This document shows, one piece after another, positions 1 through 46,171 of a stretch of 46,171 bases of DNA. Position 1 is the first letter of the stretch, and the number at the start of each line of letters is the position of its first letter. The notes beneath the pieces were generated by a model. The model worked only from the letters and a program-made list of their open reading frames with translations, did no database searches and was not told where the DNA came from. Source of the stretch: a virus; the IMG/VR virus record IMGVR_UViG_3300044712_002693, positions 1 through 46,171 of that record. The stretch is one strand, 5' to 3'. Made by a program: the position numbers and the translations under genes.

Positions 1-1215
1 ATGGCCATACTCACAGATACAAAAGCCCGGAACGCCAAGCCACAGGCCAAATCCTACAAATTACAGGATGGGCTCGGGCTTTTTCTTGAGGTGCGACCAT
101 CGGGCGCGAAAACATGGCGCTATCGCTATTGGATTGATGGTAAGGACGGGATATTCACCATAGGAGACTATCCGGGCGTCACTCTGGCGGAAGCAAGGAA
201 GGGGAGGGAGTGGGCTAGGGAGCAGGCAAAACTAGGCCTGAACCCAACTCAGGTCAAGGCGACCGAGAAAGCCTCGCGCATGAGCGCTGCGGCGACCACG
301 TTTGAAGTGGTGGCAAAAGAGTGGATCGAGCATAGCCACGGAAGCTGGTCGTTGGCCTACAAGATGAACATCGAGAACGTGATGTTCAAGGATGCTTATC
401 CGGTTATCGGTGCGATTCCAATCCGATCCGTTGAGGCCATCCACTTGCTCAAAGTGATCCGCGCCATTGAGAAGCGCGGGGCTCCGAGCGTAGCTGTTCT
501 ATTCCGGCTTTGGGCTGGTCAGTTATTTCGATATGCGATCATTGAACAGTACGTTACGGGCGATCCGTCAGTGGCGTTGAAAGGCGCGATCAAACGCAAG
601 CAGGTAAGACACAATCCGCCGCTGACGCAAGACGACATTCCGAAATTCGTGGCGAAGATCGAGGTCAACGGCGGCTGGCCACCGATGCGAATTGCCATGA
701 AGCTCATGCTTCTGACGTTCCTGCGGACTCAGGAACTGCGCATGGGGGAATGGTCAGAAATTGATTTCGCCGCTGCCGAGTGGCGCATTCCATCTGCGCG
801 CATGAAAATGGCGAAATACATGCTTCCGGGAGAGGTGCATATCGTTCCTTTATCGCACCAGGCGCTGGCTCTACTGCGAGAGCTTCAAAAACTGACAGGG
901 AATCGCGCCCACCTGTTCCCGAACATCCGTAACCCGAAAGACTGCATGTCGCGCACGGCAATCAACCGGGCAATTGAGCGAATGGGCTACGGAGGCGAGT
1001 TTTCAGGCCATGGTTTCCGGTCTACGGCATCAACTTTTTTGCACGAACAAGGCTGGAACGAGAATGCCATCGAGCGCCAGCTTGCGCACGCCGAGCGAGA
1101 CAAGGTTAAGGCGTCCTACAATCATGCCGAGTACCTGCCGGTGCGCCGAGAAATGATGCAGGCCTGGGCAGACTGGATTGACGGTTTGATAACGGCTAGT
1201 AAATCGCCCGGATGA
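1..1215 (+). CDS. int: Tyrosine recombinase integrase (P4 type)
   Basis: Site-specific recombinase that inserts and excises the phage chromosome. The N-terminal 90 residues match the arm-type DNA-binding domain of P4-type integrases (NAKPQAKSYKLQDGLGLFLEV). A core-binding part follows to about residue 205, then the catalytic domain. Catalytic residues are visible: Arg242 (FLRTQEL), His337 and Arg340 (HGFR), His363 (LAH) and the likely nucleophile Tyr373 (ASYNHAEYL). The 404-residue length is normal. The gene starts at the window edge, and its ribosome binding site appears only if the window is circular (GGAGG in the last 15 bases). It would follow the AlpA-like gene directly as the last gene of the rightward operon. 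Confidence 0.95.
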   Translation: MAILTDTKARNAKPQAKSYKLQDGLGLFLEVRPSGAKTWRYRYWIDGKDGIFTIGDYPGVTLAEARKGREWAREQAKLGLNPTQVKATEKASRMSAAATTFEVVAKEWIEHSHGSWSLAYKMNIENVMFKDAYPVIGAIPIRSVEAIHLLKVIRAIEKRGAPSVAVLFRLWAGQLFRYAIIEQYVTGDPSVALKGAIKRKQVRHNPPLTQDDIPKFVAKIEVNGGWPPMRIAMKLMLLTFLRTQELRMGEWSEIDFAAAEWRIPSARMKMAKYMLPGEVHIVPLSHQALALLRELQKLTGNRAHLFPNIRNPKDCMSRTAINRAIERMGYGGEFSGHGFRSTASTFLHEQGWNENAIERQLAHAERDKVKASYNHAEYLPVRREMMQAWADWIDGLITASKSPG

Positions 1216-1232
1216 AAACACACCCGGTGCTG

Positions 1233-1619
1233 TCATTTCGGCTTTTCTCCGAAATGCGAACCGCCGCCAATCCGGACTCCGGCCCAGATGCCATAGGCCC
1301 GCCATTTCGGAATCCCGGAAAGCAGACAAGCCTCGTACAGCACGGCGTCGGCTGTTTCCCGATCAACAATCACCGGGGCCGTGTAGAGGAAATCGTGGCA
1401 GACGGCAGCGGCATGCGCGATTTCGCCAAACAACAGGAAAACGCCAGGCAGCCGAGGGCATGACTCAAGATCGGTGATGAAGCCGGCCGGGACTGTGATG
1501 GTCTTGCCGGCGACATCCGATTGATAGACGAGCGGCGACTTCACGCGCCAGAGGCCGCGATATTCTGAGACGCCATCTTCGATAAGCTCAATTTCGAGCG
1601 GAGTCAGAAACTTGCTCAT
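1233..1619 (-). CDS. DUF1353 family phage protein
   Basis: A 128-residue protein matching the DUF1353 family, small proteins commonly found at the end of phage structural or lysis modules. Family-like segments are ITVPAGFITDLESCPR near residue 40 and HAAAVCHDFLYT near residue 69. Its biochemical role is unknown. It is the last gene of the leftward late operon and its ATG overlaps the stop of the upstream lipoprotein gene (ATGA). It converges on the integrase with only 17 bases between the two stops. Confidence 0.8.
   Translation of the reverse strand: MSKFLTPLEIELIEDGVSEYRGLWRVKSPLVYQSDVAGKTITVPAGFITDLESCPRLPGVFLLFGEIAHAAAVCHDFLYTAPVIVDRETADAVLYEACLLSGIPKWRAYGIWAGVRIGGGSHFGEKPK
1234..1310. 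repeat. CATTTCGG inverted and direct repeats after int, candidate attP area
   Basis: CATTTCGG at 1234-1241 forms a perfect 8-bp inverted repeat with CCGAAATG at 1249-1256 (7-base loop). A third copy in direct orientation lies near 1303-1310. The repeats begin 19 bases after the integrase stop and overlap the 3' end of the convergent gene. They could be integrase arm sites or a convergent transcription stop. No tRNA end is recognisable here, so the attachment core is not identified. Confidence 0.35.
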
Positions 1620-2008
1620 GGCGCAATTCCGGGCTGAATCAGCGGAACGATGGCCGCCTCGGTCAGCGCAATGGCGATCCGTGCGCCCTGCTTGTCTGCG
1701 TCAGGAATCGGCATCAAGTCGATGATCTTGATCAGCGGCGGCAGCCCCTTCGTCGCCAGGTCGTGCAGGTCTGACAATTTCACCGACAAGCCGCCAGCGC
1801 AAACCGTGTTGATGATCGGCGAGGCAATAGCAAGGTCAGCTTCGAGAGCAGGATCGAGCGTGCCGTGAACCGCAAGCACCGTGGTGACCATCTGAAGGCT
1901 TGGACAAACCCGTACAGCCACTTCTGCGGGGGTTGGTGCTGGCTGGCCTTGAATGGTCGAGCATGCAGCGAGAGCGACTGCAGCGAGGATGCAGATAAGA
2001 CGTTTCAT
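1616..2008 (-). CDS. Predicted lipoprotein in the lysis module
   Basis: A 130-residue protein with a lipoprotein signal peptide: MKRLICILAAVALAAC, where LAAC is a lipobox and Cys16 the likely lipidated residue. The rest has no membrane segment and looks mostly helical (VKLSDLHDLATKGLPPLIKIIDL). Its start overlaps the end of the upstream holin-like gene by 4 bases. The position among lysis genes suggests a role at the outer membrane during lysis or release, but no specific family is recognised. Function is inferred from context only. Confidence 0.75.
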   Translation of the reverse strand: MKRLICILAAVALAACSTIQGQPAPTPAEVAVRVCPSLQMVTTVLAVHGTLDPALEADLAIASPIINTVCAGGLSVKLSDLHDLATKGLPPLIKIIDLMPIPDADKQGARIAIALTEAAIVPLIQPGIAP

Positions 2009-2202
2009 TGGGATTGCTCCTTGTGTGACTGGTCAGAGGAAGAAGGCATATCGCGCAGCGCCAATCCGATTGTTCCGGTGGCGATCACGACATTGAATTT
2101 CAGGAAGTCAGCACGCAACGACGGGTCGGCATAGGCCATGAAAGCCCATACGGCGTAGCTCACGATGCCGAGCAGGATTTGCAACTTGGTTTTAAGTGGC
2201 AT
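2005..2202 (-). CDS. Small membrane protein, holin candidate
   Basis: A 65-residue protein with a hydrophobic segment at about residues 9-25 (LLGIVSYAVWAFMAY), a second weaker hydrophobic stretch (FNVVIATGTIGLAL) and a charged C-terminal tail. This size and topology fit a small two-helix phage holin that would open the inner membrane for the endolysin. A strong ribosome binding site (AGGAGG, 5 bases before ATG) overlaps the stop codon of the tiny lipoprotein gene upstream. Assignment rests on topology and on neighbours, since holins are poorly conserved. Confidence 0.6.
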   Translation of the reverse strand: MPLKTKLQILLGIVSYAVWAFMAYADPSLRADFLKFNVVIATGTIGLALRDMPSSSDQSHKEQSQ

Positions 2203-2211
2203 GATTGCCTC

Positions 2212-2331
2212 CTAGTATTTGCAATGAAGTCCGAACGTTTCTGCGTCTTCGTGCTCAAGCGAAACCCATGGGCTACATGATGCGCAGCCGGAAAGCGCCA
2301 GGCAGATCAGCACGGCGGCCACCCTACGCAT
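2212..2331 (-). CDS. Tiny 39-residue lipoprotein, possible outer spanin
   Basis: A 39-residue frame encodes MRRVAAVLICLALSGCASC followed by about 20 more residues ending in HCKY. LALSGC is a good lipobox with Cys16 as the lipidated residue. The mature peptide would be only about 24 residues long. It begins 8 bases inside the end of the HNH gene and ends at the ribosome binding site of the holin-like gene, so it fits the tight gene packing. Very small lipoproteins in lysis cassettes are often outer spanins (Rz1-like), but this one lacks the usual proline-rich tail. Confidence 0.6.
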   Translation of the reverse strand: MRRVAAVLICLALSGCASCSPWVSLEHEDAETFGLHCKY

Positions 2332-2683
2332 CGACCAGCGGCCGGGATTTTATGCGTTCGGACCAGTAAGCCGAATCAGCGACCACGTTCGGGTTGAAAC
2401 TCTTGTAAGACCCGAGATGTCCGGCTGCCAGGTGGCAATTGATGCCGCCCTTTCCGGACTCGCAAAGAGTGATGAAGTTGGTTGGCTCCAACTCAAGCTC
2501 AGGGTGGAGATGAAAAGGCCGTATGTGATGCACCTCAAGGTGCTCGGTGCCACCACAGACTGCGCAATTCGGGTGTTCTTCCAGGTGATGCTTACGAACT
2601 GCAGGCCACTGGCTTGAGCGCTTCACGTTGGATGGGTGTTTGCCCTCGGCAACATCGAGGATGTGCTTGATAACTTCCATCAA
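2324..2683 (-). CDS. HNH endonuclease
   Basis: A 119-residue HNH nuclease. Zinc-binding and catalytic elements are visible: CAVCGG (near residue 40), HLEVHHIRPFHLHPE (near 48) and FITLCE with NCH (near 70-83). Phage HNH proteins near terminase genes help DNA packaging; here the gene lies between the endolysin and the lysis lipoprotein, so it may instead be a free-standing mobile nuclease or have a packaging role from a distance. Its ATG overlaps the endolysin stop (ATGA). Confidence 0.85.
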   Translation of the reverse strand: MMEVIKHILDVAEGKHPSNVKRSSQWPAVRKHHLEEHPNCAVCGGTEHLEVHHIRPFHLHPELELEPTNFITLCESGKGGINCHLAAGHLGSYKSFNPNVVADSAYWSERIKSRPLVDA

Positions 2684-3144
2684 GCCACTTCATCGTACTG
2701 GTCAAGCTTGTGGGACCGGATGACAGCGATGATCTTGTCCGCGTAGCGCGGATCGGTGGCATATCCAGCAATGGCGATCTGCCGCGCAAAATCTTCTCCG
2801 GTGCGCCTTCCTGTCATCGCCAGCCGATAGCGCGGATTGAGCGCGAAGAACTTTGCCCGGTCATTGATCGATGCCAGCCAGCCTGGATATTTCCGCCAGC
2901 CGGCCGTAACGGTCACCCATTGGCCTTTCAAGAATTCCCGTGTCGGCATGTACAAAACAGGGCCACTCCAGCTTCCGTCTGCCTTCACGCCGAACAGATT
3001 GAACGCCTGTTTTGCCAGTTGCGACTCGCCCCAACCAGACTCAAGCGCCGCCTGGGCAATCGTGAAGCTGGCCGGGATGCCGGTTATGTGCGCCGACTCC
3101 TGCGCAGCCGGGCCGATGGCGACAATGAATTCACGCGGCGTCAT
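2680..3144 (-). CDS. Endolysin, FlgJ-like glucosaminidase
   Basis: A 154-residue enzyme of the mannosyl-glycoprotein endo-beta-N-acetylglucosaminidase family (glycoside hydrolase family 73), which cuts peptidoglycan. Matching segments are IPASFTIAQAALESGWGES with the likely catalytic Glu, AFNLFGVKADGSW, and FLKGQWVTVTAGWRKYP. The chosen ATG at 3144 overlaps the stop of the upstream gene (ATGA); an open frame runs 38 codons further upstream but that part overlaps the upstream gene. No signal peptide is seen, so it needs a holin to reach the wall. Confidence 0.88.
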   Translation of the reverse strand: MTPREFIVAIGPAAQESAHITGIPASFTIAQAALESGWGESQLAKQAFNLFGVKADGSWSGPVLYMPTREFLKGQWVTVTAGWRKYPGWLASINDRAKFFALNPRYRLAMTGRRTGEDFARQIAIAGYATDPRYADKIIAVIRSHKLDQYDEVA

Positions 3145-3470
3145 GACAACCTCTTCAGAAAGGCAAGTATTTTTGGCCCGGCATCGGACAGGAAAAACCA
3201 AAGAGCCGAGACAGTGAATACAACACCACCAACGAAGGTTTTCTGCCTGTCCTGCCATATCTGCATGTCCAGCATCTGTTCGTTCATGCGTGACATCATC
3301 TGCAGGAGGCCAGGAGGAACATTCGCCTCCTTGTCCTCTTTTCTGAAAACCGCGTCATAGAGCGCCTGCTGCTGGTGCTGCTCAATTTTTTCAGTTTCCA
3401 TATGAGACTTGAACTCGTTGTGAAACTCTTCGAGCTTGTCGTCGCTCCATCGGGCTTTTTCTGCTGTCAT
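3141..3470 (-). CDS. Membrane-anchored lysis-module protein
   Basis: A 109-residue protein with a long charged helical N-terminal part (residues 1-75) and one C-terminal membrane helix, near TFVGGVVFTVSALWFFLSDAG. The start at 3470 is chosen because AGGAAA lies just upstream; the longer open frame runs into a terminator. It is directly upstream of the endolysin with overlapping stop and start codons. A holin-like or anti-holin-like role is possible from topology and place, but no family is recognised. Confidence 0.65.
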   Translation of the reverse strand: MTAEKARWSDDKLEEFHNEFKSHMETEKIEQHQQQALYDAVFRKEDKEANVPPGLLQMMSRMNEQMLDMQIWQDRQKTFVGGVVFTVSALWFFLSDAGPKILAFLKRLS

Positions 3471-3491
3471 TGGATTTCCTGATCCAGAAAT

Positions 3492-3515
3492 GAAAAAACC
3501 GCCCGGGGGCGGTTT
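3492..3515 (-). terminator. Intrinsic terminator before the lysis genes
   Basis: On the minus strand AACCGCC and GGCGGTT form a 7-bp stem with a 4-base loop, followed by a run of six T. It separates the tail fibre assembly gene from the lysis cassette. Confidence 0.8.
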
Positions 3516-3546
3516 GTAGTGGTGGTGTTGAATTACAGATGGCGAA

Positions 3547-3948
3547 TCATGGAGCAACAGGCAACGATGCGATGAATTCATCAACGGAAGGGAGCGCCGA
3601 CGTTCCTGCCTTTACTGCGTTGAGTAGCTTGTAAGCCTGGGCATTGCATTCGTCCATCCACGTTCCAAATGCCTCGGCCTTAGCCTGCCACGGGTTTGGA
3701 AATCCGGCGCGGAGGGCAAATGTGAACCGATCTCGCCAGCGGTCAGCTTTTGCCACTGCGTCAAGATGAGCATCAAGCGCGCTTTCGTACTGGGCGATGA
3801 TCGAGTTTCGTTCAGCGACAACATCAAGAGACCACTGATCGTTGGCAAAAACATGAAATGGCGACGGTCTCTGATCAACCTCGGAATCATCCTGGCCAAT
3901 ACGATCACCCTCGTAATAACAACCCTCTTTATTGATAAAGCATCCCAT
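3547..3948 (-). CDS. Tail fibre assembly-like protein
   Basis: A 133-residue protein placed directly after the tail fibre gene, the usual place of a fibre chaperone. Its C-terminal half (WMDECNAQAYKLLNAVKAGT, then PSVDEFIASLPVAP) resembles the C-terminal part of phage tail fibre assembly proteins. The ATG at 3948 is preferred, with a G-rich ribosome binding site; an in-frame GTG at 3957 overlapping the fibre stop is an alternative. Confidence 0.65.
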   Translation of the reverse strand: MGCFINKEGCYYEGDRIGQDDSEVDQRPSPFHVFANDQWSLDVVAERNSIIAQYESALDAHLDAVAKADRWRDRFTFALRAGFPNPWQAKAEAFGTWMDECNAQAYKLLNAVKAGTSALPSVDEFIASLPVAP

Positions 3949-3950
3949 GA

Positions 3951-5741
3951 TTACCACCCCCGATTAACGCGAAGAATCATTTTCCAGTTGGTGACTGCGA
4001 CCGCTAAAGCTGCAGCGGTTGTCTTGTTTTGAAGTGCTATATTTGCCGAGCCAGACAAAACCCGCACCGTTGATGTGTCTACTCCGACACCGAGGATCGA
4101 GTCGGCGACAGACGTCACACCATCCAACCAACGGGGAACCTCATCACCGACCGACCAGCCATTATTCGCAGTGACGCATTTAAGCGCGTACTCAACACGA
4201 GGGATGATTCCAGCGCCGATCTGATGGTTGTACGAAAACACCGTCGAGGAAGCCAGCGTTGCTGACTGGATGATGTTCTGCCCCATGTAGGCATAGGCGA
4301 CGGTGCTTGTCACCGTACCAGCCCCGGTTACAGCCTCTCCAACGAACACTCGATATGTCTGCGGCGCTGCCGCACCATTACCGACGAACATCTGCATTTG
4401 TGCGATGTTGAAGGTAGCCTGGTTTGCTGCCACAGAAGGCGTGCCACCTTGCTGATAAATCGGCAACACCGTCGTGCTACCAGGTGTCAGCGCGCCATTG
4501 GCCGCCACATCAACAAAGAGGTAGTTCGTTGCATTCGCGGTCAGGCCGGACCATGTCATGTTCGCCGTGCTAATTCCGACACGGTCAAGCGCGCCAGTGC
4601 TATTAAAGCCGTTGGCAGACGCGACGACGAATGGCGATCCGGCCGAGACATTCTGACTGGTCAACGACAGGCTTGCCGATGTCGCAGGGAGGAACGAAGG
4701 AAGGCCGCTTGTATCGACCGGCCCGCCGAGAACGGTTTGCCGAACAGAAACAGATGGAATAGAGGCTGTAATCGAAACGCCTGTAGCCGGGTTTAGCAGC
4801 ACCCACTTGTCGAGCGTTGCGTCGTACTGCAATTCGATCCAGTGGCCGCCGCCCGCAATGTCACCAACAGCTAGCGCAGCACCGGCACCCTTGACGATAG
4901 TCTTTGCCGCAATCACTCCGCTGGCCGGGGTGAAGGTCGGTGTGGTTGTCGCGTTGGCCGATCCGGCTCGGACGTATAGCGTCATTCCGTTGGTAAGCGA
5001 CGCGATGCCCGGGGTGTAAATTCCGGTGATCGCGTCGGCTGTGCCGCCGGCCGCTGAAATGTTGCATGCATTGCCTTGAAGGCCACCGACGATCAGCCCG
5101 AGAGCCGGAAGAATCTGAGCCGCCGAATATTGCGTGATATTGCCGGCGAGAATCTGGGTCTGCCCGTTGGCGACGGTGACGACATATGCGCCAACATATC
5201 CAGCGTCCGGAGCGGGCGTAACCTGGCTGCCGGTGGTTGCAGCAACACCGGCCTTTGCCACGATGCTGGCGACACCCTTGCGCACGGTGTTCTGTGCGGT
5301 GCCGGCATTGGCCGGCCCGGAGTAAGCCTGCGACGGGTTGCTGGCGTTGTAGTAGGGGAGCACGACGGCATTCGCGTCGCTGTCCTGGTAGGCAATTTCG
5401 ATCAGGTAATTGATGCTCTGGCCTGCGGTTGCGGGGGCCGGGCAGTTGAGCGTTACCTGATCGAGCGAAATGCCCTGCTTGAGAATCTGGTGAGTCGTGT
5501 CCGCAGCCAGCGAGGAATAGGCAGTGCCATCGATGTTAGACAGTGTGTAGATTTCGCCAGGGGCGCAATAGACCTGCAGGGATGCCGGCCCGGTCGGCGT
5601 GACGGCAAAGCCATTCAGCATCGTGGCAGTACCGAGGATTGCCGCTGCCAACTTCGACAGGCCGACCATCGCGTTCTTGTTCGTGTTCAGGAGGTCAGTT
5701 TCCAGCGGGATTGCGCCGGGATAGACGATTTGCCGATCCAT
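3951..5741 (-). CDS. Tail fibre protein
   Basis: A 596-residue protein, rich in Ala, Gly, Ser and Thr, right after the tail protein I gene. The N-terminal 200 residues (start MDRQIVYPGAIPLETDLLN, with NKNAMVGLSKLAAAILG) resemble the baseplate-attachment part of phage tail fibres. The remainder is low in charge, as in trimeric beta-structured fibres. It should bind the host surface. No DGR-type variable repeat is seen in it. A ribosome binding site GGAG precedes the ATG and a terminator lies just upstream. Confidence 0.8.
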   Translation of the reverse strand: MDRQIVYPGAIPLETDLLNTNKNAMVGLSKLAAAILGTATMLNGFAVTPTGPASLQVYCAPGEIYTLSNIDGTAYSSLAADTTHQILKQGISLDQVTLNCPAPATAGQSINYLIEIAYQDSDANAVVLPYYNASNPSQAYSGPANAGTAQNTVRKGVASIVAKAGVAATTGSQVTPAPDAGYVGAYVVTVANGQTQILAGNITQYSAAQILPALGLIVGGLQGNACNISAAGGTADAITGIYTPGIASLTNGMTLYVRAGSANATTTPTFTPASGVIAAKTIVKGAGAALAVGDIAGGGHWIELQYDATLDKWVLLNPATGVSITASIPSVSVRQTVLGGPVDTSGLPSFLPATSASLSLTSQNVSAGSPFVVASANGFNSTGALDRVGISTANMTWSGLTANATNYLFVDVAANGALTPGSTTVLPIYQQGGTPSVAANQATFNIAQMQMFVGNGAAAPQTYRVFVGEAVTGAGTVTSTVAYAYMGQNIIQSATLASSTVFSYNHQIGAGIIPRVEYALKCVTANNGWSVGDEVPRWLDGVTSVADSILGVGVDTSTVRVLSGSANIALQNKTTAAALAVAVTNWKMILRVNRGW

Positions 5742-5754
5742 GGGGTTGCTCCAA

Positions 5755-5780
5755 TAAAAAAAGGCGCCCGGAGGCGCCTT
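5755..5780 (-). terminator. Intrinsic terminator before the tail fibre gene
   Basis: On the minus strand AAGGCGCC and GGCGCCTT form an 8-bp stem around TCCG, followed by a run of T. It lies between the tail protein I gene and the fibre gene. Confidence 0.85.
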
Positions 5781-5804
5781 GTGGTGGTTGTTTTAACCTA
5801 TGAG

Positions 5805-6482
5805 TTAATTATTGATACGCGTCCAAACAGCCGTTGCCGCCGGCTTCACGCTGTCGATCGCGGCGTAAATGTCGGCGTCGGTTACAGCGCCTTGAATCAT
5901 CGACAACGCCGCATATTCAATCTGAGCCGAGGTTCCGTAGCCGCCGGGCCCGGGGCCGCCGACTGCTCCGCCATACCCGGCAACGTTCGGAATGCCAACT
6001 CCGCTAGGCCGGTAGGCCGTCACGAATGCTTGGTATGGAATCAGAATCGAGCCATAGCCGCCGGCCATGCCGTACCCGATCAGCGGGCCGCCGTAGCTAC
6101 CAGTGTCGAGCGGTCGTTGCGGCTCGAAAACAACCGGCGCTCTGCCGGTCAGGTCTTTCAATACCGTAATGATTGCCCAGCGCGTCGCCCGTTCCCGGAA
6201 CAAGTTGATGATGATCCGCGCCCGGAATGAGGCGTCGCTCTGGTTCGATGCTCGAATCAATGTTGCTCCGAAGAAGTCGGCCGCGATCATGTCGAGCCAT
6301 CCGTCCGTTGCCGTCTTGATTCTGGTCTGTAGCCGGGTATAGGCGATCAGCGAGTAAATTAAGCTGGCCGCCCAAGCCAAGCCTTGCAGCAACGCATCGC
6401 GCACAGTTGATCCATCACCGAACCAGCGTGGCATAAGCGATTTCAGCCGAGCAAAAACATCCGATTGATCGCCTGTTTCCAT
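5805..6482 (-). CDS. Baseplate or tail protein I-like
   Basis: A 225-residue protein between the baseplate J gene and the fibre gene, the position of the P2 gpI family. The N-terminal region (LAWAASLIYSLIAYTRLQTRIKTATDGWLDMIA) and the segment FRARIIINLFRERATRWAIITVLKDLTGR match phage tail proteins of this group. The middle is Gly- and Tyr-rich (YGGAVGGPGPGGYGT). It probably links the fibre to the baseplate. Its ATG follows the upstream TAA directly (TAAATG). Confidence 0.75.
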   Translation of the reverse strand: METGDQSDVFARLKSLMPRWFGDGSTVRDALLQGLAWAASLIYSLIAYTRLQTRIKTATDGWLDMIAADFFGATLIRASNQSDASFRARIIINLFRERATRWAIITVLKDLTGRAPVVFEPQRPLDTGSYGGPLIGYGMAGGYGSILIPYQAFVTAYRPSGVGIPNVAGYGGAVGGPGPGGYGTSAQIEYAALSMIQGAVTDADIYAAIDSVKPAATAVWTRINN

Positions 6483-7607
6483 TTATGCCACCCCAACCGT
6501 TCCGGCCTTTATTACCTGCTGCGAGGTTGCCGGCAGGTCCGCTGTTGATCCGTTCAGTGTCACCCCTGTGACGTTGGTCACGCCGGGCGATGCGTCGTAA
6601 GCGACCTGCGTCAGCCTGGAGAACGAAAGTGATTGCCCTAGCACCAACGCGTTGATGTAGTTTTGGATCGCCGTATTTACCAGAGAGGCCGTGGCCGTGT
6701 GGTCATAGCCGGCCGCTGTTGTGATGGTCATGGCGACGTTGGCTGTCAGAACAACCGGAGCAAATACGCCGAATGTGGAAGTGAAAGGCCGAACAGCATC
6801 TACCGCGTTCGATACCGTCGAAAGGAATGTGCCGGTCGGGTATCCTGTTCCGTCGTCGACCACGACATAGAAATAGCCGTACTGCGTGGCTCCTGCATAA
6901 TTCTGGTTCTCGACGAGCGCATAGCTAACGCCAGATTTCAGCGATGTGATTGCATAGCCGATGGCCCCCTTGGTCGCCTTCGATAGGCTTGCCACCCATG
7001 CAACGAACCTTATTCGAAGGCCGGCATCCGACTCGGCATCTGCCCCGTTGGTCAATGCTGCTGCATTCGTGACAGTGTCGACGCCAGAGATTGCTTGGCC
7101 TATTGTGTTGATGCCGCCGATTACCGCATTTCCACCAGTTCCGCCAACAAGCGCCTGAACAGGAACGTTGATACTCGAAACGCCAGCGGCCAGAACATAG
7201 CCACCTAGCGTTGCGCTGTAATTTGCGCTTGTTGCATCAAGTGTTACTGCATATGCCTGGGAGCCGTCAGAGCTTTGCACCGCGGCCCCGATTGGAACAA
7301 CGGCCTGCTGCGTTGCTGTGAATCGGGCGAATGTAACAAAGCCGGTTGCATTGGTCGCGGCCAGGCGCGACAGCCCAAAGTCGCCAACCCAACTATCCAG
7401 ATCGGCGCCGCTGCTGGTCGCCGCCCTGGTGATGGCCAGAACCTGAAGAATCAAGCCCTGCAGCCACAGGATTACCGCGGCGTTTGCCTCGACGACGGCC
7501 CGCAGGATGCTGCCAACCGTCAGATCAACCAGCGCCGATGCTGCGCCCTGAATGGCAGTAACCTGATTTCTGACAAGCGTCGTGAAGTCTTGCGTGGTGA
7601 TTGCCAT
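6483..7607 (-). CDS. Baseplate assembly protein J
   Basis: A 374-residue baseplate wedge protein of the gpJ/Mu gp47 family. Typical features are the N-terminal helix pair with VGSILRAVVEANAAVILWLQ, the GADAESDAGLRIRF segment near residue 190, and a C-terminal domain with repeated beta structure. It sits between gp25/W and gpI homologues, the standard order for contractile tails. The ATG is preceded by only a weak ribosome binding site. Confidence 0.9.
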   Translation of the reverse strand: MAITTQDFTTLVRNQVTAIQGAASALVDLTVGSILRAVVEANAAVILWLQGLILQVLAITRAATSSGADLDSWVGDFGLSRLAATNATGFVTFARFTATQQAVVPIGAAVQSSDGSQAYAVTLDATSANYSATLGGYVLAAGVSSINVPVQALVGGTGGNAVIGGINTIGQAISGVDTVTNAAALTNGADAESDAGLRIRFVAWVASLSKATKGAIGYAITSLKSGVSYALVENQNYAGATQYGYFYVVVDDGTGYPTGTFLSTVSNAVDAVRPFTSTFGVFAPVVLTANVAMTITTAAGYDHTATASLVNTAIQNYINALVLGQSLSFSRLTQVAYDASPGVTNVTGVTLNGSTADLPATSQQVIKAGTVGVA

Positions 7608-7611
7608 GGAG

Positions 7612-8013
7612 TTACCTATTCACTGAGAAGCTTAGAGCGACGGGCGTCTTCGATACCGCATCGATATATCGGATTGATACCGACAATCCTGCGTTGATCG
7701 CCTGGACTTCGATTTGCGGCTCCGGATTTTTGGCGACAACATCCTCGAGCAGAATTTGCCCTCGTATCAGCGCACGAATTTTCGGAATGTCCGCCGTGTC
7801 ACCAATTTTGCGCTGCAGGCCGGCGCCGTAGTCTGGATGAAAAATGTAGTCTGGCGGCAGGATGTCGCCATTCGGCAATACCTCACGCGGATTGGTCACC
7901 AGCCGGCGAATAATGCGCTGCTGACCACGAATGGTCCCATCAATCGGCTGCAAGTCGCCCGTAGACGAAACGCCCACGTCGCCGCCGACGTAGTGGAAAA
8001 GGTCGTTCATCAT
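7612..8013 (-). CDS. Baseplate protein W, T4 gp25-like
   Basis: A 133-residue protein of the gp25/gpW family that starts sheath assembly at the baseplate. The family-like segment is QQRIIRRLVTNPREVLPNG followed by a Tyr/Asp/Gly-rich stretch HPDYGAGLQRKIGD. It overlaps the upstream spike gene by 4 bases and lies before baseplate J. Confidence 0.88.
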   Translation of the reverse strand: MMNDLFHYVGGDVGVSSTGDLQPIDGTIRGQQRIIRRLVTNPREVLPNGDILPPDYIFHPDYGAGLQRKIGDTADIPKIRALIRGQILLEDVVAKNPEPQIEVQAINAGLSVSIRYIDAVSKTPVALSFSVNR

Positions 8014-8672
8014 TCAGCCTGTACGGTGTTGGTGGTATGGGTGCCGATGGTGGCCTGCTGGGTTGGTTTGCTGGTTTGCGTACCGACCGTCGTCGACGTG
8101 TGCGTGTGGTTGTTGTAGAGCGTCATGAACAGGTCTGTGCAGATCTTCTTGAGTGCCGTTCCGGCATTTCTGAGGACGATGCTGGCCGCCTGAATCGTTG
8201 CCGTTCCTGCTGATTGAACGGTAGTGTTGCCCGCAACATTCGCCACAAGATTGCCGCCGACCGTAGCCGTCAGGTCGGTGTGCGACGTGATAGTTACGCT
8301 GCCGTCGTTGTTGAATTTCAGGAACGCACCGGATTTATGAACCATCCACAATTCGCCACTTGGAACATCGAGCGGTCGGATTTCGTCGTTGAAGAAGCGC
8401 TGGCAGACGAACCCCGCTTCGAAGCTGTCCTCTTGAAACTGCACCTCTACGACGTCGCCGGGGGCTACCGGAGCGAACATTCCCCAGCCGTTGCCAACCC
8501 AAGGCGAGACAACGGGAAGCCATCCGGTCTCTGTATCCTCGGGCTGGATTCTGACCTTGGCGCAGTAGTTGGCGTGGTCGTAGCTGCTCACGATGCCAAC
8601 TCGAACCGATGCGCGCCCATTGCCTGCCATTGAGGCCTGTGCCCGAATCGCATTAAGCATCCCCGACATCAT
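8010..8672 (-). CDS. Baseplate spike protein V
   Basis: A 220-residue protein of the phage baseplate assembly protein V family. An OB-fold-like N-terminal half contains VRVGIVSSYDHANYCAKVRIQPEDTETGWLPVVSPWVG and GDVVEVQFQ. A repeated beta-helix-like stretch (SVTITSHTDLTATVGGNLVANVAG) follows. The C-terminus is His- and Thr-rich (NHTHTSTTVGTQTSK, then IGTHTTN), as expected for a spike tip that can bind metal. It should puncture the outer membrane. Confidence 0.85.
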   Translation of the reverse strand: MMSGMLNAIRAQASMAGNGRASVRVGIVSSYDHANYCAKVRIQPEDTETGWLPVVSPWVGNGWGMFAPVAPGDVVEVQFQEDSFEAGFVCQRFFNDEIRPLDVPSGELWMVHKSGAFLKFNNDGSVTITSHTDLTATVGGNLVANVAGNTTVQSAGTATIQAASIVLRNAGTALKKICTDLFMTLYNNHTHTSTTVGTQTSKPTQQATIGTHTTNTVQAE

Positions 8673-10051
8673 GCCGGCACCACGCTTTCCGGACTGTGAT
8701 TCTTGGCTCTGACATGCATGGTGTAACCCTCAAACACGCTCATTGAGCGGGTAATACTCTCTGGGTAATAAATCTGATCGAAAGCGGTACCCGTGCCGAT
8801 GACCTTTATTGTGCTGGTCACGTCCAGGATGTTGTCTGCTGGCAACGTCGCGTGCAGCTTCACTTCCTGAGCCGTTATTTCCTTGTGCAGCGCTTGCGCC
8901 TTCTGCAAGGCCTGCTCCTGCGTCAACCCAGGGATGGTGAATGGAAACACCTGGGCCACCGGAGACGAATTACCCGGAGCCGTTCCTTTGGCCTTGTTGG
9001 TCGGATATGAAACCGTGAATGCCTTTCCGCTTTTCCCGTTCCAGCTCCGAATGGAGACAACAACGCCTTTCGCCAGCGTCAAGTTGCGCGAAAACTCAAT
9101 CGACTTTCCGTTGAATCTTGCCGATGTGCTTTCGGTTGGCGGCTCCCACCGCAACACATAGGCCCCGCCTGATTCGATGATCTGGGGAGGCTCTTTCAAC
9201 TGGCGTTCAAGTTCGCGCAGCCGGGCCTGATATTTGGCAATAGCGCCTTCGCGCTCGGCTTTCGATGCAGCAAGTTCTTGCCTTGCCTGTGCTTCAAGTG
9301 CCGCGTCTTTTGTCGCTTGCGACTTGTCCCAATCGGCCGATGCAGAATCCAGCAGCGCCTGCGACTTCTTCAGTGATGCTGACCATGCCGCCTTGATCTC
9401 GTCTATTTCCTTCTGAATCGCCGGCCTGTTGTCGATTACCGTCGTTTTGGATACGGTTTCGGCGCGCGGCTCGAAGTGCAGGACGTTACCTTTCACGTAG
9501 ACCATGAACTGTTCTTCGTGGGCAAGCCATGTCAGCAAGTCCCATTCGGTGCGCTGGTCGGTCAATCGGGCATGGTCGATTTCGTAATACCGGCCAGTCT
9601 TGGTCTTGGTGTCGGTGACCTTGTACGCAAGGCCATGGCGTACGGCCAAAGCCTTTGCGATTTCGGACGACGTCTGATTTACCCACTTCTCCGTTGTCTT
9701 GGAGTCAATGAAAACCGAAGTCATGTCGCGGCCAGAAACAACGATTTTCCCGTATGCCGGATCGAATGAAACATCGTCGACCATCCCATAGATCAGGCTG
9801 GTCAATTCGTTCGCGGTGAATCGCTCGGCGTCTCTCGGGAAGCCGGCGAATATCTCAACGGCGATATGCGACTGCGAGGACCACCACGACGGCGACCGGT
9901 CGGCTGGCAGCGCGGCGATGGCAAAGCAGACACGGAAGGTGTCGGCCTGGTAGAACGTGTTGTTGTCTACCTCGAACGACTCTGCGCTGATTGTTATTTC
10001 ATCGTTGAGCTTGATGAGATACCTGGGCTGTCGTGCTTCTGCTTTAAGCAT
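8669..10051 (-). CDS. Tail hub protein, Mu gp44/P2 gpD-like
   Basis: A 460-residue baseplate hub protein. N-terminal strands (LIKLNDEITISAESFEVDNN) and the segment TSLIYGMVDDVSFDP match the gp44/gpD hub fold. Residues about 215-285 are a charged helical insert (SASADWDKSQATKDAALEAQ) likely to be a coiled coil. The gene lies between the gp43-like tail protein and the spike, as in Mu-like tails. Confidence 0.8.
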   Translation of the reverse strand: MLKAEARQPRYLIKLNDEITISAESFEVDNNTFYQADTFRVCFAIAALPADRSPSWWSSQSHIAVEIFAGFPRDAERFTANELTSLIYGMVDDVSFDPAYGKIVVSGRDMTSVFIDSKTTEKWVNQTSSEIAKALAVRHGLAYKVTDTKTKTGRYYEIDHARLTDQRTEWDLLTWLAHEEQFMVYVKGNVLHFEPRAETVSKTTVIDNRPAIQKEIDEIKAAWSASLKKSQALLDSASADWDKSQATKDAALEAQARQELAASKAEREGAIAKYQARLRELERQLKEPPQIIESGGAYVLRWEPPTESTSARFNGKSIEFSRNLTLAKGVVVSIRSWNGKSGKAFTVSYPTNKAKGTAPGNSSPVAQVFPFTIPGLTQEQALQKAQALHKEITAQEVKLHATLPADNILDVTSTIKVIGTGTAFDQIYYPESITRSMSVFEGYTMHVRAKNHSPESVVPA

Positions 10052-11003
10052 TCAGAACACCCCCAGAATCTCCTGACTGAGCGGGCACAACGATTGATTT
10101 CAATCCGCTGATAGATGGGTCAGTCAATTTGTTGGCGCTGGCGATGGTCGGCCATGCCATCGCGTCGCCGTAGGCGCTTGATGCCATCTGGTAAAGATTT
10201 CCGCCGGCTGTCGCAACCTTGTTCCCAGACCCGCCGATTGAACCAATATTCCCGCCAATGCGACCAAGAACAGATTGCAGGTTGTAAAGCTGCGGCAGTT
10301 GCGTCATGGCGCTGACCTGCGACGTCAATTTGCTGGCCATCTGAGTGATAGGACTGTTCGGTACGATCCCACCCAGGCTGCTGACGTTTGAAATCGTGCT
10401 GCCTACTGACGACACCAGCAAACCGACGCGCGCCTGCACAGCGGCCAATGGGCCGAGCACACTATTCAATGTGCTTTGCGCTGCCGTGGCAAAGCTGGAC
10501 ACAGCTCCAATAGCAGAACCAAGCGCGCCCAACAAACCAGACAGCGGCCCGTCTCCAATCAGGCCACCCAGCGTCATTGCGCTGGCCATGTCCTGGCCGA
10601 TCCATTCGTCGACGCCGGGATTGGCTATCGATGAAACTGGCGATGAAAGATCGGCAACGACGACGCAAGAAATTGAGTACGGCTGGAAATACGAACGCTC
10701 AAAATCGCACCGGAACGTCTTCACCAGAACGAGGTATGAAAGCTCAGACCACCCAAGCTTTAATTCCTTGCCGGCAATACGAAGGCCATCAAGGTAACGC
10801 GCCCGAGACAGCGCATTTTCTCCGCGCAAGATTCCTGACCATTCAAGCGGAGCGTCTTGCCGGCCCATGGCATCAACGACGCGTACGCCACCAATAAGTT
10901 CATGTATGGCAAGCGCCTGATCGCCGCCAAAGCTGATCTTTGGCGGTATTTCCTGACCAGAAAAGACGAAGTCTCCAAGCTTCAAGATGGTTTTTGCTGT
11001 CAT
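10044..11003 (-). CDS. Tail protein, DNA circulation N-terminal (Mu gp43-like)
   Basis: A 319-residue tail protein. The first 110 residues (DFVFSGQEIPPKISFGGDQ, AMGRQDAPLEWSGIL, ARYLDGLRIAGKELKLGW) resemble the N-terminal domain of Mu gp43, historically called a DNA circulation protein. The second half has repeated Ser-rich helices, and a short LysM-like end (ASSAYGDAMAWPTIASANKL). It overlaps the tape measure stop and the hub start. It probably joins the tape measure to the baseplate hub. Confidence 0.75.
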   Translation of the reverse strand: MTAKTILKLGDFVFSGQEIPPKISFGGDQALAIHELIGGVRVVDAMGRQDAPLEWSGILRGENALSRARYLDGLRIAGKELKLGWSELSYLVLVKTFRCDFERSYFQPYSISCVVVADLSSPVSSIANPGVDEWIGQDMASAMTLGGLIGDGPLSGLLGALGSAIGAVSSFATAAQSTLNSVLGPLAAVQARVGLLVSSVGSTISNVSSLGGIVPNSPITQMASKLTSQVSAMTQLPQLYNLQSVLGRIGGNIGSIGGSGNKVATAGGNLYQMASSAYGDAMAWPTIASANKLTDPSISGLKSIVVPAQSGDSGGVLNA

Positions 11004-12865
11004 CGCTGATAACCCAATCCAACTGGAGGCGCGGCCATGCTGTAGTCAAAACCGGACGAGCCAGAGAATGGCTTGTTTGCTTCCTTGCTTTGATGCTGGC
11101 TAACAACCTGGGCAACGCGCCGGCCATCCATATTTATCTCTGTTGTGACCTGGACTGGTTGTTGCGATTTGCTTGCAACAAATGGGCTGCCACTGGCATT
11201 TCCCATCTGCCCGTTGTAGTTAAACGCCCCACCTTTTCCGAACCCCCAGGATTCGTGGGTTTTGTCGTAAATCCACCCACCAAGGGTTTGGTCCTTATCC
11301 CCGGTCAGTTTCTGAACGGCTGGATTTACGAGGTTGTCGTTGATCCATCCGCCAGCCTTCCAGCCTGCATAGGCCGCTAGAAATACGCCGCTTGCTTTCG
11401 CGACAAGGCCAATTCCTGTAGCCACGGACGCTAGGGCGCCACCGATTCCGCCAGCAGAACCGCCGATTGCCAGAGCAAGGCCAAGCCCCTTGAATCCTGC
11501 CGTGGCCAGCGCCAGAGTGCCGCCAACGGCAACCACGCCAGCCAGTACGCCAAAGGAAATCGTGATGCCCTTGGTCAGCGTTGGGAATTCGCGGGCGAAG
11601 TCTCTGACGCTAATCAGAACGCCGGTAAGGCCTTCGACTCCCCGGATAGCAATGGGCAGGATGGTCTCGCCCAATTCTTTGAGCACGTCATGCCACTTGG
11701 CCCACAGATCGACCTCTTTACCGGAGAGCGTCTTGGATGCCCGGTCGCTGGCTTGATCTAGGTTTTCGGCGTGATAGTTCGCGTCCGTCTGCATGTGCAG
11801 CTTTTCTCGCTGCTGGTAAATACGAGCCATCAGAGACGAGCCGGTACGGTTTCCGAGGATCATCCCAAGTTCCTGCAGGATGCCCTCGTCGCTGGTGATG
11901 CCGGCCTTCGAGAATGCGGGCAGCAGCACCTTTTCGAGCAGGGCAAGTTCGCCTTCCTTCTCTAGCACGCCAGAACCCATGAACGCGCCCGGCAATGCCT
12001 TTTTCAGCTTGCCCAGCTTGTTGAATTCGATCTTGCTGGGATCGAGCAGGCCGAGCCGGTTCAATTCCTGCTGCGCCGTGATGGTGCCGCGCGACTGGAC
12101 AAGGTTCTGGTAGATGCTCATGGCGGCCGTGCCGTAGCGGTTGCCGCCGAATTCCTGCATCAATGGCTCGGCGCCGAGGTAAAACGCCTCGTTGCTGCGC
12201 TGTGACAGCGCTACGCCGCCCGTCTTGAGGGCTTGGAGCATCATCGATGGATCGACTCGGTTGCGGCTGCCGGCAATGGCTTGCTGGGCGAAATTGGCCT
12301 GACGGGCGAACTCTTCCGGGCTGGACAGGCCGCCGCGAAACTCGACGACCTTCATCATGTCCATGAGCTTGGTGTCGCGCTCTCCACCGTCGGCACCGAA
12401 GATCACCTTGTTGGCGAACTTCATCTTTGCCATGAGCGGGGCGACCATCTGGGATTCGTGCAGGTCTTTGAACACGGCCATGGCATCGCCGACGATGCTC
12501 ATGTTTTCCCGGGCGCTGGTACCGATGGTCTTCATGCCGGTGGCGAACTGCACCGCCTGGCTGTTGATCTTTTCACCGAATCCGAGCGAGGCGAATTTCG
12601 CGGCCTCGATCTGGAACTTCTTCGCCTCTTCCAGTGGGGCGGCAAACATGGACAAGCCGAAGCCGCCGGCAGCAGCGGCAGCGCCGCCGATCAGGCCGAT
12701 CTTCTTAAGGCCAAGCATCTGGCGTTCAAGGGCGGTGATGCTCGCCTGAGTCGCGCCGATGTGTCTATTCAGGCCTTGAAATTGACCAGCGAGCGAAACA
12801 AGACCAGCTCCAACGTTATTGATTAGGGATAGCTTTACGGCTACCTTGTAGGCTTCAAAGCTCAT
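11000..12865 (-). CDS. Tail tape measure protein
   Basis: A 621-residue protein that sets tail length. It has a helical N-terminal region with SLAGQFQGLNRHIGATQASI, and a hydrophobic Gly/Ala-rich membrane-like zone near residues 435-515 (ISFGVLAGVVAVGGTLALAT). It lies between the tail assembly chaperone group and the tail hub genes, the standard position. It is short for a tape measure, so a fairly short tail is expected. Confidence 0.85.
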   Translation of the reverse strand: MSFEAYKVAVKLSLINNVGAGLVSLAGQFQGLNRHIGATQASITALERQMLGLKKIGLIGGAAAAAGGFGLSMFAAPLEEAKKFQIEAAKFASLGFGEKINSQAVQFATGMKTIGTSARENMSIVGDAMAVFKDLHESQMVAPLMAKMKFANKVIFGADGGERDTKLMDMMKVVEFRGGLSSPEEFARQANFAQQAIAGSRNRVDPSMMLQALKTGGVALSQRSNEAFYLGAEPLMQEFGGNRYGTAAMSIYQNLVQSRGTITAQQELNRLGLLDPSKIEFNKLGKLKKALPGAFMGSGVLEKEGELALLEKVLLPAFSKAGITSDEGILQELGMILGNRTGSSLMARIYQQREKLHMQTDANYHAENLDQASDRASKTLSGKEVDLWAKWHDVLKELGETILPIAIRGVEGLTGVLISVRDFAREFPTLTKGITISFGVLAGVVAVGGTLALATAGFKGLGLALAIGGSAGGIGGALASVATGIGLVAKASGVFLAAYAGWKAGGWINDNLVNPAVQKLTGDKDQTLGGWIYDKTHESWGFGKGGAFNYNGQMGNASGSPFVASKSQQPVQVTTEINMDGRRVAQVVSQHQSKEANKPFSGSSGFDYSMAAPPVGLGYQR

Positions 12866-12876
12866 TTTTATCCCTC

Positions 12877-13056
12877 ATGGCACAAGCTCGATACCGTGGC
12901 CGCATCATTGATGTGACCGACATAGACGAAAAGCCGGATCGGCTGTCGTGGTATCAGCGCGCCTGGTTGCTACTGTTTGCAATGATCGTTTTGCCGATCT
13001 GTGGGGTTGCCCTGTTCTTGCTCGGCGTTCTGGCATGGGCCGCTATCACGGCTTGA
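12877..13056 (+). CDS. Small opposite-strand membrane protein (tentative)
   Basis: A 59-residue frame on the plus strand fills the only gap between the gp10-like gene and the tape measure gene. It encodes a charged N-terminus (VTDIDEKPDRLSWYQRAW) followed by one strong membrane helix (LLLFAMIVLPICGVALFLLG). The protein looks real in composition, but no good ribosome binding site precedes the ATG, and it opposes the surrounding late operon. It overlaps the gp10-like stop by 11 bases. It might be a membrane protein expressed from the prophage. Confidence 0.4.
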   Translation: MAQARYRGRIIDVTDIDEKPDRLSWYQRAWLLLFAMIVLPICGVALFLLGVLAWAAITA

Positions 13057-13540
13057 TTTCGTCGTCGTACCCGAGAAGCGAGTGCACCTTTGCGCCGCCG
13101 ATCAGTCCTTCGACGAGCGCCTCGCCGAGAATCCGCTGTATTTTTTCTTTGTTCTTGAATACTGCGGGCCCCATGAACGGGCGCGGCGGGATGGTCTTGG
13201 TGCCGAATTCTTGATATTCGGCGACGTCGGACTTTGAGCCGATGACCGCTTCGTTCCCTTCGACTTCATGCTCAATTGAGTCGCGCAACGTTCCGTCTCG
13301 AAGCAGCGGAGCGTCGGCCGGGTAACCGAGGCGGGCTTTCTCGGCTTCTGTGCTGTCGGCCAGCAGTGCCCAGTCCTGAAACGGGCCAACGGCATCCTGA
13401 TAGGTTCCGATCTGGCCCTTGGCATCTTTCTCGACTACTCTGGCGGCTTTTTCGAGAGCGCGGTGCGTTGTTGCTTCGATGGCCACTTCCAGCGTCAGGA
13501 GGTGTTCAGCGAAGAGCGCCACACTTTCGAATTCCATCAT
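13046..13540 (-). CDS. HK97 gp10-like tail or neck protein
   Basis: A 164-residue protein resembling the HK97 gp10-like group: ALEKAARVVEKDAKGQIGTY near residue 28, LRDGTLRDSIEHEV near 80, and EYQEFGTKTIPPRPFMGPA near 108. Such proteins complete or cap the tail at the neck. Here it lies after the chaperone rather than with the connector genes. Its ATG overlaps the stop of the frameshifted chaperone product (ATGA). Confidence 0.75.
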   Translation of the reverse strand: MMEFESVALFAEHLLTLEVAIEATTHRALEKAARVVEKDAKGQIGTYQDAVGPFQDWALLADSTEAEKARLGYPADAPLLRDGTLRDSIEHEVEGNEAVIGSKSDVAEYQEFGTKTIPPRPFMGPAVFKNKEKIQRILGEALVEGLIGGAKVHSLLGYDDEIKP

Positions 13541-13713
13541 GGTCCGGTGTCCTTGAAGCGCATTGCGGTCCAGTCGAAGACGTTGCCATCAATCTCGGAG
13601 AACGCGATAGACCAAGCTGCCCTGGTTACATCGTCGAGCGAAAAGGCGACATCGAACGGGATGCCGTTGCGGATCAACCACAGGCATTCCCGTATCGGCG
13701 CCGCCGTTGCTAG
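13537..13713 (-). CDS. Tail chaperone extension made by -1 frameshift
   Basis: An open frame of 58 codons without its own start follows the chaperone gene in the -1 frame. It begins at the slippery site and continues LATAAPIRECLWLIRNGIPF, then DVAFSLDDVTRAAWSIAFSE, ending DWTAMRFKDTGP. The sequence looks like real protein and leaves no gap before the next gene, whose ATG overlaps its stop. Together with the first frame it would give a fused product of about 188 residues, like gpG-T of lambda or E+E' of P2. Confidence 0.8.
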   Translation of the reverse strand, partial: LATAAPIRECLWLIRNGIPFDVAFSLDDVTRAAWSIAFSEIDGNVFDWTAMRFKDTGP

Positions 13714-14102
13714 TTTTTTATTGCGGCCTTGTCCGTCTCTGCGTTCTGCTTGCCAAAATTGGCATAAACAGCGGCCATTACTGTATTCACGCCGTCTTCG
13801 TCGAGGCGCTGAATAAGGGCCTCAACTTCGCCCTTCGTGGCTGGCTGAAACACAACCTCACCATCGATTTCGGCGACGTATATCAGCGGCATGACCATGT
13901 CCATGTAGGTCGTATTGGCCGCTGTCTTGCCGAGCACTTCAATCAGGCGATATTGAGCAAGGATGCCGGGCTTCTTGATCTTGATGGCGCGTCCCTTGTC
14001 GTCGAACACGACGATTTCACCTTTGGCTCGGGCAATAACTTCGTCGGCAGGAGTCGGCGCAGGCGTCGGGTTCATGGTGACTTTGACTTCGGCTTCGGAC
14101 AT
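13710..14102 (-). CDS. Tail assembly chaperone
   Basis: A 130-residue protein with Pro-rich N-terminus (MNPTPAPTPADEVI) and a helical core (YRLIEVLGKTAANTTYMDMV, then EVEALIQRLDEDGVNTVMAA). Its place upstream of the tape measure gene and the frameshift signal at its end identify it as the short form of the tail assembly chaperone, which coats the tape measure during tail building. The frameshift yields the long form. Confidence 0.8.
   Translation of the reverse strand: MSEAEVKVTMNPTPAPTPADEVIARAKGEIVVFDDKGRAIKIKKPGILAQYRLIEVLGKTAANTTYMDMVMPLIYVAEIDGEVVFQPATKGEVEALIQRLDEDGVNTVMAAVYANFGKQNAETDKAAIKN
13713..13719 (-). promoter_or_regulatory. Slippery heptamer A AAA AAC for -1 frameshift
   Basis: On the minus strand the last codons of the chaperone frame read ATA AAA AAC TAG. 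The heptamer A AAA AAC is a classical -1 slippery sequence placed directly before the stop. After slippage the new frame stays open up to the next gene. Pausing structures downstream were not mapped. Confidence 0.8.
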
Positions 14103-14111
14103 GGCTTTTCC

Positions 14112-14615
14112 TTAATTCAGTAGGGAAGGTTGGATTTCGCGTTCAAGGCGGGCGCGCTCGGATTCGAGCATTGGTATCTCGCCTTTTCGCGTGAGCATGA
14201 GATGCGACCCGAACGAGGCGCGGACCTTCGATTCAACTTCGCGGGCAATCAGCGCCTGCATCTGTTGCCAGAGGTTCTTGCTTTGGTGCCGAAGTTCGTC
14301 GCGCATCCGGAAGAATTCGCGGATCAGTGCCACCTTGAATTCGATGGCGCGGGGAGCGTTCCTCATCATCAGAATCAACAGCGATGCTTGCGCTTCATTC
14401 AGCATTGCGCATTCGCGCTTCTGCTCTCCGCCTCTTGTGGCAATGGTCCGCGTTTCAAACGCGACCCTTCCAAACTCTGATAAATCCGCTATGTGTTTGC
14501 GAACCAGCGCCATTGCATTTTTGTGTTGAACGCCGACGCCATGCGCTATCACTTCGGACGAAGCGCGGGCCTCGCCATCAATCGCTGTCACCAGCGGGAA
14601 ATTGAATTTGTTCAT
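14112..14615 (-). CDS. Rha family regulatory protein
   Basis: A 167-residue protein of the phage regulatory Rha family: ASSEVIAHGVGVQHKNAMAL, RKHIADLSEFGRVAFET, MLNEAQASLLILMMRN and FKVALIREFFRMRDEL match the conserved region near the N-terminus of such proteins. Rha proteins are DNA-binding regulators or antirepressor-like factors. It is unusual that it lies inside the tail operon, between tube and chaperone genes. The upstream gap folds into a strong structure. It may be an inserted cargo gene. Confidence 0.8.
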   Translation of the reverse strand: MNKFNFPLVTAIDGEARASSEVIAHGVGVQHKNAMALVRKHIADLSEFGRVAFETRTIATRGGEQKRECAMLNEAQASLLILMMRNAPRAIEFKVALIREFFRMRDELRHQSKNLWQQMQALIAREVESKVRASFGSHLMLTRKGEIPMLESERARLEREIQPSLLN

Positions 14616-14636
14616 GGTGGATTACCCCATGCCCCG

Positions 14637-14716
14637 AAAGGGAATGCATGGCCTGATGCGGTCGGGGCGAAAGCCCGCATCTTTTCGGGAGCTACCCTAG
14701 GCCATGCAAAACCTTT
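14637..14716. repeat. Long nested hairpin between tail tube and rha genes
   Basis: TGCATGGCCT (14645-14654) pairs perfectly with AGGCCATGCA (14699-14708). Outside it AAAGG (14637-14641) pairs with CCTTT (14712-14716) across a small internal loop. Inside, GATGCG (14655-14660) pairs with CGCATC (14676-14681) around GGC-GAAA-GCC. A further short GGG/CCC hairpin follows. The result looks like a three-way junction. It could be a structured RNA, a transcription stop after the tube gene, or the border of the rha insertion. Confidence 0.6.
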
Positions 14717-15149
14717 AAGCGATCTTCATGCGGCGCGCAGCACGGAAGCCGATCACGATGCTGATCTTGTTGTCAGCAGACTTCTTGCCGGCGTCTTGCA
14801 GGGTCAGCGCCACACCGGTATAGCGGTATTGGGAGACGGACCCGCCGATTTCGGAGATGGTCTCGGTGATGGTGACCAGGGTCGAACTAATGCCGCTATA
14901 GAAGTCGGCCTCTTTCTTGGCGAAGAAGTCATCGACTGTCGAGTCGGCGCGGTCTAGGCTTATCGTCCCGGACCAGCCAGCCGGCAGATCGTCGTAACGA
15001 TCCACACCGTCCATACCCTTTGAGTCGACCGACTTGTAGCTTGGCTTGGAGTCGAACGAGGTGATGATGGAAAAGCGAAGAGGACCGGACGGCCCGATGA
15101 TGTCGAGCGATACATCTTTGCCGACATTGAATTGACCACTTGCAGACAT
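14715..15149 (-). CDS. Tail tube protein
   Basis: A 144-residue protein just after the sheath gene, the position of the tail tube. Segments such as GKDVSLDIIGPSGPLRFSII, YDDLPAGWSGTISLDRADST and ISEIGGSVSQYRYTGVALTL match phage tail tube proteins, which have a beta-sandwich fold. The ATG at 15149 is chosen because GGAGG lies 5 bases upstream. It should form the inner tube of the contractile tail. Confidence 0.85.
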   Translation of the reverse strand: MSASGQFNVGKDVSLDIIGPSGPLRFSIITSFDSKPSYKSVDSKGMDGVDRYDDLPAGWSGTISLDRADSTVDDFFAKKEADFYSGISSTLVTITETISEIGGSVSQYRYTGVALTLQDAGKKSADNKISIVIGFRAARRMKIA

Positions 15150-15163
15150 GGAAGCCTCCAAAA

Positions 15164-15190
15164 AGAAAAAGCCACCCGGAGGTGGCTTTC
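15164..15190 (-). terminator. Intrinsic terminator between sheath and tube genes
   Basis: On the minus strand AAAGCCACC and GGTGGCTTT pair around TCCG and are followed by a T-rich stretch. Confidence 0.8.
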
Positions 15191-15207
15191 GTGGTTATTG
15201 ATGGTGA

Positions 15208-16743
15208 TTAAGCAAGCTGCGTGGTCTGGCGGGAAATCTGGACCGACTGGCCGCCTTCAACGTTGATGATGAATTTCTCGATCACCGAAAGGTACTGAAC
15301 CTTGACGTCTGCCTGCATGTAGCCGAGGGCGACGCGGGACGGGATGTTGTTGGTGTCGTCGATTTGGACCGAGTAAGGAACGGTGCCCTGCGCATTGCCG
15401 ATCATGTTCTGATTCCACAGGCCGTCGAGGAACGAACTGATCGTCGAGGCGGCGTTGCGGCGAACCGTCTTGCTCTGCAACTGCCCGATGAACAAGCCCA
15501 TGCCGCCATTCAGCGTGTAGGCGATGTAGTTCGTCATCCGCGTGTAGTTGTCGCCGTTGGTGACCGCATTGGACGAACTGTTGTGGCCGAAGCGAACACC
15601 GAACATGTTGCCGGCCGGGATCGGGTTGGTGATGACGTCGATACCAGCCTGGCCCAGCGCTTGAAGTTCTGCCCCTGAATAGGTCAGGTTCTGGGCCGAC
15701 TTTTGCGTCCCAACGATGCCATACAGCGGCTTATTGAGGCTGGACTGCTCGGGAGACAGATTGATCAGGCGGCCAGCAACGAAGCCCTGCGGTGAAATGA
15801 GGCGCGTCTGGTTGTTGACCGTGTCCAGGAAGTAGATCCAGTCGCCGAGCAGGTACTTGAAGGCGTAGCTGTCGATGCCTGCCGTCGCCTTGGTTGTTAC
15901 AGCGTTGCTGATCGTGTCTCCGGCTGGGGTGACGCCGATCATGTAGATGCCTTCTGACAGACCGAATGCCACCTGCGTGGTGAAGCTGGTCGTGTCATCG
16001 CAATCCGCCAAAAAGGCAACGCTGGTGAAGGTGTTGCGCAGCGCGTACATGCCTTTGCGCGGAACGGTGTCGACACCGAGCAGCACAGAACTGGTGATGG
16101 TCGTCGCGCCATCGGTGCCGCCGGCCAATGTGTAGCTGGTCAGGGTCGGGGCGGTGGTGCCGGCGCCTGCCGTGGCCACAACGAACTGCGAAGGACCGCG
16201 CAGGCCGCTGATGCCGTTGTTGATCGCGGCAGCAATGGCAACCCACAGGGCGTTGCCCGTCAGGCCAAGGCCGATGTTGTCGAACACTTCCGGCACCTGG
16301 TTGGGCATCGTCACGACAGCGCGGCTCGTATTCGCCTGGCTGCCGGCTGCAATCGTCACCGTTCCCTGGTTTCCCAGCGTTCCGGTGTACTTGCTGGTCA
16401 CAGTGAGGCAGGTCGATTGAATCGTGACGCTTGCCGCAACGTCCGTGCCGTCGGTTACGCGCACAGCGCGGAAGTTGTTCGCGCCCTGGAGCACGGCAGA
16501 AGCGATGGCAGTACCGAGGTCGTACTTGCGCGCCTGAATCGCGCCGAACTGGCGGGAGTAGGCGCTCATGTCGCCGACGATGGTCGGCGCATTGACCGGG
16601 CCCCACGTGGCCGTTCCAACGACGCCGAGGATGTTGGTCGGCAGACCGTTCAGCAGCGTGACGCTGGGCGGAACGATCTGAACGTAAATGTCAGGAACGA
16701 TCAACGCGGTGGTGTTGATGCTCCCCTGTTGTACGACGGGCAT
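15208..16743 (-). CDS. Tail sheath protein
   Basis: A 511-residue contractile sheath protein. It shows the family start (ALIVPDIYVQIVPPSVTLLN, GLPTNILGVVGTATWGPVN) and a C-terminal end with VQYLSVIEKFIINVEGGQSV. The RISPQGFVAGR-type segment (TRLISPQGFVAGRLINLS) marks the middle. A strong ribosome binding site GGAGG lies 7 bases before the ATG. It identifies the phage as a myovirus. Confidence 0.92.
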   Translation of the reverse strand: MPVVQQGSINTTALIVPDIYVQIVPPSVTLLNGLPTNILGVVGTATWGPVNAPTIVGDMSAYSRQFGAIQARKYDLGTAIASAVLQGANNFRAVRVTDGTDVAASVTIQSTCLTVTSKYTGTLGNQGTVTIAAGSQANTSRAVVTMPNQVPEVFDNIGLGLTGNALWVAIAAAINNGISGLRGPSQFVVATAGAGTTAPTLTSYTLAGGTDGATTITSSVLLGVDTVPRKGMYALRNTFTSVAFLADCDDTTSFTTQVAFGLSEGIYMIGVTPAGDTISNAVTTKATAGIDSYAFKYLLGDWIYFLDTVNNQTRLISPQGFVAGRLINLSPEQSSLNKPLYGIVGTQKSAQNLTYSGAELQALGQAGIDVITNPIPAGNMFGVRFGHNSSSNAVTNGDNYTRMTNYIAYTLNGGMGLFIGQLQSKTVRRNAASTISSFLDGLWNQNMIGNAQGTVPYSVQIDDTNNIPSRVALGYMQADVKVQYLSVIEKFIINVEGGQSVQISRQTTQLA

Positions 16744-16761
16744 GTTTCGGCCTCCAGAAAA

Positions 16762-16786
16762 GAAAAAACCCGCTCAATGGCGGGTT
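16762..16786 (-). terminator. Intrinsic terminator before the sheath gene
   Basis: On the minus strand AACCCGC and GCGGGTT pair around CATTGA, followed by a run of six T. Confidence 0.8.
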
Positions 16787-16812
16787 CTGTATTGGGTTGG
16801 GAGTGCTTCGGG

Positions 16813-17001
16813 TTAGCTGGCGGCCGGATCTTCCGGCTGCGGGACGGGCTTCTTTACGAAGTGCGCCGACCATTCGGACTCGACCAACTCTTTGATCTTT
16901 TCCGCTTCGGTAATGATTTGCCCCTTCTCGTACTCGCCGAACGTCTCGACAACGACAAGTTCATAGGCCGGGGCGGCCTGTACAGATTTGGTAGTTGCCA
17001 T
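16813..17001 (-). CDS. Small acidic protein before the tail sheath gene
   Basis: A 62-residue acidic protein (KSVQAAPAYELVVVETFGEY, then EKGQIITEAEKIKELVESEW). Short proteins of this type are common between the neck and sheath genes of Mu-like phages. The AYELVVVE and QIITEAEKIKELVE pattern suggests a small beta fold. No biochemical role is known. It ends just before a terminator that precedes the sheath gene. Confidence 0.7.
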   Translation of the reverse strand: MATTKSVQAAPAYELVVVETFGEYEKGQIITEAEKIKELVESEWSAHFVKKPVPQPEDPAAS

Positions 17002-17010
17002 TTACGGGCC

Positions 17011-17868
17011 TCACATGTTGATTTGGACGGTGGAAACGACAGCAGTGGCGCCGTCTGGCTGGTTGCTGATGTTGAAAACTTCCTGCGTGACAAGGGTGTC
17101 GGTCGCGGACTGCGTTGTTGCATATTCGACGGTGTAAAAGAGGTCGCGCCGGTAAAGCTTGTCCTTCTGGTGGTCGTCGGTGATCGGGCTCGACTTGTAG
17201 ATCAGACGCCCGGTCGTTGAGTCCGAAAGGTTCAGGAAGTTGATGGCCGCCAAAGACACATCAATGGCCTCTGCTGCCGCTTTTCTACGGTCTGGCGTAT
17301 CTGCCCAGATGGTGATCTGAAAAACGCGCTCTTGGCGGCGCAATTCTCGAATCGATGTTCCGGTCACGCCAATTCGAACCGAAGCAATGCGGCCAGTTGC
17401 GGAAACTGTCACGACGGCGCCGGCAGAGGTTGTGCCGGGAACGTCGCCGGCAATCAATGCCGACAATGCGGTGGCGATGCTGGCCAGCGTGTCGGTGCCC
17501 TGCACGGCATAGACGTAGGGCTTGCCATTTACCAGAACTGCAATGTTGTGCGGGTTGTTGGCTGGCGGAATCGTGCCGGCAATCGTGATCGACTGGCCCG
17601 AGATCGAGGCGGTCAGCGTCGGCGTATTGACCGTTTTTGTCTGCCAGTCCTGCGGGTAGCGCGAAGTGTTGCGTTCTTCCTGCCTCGGGAATACCGAAAC
17701 GTGACAGATGCCAGCCTTCAAGTCAGCATCCAGCGATTGCGGGATGGGCCAGCCCTGATACGCCCGAACAGCGCCACCCGTTACTGAGGCCTGCCCGGTG
17801 CCGTTCGGATAGACCGCGGCGGCAGCCAGGCCGACCAGCGCGTTGGCAACGTCGGAAATGTCAGCCAT
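17011..17868 (-). CDS. Neck or tail completion protein
   Basis: A 285-residue protein between the connector genes and the sheath. N-terminal DVANALVGLAAAAVYPNGTG and C-terminal YRRDLFYTVEYATTQSATDT occur in phage neck or tail-terminator-like proteins of myoviruses. The middle (residues about 80-170) holds an Ala/Thr-rich beta domain. The start overlaps the upstream stop by one base (TAATG). The role as tail terminator is inferred from order. Confidence 0.65.
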   Translation of the reverse strand: MADISDVANALVGLAAAAVYPNGTGQASVTGGAVRAYQGWPIPQSLDADLKAGICHVSVFPRQEERNTSRYPQDWQTKTVNTPTLTASISGQSITIAGTIPPANNPHNIAVLVNGKPYVYAVQGTDTLASIATALSALIAGDVPGTTSAGAVVTVSATGRIASVRIGVTGTSIRELRRQERVFQITIWADTPDRRKAAAEAIDVSLAAINFLNLSDSTTGRLIYKSSPITDDHQKDKLYRRDLFYTVEYATTQSATDTLVTQEVFNISNQPDGATAVVSTVQINM

Positions 17869-18518
17869 TACGAATGCACCTCCGTCGCATTGATCCGCCA
17901 GCCGAGGTCGGTGGATTCCGCTGCCTCGATGGCGTAGCGCCGGCCGAGGTCATCGGTGGCAATGTCGCCGGCCATGATAGTGATCGGAACCGAAGGCGGC
18001 AGCAGGATTTGCCAGCCCGAGTTTTTGACGCCGGCCGGAAGCCCGAGGCCAGCCTGGGCTTTGCCACCGAGCAGGATTGAGGCTGGCCACAGGGCGCCGT
18101 CAGTGCCGAGCACGTCGTTTTCGTTGGACGGCTGATTGCCGCCGTAGCCAATCGCTCCGACGCCGTTCATGGCATTCTCGCGGGTGATCTTGAGCGACCG
18201 GTTGCAGTCGATAGCGATCACTGGCAACAGGAATTGCTTGCCAGCGATGAACTTGACGTCACCATTGCCGACCAGATAGTCGCCAGTTTGCACGTTGGCG
18301 TTGTTGATCAGTGCGAACCACGTCGGATCGCCGTACTCGTTCGGTTTCGTGAATTTGTAGGTCGACGACGAATCGAATGCCGCCTTGATGGTGGCGATCA
18401 GATTTCCCAACGGGGCACTGGCCGACAACGGACGGTATTGCTGGTACGGCATGCCGATGACGTTGGCCGCCTTGGCGTAGCCGGCATAGACACGGGCCTG
18501 GATTGTTGGGCCGTCCAT
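17868..18518 (-). CDS. Structural protein of the head-tail junction
   Basis: A 216-residue protein in the connector region. It begins MDGPTIQARVYAGYAKAANV and contains FVGR-free beta-rich stretches such as FLLPVIAIDCNRSLKITREN and WQILLPPSVPITIMAGDIAT. It likely belongs to the phage neck or minor structural group, but no specific family is certain. It is packed tightly between its neighbours. Confidence 0.65.
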   Translation of the reverse strand: MDGPTIQARVYAGYAKAANVIGMPYQQYRPLSASAPLGNLIATIKAAFDSSSTYKFTKPNEYGDPTWFALINNANVQTGDYLVGNGDVKFIAGKQFLLPVIAIDCNRSLKITRENAMNGVGAIGYGGNQPSNENDVLGTDGALWPASILLGGKAQAGLGLPAGVKNSGWQILLPPSVPITIMAGDIATDDLGRRYAIEAAESTDLGWRINATEVHS

Positions 18519-18521
18519 GTC

Positions 18522-18794
18522 TCAACCTTCCTCGTCGATTTCGACGTATTCCACTCTTGAGCGGACGTGGATGCGCATGTAATCGCGTTTCACCACTTCG
18601 AGAGCACCGACCATGACCATCCTATTTGCCGTTTCATCGAGCACAGGGAAAGCGTCAATGACGGTTCCATCGTCAAGTTCTGCAACAGCGGCGAATTGTT
18701 TAACGCGACCTTCGATCAATGCCTCAACGAGCGGCGCTATTTCCTCCGGGATTACCCCTTCGGCGACCATGCCGATAAGTTTTGAGAGGTCCAT
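18522..18794 (-). CDS. Small protein of the head-tail joining region
   Basis: A 90-residue acidic protein. The N-terminal helix (MDLSKLIGMVAEGVIPEEIA) is followed by a compact part with VIDAFPVLDETANRMVMVGA and a C-terminal strand (MRIHVRSRVEYVEIDEEG). I do not recognise a family. It is one of a row of connector genes with only a base or a few between them. Confidence 0.65.
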   Translation of the reverse strand: MDLSKLIGMVAEGVIPEEIAPLVEALIEGRVKQFAAVAELDDGTVIDAFPVLDETANRMVMVGALEVVKRDYMRIHVRSRVEYVEIDEEG

Positions 18795-18795
18795 G

Positions 18796-19185
18796 TCACA
18801 CCACGAAGCTCATGCCCTCGGCCGCAAGACCGGGGCCTGGCGGGACGCCAAGAAACTTGCACAACTCGCGCCGAGTGCCGTCAAACAGGGCCTTGCGGTC
18901 ACGATATTCGTGCTTGTTGTGCGTCCAGACGGCGGCTTGGTCGGTGTCGAGATTCGACCGCACGCCAGCAGCGCCGATGATGTCCGTCTCGAGTGTGGCA
19001 AGGTTAGCCAGGAACGTTGATCGAACCACGCCCTCTTCTTCGCTAGACAGGTTCGAAATGCGGAATTCAAGCGTTCCGTAATGCGTGTAGAAGCGGTGTC
19101 CGAATGCTTGTACGGGCTGACCGCCGAATGCTTGAAAGCCGCAGTAACGACGGATGCTCACTTTTTCGGCGCCAGAGAATGCCAT
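18796..19185 (-). CDS. Head-tail connector-like protein
   Basis: A 129-residue protein (MAFSGAEKVSIRRYCGFQAF, GTLEFRISNLSSEEEGVVRS, CKFLGVPPGPGLAAEGMSFV). Proteins beginning with a RRYCGFQAFG-type motif and lying after the capsid gene are found in many Mu-like or related phages. The ATG at 19185 sits 4 bases from the preceding stop, which is why it is preferred over a more upstream start. It likely belongs to the head completion set. Confidence 0.7.
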   Translation of the reverse strand: MAFSGAEKVSIRRYCGFQAFGGQPVQAFGHRFYTHYGTLEFRISNLSSEEEGVVRSTFLANLATLETDIIGAAGVRSNLDTDQAAVWTHNKHEYRDRKALFDGTRRELCKFLGVPPGPGLAAEGMSFVV

Positions 19186-19186
19186 G

Positions 19187-19501
19187 TCACAGTCCCGAAA
19201 TTTCGGCCAGTGGAGCGCCGCGATCAAGCAATGTCTTGATTTGGTCGGCGTCTTTCACGACCTGGCCATCGCTCCATGAATGCAGCGTGTTGTCTTCATC
19301 GTAGAACGCATACGGGCGCAGAAGGGTGACTTCATCCGGCAGCGCGTCGGGCTTGTCCGCATCAAGTGCGGCAGTTGCGTCGGCGATGAACTTTTCCTTT
19401 TCTTCATCCGGCAGCGCGTCGAACGCGGCTTGGTCAAGTGTGCTCAATTCAAGCGCCCTGGCAGCGATAGCCGCCTGTTTTGCTTTGCTGATTCTTGCCA
19501 T
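19187..19501 (-). CDS. Capsid-adjacent small protein
   Basis: A 104-residue acidic protein following the capsid gene. It is mostly helical in the first half (ARALELSTLDQAAFDALPDE, then EKEKFIADATAALDADKPDA) with a C-terminal region that may bind a partner (LRPYAFYDEDNTLHSWSDGQ). The ribosome binding site GGAGAG precedes the ATG. The family is not certain; its place suggests a head-tail joining role. Confidence 0.65.
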   Translation of the reverse strand: MARISKAKQAAIAARALELSTLDQAAFDALPDEEKEKFIADATAALDADKPDALPDEVTLLRPYAFYDEDNTLHSWSDGQVVKDADQIKTLLDRGAPLAEISGL

Positions 19502-19517
19502 GGGAATCTCTCCATGA

Positions 19518-19541
19518 ATGGGCGAGCCGAAGCCCGCCCAT
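19518..19541. repeat. Hairpin after the capsid gene
   Basis: ATGGGCG (19518-19524) pairs perfectly with CGCCCAT (19535-19541), with an inner GC-CGAA-GC extension. No T run follows, so it is more likely to stabilise the 3' end of the capsid mRNA than to end transcription. Confidence 0.5.
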
Positions 19542-19549
19542 GTAGTTGA

Positions 19550-20857
19550 TTAGGCCGACTCGATCACAACGCCGCGCTTGTAGTAGCTGTTCGTCGCGGT
19601 CGGGATGATCGTTGTGTTGGCGGTGATGTCGGTCGGAACCGCATAGCCGCCGATCCAGTACCAGGACTGCGCGATGATTTGTTGCAAGCGATCCAGCGGC
19701 TCGCGGGTAACCATGCAGATGTCGTCAACCATGACTTTCAGGCTGTCTGGGTTGTCGACGTCCTGATAGCCGGTGTCGGCGTAGTTGCCTTCGATGAGGG
19801 CGCCCTGGCCGCACACGATGGCGCGACGGACATTGACACCGGAAAGCGACTGTTGCGGAGCTTCGTTGGTCGGGATGAAGCGAGCACCAAGCAACTCGAT
19901 GATCTGGCCGTTGCGGTAGGTGTCTGAACCGTAAGCGCCGCGGTACAGATACTTGAAGTCGGCATCCTTGAACAGGCCGAGCAACTGGCGATCATCCAGA
20001 TAGACGTTGTACATGCCATTGATGGTCGGAACGTTGTTGCTGCGCAGGGTAGCGACAGCATCCAGCACGTTAGCCATGGTCAGGTAGTCGGTCGCGGTGA
20101 TTGCGGCCGTGGTGGCGCGGGCACCAGCACGGATCACATACGGAGCTACGGAGGCCACGACAGCATTGCCGGTGGTGCCATTGGCTACGGTGACGTTACC
20201 CGAGAAGGTCAGAGTGCCCGAGACGCCATTCGGAGCGGTCGAGACGTTGGTAACATCAGCAGTCGCACCGGTCAGAGTGTAGGAGCTTGCACCCACGGTC
20301 ACGGTCAGCGTTTTGGAAGACGAAACCGGGACCAGAACGCCGTTGGAGGTGACGTACTGGAAGCCGCGGATGTCATCCACGGCGATAGTTGCAGCCGGCG
20401 AGCCAAGCGTGGCTGTAACGCGCGTGTTGCCGCCAAGGTAGGCACCATACAGTGCGTTGCGAGCCAGGCGGTCGATGGATTGAGCCGACTGCACACCATT
20501 GACCTTGGCGTTTTCGAGGAATAGTCCCTTGATGCCGACGCGCGAGGTGACCATGTTCAGATCGATGGTGTCGTTATACATAGCAACACTGAGCGTGTAT
20601 TGCTCAACAGTCCATCCAGACGGGGTCATGCCGTTATCGAGATTGGTGTTGTTCGAAGGATCGGTCGGTGTATTGACGGGTGCCTTCATGCCGCGCCGGG
20701 TCTTGGTCAGCGTTTCGCCGATGGCCGCAGGGAACACTTCGCGGTCAGCGATGGCGCGGAAGCCAAGGCGCGACTGGATACCTTCCTGAAACTCGCGTTC
20801 CAGAAAGCCTTGTTGAATGATGGGCTGCAGCGCAGCCGGGAAGTTTTGAATGCCCAT
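19550..20857 (-). CDS. Major capsid protein
   Basis: A 435-residue shell protein placed right after the scaffold gene. The N-terminal arm (FPAALQPIIQQGFLEREFQE) and the segments YTLSVAMYNDTIDLNMVTSR and NVYLDDRQLLGLFKDADFKY, with the end YWIGGYAVPTDITANTTIIP, match HK97-fold capsids of tailed phages. An Ala/Thr/Val-rich part near residues 150-250 (TLTVTVGASSYTLTGATADV) looks like an inserted beta domain exposed on the shell. A ribosome binding site GGAG precedes the ATG. Confidence 0.85.
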   Translation of the reverse strand: MGIQNFPAALQPIIQQGFLEREFQEGIQSRLGFRAIADREVFPAAIGETLTKTRRGMKAPVNTPTDPSNNTNLDNGMTPSGWTVEQYTLSVAMYNDTIDLNMVTSRVGIKGLFLENAKVNGVQSAQSIDRLARNALYGAYLGGNTRVTATLGSPAATIAVDDIRGFQYVTSNGVLVPVSSSKTLTVTVGASSYTLTGATADVTNVSTAPNGVSGTLTFSGNVTVANGTTGNAVVASVAPYVIRAGARATTAAITATDYLTMANVLDAVATLRSNNVPTINGMYNVYLDDRQLLGLFKDADFKYLYRGAYGSDTYRNGQIIELLGARFIPTNEAPQQSLSGVNVRRAIVCGQGALIEGNYADTGYQDVDNPDSLKVMVDDICMVTREPLDRLQQIIAQSWYWIGGYAVPTDITANTTIIPTATNSYYKRGVVIESA

Positions 20858-20930
20858 TATTGGTACTCCAGAAGATGAAAGATTTGGTTTTCATCGCCTG
20901 GAGGTCTTCTCCCGGTGCGATACACCGCCG

Positions 20931-21503
20931 TTACTTCGTGATGGCCGCCCGTGCTGCCTTGTATTCTTCGGCGGTCAATTCCGTTGCCTTCTTTGTTTCG
21001 AGGGCAGGATTCGGCGGTTTTTGCTGCGTGTTGCTACTGTTGTTTTGCTGTCCGAACAGATAAGGCTTGGTTTCCTTCAGCCCTTTGAAGAGCGCATCGG
21101 CGCCTTCGATCTTGCCGTCGGCAGCGAGCTTGATGCTTGCCACGTCGAGCAACTTGAGTTGGTCGAGATCAACCAGCCCGGCTTTCACGGCTTCGCCTTT
21201 CAGTTCGGCCATTAGGACGCGCTTGTCTGCCTCGGCGCTTGCCTCGGTCAAGGCTTCTGCCTTGGCCTTGGTGACGGCCTCTTCGACGGCTTTCGCCACG
21301 GCCTCTGCCGTCGCTTTTTCGAAGCCGTCGATCTTGCCGTTAAGTTCTGCGTTTTTGAGACGGAGGCCTTTGTTTTCGGCCCGCAACTCGGCGACGTACT
21401 CACGCGAGAACGTTTCCGGCTTATTGCCGCTTGCGCTCCCTTTGTTTTCGCCGGTTTCTTCGTTCATGTAGCGCGACATCAGGCGCATCAGCAACGGGTT
21501 CAT
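20931..21503 (-). CDS. Scaffold-like head assembly protein
   Basis: A 190-residue, strongly helical, charged protein between portal and capsid genes. A coiled coil spans about residues 35-120 (VAELRAENKGLRLKNAELNG, then AKAVEEAVTKAKAEALTEAS). The low-complexity end QQNNSSNTQQKPPN and a final helix fit a scaffold that interacts with the capsid. A strong ribosome binding site AAGGAGG precedes the ATG. A 73-base gap to the capsid gene holds only a weak hairpin. Confidence 0.75.
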   Translation of the reverse strand: MNPLLMRLMSRYMNEETGENKGSASGNKPETFSREYVAELRAENKGLRLKNAELNGKIDGFEKATAEAVAKAVEEAVTKAKAEALTEASAEADKRVLMAELKGEAVKAGLVDLDQLKLLDVASIKLAADGKIEGADALFKGLKETKPYLFGQQNNSSNTQQKPPNPALETKKATELTAEEYKAARAAITK

Positions 21504-21787
21504 GCTGCCTCCTTGTTCGAATGGTCAATCTCGGCCTGTTTTTCCTTAGCCGCTGTACCTGCCGCACCATCACGGATTTGCTGGTAGTGCTGATCGAGGT
21601 TCGAATAAATGCCGACTGACAGCATTTCGTTGGCGATGGCGTGCCGCACACCGTTGGATGACATCGACGCGACACCATCGGCGTCGCGGGTGATAACGAT
21701 CACGGATGGCTGCTTCAAGGCGAACGCCAAAAACTGCGGCGCGTTGTCCATGTGAAGATCAATTGCGGGTTTCTTTTGGTCGGGCAT
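21500..21787 (-). CDS. Small protein between portal and scaffold
   Basis: A 95-residue protein (APQFLAFALKQPSVIVITRD, then MLSVGIYSNLDQHYQQIRDG, then KEKQAEIDHSNKEAA). It is packed with a 4-base overlap to the scaffold gene and has a clear AAGGAG ribosome binding site. I do not recognise the family. A role in capsid assembly is inferred from place only. Confidence 0.65.
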   Translation of the reverse strand: MPDQKKPAIDLHMDNAPQFLAFALKQPSVIVITRDADGVASMSSNGVRHAIANEMLSVGIYSNLDQHYQQIRDGAAGTAAKEKQAEIDHSNKEAA

Positions 21788-21805
21788 CTGCCGTCTCCTT
21801 AAATG

Positions 21806-21828
21806 AAAAACCCCGCATCTGCGGGGCT
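21806..21828 (-). terminator. Intrinsic terminator after the portal gene
   Basis: On the minus strand CCCCGC and GCGGGG pair around AGAT, followed by five T. Confidence 0.85.
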
Positions 21829-21853
21829 GGTTGAGGTGCAGCGTCTGCTGCGG

Positions 21854-23326
21854 TTAATCTTTTTCGCCGGGATCCTGCTTTGGCTCTTTCGGGATCGTTG
21901 CATTCGGTGGTGGCGGGTCGGCTTCGATCTGCTTTATCTCGTCTGCCGGGTCGGTGATGTCGTAGCTCGGGGCTATCGACTTGACCGCCGTTTCGCGGGA
22001 CAGCAAGCCAGCCAGGCGCAGGGTGTCAAGCGTGATCGCTTCGGTCTGCTTGTCGGCATAGGTCGGCTGATACCACGCTGGCCAGCGCAGGCCGATTTCG
22101 TCGTCGGACATCTTGTCCAGCTTTTTGCCGCGCTTTGTCGCCAGCTCGTACTTTGTCGATGCCTTGACTACCATGTTGAGCAGGTCGAGCAGGGCGCCCT
22201 CGCCATAACTGATGCGCAACTTGTCGGCCAGCCAGATCAGCGCCTGATTCATCAGTTCCATGGCGCGGCCGGATTGCGCGGCAGACAGCTTGTCAGCGTT
22301 CGCCCGGTTGCCACCGGCGCCTTCCAGCGCAATTTCGCGCAGGCCCTTGACCCAATCCATGACGGCGTGCGCTGAGTCCCCAGTAATCTCCAACAGCTTG
22401 GCGTCGCCATCGGCGCTGGTGACGAGAGCATTGCCGGCACCCTTGACGATGTTGCCGTTATCGCCGAAAGCGGGCTCCTTGATGTGCAGCGTCGGGTCCG
22501 ACTGGTACTTGAGGCCACGGCCACCTTGCGAGAGCAGGTAATCTGCCTCAATCTGGATGTCGATCGCCTCGTCGGGGAAGGTCGGCTTGCCGTCAATGTC
22601 GTCACCGCCTGGCAGGTTCTTTACCCAAGCCATCGGCACGAATCCAAGGAAGTGACGCGTGGTGTTCTTCGTATCGACGACCGGCGCTTTACCCTCCTTG
22701 TCATCGTCCTTCGATTGCGGCAGGTACCACGTTTCAGCAGAGGCATCCCAGACGCGCTGAAACCAGAATTCCTTTTTCGTGTCGTCATCGGCAATGGCGT
22801 AGCCCATCGTCTTGAGGATTTCGCCCTTGACCTTGTAGCGCTCTGTTACCGACTCCAGCGTGTCCGGTGCGTCGGCTTGCCACTTCGGGGTCAGGAAGGT
22901 GGTCGGCATCGCATTGAAGAACACGCGACCATTCAAAACGCGCATCAGGATTGCCACAGAACCAACCGAGCCGCGCGTCGCGGCATCGATCATTACCTCG
23001 TTCAGTCTCGATTCCTTGATTACGGTTGTCAGCGCATCCCGCGTTTGCTCGTCCTGGCACTCCACGGACGGAAAATGACCCTCGCTGAAAAGCAGGCTTA
23101 CTGAGTCGCTGACCACCGTGCCACAAATCCGAGTCCGCGCCGACGGCCTGCGCTTGGCTAGGGGAACGTACTCTTCGGCGCCGTTCTTCTCGTCTGAGAA
23201 TGGGTGCTCCAGTGTGTCGTACAGGGTGCCTTCGATGACACGCGCCAAGGCCGAAATACGGAAGGTGCGCGCCGGATAGTCCGCGTCCTTTGGGTACGTG
23301 GCTTGTAGAGTCTTGAAATCTGGCAT
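21854..23326 (-). CDS. Portal protein
   Basis: A 490-residue portal protein that forms the DNA channel at one capsid vertex. Its position before scaffold and capsid, its length and the segments LARVIEGTLYDTLEHPFSDE, RICGTVVSDSVSLLFSEGHF and LREIALEGAGGNRANADKLS, with LIWLADKLRISYGEGALLDL, support SPP1 gp6-like portal identity. It ends in a Pro-rich tail (PPPPNATIPKEPKQDPGEKD). No clear ribosome binding site is seen before the ATG. Confidence 0.8.
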   Translation of the reverse strand: MPDFKTLQATYPKDADYPARTFRISALARVIEGTLYDTLEHPFSDEKNGAEEYVPLAKRRPSARTRICGTVVSDSVSLLFSEGHFPSVECQDEQTRDALTTVIKESRLNEVMIDAATRGSVGSVAILMRVLNGRVFFNAMPTTFLTPKWQADAPDTLESVTERYKVKGEILKTMGYAIADDDTKKEFWFQRVWDASAETWYLPQSKDDDKEGKAPVVDTKNTTRHFLGFVPMAWVKNLPGGDDIDGKPTFPDEAIDIQIEADYLLSQGGRGLKYQSDPTLHIKEPAFGDNGNIVKGAGNALVTSADGDAKLLEITGDSAHAVMDWVKGLREIALEGAGGNRANADKLSAAQSGRAMELMNQALIWLADKLRISYGEGALLDLLNMVVKASTKYELATKRGKKLDKMSDDEIGLRWPAWYQPTYADKQTEAITLDTLRLAGLLSRETAVKSIAPSYDITDPADEIKQIEADPPPPNATIPKEPKQDPGEKD

Positions 23327-23338
23327 GAGGGGGTCCGA

Positions 23339-23641
23339 CTAAGATGGGGCAACGATTAGCAGGTCGCTCCAGAGCTGAAGAACTTGACCAAGACTGGTTG
23401 TCGCTGAGAACAGAACAAGTGCAATCGATCCTTGTTGCCCTGCAACGAGCATTGTAGAAACGACTCCGGCGGCAATGATTGGGCTACCACTCGCGGCCAA
23501 TGGAGAACCTGCAGAAGAAGATCCGGCAACTGTCGAAATGGTTACGGATGCAGAAATGATGGTTTCGCCAGGCGATAGCTGTGCAGTGAAGTCAGCGGCA
23601 AACAACTCAGTCGACCCCGAAGATTTGGATGAAAATCCCAT
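23339..23641 (-). CDS. Small Ser/Ala-rich structural protein
   Basis: A 100-residue protein rich in Ser, Ala and Val (FSSKSSGSTELFAADFTAQL, then SAGSPLAASGSPIIAAGVVS), with few charges. The start at 23641 has GAGG just upstream; its first codons run next to the stop of the LamG gene. The composition resembles head fibre or decoration proteins. No family is recognised. Confidence 0.6.
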   Translation of the reverse strand: MGFSSKSSGSTELFAADFTAQLSPGETIISASVTISTVAGSSSAGSPLAASGSPIIAAGVVSTMLVAGQQGSIALVLFSATTSLGQVLQLWSDLLIVAPS

Positions 23642-23642
23642 A

Positions 23643-25229
23643 TCAGCCTCGAATTGTTCTTGTTTGCGCAGCCCCAACGATCCGTCGAGTTGCCGCGATA
23701 CTTATCACTCTGGTACCGGGGGAGCTAACGATATTTCGCCCTCCTGCTGTGGCTACCAAAACCCGTCCAGAGTAGTTACCAGGCAAGACCGGGGCGGACG
23801 TTGATGACGATAGATACCCGCTCGATGCGGCCTGCGCTACGGCGTTACCAGCCAGCGGAACCTGAATAGCCATTCCGCCCGATGCGATAGCCTGAGCTAC
23901 GGCAGCGCCCGACAGGTTGATGATTACCGTCATGTTTCCGTTGGCGGCTGTGACCACGACGGCAGAACCGGCAAGCTGCTTGCCCGAACTCAAGTTGCCG
24001 GAGGCCGAGGCGACAACCTGCGCCGATCCAGATAATGGAATCGACATGGAGAGCGCGCCGGATGCCGATGCTTGCACTGATGCATTTCCGGCCAAAGCTC
24101 CGGAACCGCCGATGGCGAGGTTTCCAGATGCCGATGCCTGCGCCATGGCGTTGCCAGACAGCGTAAATTGAATTGACATCGCGCCGGTTGCTGCGGCTAG
24201 CGCCTGGGCACTTCCTGCCAGTGGATCTGAAACGCCCAAGGCGCCTGTGGCAATAGCCTGCGCAATAGCTGACCCTGAAAGCGAAACGCCCAGCAGAATA
24301 TTCCCAGATGCGCTGGCGACGGCGGCAGCAACGCCCGACAATGGCATAGCCGTTGAGATCGATCCGTTTGCCGTAACAACCCCAATTGCTGCTCCGGCCA
24401 TCGGCACGGCGACCGATAGCGCGCCGGTTGCGGAGGCGATGACCGCTGCATTTCCAGCCAGAGCAACAGATCCGCTCGACGCAAATGTAGAGAACGGGAT
24501 CGATGACGGAGAATCGAATATTTGCCAAGGGTTATTCTGAAGCGAAATGCATTCATCCTTGGACAACCATCTGGACCACGCTCGGGCATAGACAATTGAA
24601 CCCGCAAGCGCTGTTCCGCCGTTGACCGTGCCGAGTTGAACATAATCGGCCGGTCCAGTCGTCGCGATGCTGGTCGCAACGGCGTTGACCGCACTCAACG
24701 CAGCGGACTTATCGACGCCATTCACAAACAGTGATGCAGTTGAGCCGCCCTGCCAGCTTGCTGTAATCCGATACCAACCAGATGCCGTAAATAGGCCGGA
24801 GGCATCCCATCGTCTGCGATTAGCCGATGAATCCTGCGCCGCGACCCAGATCAAGCCACCAGAACCGTTTCCCTGGAGCAGAAAGCGGTTGTTGTAACCG
24901 TCCCACTGTCCGAAGAAATGACAGCCAGGGTTTGCAGCATTGAAGTAGACAAGGATGTCATACGTCGCCTGTGTTGCTCCGCCCATACCATTCAGCAAAC
25001 CGAACGAACATGACCGATTTGGCTGCGATCCGCTAAAGTTGAGTTGCTTGCCGAATTTTCCGACCCCGGCGGTAACCCCGGTACCCAATGCCTCGCCGGC
25101 AACACCGGTTAAAAGGTTGAACTGCCCGGCTGCCCCCGGCTCAAAAACAAATACCAGACCCTTCGCCAATGGATTGGCTGCATCAATCTTGAACGGTCCG
25201 CTTTGCGGCTGTGAATAGCGTTTTGCCAT
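23643..25229 (-). CDS. LamG-like protein with 11 fibre repeats
   Basis: A 528-residue protein in three parts. Residues about 20-235 form a LamG/concanavalin-like domain that often binds sugars (FNAANPGCHFFGQWDGYNNR, GWYRITASWQGGSTASLFVN, SIVYARAWSRWLSKDECISL). Residues about 257-478 hold eleven tandem copies of a roughly 20-residue unit L(A/S)G.A..(V/A).A.(A/S)G. The C-terminal 50 residues are different and end in RRIVGAAQTRTIRG. It lies between terminase and portal rather than near the tail, so it may be a head fibre. No variable repeat of the DGR is found. Confidence 0.75.
   Translation of the reverse strand: MAKRYSQPQSGPFKIDAANPLAKGLVFVFEPGAAGQFNLLTGVAGEALGTGVTAGVGKFGKQLNFSGSQPNRSCSFGLLNGMGGATQATYDILVYFNAANPGCHFFGQWDGYNNRFLLQGNGSGGLIWVAAQDSSANRRRWDASGLFTASGWYRITASWQGGSTASLFVNGVDKSAALSAVNAVATSIATTGPADYVQLGTVNGGTALAGSIVYARAWSRWLSKDECISLQNNPWQIFDSPSSIPFSTFASSGSVALAGNAAVIASATGALSVAVPMAGAAIGVVTANGSISTAMPLSGVAAAVASASGNILLGVSLSGSAIAQAIATGALGVSDPLAGSAQALAAATGAMSIQFTLSGNAMAQASASGNLAIGGSGALAGNASVQASASGALSMSIPLSGSAQVVASASGNLSSGKQLAGSAVVVTAANGNMTVIINLSGAAVAQAIASGGMAIQVPLAGNAVAQAASSGYLSSSTSAPVLPGNYSGRVLVATAGGRNIVSSPGTRVISIAATRRIVGAAQTRTIRG
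23795..24461 (-). repeat. Eleven tandem ~60-bp coding repeats
   Basis: Codons 257 to about 478 of the LamG-like gene encode eleven units of about 20 residues, each opening L-A/S-G or M-A-G and then A.....A.A.G.L. The units are diverged, so no exact DNA repeat is kept. The periodicity suggests a fibre or beta-helix built by duplication. Confidence 0.75.
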
Positions 25230-25238
25230 ATCGGGCGA

Positions 25239-25598
25239 TCAGATCGCAGTCAGTTCCTGTCCGGATGCTTCAACGGTGATTGCATTGGTCGCACCGTTTG
25301 TGATCGTGATATTCACGAACATCGCTCCGAGCGGGATTTCACACACAACATCGCTGACCGATGAATTGACGGTATTCCCAGTTGCGGTATAGAACAGGCG
25401 CTTTACCCCAGTTGCCTCGCCTACGAAAAACTTGACGACGGGCGCAGTGGTCGGCGCTGAAGCCCCGTTTGTCAGCCTGACGCAAGCCAGTCCGCCATAG
25501 GCAGCGCTCAGATTCCATTCGTTTGTTGCATCGACTGACACCCCGGCGGCAAGGGATTGCGAGGCAAGAAGCGATCTTGCATTCTTGGTTGCGGCCAT
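25239..25598 (-). CDS. Small structural protein of the terL-portal cassette
   Basis: A 119-residue protein with few charges and many strands (ASQSLAAGVSVDATNEWNLS, CVRLTNGASAPTTAPVVKFF, ITITNGATNAITVEASGQEL). It resembles small beta-sandwich accessory proteins of phage particles. It sits between the LamG-like gene and a 139-residue gene. No family is recognised with confidence. Confidence 0.6.
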   Translation of the reverse strand: MAATKNARSLLASQSLAAGVSVDATNEWNLSAAYGGLACVRLTNGASAPTTAPVVKFFVGEATGVKRLFYTATGNTVNSSVSDVVCEIPLGAMFVNITITNGATNAITVEASGQELTAI

Positions 25599-25600
25599 TT

Positions 25601-26020
25601 TTACGCTCCCCGCCAGTCACCAGTCTGCGGATCAAACAACGCGCAGCGCACTTCAAATTCGGTAATCGGGTTCGGCTTTTCGGCCAGCGCCTTGAGTGCT
25701 GCAGCCTGCTCGAGACTCATCACGTCTTGGCTGGCGAGGGTGTCAATCTGAGTTCGGACAGAAGTCAGGCCGACATCCAGGTCGCCTCGATCAATCAGCA
25801 CCCACGCCCATTTGATCGCTGGAACTGAAGCACGGAGGCTATCCAACCTGTCGAGCAACACAGCCCCGGCATCCGGGCCCAGCGTATCAAGTATGGTTCC
25901 AATCCCGATTGTGGTGCGGACAATCATGACGCGACGGGCTGAGAATTCCGCAGCGATTACATCTGGATCTCTGCTGGATAAATCAATTCCGCTCGCAATG
26001 ATTTCGTCTCGCAAGGCCAT
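25601..26020 (-). CDS. Protein of the terL-portal cassette, unknown function
   Basis: A 139-residue soluble protein (DEIIASGIDLSSRDPDVIAA, MIVRTTIGIGTILDTLGPDA, FEVRCALFDPQTGDWRGA). It has mixed helix and strand character and no membrane segment. I do not recognise a family. It starts directly after the stop of the exported protein gene (TAA-AAC-ATG) and has only a weak ribosome binding site. Confidence 0.6.
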   Translation of the reverse strand: MALRDEIIASGIDLSSRDPDVIAAEFSARRVMIVRTTIGIGTILDTLGPDAGAVLLDRLDSLRASVPAIKWAWVLIDRGDLDVGLTSVRTQIDTLASQDVMSLEQAAALKALAEKPNPITEFEVRCALFDPQTGDWRGA

Positions 26021-26023
26021 GTT

Positions 26024-26554
26024 TTAGTTTCCGAGTTGGAAAGTTAGCTGACCGATGGCAAACGATGCAGTGGAGCCAACGGTTAGGGTCGGTGGAACCG
26101 TTACGGTGGCGTATACCCATATATTTCCGGCACCCCACGTTCCTGAATCAACCAACCCCCAGCAGTTAATGGTTCCCCATGACGAGGTTGTCACAGTTGG
26201 GAAATTGATTGCTGCCAGATTGCTGGTCGTTCCGGCAGTGCCACTTGATACGGCAGTGCCGCCCTGCGTTGCGGCCCAGTTGGTGAGGGCATTGACGCCG
26301 ACCGATTGGCGAGCGTAGCCGTTGGCGTTGGTTACTTCGGTGCCAGCCGTAGAGTCAGTTGGGCAAGCCGTGTAGAGGGCGACATACCACGTACTCGGAG
26401 CAGTGGAAGCCTGGCCACGAAATAGGTAGTCAACCAGCTTGTTCTGAGCATAGTCCGTCAGCGGGCCAGCTTGAGCGGAAGACGAAAAAAAACCGCCGAT
26501 CAGGGCGGTTAGTGAAATGGCGATAATCGCCAGTGATAGTCGCATGGATTTCAT
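26024..26554 (-). CDS. Exported protein after the large terminase
   Basis: A 176-residue protein with a signal peptide (MRLSLAIIAISLTALIGGFF, cleavage after SSSAQA). The mature part (LTDYAQNKLVDYLFRGQAST, then WYVALYTACPTDSTAGTEVT) resembles small phage structural proteins of unknown role that normally lack a signal. The ATG at 26554 has GGAG 6 bases upstream. One intrinsic terminator lies ahead of the gene and another lies inside its signal-peptide codons, so read-through needs antitermination. It may be an accessory gene. Confidence 0.65.
   Translation of the reverse strand: MKSMRLSLAIIAISLTALIGGFFSSSAQAGPLTDYAQNKLVDYLFRGQASTAPSTWYVALYTACPTDSTAGTEVTNANGYARQSVGVNALTNWAATQGGTAVSSGTAGTTSNLAAINFPTVTTSSWGTINCWGLVDSGTWGAGNIWVYATVTVPPTLTVGSTASFAIGQLTFQLGN
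26484..26510 (-). terminator. Terminator inside the signal-peptide codons
   Basis: On the minus strand AACCGCC and GGCGGTT pair around CTGATC and are followed by eight T. It lies within codons for residues near TALIGGFF of the exported protein. Confidence 0.75.
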
Positions 26555-26570
26555 CAGGATCTCCAGAAAT

Positions 26571-26590
26571 AAAAACCCACCGAAGCGGGT
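26571..26590 (-). terminator. Intrinsic terminator after the large terminase gene
   Basis: On the minus strand ACCCGC-TTCG-GTGGGT forms a hairpin followed by T5. The 125 bases between it and the terminase stop hold no convincing gene. Confidence 0.7.
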
Positions 26591-26714
26591 ATGTTTGGTT
26601 TTTTTGGCGGCGCCCGCGCCCACGGTAAAAGGGTCGCCAACCCCCGAAACCCGTAGCCTCTACCTCGTCGCCGCCTGCGGTTATTACGAAGCCATAGGCC
26701 GCCGGGCTTGATCG

Positions 26715-27995
26715 CTAACGGGCCATAATTGGCACGTTCTTTGTTTGCGTCGAAACGGGCTTTGCCACTGGCCAACGTAGGCTGATGAAATATCCGCCGG
26801 CATCATTGGTGTGGTCGTGGCCTGTTTTCTTGTCTGGCTCGCCGTGCTCATCGTATGGCTGCTGCTCAAGGTTCGCGGTGTAGGTCGGGCAGGCATCGGT
26901 ATTCACCCGGTACCTGCGCTCGCCCTTGTCGTTCAGGATCATCGCATTCATCGAATTGACGCGATCCTTGACCGGCGGGTTTGTCGTCGGTGCGCGGATC
27001 GTCATGCCGGCCTGTTGCAGAATGGTCAGGTCGGATACTGACGCGCTTTTGCTGCTGGTGTTCTGGCCGCTGGCGTCCGGATAGACCGTCACAGAATGAC
27101 CTTTGAGCACAAAGCGCTCGCGCAGCATTCGCGCCATTTCTGGCGTATCACGCACCTTCACCAGTTCTGCCACAGCGTGCGGACAGTCGTCGCGCACCAC
27201 ATGGATGATCGACGCCATGTTGTTGACGTTGAAGTCCATGCCGACGTGCAACGGTTCTCCCTGGTTGATGGTCGTCGGTGAATGATTCAGCGTCCGCGAA
27301 AACTCCGGGTAGACGCAGCCGCTAGTCAGATTGACGAACTTGCCCTGCAAATAGGCCTCGATCAACTGCGGCGGGTAGCTGGCGCGCAGCGTGTCGATGT
27401 AGTCAGGGGGTAGGAACGGGTTTGTGCTGGTTGGTGCCTGCACCATCACATAGCCCGGCTTTGGGTCTTTCCCCCAGGTCTGATAAACGAAGTTGAAGCC
27501 TTCCGGCGTCGTATAGACAGACACCCGATTGAACGGGTTTTCCAGGCCTCTCGGGCGCTGCCGGTTACGGGCGATGATCTTCTGCCATGCGAGAAGGGCG
27601 TGATCCTTCTTCAGCGTGTCGATTTCATCGACGTGCGCACGGTAGGACTCGTAGCCGATGATTCTCGCCGGGTTGTCGAGCGTCCGCATGACGAAGTCAG
27701 CGCAGCCGCTTGAACTGGCGTAGATGATGTTTTCCTGCTTGTTGTACCGGTACCGAATGCCCAGATCGGAGAGTTTCTGCTCCATCCGAGGAGCCAGAAT
27801 CAGCCGGACCAGGTCATAGGTCGGTTCGTACAGCGCAATCAGGCCGCTTGATGCCTCAAGGCCGTCGCGCAGCGCGCAATTCGCTAGAGTTTCCGTCTTT
27901 CCTGTTCCGAAACCACCAACAAACGCCGGGTACTTGTCGGGCAACTGAAAGAACCGCGCCTGGGGCTCGGTCATCGTCATGCGAATGGCAGTCAT
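26715..27995 (-). CDS. terL: Terminase large subunit
   Basis: A 426-residue packaging motor with an ATPase and a nuclease. Walker A is GGFGTGKT (residues 27-34); Walker B with catalytic Glu is in AHVDEID (Asp123-Glu124). The nuclease part begins at about residue 250 (HVGMDFNVNNMASI, with the first metal-binding Asp), then VYPDASG and the C-terminal DHTNDAGGYF segment. It overlaps the small subunit gene by 4 bases. It cuts and translocates DNA into the prohead. The type of packaging (cos or headful) is not visible from the sequence. Confidence 0.92.
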   Translation of the reverse strand: MTAIRMTMTEPQARFFQLPDKYPAFVGGFGTGKTETLANCALRDGLEASSGLIALYEPTYDLVRLILAPRMEQKLSDLGIRYRYNKQENIIYASSSGCADFVMRTLDNPARIIGYESYRAHVDEIDTLKKDHALLAWQKIIARNRQRPRGLENPFNRVSVYTTPEGFNFVYQTWGKDPKPGYVMVQAPTSTNPFLPPDYIDTLRASYPPQLIEAYLQGKFVNLTSGCVYPEFSRTLNHSPTTINQGEPLHVGMDFNVNNMASIIHVVRDDCPHAVAELVKVRDTPEMARMLRERFVLKGHSVTVYPDASGQNTSSKSASVSDLTILQQAGMTIRAPTTNPPVKDRVNSMNAMILNDKGERRYRVNTDACPTYTANLEQQPYDEHGEPDKKTGHDHTNDAGGYFISLRWPVAKPVSTQTKNVPIMAR

Positions 27996-28522
27996 TTCAC
28001 CACCACGACTTCGATCTTGGTGATCGGGCCTCGGTCGCCCTTGCCGTCCGGGTTGATCTGCTTGTCGAGCAATTGCATCTGCAGGCGCTGCAGTTCGAGC
28101 TTTCGAATCTCGCCGACGGCTTGCAGGATCAGGTCGGCATATTGCGGCGCCTTGACCTTGATTTCGCTCCGATCAAATGGGCCGAGCTTCGGGTCATCGC
28201 CCTGCTTGCGCGCCACCTCAAGGGCTGAGTCGATCAGGTCGGCAACCTCGGCGGATCCGGATAGCTTTACCAGGCGATGCAGCTTGATCCGCATCAGTCG
28301 GATTTCATCGTCGATGCTACCGAGCGTCACGCGCTCCCATAGGCTGCGCTCTTCGGGAAGCAGAGCATCTGAGTAAAAGCCGTGCTTCGTCGCATTCGCT
28401 GCGACGTTTGGTGTTTTTGGGCCGGTGCTCGCGCCGCCATGGATTCGGCATCTGCCATTGGCCATAGCAGGGGCTTTGCACTTGCCTCCGGCTCGCGTTT
28501 TGGCCCCGCATCGTTTGGCCAT
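27992..28522 (-). CDS. Terminase small subunit, HGG-motif type
   Basis: A 176-residue protein placed directly before terL with 4 bases of overlap. The N-terminus carries a Cys-rich HGG element (MAKRCGAKTRAGGKCKAPAM, CRIHGGASTG) found in phage small terminase-like proteins. A helical C-terminal half (LMRIKLHRLVKLSGSAEVAD, then LQLLDKQINPDGKGDRGPIT) fits DNA-recognition and oligomer formation. It should recognise the packaging site. Confidence 0.8.
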   Translation of the reverse strand: MAKRCGAKTRAGGKCKAPAMANGRCRIHGGASTGPKTPNVAANATKHGFYSDALLPEERSLWERVTLGSIDDEIRLMRIKLHRLVKLSGSAEVADLIDSALEVARKQGDDPKLGPFDRSEIKVKAPQYADLILQAVGEIRKLELQRLQMQLLDKQINPDGKGDRGPITKIEVVVVK

Positions 28523-28630
28523 CTGGGCCTCCGCTTATGGGGTTTGTTTCTTGGAATTGCCCGATTCCGTCGATAGCCTTGTGGGCCACATCGGGCTGCG
28601 GTGGGTAACGAAAGGAGAGTTCTGGGCAAC

Positions 28631-28664
28631 AAAAAACCCGCCGGCTTTCGCAGGGCGGGTTTTT
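28631..28664 (-). terminator. Bidirectional terminator upstream of terminase
   Basis: AAACCCGCC (28634-28642) pairs with GGCGGGTTT (28654-28662) around an 11-base loop. On the minus strand six T follow; on the plus strand five T. It lies about 40 bases after the late promoter candidate, where lambda has tR'. The remaining bases between 28522 and 28722 hold no gene. Confidence 0.85.
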
Positions 28665-28697
28665 GGGCGAAGTTCTAGGACTACGCGAATTGACTCT

Positions 28698-28725
28698 ATT
28701 TTGGTCGCTTTTTGCGCAATGTCAA
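28698..28725 (-). promoter_or_regulatory. Late promoter candidate (pR'-like)
   Basis: On the minus strand a perfect -35 box TTGACA (28725-28720) is followed after 16 bases by CAAAAT (28703-28698). It overlaps the end of the Q-like gene and is followed by a terminator. This is the order of a Q-dependent late promoter. Confidence 0.6.
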
Positions 28726-29330
28726 GCGCCAACCATCCCAATCTCGCGCAGACGGTCCTCAATCGCGTTAAATGCGATCGACTCAAAGCCTGGTGTGGCT
28801 GGCTTGTCCTTCCTCGCCTGGGCCCCTCCGAGATAGATCGCCACCTTTGCCGAGTGAGAGCTGACCGTGTTGCGAGCGATGTCGTACTTATCGGCAAGCG
28901 CCTCCAAGCTGGTTCGGTCATCCTTCCGGGTGAAGTATCGGACGACATACTCGCGGCGCATCATGCCGTTGGCGATGCATCCGGCCAGCGCCGTGGTGCG
29001 AACGTGGTCAGCGAGGAATGAGATTGCATCGGTCCATGCCTTGTTCGGCTTCTGGCCAGAGCAGCACGCGGCCCGGCATTCGCATCCGGTGCTACGAGGG
29101 GCAAGGCGCGCAATCAGGATCGATTCGGCCATCTTCCCCATGGCCTTGACCTCGGCGAGGATCATTCCGGCCTGACCGGCGCCATCTAGGCCGACCAGAC
29201 CCTTGCCGTTGCCGAGCGAAGGTGCGGCCATCCGGTTCATGGTCGGTCGGTCGTAGGCCTGCCCCGAGAAGTTGAAGGCAAACACCAGCGCTCCGTTGGC
29301 GCTTTGGAACAAACTTTCTCCCTGCATCAT
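28722..29330 (-). CDS. Q-like late regulator (tentative)
   Basis: A 202-residue protein between the replication and packaging genes, where lambdoid phages keep the late antiterminator Q. It has a Cys cluster (CECRAACCSG, near residue 80) and a helix-turn-helix-like part near residue 140 (TSLEALADKYDIARNTVSSH). The ATG at 29330 is chosen for its AAGGAG site and ATGA overlap with the upstream stop. No sequence family is certain. A promoter and terminator directly downstream, and eight terminators in the late operon, support antitermination. Confidence 0.6.
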   Translation of the reverse strand: MMQGESLFQSANGALVFAFNFSGQAYDRPTMNRMAAPSLGNGKGLVGLDGAGQAGMILAEVKAMGKMAESILIARLAPRSTGCECRAACCSGQKPNKAWTDAISFLADHVRTTALAGCIANGMMRREYVVRYFTRKDDRTSLEALADKYDIARNTVSSHSAKVAIYLGGAQARKDKPATPGFESIAFNAIEDRLREIGMVGA

Positions 29331-29533
29331 TCGGTCTCCTTGTAAATCGAACATTTCCCTTTGCGCCCGACTTTCCGGCCACGGTCACACGTTGCGTAAA
29401 TGCGTTCGCCGCTGGCGTCGTAGTTCAGATGCTTGCAGCCCTTGCAGCCTTTCAGCTTGTTCTCGATGGCGTTTTCCTTGTCGATCAGGACTTGGAGCGG
29501 GTCGCGGTACTTGTTTGCTGGCAAAACAGTCAC
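29327..29533 (-). CDS. Small Cys-rich protein, probable zinc binder
   Basis: A 68-residue protein with four Cys in a zinc-finger-like pattern (CKGCKHL near residue 30, then CDRGRKVGRKGKC). It starts with GTG at 29533, overlapping the RusA stop (GTGA). The function is unknown. Small zinc proteins are common beside RusA in phage genomes. Confidence 0.7.
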   Translation of the reverse strand: MTVLPANKYRDPLQVLIDKENAIENKLKGCKGCKHLNYDASGERIYATCDRGRKVGRKGKCSIYKETE

Positions 29534-29961
29534 AGCGCCTCCACCTTCACGAAAGCTCGGGCGATGTCGGCGTAGCGCTTGATCACGCGAGCGTCAACGA
29601 CCTGCTTGTCGTCCTTAAACACAATCTCGTTGATCGCGTCGCAGATGCCCTTGCCGCAGTTGTCCCAATCCGGCTTTGTGGTCGGGTAAATCTCGCCGGC
29701 AAGTGCCGAGCGCTTTTTCTTCTGGCTCCAGCTTTCGGGCGGAGTCACGAACAGGGCAATCTCGATGGAAACGGCGCCCTCGAAAAGCGCTTTGCCCTGC
29801 ATAGCTTCCTCGGCTTTGACCTTCACCAGATTTTCATAGCTGGCGGTCTTCTCGGGCGTGAAAGTCCGAACAAACGCGCCTTGACGTGCGAATCGGGGAC
29901 GGCCTTTCCCTACAGGTGTACCCGGAACTATAAAAGCGACTGCTGCTGACTCTTTTTCCAT
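29530..29961 (-). CDS. rusA: RusA Holliday junction resolvase
   Basis: A 143-residue endonuclease that resolves branched DNA before packaging. Family features are VPGTPVGKGRPRFARQGAFV near the N-terminus and the metal-binding Asp cluster KPDWDNCGKGICDAINEIVF with KDDKQV (residues about 92-118). The ribosome binding site GGAGAG precedes the ATG. It lies in the leftward early operon next to replication genes. Confidence 0.92.
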   Translation of the reverse strand: MEKESAAVAFIVPGTPVGKGRPRFARQGAFVRTFTPEKTASYENLVKVKAEEAMQGKALFEGAVSIEIALFVTPPESWSQKKKRSALAGEIYPTTKPDWDNCGKGICDAINEIVFKDDKQVVDARVIKRYADIARAFVKVEAL

Positions 29962-30143
29962 ATCTCTCCAACCTTCCTTTTCAGTTCTGCCGTTGCCGGC
30001 GCTCCGTGTTTTTTCTCAAATTTCTCGTAGTGCTCTGCTCGCCATTCCGGTGTCTGCTTCCCGATGTGGCGCAGCCAGCATTCCTCCCGCCAGGCTTCCG
30101 ACCAGGTGCAGTTCGGCTTTTCGCAAGGGGCTGGTCCGCACAT
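29928..30143 (-). CDS. Small Cys-rich protein next to RusA
   Basis: A 71-residue protein beginning MCGPAPCEKPNCTWSEAW, with Cys-containing N-terminus and a helical C-terminus (AELKRKVGEIWKKSQQQSLL). The ATG at 30143 overlaps the stop of the replication gene (TGATG), so it is preferred over a GTG at 30173. Family is unknown; it may bind zinc and nucleic acid. Confidence 0.65.
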   Translation of the reverse strand: MCGPAPCEKPNCTWSEAWREECWLRHIGKQTPEWRAEHYEKFEKKHGAPATAELKRKVGEIWKKSQQQSLL

Positions 30144-30742
30144 CAGGCAGCACGGCGAACAACCGGAAACCACTGCATGTCGCGGTAGTACTTGAGCAGA
30201 TGGCCGTCCTCGGTACAGATGCCTTTTTCAACCATTTCGGCGATGCATGCAGCGAAGCGCTGATCACGATTTGCTGCGTCAAAAATGAACTTCAGGTGCG
30301 TGACGCTCTTCGGGTGCGTTGCCCAATGCCTGTCGATTCCATCGCCGCTGATTTTCTTGATCATCTTGGCCGCTGACGCTGCGGCGTTGCGGGCTCGCTC
30401 TTCGTCCTCTGGCGTTGGCTTGTAGGGCAGAGCCGCGGGCGTCGTGTCGAAGTGCCGCATTGCATCACGGCATAGCCCGACGAACGTCGGAAGCGTCGGC
30501 GGGTTCGGGTGGAAATCCAAAGCCTTGAGTGCAGCTTGCACAACGCCAGGGTGTGCCGCGAACGGTTTCAGCTTCTCGACCCACTTTGCCTTGACCTGAT
30601 CAATGTCGGTACCGGCCCAGAGGTCGGCGAACTTGCTGCCGTACATCGCAGCCATTTCACCGAACAGGCGGTCAATACCGCGCTCACTCGACGCGGGTTG
30701 ATTCGCCTGTGATGTCGCGTTCAGCGGTATTGGTGCGCTCAT
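30143..30742 (-). CDS. Lambda P-like helicase loader
   Basis: A 199-residue protein. The region IDRLFGEMAAMYGSKFADLW, VKAKWVEKLKPFAAHPGVVQ and FHPNPPTLPTFVGLCRDAMR resembles the N-terminal domain of lambda P-type replication proteins, which bring DnaB to the origin. It follows the O-like gene with a 59-base overlap; a ribosome binding site (GGAAGGA) precedes the ATG. The C-terminus is helical and charged. Confidence 0.75.
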   Translation of the reverse strand: MSAPIPLNATSQANQPASSERGIDRLFGEMAAMYGSKFADLWAGTDIDQVKAKWVEKLKPFAAHPGVVQAALKALDFHPNPPTLPTFVGLCRDAMRHFDTTPAALPYKPTPEDEERARNAAASAAKMIKKISGDGIDRHWATHPKSVTHLKFIFDAANRDQRFAACIAEMVEKGICTEDGHLLKYYRDMQWFPVVRRAA

Positions 30743-31586
30743 TGTTTAGGTTCCTTCCGGTCAGTGCTGCAATGGTTTCGGCTCGGGTTTCGGTCAAGGT
30801 CTGTCGTCGGCCGGTAGGCGGTGAGCCCCTGGCTGGCGGTAGCGTTCCGACCGCCGCCGCATCTCTGCGCCTTCCTTCTGCTGTGGCAAGAATCCAGTTG
30901 AAACTCTTTCCTTCTCTCGCATCCATTCCCGCAGATACGAATTCGTCAGGAGTGATTCCAGCTGCCAGCAATGCCAGCAGCTTCGGGTGCTGCGGATTTG
31001 TTTGATAAAACCCGCACTCAGCTTTCAAGCGAGCGCAGACCAGGCCGCCAAGCGTTCCCACTGGTTGAGTAGTGGACGCGCTCTCTTGGTTTACCTCTGT
31101 ATCTGTATCTGCTTCTGTATCTGCTTCTGGTGCGTTGCCTTGCGTTGCATCGCGTTGCGTTGCGTTACCTTGCGTTGCCTTGCCTTGCGTTGCATCTGCC
31201 TGTATTTCTGTCTCGTAGCGTTTCCGCTCACGGTGCAATCGGCTGCGCTCGGTGCTTGATAGGGCGCCTGTTTTGTCGTTCCCGATGTCCTCGCGGAACA
31301 CTTGGCGCTTCTCCCATCCAGCAAGGCGCGTGCCTTCGATTACCCGGCCGCCCATCGCTTCCATGACCAGGGCGACCTGTTCTTCGTCGCAGTCAAGGGC
31401 GCTGGCCGCGTCCTCGATTGACATCCCAGAAATGTCGCCGCGTGGCTCTGCTTCGTTGGCGACCATGAGAAGGTGGGTGAACAAGGCGATGACCAGATAG
31501 CGAGGCTGTCCAGACTTGCGGGCAATCGTTTGCCACTTCGGGTCGGTTGTTGATCCTGACCAAAGGCGAACCCATGATTCGGCCAT
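30684..31586 (-). CDS. Lambda O-like replication initiator
   Basis: A 300-residue protein. The N-terminal 115 residues resemble winged-helix replication initiators (WQTIARKSGQPRYLVIALFT, ISGMSIEDAASALDCDEEQV, WEKRQVFREDIGNDK). A middle linker of about 45 residues contains repeats of ATQG and then Glu-Ala-Asp-Thr units. A C-terminal domain follows (VCARLKAECGFYQTNPQHPK). Repeats in the coding DNA resemble iterons, as in the origin within lambda O. The ATG follows the upstream TAA directly. Confidence 0.7.
   Translation of the reverse strand: MAESWVRLWSGSTTDPKWQTIARKSGQPRYLVIALFTHLLMVANEAEPRGDISGMSIEDAASALDCDEEQVALVMEAMGGRVIEGTRLAGWEKRQVFREDIGNDKTGALSSTERSRLHRERKRYETEIQADATQGKATQGNATQRDATQGNAPEADTEADTDTEVNQESASTTQPVGTLGGLVCARLKAECGFYQTNPQHPKLLALLAAGITPDEFVSAGMDAREGKSFNWILATAEGRRRDAAAVGTLPPARGSPPTGRRQTLTETRAETIAALTGRNLNNERTNTAERDITGESTRVE
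31098..31195. repeat. Iteron-like repeats inside the O-like gene, origin candidate
   Basis: From 31131 to about 31195 a 10-base unit close to TGCGTTGCCT occurs six or seven times with exact 10-base spacing for most copies. Next to it, 31098-31130 has six copies of a 6-base unit TCTGTA or TCTGCT. Both lie in the linker codons of the O-like gene, where lambda has its origin. This could be the phage replication origin or a simple coding repeat. Confidence 0.55.
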
Positions 31587-31799
31587 TTATGCGGCCCTCC
31601 GTGTGATCGCCATTTCGGGAAGATTGGTTCCGAACAGGTCGAGTTGCGCTTGTGGCTCTGATCGCTCTACAGCAATGCGGCGCCGGCAGTTGGCGGCCCA
31701 CTCCAGCAGGACGAACGAGAAGCCGCGATGCTGGCGCGTGAAGTGGCGCGACTGGGCCAGATAGACGCGGGCGGTGTGGATGTTGGCGGAGCGGGTCAT
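31587..31799 (-). CDS. Small basic protein of the early operon
   Basis: A 70-residue basic protein (MTRSANIHTARVYLAQSRHF, FVLLEWAANCRRRIAVERSE, LDLFGTNLPEMAITRRAA). No family is recognised. It lies between the PAPS-reductase-like gene and the O-like gene, with overlapping ends, so it is probably translated. The motif LDLFG resembles beta-clamp binding peptides, an inference only. Confidence 0.6.
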   Translation of the reverse strand: MTRSANIHTARVYLAQSRHFTRQHRGFSFVLLEWAANCRRRIAVERSEPQAQLDLFGTNLPEMAITRRAA

Positions 31800-32608
31800 G
31801 CGGTACTCCTTGCTGCCAGATCGCGGATTGGAACTCGGCTCATGTGCATCGTGTAGCCTGTCTGGCGCTCAATATCGTCGTACTTGTCCAGTAGCTCGGG
31901 ACGGTGACAGGCGCCGACGTTCATGTCGTTTTTTGAGGCCATGATGCAGAACACACAACTAAGGCGATCATTGCCAAGCGAGTAGGCGTAATGAGGCTTC
32001 TGTCCGGCATCTGCTATCGCCTTGAATACCTCGTCCGTCAGCATCGAGTGGACAGGAAGAAACTCGAACCAAGTGCGCTTGCTGTTGGTCTGGGTGTCGT
32101 TCTTGACCAGAACCTTCTTGGCGGCGCGGCCCGGCGATTCTTGGGCCCGCAGGCCAAGGCAATTGATAACCACCTCGAACCCGTTGGCGTCGGCGTATCG
32201 ACGAACCTCCCGGGAAATGGGGCCACGTTTCAGGTCGGAGGTGCATTGCCGACTCGATGCGCTAGGCCAGCTTGGAACGCTAGGGCGGTCCGCGAAGCGC
32301 TTTAGAACCATGTCGAAAAATGATTTAGCGGCGCGGGCAACAATAAATTCAAGACCGGCGTCTTGCGCCTGCTGGCGAGCAAGATCAAGGGCGCCGTGCC
32401 ATTCAATCTCGCCAAGGCTGGCGTGGACGACCAGTAGTTGCCTTGGAGGAACAAACTCGCGCAGCTTGATCAGCATGGCTTGGCTGTCCTTTCCGCCGCT
32501 ATGATTGCTGACTACCAGCGCGCCATCCATAACCATTCGCTTGACCCGAAGAAGAGCATCGTTGTCAGAAAGCTCGCCGTGGATGTCGAGGTTTAACTGA
32601 AGCGTCAT
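31796..32608 (-). CDS. PAPS reductase-like PP-loop protein
   Basis: A 270-residue protein of the phosphoadenosine phosphosulfate reductase family. The PP-loop motif SGGKDSQAML (near residue 37) binds a nucleotide pyrophosphate. Other family elements are GPISREVRRYADANGFEVVI with the upstream CTSDLKRG segment, and a C-terminal SLGNDRLSCVFCIMASKND with Cys residues. Related phage and DndC-type enzymes move sulphur or activate a substrate, but the substrate of this protein is not known. It is in the early operon, so it may modify DNA or RNA, or help sulphur metabolism. Confidence 0.85.
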   Translation of the reverse strand: MTLQLNLDIHGELSDNDALLRVKRMVMDGALVVSNHSGGKDSQAMLIKLREFVPPRQLLVVHASLGEIEWHGALDLARQQAQDAGLEFIVARAAKSFFDMVLKRFADRPSVPSWPSASSRQCTSDLKRGPISREVRRYADANGFEVVINCLGLRAQESPGRAAKKVLVKNDTQTNSKRTWFEFLPVHSMLTDEVFKAIADAGQKPHYAYSLGNDRLSCVFCIMASKNDMNVGACHRPELLDKYDDIERQTGYTMHMSRVPIRDLAARSTA

Positions 32609-32967
32609 TGAAACAGCGCCCCTTGTCCGATGGCCGCAGATTCATTCACCTTCTCGACCCGCACCGCAATATGCTGAATGTCGTCATGCGCCGGTATCGG
32701 CGGAATGCTCAGATTCTTCGCCCAGGCTTCAGGCGTGTAGTCGATCCGGCTGTCGATGATCTCGCCGGCCACTTCGCCACTTTCAGAATTCGGCGCAACG
32801 CAGCGCTGCACGTGGCACCAGTAGCTTCCATCCGAGCAGCGCGACACTTCAACGTGGCCGCCTGGGAATTTGATGATGGCGGAACCTGGCTCAGGGTTTC
32901 GGATGTCACCGCGAACATGAACCGTCATCGCGTCGTCACTGTGGGTGACTGCAAATTTCTTGGCCAT
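32605..32967 (-). CDS. Early operon protein, unknown function
   Basis: A 120-residue soluble protein (FAVTHSDDAMTVHVRGDIRN, IIKFPGGHVEVSRCSDGSYW, DIQHIAVRVEKVNESAAIGQ). It is beta-rich at the N-terminus and has no membrane segment. The family is not recognised. It is tied to its neighbours by 4-base overlap at the PAPS-reductase-like gene and ATG next to the upstream stop. Confidence 0.65.
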   Translation of the reverse strand: MAKKFAVTHSDDAMTVHVRGDIRNPEPGSAIIKFPGGHVEVSRCSDGSYWCHVQRCVAPNSESGEVAGEIIDSRIDYTPEAWAKNLSIPPIPAHDDIQHIAVRVEKVNESAAIGQGALFQ

Positions 32968-33245
32968 TATTGAAACAGCCCCTTCTGCACAACCCGCAGC
33001 AACTTAGCCGAGCGCCCGCTTGATGTTTTCCCGCCATCGATCTCCTCGAGAACCTTCTTGCAGACGAGGGAATTGGCGCGGCCACACACGGCAGCCTCTT
33101 TCCAGTGCATGCGTTCGGCCAGTTCCTCGCGGGTGACTTCCGCGCCCGGGTGTGCAGCGAACCAATCAAGCACTTCCTTCTCGCGCTTCTGCAGGTCCGT
33201 ATTGCTGAAGCTGCGGTAGGTATCAACGCTGGTCTGGGCGATCAT
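32967..33245 (-). CDS. Winged-helix DNA-binding protein
   Basis: A 92-residue protein with a winged-helix pattern (LQKREKEVLDWFAAHPGAEV, then TREELAERMHWKEAAVCGRA, then KVLEEIDGGKTSSGRSAKLL). The start at 33245 has GGAG upstream and overlaps the stop of the tiny membrane protein gene (ATGA). It probably binds DNA, for example as an early regulator. Confidence 0.7.
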   Translation of the reverse strand: MIAQTSVDTYRSFSNTDLQKREKEVLDWFAAHPGAEVTREELAERMHWKEAAVCGRANSLVCKKVLEEIDGGKTSSGRSAKLLRVVQKGLFQ

Positions 33246-33349
33246 TCCGAATCTCCATATCCGAAGCCAAGAAGCATTCCGATTGCGACATGGACAACGC
33301 AGGCCATGCCGATGAAGAAACTTGCGATAGTGTTTGCCACTCTGCTCAT
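33242..33349 (-). CDS. Tiny 35-residue membrane protein
   Basis: A 35-codon frame starts MSRVANTIASFFIGMACVVH and ends GMLLGFGYGDSE. Its central 25 residues are hydrophobic, so it is a probable single-pass membrane peptide. It has a strong ribosome binding site (GGAGGA) and overlaps both neighbours by ATGA, which strongly supports translation. Function is unknown; such peptides in early operons sometimes block superinfection or slow host processes. Confidence 0.65.
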   Translation of the reverse strand: MSRVANTIASFFIGMACVVHVAIGMLLGFGYGDSE

Positions 33350-33561
33350 GATTCCTCCGGAGTTTCTGGCCCATTAATTCCCGTTTTGGACCGGTTACGG
33401 AAGGCAACAACTTCCGGGTGAAAAACCCCGTAAGCGGCCGTCAATACTTGGATTCCGAGGTATTCGGACGTTGGAATTCCGGCCTGCGCGGCCTTTGTCG
33501 TCAGTTCCGCCGCTTCTGGGGTCGGAAGCTCTACGTCCATGATTTGATTACCGTTTTTCAT
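33346..33561 (-). CDS. Small protein of the early operon
   Basis: A 71-residue protein (MDVELPTPEAAELTTKAAQA, SEYLGIQVLTAAYGVFHPEV, then FRNRSKTGINGPETPEES). The composition fits a ribbon-helix-helix-like or toxin-antitoxin-like fold, but no family is certain. It overlaps its neighbours at both ends. Confidence 0.6.
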   Translation of the reverse strand: MKNGNQIMDVELPTPEAAELTTKAAQAGIPTSEYLGIQVLTAAYGVFHPEVVAFRNRSKTGINGPETPEES

Positions 33562-33785
33562 GAATGCGTTTTCGTCCCAAATTGGGCCATTTCGTGGCTG
33601 CCATGAACCAACGCCTGCGGAACACTGCCAACCGTCCCAAACAAAGCGAGTTCAAGGAGTTCAGAAATGGCGCGAGCCTCGGAAGCACAACGATTTGCAG
33701 TCATGTATTGCTGCACGCCTTCGTACGTCGGGTCGGTGACTCGGGTTTTCAGTTCGTTTCGGAACTCGGTTTTAGGGCGAGCCAT
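33558..33785 (-). CDS. Arc-like ribbon-helix-helix protein (tentative)
   Basis: A 75-residue protein with a basic N-terminus MARPKTEFRNELKTRVTDPT, followed by helices (VQQYMTANRCASEARAISEL and LLELALFG). This resembles Arc/MetJ-type DNA-binding proteins. It is the second gene of the cro operon, so it may be an early repressor. Confidence 0.6.
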   Translation of the reverse strand: MARPKTEFRNELKTRVTDPTYEGVQQYMTANRCASEARAISELLELALFGTVGSVPQALVHGSHEMAQFGTKTHS

Positions 33786-33786
33786 G

Positions 33787-34014
33787 TCAGGCGGCTTTCT
33801 GTTCCGGTTGCGAGAAGCGTTCCGGGTAGATGATTTCCGTCTCGGTGACCTTGTTGTCGAAGTACTTCGCCAGCTTCTCGGTCAAGTCCTTCGAGGGAAC
33901 CTGCAGGCCACGCTCGATGCGGCTCAAGTTACCGGTGTCAATGCCGACGGCGTTCGCTACTTCCTGCAGCGTCTTGTCTTCATCGAGTCGTACTTTTTTG
34001 AGGGGTGTATTCAT
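33787..34014 (-). CDS. Cro-like HTH repressor
   Basis: A 75-residue helix-turn-helix protein of the XRE family, diverging from the CI gene. The DNA-binding part is TLQEVANAVGIDTGNLSRIE, followed by RGLQVPSKDLTEKLAKYF. Its recognition helix (TGNLSRIERG) is almost identical to that of CI (TGNLSRLERG), so the two very likely bind the same operators. An open frame runs far upstream, but it starts inside the CI gene; the ATG at 34014 is preferred. Confidence 0.85.
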   Translation of the reverse strand: MNTPLKKVRLDEDKTLQEVANAVGIDTGNLSRIERGLQVPSKDLTEKLAKYFDNKVTETEIIYPERFSQPEQKAA

Positions 34015-34159
34015 GGTTGAAAACCTTGCGCTTGGTGAGGTGCCCGAATTCTGCGCCACACACAGAATCAACGTCAAGCAAAATCTGCGTTTGCCACTTT
34101 GCGTTACGCGCAGCGCCGCGCAGAAAATAGACGAACCAAAACAAACGGGCGGGGAAGCA
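34015..34159. promoter_or_regulatory. CI/Cro control region with operators
   Basis: The gap between cro and cI has a 22-bp near-palindrome at 34047-34068: AATTCTGCGC, then CAC, then ACACAGAAT. Leftward TTGACG (34077-34072) and CAGAAT could form the cro promoter, with the operator between them. Half sites AATCTGCGT (34082-34090) and GCGCAGAAAAT (34118-34128, reverse) may be more operators. No clear rightward promoter for cI is visible. Confidence 0.65.
34047..34068. promoter_or_regulatory. 22-bp operator O1
   Basis: An imperfect inverted repeat with outer arms ATTCTG and CAGAAT, lying between cro and cI. It shares 19 of 22 bases with the site at 35556-35577 in front of the DGR operon. Confidence 0.65.
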
Positions 34160-34801
34160 ATGAGCGTTGGCGGCGAAATCAGGAAAAGGCGCAAGGCTCT
34201 CAAGATGACGCTCGAGGAAATGGCCCTGCAGGTCGGCGGCGACACCGGCAACCTTTCACGGCTTGAGCGTGGCATGCAGGGTTACAGCGACGACATGCTG
34301 CACAAGATCGCGCACGCTCTCGGCTGTTCCGTGGCTGACCTGTTTTCCGGTGCCGAAAAGGAAAGCAACGTGTCGCACGTGCCTCTCGGCACCAAGCGCA
34401 TCCCGCTAATCAGTTGCGTCCAGGCTGGGGCTATGACCGAGGCGCTTGACCCTTACGAAGTCGGCGACGGCGCGGACTGGATACTTACCGACCTTGATCT
34501 TTCGTCGAACGCCTTCGCGCTGCGCATCAAGGGCGAGTCGATGCTTCCAGAATTCAAAGAGGGCGATACCGTCATCATCGATCCGCACGTCGAGCCGATA
34601 CCGGGCGACTTTGTGGTGGCGAAGAATGGCGAGAACGAGGCCACCTTCAAGAAGTACCGGCCGCGCGGACTGAATGAGCAGGGGCGCCAGGTGTTCGAGC
34701 TGATCCCGCTCAATGAGGATTACCCGCCGATGCGCTCCGACCTGTCGCCGATCCGCATCATCGGCACAATGGTTGAACACCGCCGGTACCGGAAACGCTG
34801 A
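34160..34801 (+). CDS. CI-like repressor with S24 peptidase domain
   Basis: A 213-residue lysogeny repressor. The N-terminal XRE helix-turn-helix contains TLEEMALQVGGDTGNLSRLE. A self-cleavage site is likely at the Ala-Gly of VQAGAMTE. The C-terminal LexA-like peptidase domain has the catalytic Ser in IKGESMLPEFKEGD and Lys in ATFKKY. It should respond to host RecA during the SOS response. The ATG at 34160 is preceded by a weak G-rich site. It leads a rightward operon with two exported small proteins. Confidence 0.92.
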   Translation: MSVGGEIRKRRKALKMTLEEMALQVGGDTGNLSRLERGMQGYSDDMLHKIAHALGCSVADLFSGAEKESNVSHVPLGTKRIPLISCVQAGAMTEALDPYEVGDGADWILTDLDLSSNAFALRIKGESMLPEFKEGDTVIIDPHVEPIPGDFVVAKNGENEATFKKYRPRGLNEQGRQVFELIPLNEDYPPMRSDLSPIRIIGTMVEHRRYRKR

Positions 34802-34813
34802 CAAGGAAATCAA

Positions 34814-35233
34814 ATGCGATTCGCCGCCAAAGTGTTGTCGCTTGTTGGTCTGGGCCTCTGTGCCCAGGCTATTGCGGGGCCATTCGTTCAGGTCACGGAC
34901 AAGGCCGAGGTCGATCGCATCCTTGCGCAAATACCGGTCACCGACAAAGCCATGAATTACCGGAACATCGGTGAGCGCCTGGCCAATATTGGGATGGTGG
35001 CCAACTCGATCATCGTTTGGAAGTTCGCCAAGAAAGCGGACCTCGAGACGCCAGAAGACCGGATCGGGGATGTGGTCTACCAGATTTCAACGACCCCGCC
35101 ATCGTCGGTGCTGACCAAGAATTACTGCGACATGCTCGGCTCGCCGTCCTACTTGAAGCGTGGCGGCAAGTTCTACCCGCAAGACCGGACGGCCGTCTGG
35201 TTGATGACCAGCAAATGCCAATTGCCGAAATGA
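34814..35233 (+). CDS. Exported protein of the lysogeny operon
   Basis: A 139-residue protein with a signal peptide (MRFAAKVLSLVGLGLCAQAI, cleaved before GPFVQVT). The mature part is soluble with two Cys (NYCDMLG and TSKCQLPK). The ribosome binding site AAGGAAA lies just before the ATG. It is 12 bases after cI and so should be made in the lysogen. This position is typical of lysogenic conversion or superinfection exclusion proteins, but no family is recognised. Confidence 0.7.
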   Translation: MRFAAKVLSLVGLGLCAQAIAGPFVQVTDKAEVDRILAQIPVTDKAMNYRNIGERLANIGMVANSIIVWKFAKKADLETPEDRIGDVVYQISTTPPSSVLTKNYCDMLGSPSYLKRGGKFYPQDRTAVWLMTSKCQLPK

Positions 35234-35460
35234 AGGCACCATTCTTTGCCGCATTGCTGTGTGCGTTGCTTCCATCCGTCGCGGCTGCCCATACGGCTCA
35301 AGAGAACATGGACTTCTGGAAGAGGCAGGAGCAGGACGAGCAACGGCGCGTAAAGGAATTGCACGCCAAAGCCGCGAAGATGCCCGACAAGCACTATTCG
35401 CCACGCCAAGAAACCTGCTGGAGAACGAACAGGAACGGCCAGCGGTTCAGAATTTGCTGA
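35230..35460 (+). CDS. Second exported protein of the lysogeny operon
   Basis: A 76-residue protein with signal peptide (MKAPFFAALLCALLPSVAAA), then a charged helical part (DFWKRQEQDEQRRVKELHAK) and a C-terminus with Cys (TCWRTNRNGQRFRIC). The ATG overlaps the upstream stop (ATGA), which argues for coupled translation. The operon ends in a terminator just after it. It is probably periplasmic in the lysogen. Function is unknown. Confidence 0.65.
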   Translation: MKAPFFAALLCALLPSVAAAHTAQENMDFWKRQEQDEQRRVKELHAKAAKMPDKHYSPRQETCWRTNRNGQRFRIC

Positions 35461-35482
35461 CCAAGTAGAAACGATTTCAAGG

Positions 35483-35508
35483 AAGCCACCTTCGGGTGGC
35501 TTTTTTTC
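35483..35508 (+). terminator. Intrinsic terminator of the cI operon
   Basis: AAGCCACC pairs with GGTGGCTT around TTCG and is followed by a run of seven T. Confidence 0.9.
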
Positions 35509-35555
35509 GTTCTCCTTCTGCGTTCGCCTGCGTCCCTGTGCATTGCTCTTTTTTC

Positions 35556-35623
35556 AATTCTGCGCTTGACACAGAAAGCGGCAAAGCATAATCTGCGTCT
35601 GTGTTCTGTTTATTACGCAGATT
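35556..35623 (+). promoter_or_regulatory. Promoter and operators of the DGR operon
   Basis: A perfect -35 box TTGACA (35566-35571) is followed by CATAAT (35587-35592) after 15 bases. The 22-bp site at 35556-35577 matches the cI-cro operator at 19 of 22 positions and covers the -35 box. Downstream, AATCTGCGT (35590-35598) and ACGCAGATT (35615-35623) form a perfect 9-bp inverted repeat. The layout fits repression by CI or Cro of all genes to the right. Confidence 0.7.
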
Positions 35624-35638
35624 TTCAAGGAGAGAAAG

Positions 35639-36565
35639 ATGACCAAAGCAACCGCAGACAAGAAGGCCCTCGGCCTTTTCCAGAAGTTCAACGTCAGCCG
35701 CACCGATGGCCGCGATGCACCCGGCGAGAAGCACCACGGCGCCGAGTACTTCGTGCTCGATATGGCTGACACGTTCGCGATCCCAGCGCTGACCGCTTAC
35801 GCCGAAGCCTGCAAGCACGAATACCCGGTGCTTTCCGCCGATCTGTTCCGCAAGGCGTCCGAAAAGTCGCTGGCAGCATCCGAATTCATCACCGTTCCGG
35901 AAGTCACGCTGCCGAATGGCTTGGTTGTTCCGTCCTTCCTCTGCGCCAAGTTCCTGAGCAGCCAGGGCCTCAACGACACGCCGATTTCGCTCTTCACTGG
36001 CAAGCCGTGGGTCGAGATCAACTATCAGGAATCCCGCGATGCAGCCCTGCGCGCCGGACTGAACCTGATCACCGAAACGCAGGCCCTGGCCATCGCCTTC
36101 AACGTCAGCCAACAGGCCATTAACTGGACCGGTGGCGAAGTTGGCAATGGCGCTCTGTTCCAAGGTCTGCGCAATGACAACTTCGATGAAGCTCAGCCGG
36201 CCAACGTCGAATCCGAAGACGAAACCGAGCGCCGCTGGTTCGAGCTTTCAAACGGCGAGCGCATCTATGACTTCGCCGGCAATGCCTACACGTGGGTATT
36301 CGATGACGTTCAAGGCGATGAAAACGGCCTGACGACGATCATCAATGCAGATTCGCCAAGTCTGACGACTGCGCCCTTCCCATCCCGCGAAAAAGGCATG
36401 GGCTGGCGACCGGACGGCCAGCGCGACTGGTCCGGGCATGCGCTCATCCGGGGCGGCTGCTGGCTCTCCGAGTCGTATGCCGGCGCGTTCTATCTCGTCG
36501 GCGGCTGGCCCGGCAACCGCTACGGCGGCGTCGGCTTCCGCTGCACCAAACCCATTGGCCTCTGA
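35639..36565 (+). CDS. DGR target protein 1 with FGE-like C-type lectin domain
   Basis: A 308-residue protein, first gene of the rightward operon, with an AAGGAGAG ribosome binding site. Residues 1-82 (FNVSRTDGRDAPGEKHHGAE, YFVLDMADTFAIPALTAYAE) form a separate conserved phage domain of unknown role. From about residue 83 to the end is an FGE/sulfatase-modifying C-type lectin fold (LNLITETQALAIAFNVSQQA, RIYDFAGNAYTWVFDD, GWRP). The last 45 codons hold variable repeat VR1 and end GFRCTKPIGL. There is no signal peptide, so it is cytoplasmic or particle-bound. Confidence 0.9.
   Translation: MTKATADKKALGLFQKFNVSRTDGRDAPGEKHHGAEYFVLDMADTFAIPALTAYAEACKHEYPVLSADLFRKASEKSLAASEFITVPEVTLPNGLVVPSFLCAKFLSSQGLNDTPISLFTGKPWVEINYQESRDAALRAGLNLITETQALAIAFNVSQQAINWTGGEVGNGALFQGLRNDNFDEAQPANVESEDETERRWFELSNGERIYDFAGNAYTWVFDDVQGDENGLTTIINADSPSLTTAPFPSREKGMGWRPDGQRDWSGHALIRGGCWLSESYAGAFYLVGGWPGNRYGGVGFRCTKPIGL
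36429..36543 (+). repeat. DGR variable repeat VR1
   Basis: 115 bp matching the TR at 43904-44018 without gaps. It differs at 16 of the 24 TR adenines (10 to G, 5 to T, 1 to C), plus one T-to-C at 36464. Variable codons are mostly AAY or GAC in the TR. The 3' end GTCGGCTTCCGCTG is invariant and, with CACCAAACCC after it, likely is the initiation site of homing. Confidence 0.93.
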
Positions 36566-36575
36566 TCACCGGTCC

Positions 36576-36600
36576 CGGGTCGCGGCTCTGCCGTGACCTG
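36576..36600. repeat. Hairpin after VR1
   Basis: CGGGTCGCGGC (36576-36586) pairs with GCCGTGACCTG (36590-36600) around TCT, with two G-T pairs. It begins 33 bases after the end of VR1, as does the hairpin after VR2. No T run follows. Confidence 0.7.
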
Positions 36601-36627
36601 ATCAACGGAATCTCTCGGGAGAAAACC

Positions 36628-36882
36628 ATGAACAACGTCCATCCGCTTTTCAAAACCGCACTGGCACCTATCACGCCGCGCATGCCGGCCAAGGGCACGC
36701 GCCCCTTCGCTGTGCGCTTCACCATCGGCGCCGAGGTCCATGACCTCAACGTGATCGCCTTCACGTCCTGCGACGCGATCTGCATGGCTATCGACATCTT
36801 CTTCGACGGCGAGGACAACATGCCGGTCGACGGGATGAAAGTCGATGTGCACCCGATGAATTTCCTCCCGGCTGCTGCCTGA
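36628..36882 (+). CDS. Small protein, unknown function
   Basis: An 84-residue protein (VHPLFKTALAPITPRMPAKG, FAVRFTIGAEVHDLNVIAFT, ICMAIDIFFDGEDNMPVDGM). It has a good GGGAG ribosome binding site. No family is recognised. It lies between target gene 1 and the recombination genes. Confidence 0.65.
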   Translation: MNNVHPLFKTALAPITPRMPAKGTRPFAVRFTIGAEVHDLNVIAFTSCDAICMAIDIFFDGEDNMPVDGMKVDVHPMNFLPAAA

Positions 36883-36884
36883 CC

Positions 36885-37247
36885 ATGGCTCAAGTCACCA
36901 GCACCGTCGCCGACCGTGCCTACGCCATGGCCGAAATGTGGGCCAACGATCAGGAACGCCTCTCAGCCCTGATGCAGAGCGAAATGTCGGTCGATGACTT
37001 CAAGGAAATCTGCCAGCACCTCGCCACGGCATTTGTCGCCTTCACTGACGACAGCGTGAGCCGTGAGCAGACCGCCCGGGCCTTCTGGCTTCACTTGTCG
37101 ATGATCCACGGCATCGTCGTTGAGCGGATTTTCCTGCCGGTCGCCGAACGCCTGGCGAAACAGGACCACGACGAGAAGACCTGGGCGCTTGGCTGGGCGC
37201 CGGTCCAGATCGCCAACGCCGATCGCGCCTTGAAGCTCGCAGCATGA
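36885..37247 (+). CDS. Protein of the early rightward operon, unknown function
   Basis: A 120-residue mainly helical protein (ADRAYAMAEMWANDQERLSA, ICQHLATAFVAFTDDSVSRE, FWLHLSMIHGIVVERIFLPV). No membrane segment and no known family are visible. Its stop overlaps the start of a 29-codon frame (ATGA). Confidence 0.65.
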   Translation: MAQVTSTVADRAYAMAEMWANDQERLSALMQSEMSVDDFKEICQHLATAFVAFTDDSVSREQTARAFWLHLSMIHGIVVERIFLPVAERLAKQDHDEKTWALGWAPVQIANADRALKLAA

Positions 37248-37333
37248 AAAAGCTCGCCGCCGATTTCCTTTACTACCTGCGCCGTGGCTATGGCGTTCGC
37301 GCTGCATGGCGCCTGGCCCGCGTAACCCTCTGA
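37244..37333 (+). CDS. 29-residue basic peptide
   Basis: A frame of 29 codons encodes MKKLAADFLYYLRRGYGVRA, then AWRLARVTL. It is basic and amphipathic. The ATG overlaps the stop of the upstream gene (ATGA). Very short peptides ending in AWRLAR-type motifs are frequent in this position in proteobacterial phages, so it is probably translated. Function is unknown. Confidence 0.55.
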   Translation: MKKLAADFLYYLRRGYGVRAAWRLARVTL

Positions 37334-37340
37334 GACAACC

Positions 37341-38168
37341 ATGAACGCACCCGAAAGAATCGTCGCGCCGTCGCTGACCGTCCGCGCAAGCTCATGGGCC
37401 AGTCTGTTCGACTGCGCCTACATGTGGGAGGGCATCCACCTCCTGAAACTGCGCAACGTGGTCGGCCTGCGCGCCGCGCTTGGCACCGCCATTCATGCCG
37501 GTACCGCCGTTTTCGATACGGCACGCCTGACCGGTGACACCGTGACCGCTGACGATGCTGCCGGCGTCTTCGTCGACAAGCTGCACGACCCAGAAAATGA
37601 GTACGACCCGAGCCGCGATGACCTGTCTGTCAGCGAGGCCGAAAAGGTCGGCGTCACGCTCCTGACCAAGTACTGCTTCGAAGTCTCGCCGCGCTACAAC
37701 TTCGTGGCCGTCGAGATGGAAACCAAGCCGCTGGACATTGATTGCGGCTCCGGCGTGATTGTTCGCCTGACCGGCACCATGGACCGGGCGCGCATTCGCA
37801 AGGGCGACCACGGCGTCGGCATTGCTGACCTCAAGAGCGGCTCCGCAGCCGTGCAGAAGGGCGTCGCTGTCACCAAGGGCCACGGCCCCCAGATCGGCAC
37901 CTACGAACTGCTCTACGAGCACACGACCGGCGAGCCGATCACCGACGACGCCGAGATTATCGGCCTCAAGACCAAAGGGGCCGCCGAAATCGCCACCGGC
38001 ACGGTCAAGAACGCCAAGCGCGTGATGGTCGGTACCGAAGACCAGCCCGGCTTGATTGAGTTTGCAGCCGAGATGTTCAAGACCGGCCGCTTTTACCCCA
38101 ACCCCAAGTCGCTCCTGTGCTCGGCCAAGTATTGCCCGCGCCACGCGACTTGCCATTTCCACGACTGA
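37341..38168 (+). CDS. PD-(D/E)XK nuclease with Fe-S cluster (Cas4/RecB-like)
   Basis: A 275-residue nuclease of the Cas4/RecB-like exonuclease group, probably the partner of RecT. His52 (AIHAGTAVFD) lies in motif I, Asp148 in TGTMDR is the metal-binding residue, and motif IADLKSG has Asp163 and Lys165. Four Cys (25, 260, 265 and 271) can hold an iron-sulphur cluster (CSAKYCPRHATC at the end). It should resect DNA to give single strands for RecT. It lies 17 bases before recT. Confidence 0.85.
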   Translation: MNAPERIVAPSLTVRASSWASLFDCAYMWEGIHLLKLRNVVGLRAALGTAIHAGTAVFDTARLTGDTVTADDAAGVFVDKLHDPENEYDPSRDDLSVSEAEKVGVTLLTKYCFEVSPRYNFVAVEMETKPLDIDCGSGVIVRLTGTMDRARIRKGDHGVGIADLKSGSAAVQKGVAVTKGHGPQIGTYELLYEHTTGEPITDDAEIIGLKTKGAAEIATGTVKNAKRVMVGTEDQPGLIEFAAEMFKTGRFYPNPKSLLCSAKYCPRHATCHFHD

Positions 38169-38185
38169 CAGGAGAACGCAACACC

Positions 38186-39241
38186 ATGACAGCACCTAAC
38201 CAACTCGCCGAGATGAAAACCGGCAACAACCTTGCCCAGCAGCAGGACGTAAAGGTCGATTTCTTCTCGAAAAACGGCTTCGAACTGGCCTGCCGGATTT
38301 CGAAGGCTCTCGCCACCTCTGACGCCGTGCCGGCTCAGTTCCGTCAGTTCGTCGAGAAGAAGGAACGCGGCGGCGGTGTAACGCTGGTCGAGAATCCCGC
38401 AGCTATCGGCAATTGCCTGGTGGCGATGGAAGTTTCTCGCTCGGTCGGCCTTTCCGTGATTGCGGTGATGCAGAACGCCGACGTGATCCAAGGAAAGCTC
38501 CGCTGGTCTTCGAAATTCCAGATCGCGGCAATCAACGCCTCGGGCCGCTTCTCCCCGCTCAAGTTCAAGCTACAGAACCTTGGCCGCATCAAGGCCAAGT
38601 ACAAGGAAAAGCTGGGATGGAACAAGCAACTGAACCGCTTCGACTTTGCCGAGCATGAAGTCGAAATCGACAATTGGGAGTGTGTCGCCTGGGCTTACGA
38701 ACTGGACGCCAACAAGCGTCCGACCAAGGAAATCGTCCAGTCGATCCCGATCACCATGCAGATGGCGGTCGAGGAAGGCTGGTATTCGAAGGAAGGGTCA
38801 AAGTGGCAAGGCTCGATGCGCTTCCAGATGCTCCAGTACCGCGCCGGCACCTTCTTTGGCTCGATCTACGCCCCGGACGTGCTGATGGGCATGGGGAAGA
38901 GCACCGAAGAGGAAGTCGACGTGATCGATGTCGTTCCTCAAGCGGACGGCTCGTATGCCGCGACCAGCGCCACCCTGCAGGAACTTCGCTCCGCGCCTGA
39001 CGTTGGCACCATCCCGACGACTGAATCCATCGACAAATCGACCGGAGAAATCCTCGACGCCGACGACGCAGCCCTTCGCGAAGTTGAGCAGACGAAGGCA
39101 GAGCCGGCCAAGTCGGGCGAATGGACGCCTAGCCCGGAAGAACTAGCCGCGATCCGCGCGCAGGAAATGGCCGAGGCCCAAGGCAAGCAACCCGAACCGA
39201 CCCGCCAGCGCCGCGAACGTAGCGGCATGGGCATCGAGTAA
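38186..39241 (+). CDS. recT: RecT-like single-strand annealing protein
   Basis: A 351-residue DNA annealing protein. The region NCLVAMEVSRSVGLSVIAVM, then ADVIQGKLRWSSKFQIAAIN and MQMAVEEGWYSKEGSKWQGS matches the RecT family. The C-terminal 100 residues are acidic and likely flexible. The ATG at 38186 is chosen because GGAGAA lies 9 bases upstream. Together with the nuclease it forms a recombination pair. It could take part in copying VR sequence, but that is not known. Confidence 0.88.
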   Translation: MTAPNQLAEMKTGNNLAQQQDVKVDFFSKNGFELACRISKALATSDAVPAQFRQFVEKKERGGGVTLVENPAAIGNCLVAMEVSRSVGLSVIAVMQNADVIQGKLRWSSKFQIAAINASGRFSPLKFKLQNLGRIKAKYKEKLGWNKQLNRFDFAEHEVEIDNWECVAWAYELDANKRPTKEIVQSIPITMQMAVEEGWYSKEGSKWQGSMRFQMLQYRAGTFFGSIYAPDVLMGMGKSTEEEVDVIDVVPQADGSYAATSATLQELRSAPDVGTIPTTESIDKSTGEILDADDAALREVEQTKAEPAKSGEWTPSPEELAAIRAQEMAEAQGKQPEPTRQRRERSGMGIE

Positions 39242-39249
39242 CGATCAAC

Positions 39250-39268
39250 GGGGCGGCGTTGCCGCTCC
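39250..39268. repeat. Intergenic hairpin after recT
   Basis: GGGGCGGC (39250-39257) pairs with GCCGCTCC (39261-39268) around GTT. It resembles the hairpins after VR1 and VR2 in size and loop length and lies beside the stop of recT, so such hairpins are not unique to the DGR targets. Confidence 0.5.
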
Positions 39269-39295
39269 ATCTAAAACCGAAACAGGAGAAACAAG

Positions 39296-39964
39296 ATGGC
39301 TGAACAACAAGACTTCCGCAACATGACCGCCGACTCTGTTGGCAAAGACCTGCTCGGCGCGTTGCTGGCTGAAATCAAGCTGCTGCCGGATCCGTGGCAG
39401 AAGCTATCCAAGGCCAAGCAAGACGACATCATTGACCGCCTGCGCGACCGCGTCACCTCCAACGTCAAGATGGCCGTGCATCTGCTGGCCGCCGAGGGCC
39501 GCGTGACGATTGCCGGCGACCTCGACCAGATCACCATCAAAGATGGGGTGAAAGCGGTAGTGAAGTTCGGTACCGGTGCCGAAAACCTGCACGAACTGTA
39601 CGACGTGGCCGGCAAGGCGATCCTGCTGGTGGTTGCCAATGCAGCGGACCACACAGTCGGCATGAATGAGGTGACTGGCGAATCCGACCAGCGCGCCATG
39701 GACCTCGGCCACGAATACAAGCCGAACAGCGACGGTGATGGCATGGACGGTGGCGGTGTGATCGAGGGCGAAGTGCTTGGCCTGCCGTCTCCGGATCAGG
39801 TAAAGCCGAGCGAAGAGGAACTGGACGCTGCCTTCGATCAGGGCTACTCCGCAGCCGAGGCCGGAAAACCTGAGAGCGAGTGCCCGGTCATCCGTCACGA
39901 ACTGGTCAAAGAGTGGATTCGCGGCTGGAAGTCATTTCACGAAGAAAACGAGAAGGCCGCCTGA
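39296..39964 (+). CDS. Phage protein with C-terminal Rmf-like domain
   Basis: A 222-residue protein. The N-terminal part (LLGALLAEIKLLPDPWQKLS, then VKMAVHLLAAEGRVTIAGDL) is a conserved phage domain of unknown role. The C-terminal 45 residues (FDQGYSAAEAGKPESECPVI, then EWIRGWKSFHEE) match the pattern GY.A..AG....CP....W..GW of ribosome modulation factor and CrpP-like small proteins. It has an AGGAGA ribosome binding site. The C-terminal similarity suggests nucleic acid or ribosome binding. Confidence 0.7.
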   Translation: MAEQQDFRNMTADSVGKDLLGALLAEIKLLPDPWQKLSKAKQDDIIDRLRDRVTSNVKMAVHLLAAEGRVTIAGDLDQITIKDGVKAVVKFGTGAENLHELYDVAGKAILLVVANAADHTVGMNEVTGESDQRAMDLGHEYKPNSDGDGMDGGGVIEGEVLGLPSPDQVKPSEEELDAAFDQGYSAAEAGKPESECPVIRHELVKEWIRGWKSFHEENEKAA

Positions 39965-39966
39965 TC

Positions 39967-40266
39967 ATGGAAGCTTATCGCCACAACCGCATGACCATCG
40001 AGTTGCACAACGACGAAATGGACACCATGCGCGAAATTCTGCGCCTCGCCCATGAGCGCCTTATCAATGCGCCACTCATTCAGATGAAAGGCTCGCCGCT
40101 CGAACGCCAAGCCTGCCTTGTCGGCCCGGAGTTGTTCCGCGCCAAGGACATGATTGAAAAGCTCGGAAAGCACCTTGGCATTGAGTTGCCGATGGATGCA
40201 AAGCCGGGTAACGAACCCGAGCACGTTTACATCTGTTTCGAGATTATAAACGAGGTGAAAAAGTGA
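39967..40266 (+). CDS. Small helical protein, unknown function
   Basis: A 99-residue protein (MTIELHNDEMDTMREILRLA, HERLINAPLIQMKGSPLERQ, AKDMIEKLGKHLGIELPMDA). It is helical and has no recognised domain. The stop overlaps the GTG of the next gene (GTGA), so it is likely co-translated with the ATPase. Confidence 0.65.
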   Translation: MEAYRHNRMTIELHNDEMDTMREILRLAHERLINAPLIQMKGSPLERQACLVGPELFRAKDMIEKLGKHLGIELPMDAKPGNEPEHVYICFEIINEVKK

Positions 40267-42098
40267 AAATCCAATCCATCACCACAAGCAACTTCCTCGG
40301 CTCCCGCGCCGTCGAGTTGCGCCTGAACAAGCAGGTCGCTCTGATCGCCGGGAAGAACTTCGCCGGTAAGAGCAGCATTCAGGAGGCCGTCCGCATGGCC
40401 CTGACCGGCGAGACTGTCCGCGTTGATCTTAAAAAGGACTATGCCGCGCTGATCACCGAGGGGCAGGAGTCTGGCTTTGCGGCCATTGAAACCACGAACG
40501 CTGGTTTCGAGGCTGTTCTGCCTTCCGGCAAGGGAAACCACAGCGACAACGCCGCGCTTTCCTACGTCCTCGACGCCCAGCGCTTCGCCAAGATGGCCGA
40601 GAACGACCGCCGCCAGTTCCTTTTCGGGCTGATGGGCGTAAAACTCGACAGCGACAACATCCGCCGTCGCCTGATTGATCGCCTGTTCGGCAAGTCTCAG
40701 ATGTTGGACGCCGATACCAAGCGCATAGACCAGATCGCCCCGATCCTTCGCGCCGGCTTTGATGCGGCGGCCAAGGAAGCCGCCAGCAAGGCACGCGACT
40801 CCAAGTCCAGCTACAAGACGGCAACCGGTGGCGACACCTGGGGCAATGAGAAGGGCGGAAAGTGGCAACCGGCCGCGCTTCCTGACGAAGCCAACAAGGC
40901 ACAGAACCGCCACGATAACGCCAAGGAAAAGCTGATCGAGGCCGACAAGGAACTGGCTGCCGCGCAACAGGAACTCGGCGCGGCCAAATCTGCACAGCGC
41001 CAGGCGCACGAAGCCGAGACAAAGCGCCTCGAACTGCACAACATGGCTAGCAACGTCGAACGCTACGCCACGAAGCTAAACCTCGACACCGCCGAACTGG
41101 TGGCATGGGAACAGAAGGTAGCCGACTGCAAGGCAAAGGCCGGCGTCGCCAAGCCTGACCCGAAAGAGCCCGGTGAATTCCTGCTGCGTGGGCTGGCCGC
41201 CGTAACCGATGAATTTCTTGTCATCGCCCGCTCTTTCCCCGATCCGTTCGATGACGAACTGGTCAACCGTGCCGAGACACACCTTGCCGAGTACAAGAAG
41301 TTGCACGGCTGGCCGCACAAGAAGGATGACCAACCCGATCGGGAAGCCATCGCCAAGCTGCCAGAGTACGAAAACGCCCTGAAGCTGATGCAGAGCTCCG
41401 TCGCTAACAGCAAGCGTAACCTTGAAGCGGCACAGAAGGCGGCCGAGCAGTTGAAGGAACTGGACGGGCTAAAGGCAAACGCCAACACCGACGAAGCAGA
41501 ATCCAAGGTCGCCGACCTGAAAGCGAAGCGCGACGCCTGGCTGGCCGACGTCACCAAGTACCGCGACATCGCCGAGCAGTTCAGCCGCCGTCAAGCGGCA
41601 ATCGATCAGGTCGCCAAGCTTCACGCCGACGTTCTGGCATGGACGGCGATTGCCGACGCGCTGGCACCGGATGGCATCCCGGCCGAATTGCTGGCCGAGG
41701 CTCTTGAGCCGATCAATCACCGGCTTGCGGTGACGGCGGGCGACGCTCAATGGGACCGCATCGAAATCATGCCCGACATGCAGATCATCGCCGCACTGCA
41801 TGGCCGCCCCTACGCCTTGCTGTCCGAGTCTGAGAAGTGGCGCGCCGACGCGATGATTGCCGAGGCTGTGTCGCATATCGCTGGCTTGAAACTGCTGGTT
41901 CTCGACCGCTTCGACGTTCTAGATCTCAACGGCCGAGAGGACTTGCTTTACTGGCTCGACGGCATGGCCGCAGCCGGAGAAATCGACACCGCTCTTATCT
42001 TCGGCACGCTCAAGGCGCTGCCAACGCTCAACTTCGACAACATCGAGGCGTTCTGGATCGAAAACGGCGTATCCGGCCAGATGAAGGAGGCGGCGTGA
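40263..42098 (+). CDS. SbcC/Rad50-like ATPase
   Basis: A 611-residue ABC-type ATPase. Walker A is GKNFAGKS (residues 30-37). Central residues about 190-460 are charged and helical, with coiled-coil character (ANKAQNRHDNAKEKLIEADK, AKRDAWLADVTKYRDIAEQF). A signature-like LSESEKWRADAMI precedes Walker B LLVLDRFDVLD. The start is GTG at 40263. The family joins DNA ends or holds strands; here it probably supports phage recombination. No SbcD nuclease is seen. Confidence 0.85.
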   Translation: MKIQSITTSNFLGSRAVELRLNKQVALIAGKNFAGKSSIQEAVRMALTGETVRVDLKKDYAALITEGQESGFAAIETTNAGFEAVLPSGKGNHSDNAALSYVLDAQRFAKMAENDRRQFLFGLMGVKLDSDNIRRRLIDRLFGKSQMLDADTKRIDQIAPILRAGFDAAAKEAASKARDSKSSYKTATGGDTWGNEKGGKWQPAALPDEANKAQNRHDNAKEKLIEADKELAAAQQELGAAKSAQRQAHEAETKRLELHNMASNVERYATKLNLDTAELVAWEQKVADCKAKAGVAKPDPKEPGEFLLRGLAAVTDEFLVIARSFPDPFDDELVNRAETHLAEYKKLHGWPHKKDDQPDREAIAKLPEYENALKLMQSSVANSKRNLEAAQKAAEQLKELDGLKANANTDEAESKVADLKAKRDAWLADVTKYRDIAEQFSRRQAAIDQVAKLHADVLAWTAIADALAPDGIPAELLAEALEPINHRLAVTAGDAQWDRIEIMPDMQIIAALHGRPYALLSESEKWRADAMIAEAVSHIAGLKLLVLDRFDVLDLNGREDLLYWLDGMAAAGEIDTALIFGTLKALPTLNFDNIEAFWIENGVSGQMKEAA

Positions 42099-42268
42099 GG
42101 ATTCTCAAGCACCCGATACATGAAAAGTGGTGGTGGTACTTCTGCCCGACCACGATTGCCGCGCGGATCCGTGCCCTCGGCTCTGATGACCGCCTCGGCG
42201 TGATCTGGGTCCGTCCGCTCAACAAGGACGAGACCGAACAAGTTAATAAATTGATGGGAGTTGCTTAA
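42095..42268 (+). CDS. 57-residue protein before target gene 2
   Basis: A 57-residue protein (MRILKHPIHEKWWWYFCPTT, RIRALGSDDRLGVIWVRPLN, KDETEQVNKLMGVA). It starts with GTG overlapping the ATPase stop (GTGA). Function and family are unknown. The Trp-rich start is unusual. Confidence 0.6.
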   Translation: MRILKHPIHEKWWWYFCPTTIAARIRALGSDDRLGVIWVRPLNKDETEQVNKLMGVA

Positions 42269-42270
42269 TC

Positions 42271-42969
42271 ATGAAAAACGATTGCTTTGTATATGTTCCA
42301 GAAACGACTCTGCCGAACGGAACTATCGTCCCGGCGTTCCATGTTGGCCAATATGCCTGCACCAAAGGCGAAGAAGGGAAAGCTGCTGTTTCGCCCAGCG
42401 CCGCACCATGGGTTCGAATCAATTTTGCCGAGGCAAAAGAGGCGTGCGAGAAGGCTGGTTACAAACTCATCACCGAACTGCAATGGCTGGCCATCGCCTG
42501 GAACGCTTCACAGCAGGCGTGCAACTGGACGAAGGGCGAAGTCGGCAAGGGAAAACTGTTCCGTGGCATCCGCAATGGCAATTACAGCAGCGCCCAGCCG
42601 GGCAACGTTGAGCCGGCAGACCATAAGGAACGCCGCTGGCTGACCTTGTCGAGCGGTGAGCGCATTTGCGACATGAACGGAAACGTCTGGCAGTGGGTAT
42701 TCGATAACGTCCAAGGCAACGATGACGGCCTGATCGCCAAGGCATTCGACAAGGAATCGCCGTCGATTGCTGCCGCGCCCTACCCGAGCGAAGAGAAGGG
42801 AATGGGCTGGCGACCGTCCTCTGGTTCAAATTGGTCCGGGAATGCGCTCATCCGGGGCGGCTACTGGTGCTCCGAGTCGGATGCCGGCGCGTTCAATCTC
42901 AACAGCGACTGGCCCGGCGACCGCAGCGGCGACGTCGGCTTCCGCTGCACCAAACCCATTGGCCTCTGA
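42271..42969 (+). CDS. DGR target protein 2 with FGE-like C-type lectin domain
   Basis: A 232-residue protein made only of the FGE-like C-type lectin domain (TLPNGTIVPAFHVGQYACTK, YKLITELQWLAIAWNASQQA, RICDMNGNVWQWVFDN). It lacks the extra N-terminal domain of target 1. The last 45 codons carry VR2 and end GFRCTKPIGL, identical to target 1. GGGAG precedes the ATG. There is no signal peptide. It lies directly in front of the accessory gene, the TR and the reverse transcriptase. Confidence 0.92.
   Translation: MKNDCFVYVPETTLPNGTIVPAFHVGQYACTKGEEGKAAVSPSAAPWVRINFAEAKEACEKAGYKLITELQWLAIAWNASQQACNWTKGEVGKGKLFRGIRNGNYSSAQPGNVEPADHKERRWLTLSSGERICDMNGNVWQWVFDNVQGNDDGLIAKAFDKESPSIAAAPYPSEEKGMGWRPSSGSNWSGNALIRGGYWCSESDAGAFNLNSDWPGDRSGDVGFRCTKPIGL
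42833..42947 (+). repeat. DGR variable repeat VR2
   Basis: 115 bp aligning with the TR at 43904-44018 without gaps. All 9 differences are at TR adenines and all are changed to G. Changed codons include TAC to TGC, AAT to GAT, AAC to AGC or GAC, and GAC to GGC. Confidence 0.94.
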
Positions 42970-42979
42970 TCCCTGGCTT

Positions 42980-43004
42980 CCGGTCACTGCGCAGCGGTGA
43001 CCGG
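42980..43004. repeat. Hairpin after VR2
   Basis: CCGGTCACTGC (42980-42990) pairs with GCGGTGACCGG (42994-43004) around GCA, with one T-G pair. It begins 33 bases after VR2. No T run follows. Confidence 0.75.
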
Positions 43005-43031
43005 ACAAACCAACCCAAACACTGAGAAATC

Positions 43032-43877
43032 ATGAGCGAAGCACCAACCAAAGAAGAACAGACCGAGTTTTCAATCCGAGCCTTCCGATGCGTCGAGGTT
43101 GGCCTTGGTCAAGCTGACCCGACAGCGGCCATTGCCGCCAAGTTGGAAGCGAAGAATCCGGGGCACCTGGTTCTGGTTCAGGCTGGCAAGTTCCTGCATG
43201 GGTTTGATCGCACGGCCTATGCGCTGAACGTGCTGAAGCAGTACAAAATGAAGTTGGTCGGAACAGCGGAAGAGCCGCGCCTTCGTGTTGGATTTCCGGT
43301 CGGGAATTTCAAACGCCGACTATGGTCAATGGTCGCTGACTTCGGCATTCCCTATGTCGTTGCGCTCGGCACGCAGGCAGAAGGCCACACGGTATATGTA
43401 TCCGAGCAACCGGCCGGCAATGTTTCGGTACTGGATTCCGTCTCTGACCTGGTGGTTCATGAGGTCATCACCGAACTGAAGCAACGCGGTGAATTGAACA
43501 AAGCTGCCGCCAAGCAACTGTTGGCCACTCCGGACACTTCCGGATTTGCGCTTAAGTCGCAGGCACAAGACCTCGACACTCAAATTTTGCAGGACATCAT
43601 CAAGTTGCCACGTGACCTGCGCTGTACCTACGGAGAGAATCTGCGCGCCTGCATGGCGAGAATCATCCGCGCCATCTTTGCCTTTGGTTTGGAAGAGAAC
43701 AAGCCGGCCCTGTTGCGCAGTCTGTCGGCAGATGTGGATTGCCTCAAGCACTACCTGACTCAGGCTCCAAGGCTAAACCTGCACAAGTCGTTCTCGTTCG
43801 AACATCGTGTCGGTTTAGCCGTTGAGCTTGGCAAGCTTGTTGGCGGACTGATTAAGTCCCATCAGGTGCAGCCATGA
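43032..43877 (+). CDS. MutS domain I-Avd fusion, DGR accessory protein
   Basis: A 281-residue protein with two parts. Residues about 33-125 (LVLVQAGKFLHGFDRTAYAL, MKLVGTAEEPRLRVGFPVGN) align with MutS domain I. The Phe of the mismatch-reading Phe-X-Glu motif is kept (Phe54) but the Glu is His56. Residues about 180-278 (KLPRDLRCTYGENLRACMAR, ALLRSLSADVDCLKHYLTQA, VELGKLVGGLIKS) match the Avd four-helix accessory protein that binds the DGR RNA and the reverse transcriptase. Its stop overlaps ATG 43874. It should help priming or copying of the TR. Confidence 0.82.
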   Translation: MSEAPTKEEQTEFSIRAFRCVEVGLGQADPTAAIAAKLEAKNPGHLVLVQAGKFLHGFDRTAYALNVLKQYKMKLVGTAEEPRLRVGFPVGNFKRRLWSMVADFGIPYVVALGTQAEGHTVYVSEQPAGNVSVLDSVSDLVVHEVITELKQRGELNKAAAKQLLATPDTSGFALKSQAQDLDTQILQDIIKLPRDLRCTYGENLRACMARIIRAIFAFGLEENKPALLRSLSADVDCLKHYLTQAPRLNLHKSFSFEHRVGLAVELGKLVGGLIKSHQVQP

Positions 43878-43903
43878 TGTTCAACGAAGGGGGATTTCTG
43901 GAA

Positions 43904-44018
43904 GGTCCGGAAATGCGCTCATCCGGGGCGGCTACTGGTACTCCGAGTCGAATGCCGGCGCGTTCAATCTCAACAACGACTGGCCCGACAACCGCAACGA
44001 CAACGTCGGCTTCCGCTG
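43904..44018 (+). repeat. DGR template repeat (TR)
   Basis: 115 bp, 24 adenines, located between the accessory gene and the reverse transcriptase. It matches VR1 and VR2 from GGTCCGG to GTCGGCTTCCGCTG. Two adenines just before it (43902 and 43903) may also be part of it. After the match it reads ACCCAAGGAT where the VRs read CACCAAACCC. In the VR frame the TR ends with TGA. Its transcript is the RNA copied with adenine errors. Confidence 0.94.
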
Positions 44019-44152
44019 ACCCAAGGATTTCATGTTTAGACGCTGGGCACGCCCACGGAAAGCTTCTTCTTGGTCGAAATCTTCCTGAAGCAATCGCTTC
44101 AAAAGCAAGGCAACACGCCCAGCCGGGAACCGCCACGGGGCCTGCTGGCGCC

Positions 44153-45151
44153 GTGGCGGAACACGGTAGTGATTTCTACAACCTGACGACACTTGTCAAC
44201 CTTCACGCATGCTGGATCAAGGCCAGACGTAACAAGGGAAACAGGGAGCGCATCCAGCGCTTTGCTCAAGATCCGCTGCACTATCTGAGCATCATTCAGG
44301 AACGACTGCGCAGCCGAACCTATTCCTTCGGCCCGTACCGCAGCTTCACTGTTCGAGAGAAGAAATTCCGGTTCGTGATTGATGCGCCGATGAAGGATCG
44401 CATTGTCCATTGGATGCTCTACGACTACCTGCTGCCAATCTGGCAGACGCGCTTCATCCATGACACCTACGGAAACCTTCCCGGGCGCGGCACGCTGGCT
44501 GCCATCAACCGCCTGGCCGACTTCTGCCGGCGACCGGCGGCGCGCTGGGTGCTGCAACTCGACATCTCGAAATATTTCTATTCGGTCGGCCATGACCTGC
44601 TGAAAGCTCGGGCACTGCGATTCATCGGCGACCACGACGTGCGCCAATTGGTTATTGCGTTGATCGATTCTTGGCGCACCGACGACCGTTACGACGATCT
44701 GTTCCCGGCCGATAGCGCCTACCGGAAGACGGCGGCAAAGGGCATGCCCATCGGCAATCTGTCATCGCAGCTATTCGCGAACATCTTCCTCAACGACTTC
44801 GATCACTGGGTAAAGGAAACCCTGCGCGTTCGGCATTACATCCGCTACGTCGACGACATGGTTATCGTCGCCGAGAGCAAGGAGGCGGCCGAGGAAATCG
44901 GCCGGGCCATCGTCGAGAAGCTGGCAGCCGACGGCATGACCATCCACCCCAAGAAAATCTGCTTGGCGCCGGTTGCCGCCGGCATCCCATTCCTCGGCTA
45001 CGTGGTGTGGCCGAATCACATCTCGGCGGGGCGCTACGTGCGCTCCCGCTTTCTTCACAGACTCAGGCAGCACGAAACCGGCGGTTACGACCGAACGGAG
45101 AGCTTGCAGTCATATCGGGCCATGCTTGGCCATACAGGAGCAACACGATGA
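44153..45151 (+). CDS. DGR reverse transcriptase
   Basis: A 332-residue retroelement reverse transcriptase if started at GTG 44153. It has the DGR N-terminus (DFYNLTTLVNLHACWIKARR), motif A LQLDISKYF (Asp137), the DGR hallmark IGNLSSQ (200-206) instead of the usual QG...SP, and catalytic YVDD (232-235). The end SLQSYRAMLGHTGATR is typical. An open frame reaches back to ATG 43874, which overlaps the stop of the accessory gene and would put the TR in the coding region. No strong ribosome binding site is seen before the GTG. The stop overlaps the dUTPase ATG. Confidence 0.92.
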   Translation: MAEHGSDFYNLTTLVNLHACWIKARRNKGNRERIQRFAQDPLHYLSIIQERLRSRTYSFGPYRSFTVREKKFRFVIDAPMKDRIVHWMLYDYLLPIWQTRFIHDTYGNLPGRGTLAAINRLADFCRRPAARWVLQLDISKYFYSVGHDLLKARALRFIGDHDVRQLVIALIDSWRTDDRYDDLFPADSAYRKTAAKGMPIGNLSSQLFANIFLNDFDHWVKETLRVRHYIRYVDDMVIVAESKEAAEEIGRAIVEKLAADGMTIHPKKICLAPVAAGIPFLGYVVWPNHISAGRYVRSRFLHRLRQHETGGYDRTESLQSYRAMLGHTGATR

Positions 45152-45594
45152 AACTCAAGATCAAGAAGCTGCGCCCGGGCGCGGTAATTCCGAAGTACGC
45201 CACAGAAGGCGCCGCCTGCTTTGACCTGTGTGCGGTAATCAACGAGATAAAGCCGGTACCTGTTTTTGCTGGACAGCCGGTGACATTTGCCACCGGCCTA
45301 TCTTTTGAGATTCCGGAGGGCTGGGTGATGCTGATCTTTTCCCGCAGCGGCCATGGATTCAATAGTGGTGTTCGGCTCGCGAACTGCACCGGGGTCATCG
45401 ATTCCGACTACCGTGGCGAGGTCGGAGTAAAGCTGACAAAGGATCAGGATGCGGTCGGAGCATTCGAGGTGCGCAACGGCGACCGCATCGCCCAGGCAAT
45501 GCTTGTGCAAGTTCCGCTGGTCGAACTGGTCGAGGTCGAAGAACTCTCCAACACAGAGCGCGGCACCGGCGGATTTGGGAGCACTGGTAAATGA
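45148..45594 (+). CDS. dut: dUTPase
   Basis: A 148-residue trimeric dUTP diphosphatase that keeps uracil out of new DNA. Conserved motifs are FSRSGHGFNSGV (motif 2), GVIDSDYRGEV (motif 3), GDRIAQAMLV (motif 4) and RGTGGFGSTG (motif 5). The ATG overlaps the reverse transcriptase stop (ATGA), so the enzyme is made together with it. Confidence 0.95.
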   Translation: MKLKIKKLRPGAVIPKYATEGAACFDLCAVINEIKPVPVFAGQPVTFATGLSFEIPEGWVMLIFSRSGHGFNSGVRLANCTGVIDSDYRGEVGVKLTKDQDAVGAFEVRNGDRIAQAMLVQVPLVELVEVEELSNTERGTGGFGSTGK

Positions 45595-45959
45595 GCCTAG
45601 TCGCATCAACCCTGTTCCGGCACGAGTACGTCCCACCGGCAAACCTAACCCTGCGCAAGATCGACCAAGACGAGATAGACCGCAAGCGGCGTGAAGCGGC
45701 CAAGGCGGCGCAGAGAGATGCGGCATTGGCGTTGCGCGTTCCAATGAAGGAAAAGACCCGGCGCGAGATCGTCTCGGCGATCCGCGAGGGTCATCTGACG
45801 ATGGACTCCATTTCGTTGCGGACAGGCCTGGCCAAGACGACGGTCATGAACCACCTGAATGAGTTGCTCGAAGAGAAGGTGGTGACGGCCGATAAGCGCA
45901 AGGCGCCTTTTGTTTTTCGAATGGGCCGAAAGGCTGAATCTATCGAGGTTACGAAATGA
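45591..45959 (+). CDS. Winged helix-turn-helix regulator
   Basis: A 122-residue protein. The C-terminal half has a winged-helix pattern (EIVSAIREGHLTMDSISLRT, LAKTTVMNHLNELLEEKVVT, FVFRMG). The N-terminal half is charged (LTLRKIDQDEIDRKRREAAK). It starts with ATGA overlap. Probably a transcription regulator at the end of the operon. Confidence 0.75.
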   Translation: MSLVASTLFRHEYVPPANLTLRKIDQDEIDRKRREAAKAAQRDAALALRVPMKEKTRREIVSAIREGHLTMDSISLRTGLAKTTVMNHLNELLEEKVVTADKRKAPFVFRMGRKAESIEVTK

Positions 45960-46171
45960 CCCAACCAGAAAAAATAATCAGACTTCCTGAAGTCGAGGCT
46001 TTAGTCGGCCTAAAAAAGTCGGCCATCTACAAGATGATTAATGCTGACGAGTTTCCCAAACCGTTTTCAATCAGCAAGGGAGCGAAGGGCTGGCTAGAAT
46101 CGTCTGTGCAGGGATGGATTCGAAAGCGGGCTGGCATTCCGGCGAATGATGGGCAGATGGAGGCGGCATAA
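45956..46171 (+). CDS. AlpA-like excision regulator
   Basis: A 71-residue DNA-binding protein of the AlpA family (IIRLPEVEALVGLKKSAIYK, then MINADEFPKPFSISKGAKGW). AlpA proteins regulate phage integrase or act in excision. Its ATG overlaps the upstream stop (ATGA). Its stop is the last codon of the window. In a circular map the integrase follows directly (TAAATG), as in many P4-like elements. Confidence 0.88.
   Translation: MTQPEKIIRLPEVEALVGLKKSAIYKMINADEFPKPFSISKGAKGWLESSVQGWIRKRAGIPANDGQMEAA

Follow-up and report, generated by a model that had tools for sequence, protein, structure and literature searches.

A DGR in a phage early operon with putative CI operators at its promoter

For lambda-like phages, control of the early operons by the repressor is textbook knowledge, and in phages of the lambda type CI represses both early promoters. 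The DGR of BPP-1, arranged as mtd-avd-TR-brt, has a single tail-fibre target and, to our knowledge, is not placed in an early operon. In Pseudomonas phages of the PP9W/phi297 group, an S24 repressor C is followed by a PD-(D/E)XK exonuclease, RecT and an AAA ATPase, and the cultured phage PP9W carries TTTAGAAA-type palindromes at the repressor gap and in a stretch downstream; no DGR is annotated in the stretch of this group that was examined. The question of when DGRs are active is described as one that has received less study (PMC11792537). According to the sections of the hankyphage p00/jmh43 report used here, silencing of the CI-like RepC raised the expression of most phage genes and DGR mutagenesis was active in virions, while lysogen cultures held some DGR diversity without deliberate induction, along with spontaneous virion production (PMC12135933). 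The sequence-only reading of the DNA analyzed here had presented the link between a lysogeny repressor and a DGR as notable; going by those sections, hankyphage RepC already provides such a link, in that phage genes come on once a CI-like repressor is lost and the resulting virions show active DGR mutagenesis (PMC12135933). Hankyphage differs in being a Mu-like transposable Bacteroides phage with a tail-fibre target, and the same sections report no operator at its DGR operon promoter (PMC12135933). Among the non-subscription papers that our search covered, none describes the operator of a lysogeny repressor at the promoter of a DGR operon.

We analyzed IMG/VR virus record IMGVR_UViG_3300044712_002693, a stretch of 46,171 bases classed as linear, which is called the window throughout. 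As in lambda, cI and cro are divergent and encode HTH domains, CI is of the S24 type, and one operator occurs both at cI-cro and at a second early promoter (in lambda, oR at cI-cro and oL at pL), which drives a same-strand operon with exo and single-strand annealing genes. Unlike lambda, which has three operators per early promoter region, the window has one plus two, and its early operon carries a DGR. The order of repressor, exonuclease, RecT and ATPase recalls the PP9W/phi297 group, from which the window differs in operator sequence and in the DGR. With BPP-1 it shares RT, Avd, TR and adenine-specific VR changes; however, it has two targets, not known as tail proteins, in an early operon, and its Avd-like protein is long. 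What is new here is that a DGR with two early targets sits inside an early operon apparently under repressor control, and that an annealing protein belongs to the same gene run. The regulatory features are as follows (L numbers denote related loci described below).

33787..34014, minus strand: cro-like repressor gene, 75 aa, HTH_3, recognition helix DTGNLSRIERG; divergent from cI
34048..34068, no strand assigned: putative operator at cI-cro, ATTCTGCGCCACACACAGAAT; conserved in L014, L024 and L017
34160..34801, plus strand: cI repressor, 213 aa, HTH and Peptidase_S24
35479..35506, plus strand: predicted intrinsic terminator, AAGGAAGCCACC-TTCG-GGTGGCTTTTTTT; -17.7 kcal/mol, z -3.8; strong hairpin and T-run
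35557..35577, no strand assigned: putative early-promoter operator 1, ATTCTGCGCTTGACACAGAAA; covers the -35 box
35566..35593, plus strand: predicted promoter of the early/DGR operon, -35 TTGACA (35566-35571), 16 bp, -10 CATAAT (35588-35593); aligned with L014, L024, L016 and L017
35603..35623, no strand assigned: putative early-promoter operator 2, GTTCTGTTTATTACGCAGATT; directly past the predicted transcription start

The sequence-only reading had pointed to a site between cI and cro, 34047-34068, that recurs at 35556-35577 with 19 of 22 bases equal. Both positions are right, but direct comparison of AATTCTGCGCCACACACAGAAT (34047-34068) with AATTCTGCGCTTGACACAGAAA (35556-35577) gives 18 identical bases of 22. 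Apart from this recurrence, the matches to the site that reach at least 16 of 22 all stand at exactly 16. Each of the two sites is a 21-bp palindrome of the form ATTCTGYGY-N3-RCRCAGAAW. The one at cI-cro overlaps the -10 CAGAAT (34053-34048) of a promoter-like site directed toward cro, with TTGACG at 34077-34072. The other encloses the -35 TTGACA of the operon headed by DGR target 1, just as had been claimed. TTGACA-16 bp-CATAAT fits the sigma-70 promoter type well and lies 68 bp ahead of the target 1 start codon (ATG at 35639), and the terminator at 35479-35506 would split the cI transcript from the early operon; both elements were read from the sequence, with the hairpin folded, and the promoter/terminator scanner detected neither. 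Two further elements had escaped the first reading: operator 2, a third site that is kept in two relatives (L014:12691 and L024:12052), and a segment at 34076-34093 that resembles 35584-35601 in register with the two operators. A matrix built from L014 and L024 only scored 27.5 bits at 35557, 27.2 at 34048 and 21.6 at 35603, whereas every other position of the 46-kb window stayed at or below 13.4 bits, so that exactly three sites stand out. Strong operators thus number one at cI-cro and two at the early promoter, the matrix scan finding only half-sites otherwise and no operator near the DGR cassette.

Within the window alone, the 18/22 match is moderately significant and suggestive only, because 18 of 3,000 dinucleotide-shuffle pairs reached it (the 145-bp cI-cro gap against the 405-bp stretch before target 1). 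That frequency leaves some room for chance similarity or a functionless duplicated promoter, an explanation to which we nevertheless give next to no credence: the position and the palindrome are conserved in L014 and L024, and the sites covary over about 14 operator types. It is these comparative data that appear to settle the reality of the sites where the match within the window would fall short.

For the comparison, loci with an HTH repressor upstream of DGR targets were gathered by searches with target 1, the Avd-like protein and the target alignment, and in each locus the 5' region of the repressor gene was compared with the stretch between the repressor and the first target or early gene. 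The similarity summed over own-locus pairs was 322 for 19 loci, against a permuted mean of 289.7 (sd 3.8) and a maximum of 310, and none of 100,000 permutations reached the observed value. With one locus per operator type the sum was 256 against 228.3 (sd 3.6), reached by none of 200,000 permutations. As a within-locus control, 10 of the 19 loci had no equally good match to the repressor region outside the gap. Chance similarity as the sole cause was rejected by the locus permutation, the within-locus control and the relatives-only matrix. The loci hold about 14 distinct, unrelated operators, 13 of which occur where DGR targets are present. Eighteen of the 19 loci fit, counting L129 and L143, whose operators the automated search misplaced and which were then assigned by eye; those of L143 are GTAACNATAGTT at 5593, 5641, 7073 and 7101. 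The only non-fitting DGR locus examined was L127, in which no operator was common to the detected HTH gene and the region before the target operon; its true repressor may be located elsewhere. The loci share a promoter plan, with one palindrome over the -35 TTGAC and a second on or directly past the -10. Examples of the operators are as follows.

L009: AGGCCTTTTATGGCCTTGACTTATAGGCCTTTTACGGCCTACTAT
L013: CAACACGTGTTGACTACAGTATTCAACACGTGTTGTAAT
L004: TTCAACTTCACGTTGACTTTGCATTTCAACTTATGGTTGAATAT
L107 (Aromatoleum toluclasticum): ATACGTTCGCGTATTGACATTCCTATACGCGCTCGTATAAAT
L108 (Pseudoduganella rivuli): TTTTAAGCGCACTTAAA

Because the operator at the promoter changes in step with the one beside the repressor gene across many unrelated sequences, we consider the phage's own repressor much the most probable binder at the early promoter, and host LexA a very unlikely one. 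If the sites were LexA boxes with the core CTG-N9-CAG, the DGR operon would be under direct SOS control, and a CTG...CAG palindrome does overlap the -35 box. However, LexA boxes of the CTGT-N8-ACAG type have N10 spacing, against N9 here, and a host LexA site would not change wholly between phages along with the site at the repressor gene, as these operators do. We rejected a LexA box on its spacing and on the operator covariation, and regard this explanation as improbable in the extreme.

The two repressors of the window have nearly the same recognition helix, DTGNLSR(L/I)ERG being common to both, in line with the original observation. This likeness would also be compatible with an early promoter that responds to Cro alone, which would trim expression in late infection while the lysogen is silenced by other means. 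We judge that quite improbable, since lambda-type CI acts on both early promoters and the window showed no further repressor gene close to the operon. CI itself matches Pfam S24 (2.2e-22), and its alignment to lambda CI (3bdn) covers the VQAG cleavage site, the GESM serine and the TFKK lysine, which makes SOS induction plausible for this phage. The proposed link between SOS and diversification holds up for the window to the extent that its CI has an S24 domain with the cleavage residues, but it is not general: in five related loci (L004, L009, L143, L151, L175) the HTH repressor found lacks an S24 domain, and the common principle would therefore be a tie to the lysogeny decision, not to SOS.

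Five phages (L014, L015, L016, L017, L024) have a CI 69-81% identical to that of the window and share the early backbone of g84, exo, recT and sbcC, with the sequence of L014 ending inside exo and g84 not found in L017. The DGR RT had no match in the stretches of these five phages that were examined. Aligned with the window, their early promoter has TGCGCTTGAC across the -35, and in all five the same promoter and operators precede g84 or a different early gene. L015 and L016 have a different operator, ATGCGT..ACGCAT, at cI-cro and again at the early promoter, and in their recognition helices the T of the window is replaced by V (CI) or S (Cro). A DGR-specific promoter was ruled out because these relatives, which lack a DGR at this place, have the same promoter. 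Since they carry the same promoter without the DGR, it appears to be an ordinary early promoter of the lambda pL type in whose operon the DGR sits. The idea that the lysogeny repressor controls the DGR directly survives in part: a putative operator of the phage's own CI/Cro pair overlies the promoter from which both targets, the Avd-like gene, TR and RT would be transcribed, but such control is not specific to the DGR, the promoter being a general pL-type one.

In L014, L016 and L024, g84 is the first gene past the early leader. The segment of the window that holds target 1 (35624-36640) lies exactly between the early leader and g84, and these three phages represent the empty site. Because relatives without target 1 show this empty site, it would seem that target 1 arrived (or disappeared) alone, as one gene at the head of the operon. 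At L024:16975-17427, after sbcC, an encoded protein corresponds to the N-terminal ~65 residues of target 1 and lacks the lectin-like domain; no DGR was found nearby. Target 1 may be a fusion of an L024-like early protein with a DGR-variable domain. The features of the operon are as follows.

35639..36565, plus strand: DGR target 1 (T1), first gene of the early operon
36429..36543, plus strand: VR1, 17 mismatches to TR, 16 at TR adenines
36628..36882, plus strand: g84, which heads this operon in relatives without T1
37341..38168, plus strand: PD-(D/E)XK exonuclease
38186..39241, plus strand: RecT-like single-strand annealing protein
40263..42098, plus strand: SbcC-like ATPase
42271..42969, plus strand: DGR target 2 (T2), FGE-sulfatase/C-type-lectin-like
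42833..42947, plus strand: VR2, 9 mismatches to TR, 9/9 at TR adenines
43032..43877, plus strand: Avd-like accessory protein, long N-terminal extension; PHROG Avd 1.7e-7; Pfam bAvd 2.8e-5, below its cut-off
43874..45151, plus strand: DGR reverse transcriptase (RT), PHROG RT 3.2e-99
43904..44018, plus strand: TR, located within the 5' portion of the RT reading frame

The operon runs T1, g84, a 120-aa gene, exo, recT, genes of 222 and 99 aa, the sbcC-like gene, a 57-aa gene, T2, the Avd-like gene and RT, followed downstream by a dUTPase and then an AlpA-like gene. From T1 to RT, all assigned genes lie on the plus strand with gaps of at most 93 bp, and they presumably form one transcript. Judged from its sequence, the DGR appears genuine, with an RT, adenine-specific TR/VR differences and an Avd-type protein, and it is predicted to be mutagenic; the DGR context supports assigning the RT to the DGR group. 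TR (43904-44018) sits in the RT frame (43874-45151) in another frame than the VRs use. The Avd-like protein (43032-43877) has ~165 additional N-terminal residues with no Pfam match.

That mutagenesis is silent in the lysogen, as had been predicted, would hold only if RT and TR lack a promoter inside the operon. An internal, CI-independent promoter for Avd, TR and RT would let the lysogen keep mutating at least target 2, leaving target 1 as the only lysis-specific one. RT lies ~8 kb from the early promoter, the DGR cassette is without a nearby operator in the matrix scan, and in BPP-1 lysogens plasmid-borne DGR components can retarget a prophage (PMC3240598), from which it follows that cDNA integration does not need lytic growth. 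Against an internal promoter, the genes are tightly packed with overlapping start and stop codons, and the sole promoter-like match that the promoter scan found near the cassette (43573-43600) is weak and within chance expectation. We find such a promoter rather unlikely and infer that RT and TR lack one, with mutagenesis timed accordingly. The diversity found in hankyphage lysogens would, by analogy, count against strict silence in the lysogen here.

We conclude that, very probably, 35557-35577 and 35603-35623 are operators for CI (probably also for Cro) on a pL-type promoter, which would gate the DGR operon in the lysogen. The sequences directly show the sites and how they are conserved, the way they covary from phage to phage with the operator at the repressor gene, and the placement of the operon genes on one strand; we infer binding by CI and Cro and the resulting repression, and CI control of the DGR is well supported on these comparative grounds. 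In the lysogen, CI on the operators would block the -35 box and the start region, and the entire early operon, targeted mutagenesis included, would stay off. On induction, CI would be lost, for an S24-type CI probably via RecA-stimulated self-cleavage, and the operon would open; it would open likewise in a new infection, where CI is not yet present. Early in the lytic cycle the targets, RT, TR and the annealing protein would then be made together. The DGR genes should be on at each lytic infection too, not just at induction, and the mutating machinery is probably off in the dormant virus and on when the virus multiplies. These results name a concrete, testable switch that recurs with at least 12 unrelated pairs of repressor and operator, of which two come from named bacterial strains, and suggest that these DGRs diversify early lytic proteins, not tail fibres, and only during phage replication. 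We see an even balance for and against the broader reading, in which the lysogeny decision gates targeted hypermutation throughout a widespread group of temperate phages. The DGR would there be built, along with the annealing protein, into the repressor-controlled early operon; its early, apparently non-tail targets would stay fixed in lysogens and vary only in genomes undergoing replication, with the annealing protein perhaps aiding cDNA integration.

A single-strand annealing protein lies in the same gene run as the DGR both in the window (RecT, 38186-39241) and in L127 (Erf, 8014-8799). Its place beside mutagenic cDNA machinery bears on how cDNA enters the target, and the pairing may be a natural parallel to recombineering-assisted cDNA integration. 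In L122, an ORF with a DNA-methylase domain (12018-13028) lies between the Avd-like gene and RT, and the 5' portion of this ORF matches the region of the window around TR and the RT start.

Follow-up and report, generated by a model that had tools for sequence, protein, structure and literature searches.

The 46,171-nucleotide virus record IMGVR_UViG_3300044712_002693, analysed over its whole length and called the window here, encodes what is virtually certain to be a DGR with two target genes. Its Avd is predicted to be fused to a MutS domain I, and the hairpin following each of its two variable repeats (VR1 and VR2) holds a mismatch. We consider it possible, at slightly less than an even chance, that this DGR lineage labels its targets with a deliberately mismatched hairpin and that the MutS-derived domain on Avd reads the label, which would amount to addressing and not repair. 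The carrier appears to be a temperate, contractile-tailed phage whose host would most likely be a Betaproteobacterium.

Repeats, target genes and reverse transcriptase

The repeats, hairpins and genes of the element lie on the plus strand. The template repeat (TR, 43904-44018) spans 115 nt with 24 adenines and is matched over the same length by VR1 (36429-36543) and VR2 (42833-42947). VR1 is changed at 16 of the 24 TR adenines and at a single other position (43939, T->C), while VR2 is changed at nine, all A->G, and has no non-A difference from the TR. Changes are thus concentrated at TR adenines (16/17 in VR1, hypergeometric p = 8e-13; 9/9 in VR2, p = 2e-7), and the counts given by the sequence-only reading (115 bp, 24 A, 16 and 9 changes, one non-A) proved exact to the base. 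Identity between TR and VRs extends through an A-free, 15-nt IMH-like stretch, CGTCGGCTTCCGCTG, after which CACC stands against ACCC. No further VR was found on either strand of the window, the next-best site matching 49% of the non-A positions.

Target gene 1 (35639..36565, 308 aa) holds VR1 in its C-terminal FGE/C-type-lectin domain (FGE-sulfatase 1.2e-3, below the Pfam cut-off; phrog_9572 7e-40), and its N-terminal domain of ~75 aa is common to unrelated phages (BcepF1, JWF, Gordonia and M. abscessus phages). In target gene 2 (42271..42969, 232 aa) the FGE/C-type-lectin domain holding VR2 exceeds the Pfam cut-off (FGE-sulfatase 4.6e-10). The DGR reverse transcriptase (RT; 44153..45151; RVT_1 1e-25, PHROG 'Reverse transcriptase' 3e-99) carries YVDD and IGNLSSQ, which fits the DGR-type (I/L)GxxxSQ. 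As first called from 43874, the RT ORF overlaps the TR; a start near GTG 44153, giving about 332 aa, is more likely because the similarity of relatives' RTs begins there. With RT, FGE-type targets, Avd, TR and two VRs all found, the earlier description of a complete two-target DGR holds.

A single operon is plausible given the common strand and tight spacing of the genes; a promoter/terminator scan yielded a promoter count not above chance. An SbcC-like protein (phrog_77, 40263-42098) is also encoded within the DGR gene cluster. Protein P0003 had no match among 50,697 phage records.

Diversification in relatives

Adenine-specific change was observed in this element and in every relative with a recognisable TR/VR pair. 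One relative, L013, is found in Aromatoleum toluclasticum. Outside the repeats, L055 and L078 show no difference over 18,369 positions; the only changes between them are at eight VR positions, all of them TR adenines. Between L053 and L054, whose TR is unchanged, 30 of 67 VR-A positions differ and 0 of 194 non-A positions. The sequence-only reading had named two patterns that would speak against activity, namely no variation at adenines or equally common change at C, G and T; in the relatives the variation falls on TR adenines. Relatives thus diversify their targets, from which we infer that this phage's copy is active as well. That the element in the window is a relic that has lost diversification is extremely improbable, given that all its parts are intact, that the non-A positions are conserved in both VRs and that close relatives diversify.

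Domain composition of the accessory protein

The accessory gene (43032..43877, 281 aa) had been read as Avd-like. Its Avd part (~aa 170-278) was borne out (bAvd 2.8e-5, under Pfam's own cut-off; phrog Avd 1.7e-7), but a simple Avd it is not, since HMM chain and Foldseek results indicate a fusion with a MutS domain I-like region at ~aa 28-125. The accessory protein alone has no direct Pfam MutS_I match, and among its relatives such matches were found in 17 of 41, all weak (best 0.013). A family HMM of the accessory protein, on the other hand, matches two intermediates, a stand-alone gene at 5.8e-6 and another fusion at 1.1e-13, and both in turn match Pfam MutS_I above the cut-off (2.2e-14 and 1e-4, respectively). 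In hhalign the N-terminal profile and host MutS aligned in the register expected, at an E-value no better than 0.012, and an HMM search of PDB sequences did not reach MutS, the link being given by the intermediates and the fold. Twelve close relatives were insufficient for AlphaFold to model the N-terminal domain; with 47 relatives the pLDDT was mostly 71-88 across aa 31-150, and the top PDB matches of this model in Foldseek were MutS, accompanied by Avd (4dwl) and a DGR ribonucleoprotein (8ub7).

On the basis of the HMM chain and the predicted-fold matches, the N-terminal domain is very probably MutS domain I, the mismatch-binding domain of MutS. It shares with the mismatch-repair protein the domain I fold and the aromatic mismatch-stacking position, which is occupied by F in 44 of the 47 relatives and by W in the other 3; the second motif residue of the accessory protein is His (Phe-x-His) instead of the Glu of Phe-x-Glu. 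Unlike MutS, it has no connector or core, and no Pfam match to the clamp and ATPase domains was obtained, the remainder of the 281 aa being Avd. Binding by a single domain I that lacks both of these may be weak.

Mismatched hairpins 3' of the variable repeats

The hairpin 3' of VR1 (36576..36600) has the core ggtcGcggc[TCT]gccgTgacc at 36578-36598, with a G.T mismatch (G36582.T36594) at bp 5 from the loop and a second G.T at 36577/36599. The hairpin 3' of VR2 (42979..43005) reads tccggtcacTgc[GCA]gcGgtgaccgga and is mismatched at T42988.G42996, bp 3 from the loop. With a TCT loop and G.T in one and a GCA loop and T.G in the other, both lie outside the BPP-1-class hairpin definition. The earlier reading was correct as to the element itself but had overlooked these mismatched hairpins along with the MutS domain fused to Avd.

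At a score cut of 14, all 82 distinct hairpins scored from DGRs with the fusion (the MutS_I-Avd family) contain a non-Watson-Crick pair within bp 1-7, and 78 of them have exactly one mismatch in bp 3-5, with two in none (0/82). Perfect stems were absent (0/82), where about 15.6 would be expected if positions were independent. Among DGRs without a MutS domain, the stem is perfect in 44 of 62 over bp 1-7 and in 53 of 62 over bp 3-5 (Fisher p < 1e-18, a value that overstates independence because the MutS_I-Avd family is a single clade), and G.T in the stem also occurs in some DGRs lacking MutS_I, including BalMu-1, L149, L150 and others. Two 'perfect' hairpins from a first survey (L071:5126 and L014:341) were weak wrong calls with scores of 11-12, below the cut, and L260 lies outside the comparison owing to Ns downstream of its VR. 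The core hairpin pattern occurs in 0.9 Mb only at VR 3' ends among the matches listed, barring minus-strand readings of the same sites.

Within the family the mismatch on the coding strand is G.T in 72 cases versus A.C in 5, and A.G also occurs. Its position moves among bp 3, 4 and 5, with at least 10 changes for the proximal and at least 9 for the distal VR, these being parsimony minima on a quick tree; part of the changes could reflect recombination between sites. Loops are mostly GNA or GNNA, the arms GGTCRC / GTGACC are conserved in sequence and stems often reach 9-12 bp. Taken from these sequence patterns, conservation of the hairpin mismatch by selection is highly likely.

The preference for G.T over A.C on the coding strand and the sequence-conserved arms would also fit an RNA or loosely constrained structure in which G.U is tolerated and the arms are a lineage motif carrying no mismatch signal. 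We regard this as improbable: under tolerance about 15 stems should be perfect and none was seen, the A.C and A.G found at bp 3-5 do not belong to the standard pairs of RNA, the mismatch alternates among three positions, and the BPP-1 hairpin acts as DNA (PMC3240598). A mismatch might instead make a long, fully paired cruciform more stable or less prone to cutting, for instance by nucleases of the SbcCD type; stem lengths above the 7-10 bp of other phage DGRs (PMC3240598) and the phrog_77 SbcC-like ATPase gene in the same cluster are in line with this, yet perfect 8-10 bp stems are common among other DGRs and the tight confinement to bp 3-5 does not follow from instability alone, making the explanation very improbable.

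Proposed role of the mismatch

According to the established DGR mechanism, the RT would introduce errors at A while copying TR RNA, and the resulting cDNA would replace VR1 and VR2, altering the ligand face of the two FGE/C-lectin proteins. The choice of target would depend on the hairpin or cruciform that lies 30-40 nt on the 3' side of each VR. In this lineage that structure would have to hold one mismatch, usually a coding-strand G.T, 3-5 bp from the loop. The Avd-linked MutS domain I would then bind this mismatched stem, delivering the Avd-RT-TR complex to it. Both target genes would be marked as recipients because each has a mismatched hairpin and the TR has none. As judged from sequence patterns, the chances that the MutS domain is the reader of the hairpin mismatch, for which it is a candidate, are about even.

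The element might otherwise be an ordinary two-target DGR in which MutS domain I shields the mutated cDNA:VR heteroduplex from host mismatch repair and the hairpin mismatch is incidental. Heteroduplexes of TR cDNA and VR must hold many mismatches, given the 9-17 differences between TR and VR here, and mutS was deleted in one E. coli assay to keep DGR substitutions (PMC12875486). Moreover, L148, a DGR with a stand-alone MSL, has a perfect 10-bp inner stem, which also rules out that a mismatch accompanies every MutS_I gene. Shielding is nevertheless unlikely, as it leaves unexplained both the 0/82 perfect stems and a single bp 3-5 mismatch of shifting place and bases.

Comparison with known systems

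The DGR of Bordetella phage BPP-1 resembles this one in RT, TR, Avd, A-specific change, IMH and 3' hairpin, but has one target (the tail protein mtd), lacks a MutS domain on its 128-aa Avd and forms a hairpin with a perfect 8-bp stem and GAAA loop. A hairpin 3' of the VR is an element already known to serve target recognition in DGRs. In BPP-1 a DNA hairpin at the corresponding place is required for homing, and the phage hairpin class to which it belongs is defined by a fully paired, GC-rich stem of 7-10 bp and a 4-nt GRNA loop (PMC3240598). Burkholderia phage Magia shares the gene order (lectin target 1 - exonuclease - RecT - AAA ATPase - lectin target 2 - Avd - RT - excisionase - integrase) but differs in its Avd of about 118 aa without MutS domain, its small targets and an RT only 31% identical; the hairpin scorer gave no comparable hairpin for its DGR.

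MSL (MutS-like, PF01624) is described as a DGR accessory protein in a passage of PMC10053308 citing Wu et al. 2018 and, like the accessory protein here, places a MutS domain I inside a DGR cassette; in L148 it is stand-alone with a separate Avd gene, while in this phage it is fused to Avd. DGRs with two targets, ~1/7 of DGRs, are already known: in the available text of PMC3521204 and PMC10743442 (phages nd4/nd12), one TR serves at least two FGE/C-lectin targets as it does here, and the descriptions in that text contain neither a MutS-Avd fusion nor mismatched hairpins.

Work on BPP-1 establishes the need for the hairpin, not its reader (PMC3240598). The MutS-Avd lineage offers candidates for both the reader and the signal in target recognition, testable by a few point changes, and the MutS domain together with a mismatch at every target hairpin of the lineage suggests a new way of marking targets. 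If this is true, MutS domain I would have been reused for addressing rather than repair, which could aid the retargeting of DGRs to evolve proteins in the laboratory.

Phage context and anatomy of the DGR

The window represents a temperate contractile-tailed phage from the IMG/VR virus records, in which terminase, portal, capsid, sheath, tape measure, baseplate, endolysin, CI-type repressor, integrase and AlpA genes were identified. The structural genes occupy the minus strand, and the DGR and both of its targets are encoded on the plus strand, in the interval from the repressor to the integrase, amid recombination genes (PD-(D/E)XK exonuclease, RecT-like annealing protein and SbcC-like ATPase), which places the targets outside the tail cluster. 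This recombination module (37341-42098) separates the two targets, an arrangement shared by Burkholderia phage Magia, which has the same gene order but an ordinary Avd; the RecT-type protein could help to integrate cDNA. The record starts at the integrase ATG (position 1) and has the AlpA stop codon at its other end (46171), so it appears trimmed at these gene ends, as either a prophage cut-out or a circle opened there. Other features include a PAPS-reductase-like gene (31796-32608), a protein (39296-39964) whose C-terminal domain resembles ribosome modulation factor (RMF, 5.9e-9) and, at the tail-fibre position, a 596-aa protein (3951-5741) lacking Pfam or PHROG matches and a VR.

Repeat comparison bore out the two-target DGR described by the sequence-only reading, with the TR at 43904-44018, VR1 (36429-36543) 7.5 kb upstream and VR2 (42833-42947) 1.1 kb upstream. 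VR1 is changed at 16 of the 24 TR adenines and at one T, VR2 at nine adenines with all other bases identical. Both VRs indeed encode the C-terminal ends of FGE/C-lectin proteins (target 1, 35639..36565; target 2, 42271..42969), and the RT carries the reported IGNLSSQ motif as well as YVDD. A window scan revealed no additional VR, and a DGR with two targets is of a known kind. Target 1 begins with a domain of about 75 aa (35639-35870), absent from target 2, that also occurs in the unrelated phages BcepF1 and JWF and in Gordonia and Mycobacterium abscessus phages. The RT ORF from 43874 (43874-45151) runs across the TR; since full-length RT similarity in several relatives starts at its residue 99, GTG 44153 is the likelier start, probably leaving the TR non-coding.

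A MutS domain I fused to Avd

The designation "Avd-like" for the 281-aa accessory protein (43032..43877, plus strand) held for residues 178-276, which are covered by a bAvd match, while its N-terminal half is a MutS domain I. MutS_I was the second commonest Pfam match among 41 family members, albeit a weak one (17/41, best 0.013). The family HMM matched another fusion (L146, 1.1e-13) and the product of a free-standing gene (L148, 5.8e-6), and these in turn match Pfam MutS_I above its curated cut-off (1e-4 and 2.2e-14, respectively). A model predicted from 47 relatives contained a well-predicted N-terminal alpha/beta domain whose best PDB matches were structures of MutS, several of them determined with a G.T mismatch, and the C-terminal part matched BPP-1 Avd and the DGR ribonucleoprotein; MutS_I and Avd are thus fused in one protein. 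The mismatch-stacking Phe position of MutS is occupied by F in 44/47 and W in 3/47 proteins, whereas the Glu of Phe-x-Glu is replaced by His in 44/47.

A MutS domain I in a DGR is already known, since Wu et al. 2018, as cited in PMC10053308, described MSL, a DGR accessory gene with a MutS domain I. Downstream of the stand-alone MSL gene of L148 (3016-3791) lie a distinct Avd-like gene, a TR and an RT; the diverged L146 fusion (2983-3711) comes from a different lineage, and its 3.7-kb contig has no recognisable TR/VR.

Relatives and their diversification

Three overlapping scans yielded 11, 55 and 59 viral loci matching the accessory protein, and 12 loci came from bacterial genomes, mostly Betaproteobacteria (Aromatoleum, Thauera, Pseudothauera, Gallionella, Duganella and Solimicrobium); a search of 50,697 phage records gave no match. 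Among the 62 elements with TR and VR, 41 had two VRs, eight had three and 13 had one, several of the one-VR contigs or loci being truncated. The A-specific pattern, which was itself used to detect these elements, was present in 62/62.

Adenine-only variation, which the sequence-only reading had named as a sign of activity, was found in relatives and demonstrates recent A-only diversification. The related contigs L055 and L078 are identical at 18,369/18,369 non-repeat positions and differ at eight VR positions, 8/8 at TR adenines and 8/8 in the distal VR. Between L053 and L054, which diverge by 3.9% outside the repeats, 30/67 VR-A positions differ compared with 0/194 other VR positions and no TR position.

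A conserved mismatch in the target hairpins

BPP-1 homing requires a hairpin 3' of the VR with a fully paired GC-rich stem and a GRNA loop (PMC3240598). Counting base pairs outward from the loop, the hairpin after VR1 (ggtcGcggc[TCT]gccgTgacc) has a G.T at bp 5, and that after VR2 (tccggtcacTgc[GCA]gcGgtgaccgga) a T.G at bp 3. Across the fusion family this feature is conserved: with a scorer penalizing every mismatch type equally and only distinct hairpins of adequate score counted, 82/82 had a non-Watson-Crick pair within bp 1-7. A single mismatch at bp 3-5 occurred in 78/82 (G.T or T.G in 72, A.C in five, A.G in one) and two in 0/82; about 15.6 perfect stems were expected under independent positions and none was observed. 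A path of single changes from a bp-5 to a bp-3 mismatch must pass through a perfect or doubly mismatched stem, neither of which (double at bp 3-5) was present among the 82, and yet the accessory-protein tree implies at least 10 changes of position class for the proximal VR and at least nine for the distal VR, and the class differed between VRs of the same genome in 21/48 genomes. Among the matches listed, the core hairpin pattern occurred in 0.9 Mb at VR 3' ends only, save minus-strand readings of the same sites.

Control DGRs without MutS_I, drawn from GenBank phages and IMG/VR, contributed 62 distinct hairpins that scored adequately. Within bp 1-7, 18 of these carried a mismatch and 44 were perfect, and 9/62 had one mismatch at bp 3-5; Fisher p was <1e-18 in each comparison, a value that does not count independent events because the fusion family is one clade. 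In L148, the element with a stand-alone MSL gene, the 10-bp inner stem is perfect, so the mismatch rule applies to the fusion family but does not extend to all MSL genes. One DGR without MutS_I (L150, 6426-6558) has a VR hairpin with a GTA loop and G.T at bp 5, resembling the fusion family.

We infer that the MutS domain would read the mismatched stem of the target hairpin and, bound there, would recruit the Avd-RT complex. The main alternative is that the domain protects the cDNA:VR heteroduplex, which is rich in mismatches, against host repair. The MutS_I-Avd family, whose examined target hairpins all carry a mismatch, represents a new DGR variant, and recognition of that mismatch by the MutS domain is the part of the proposal worth testing.
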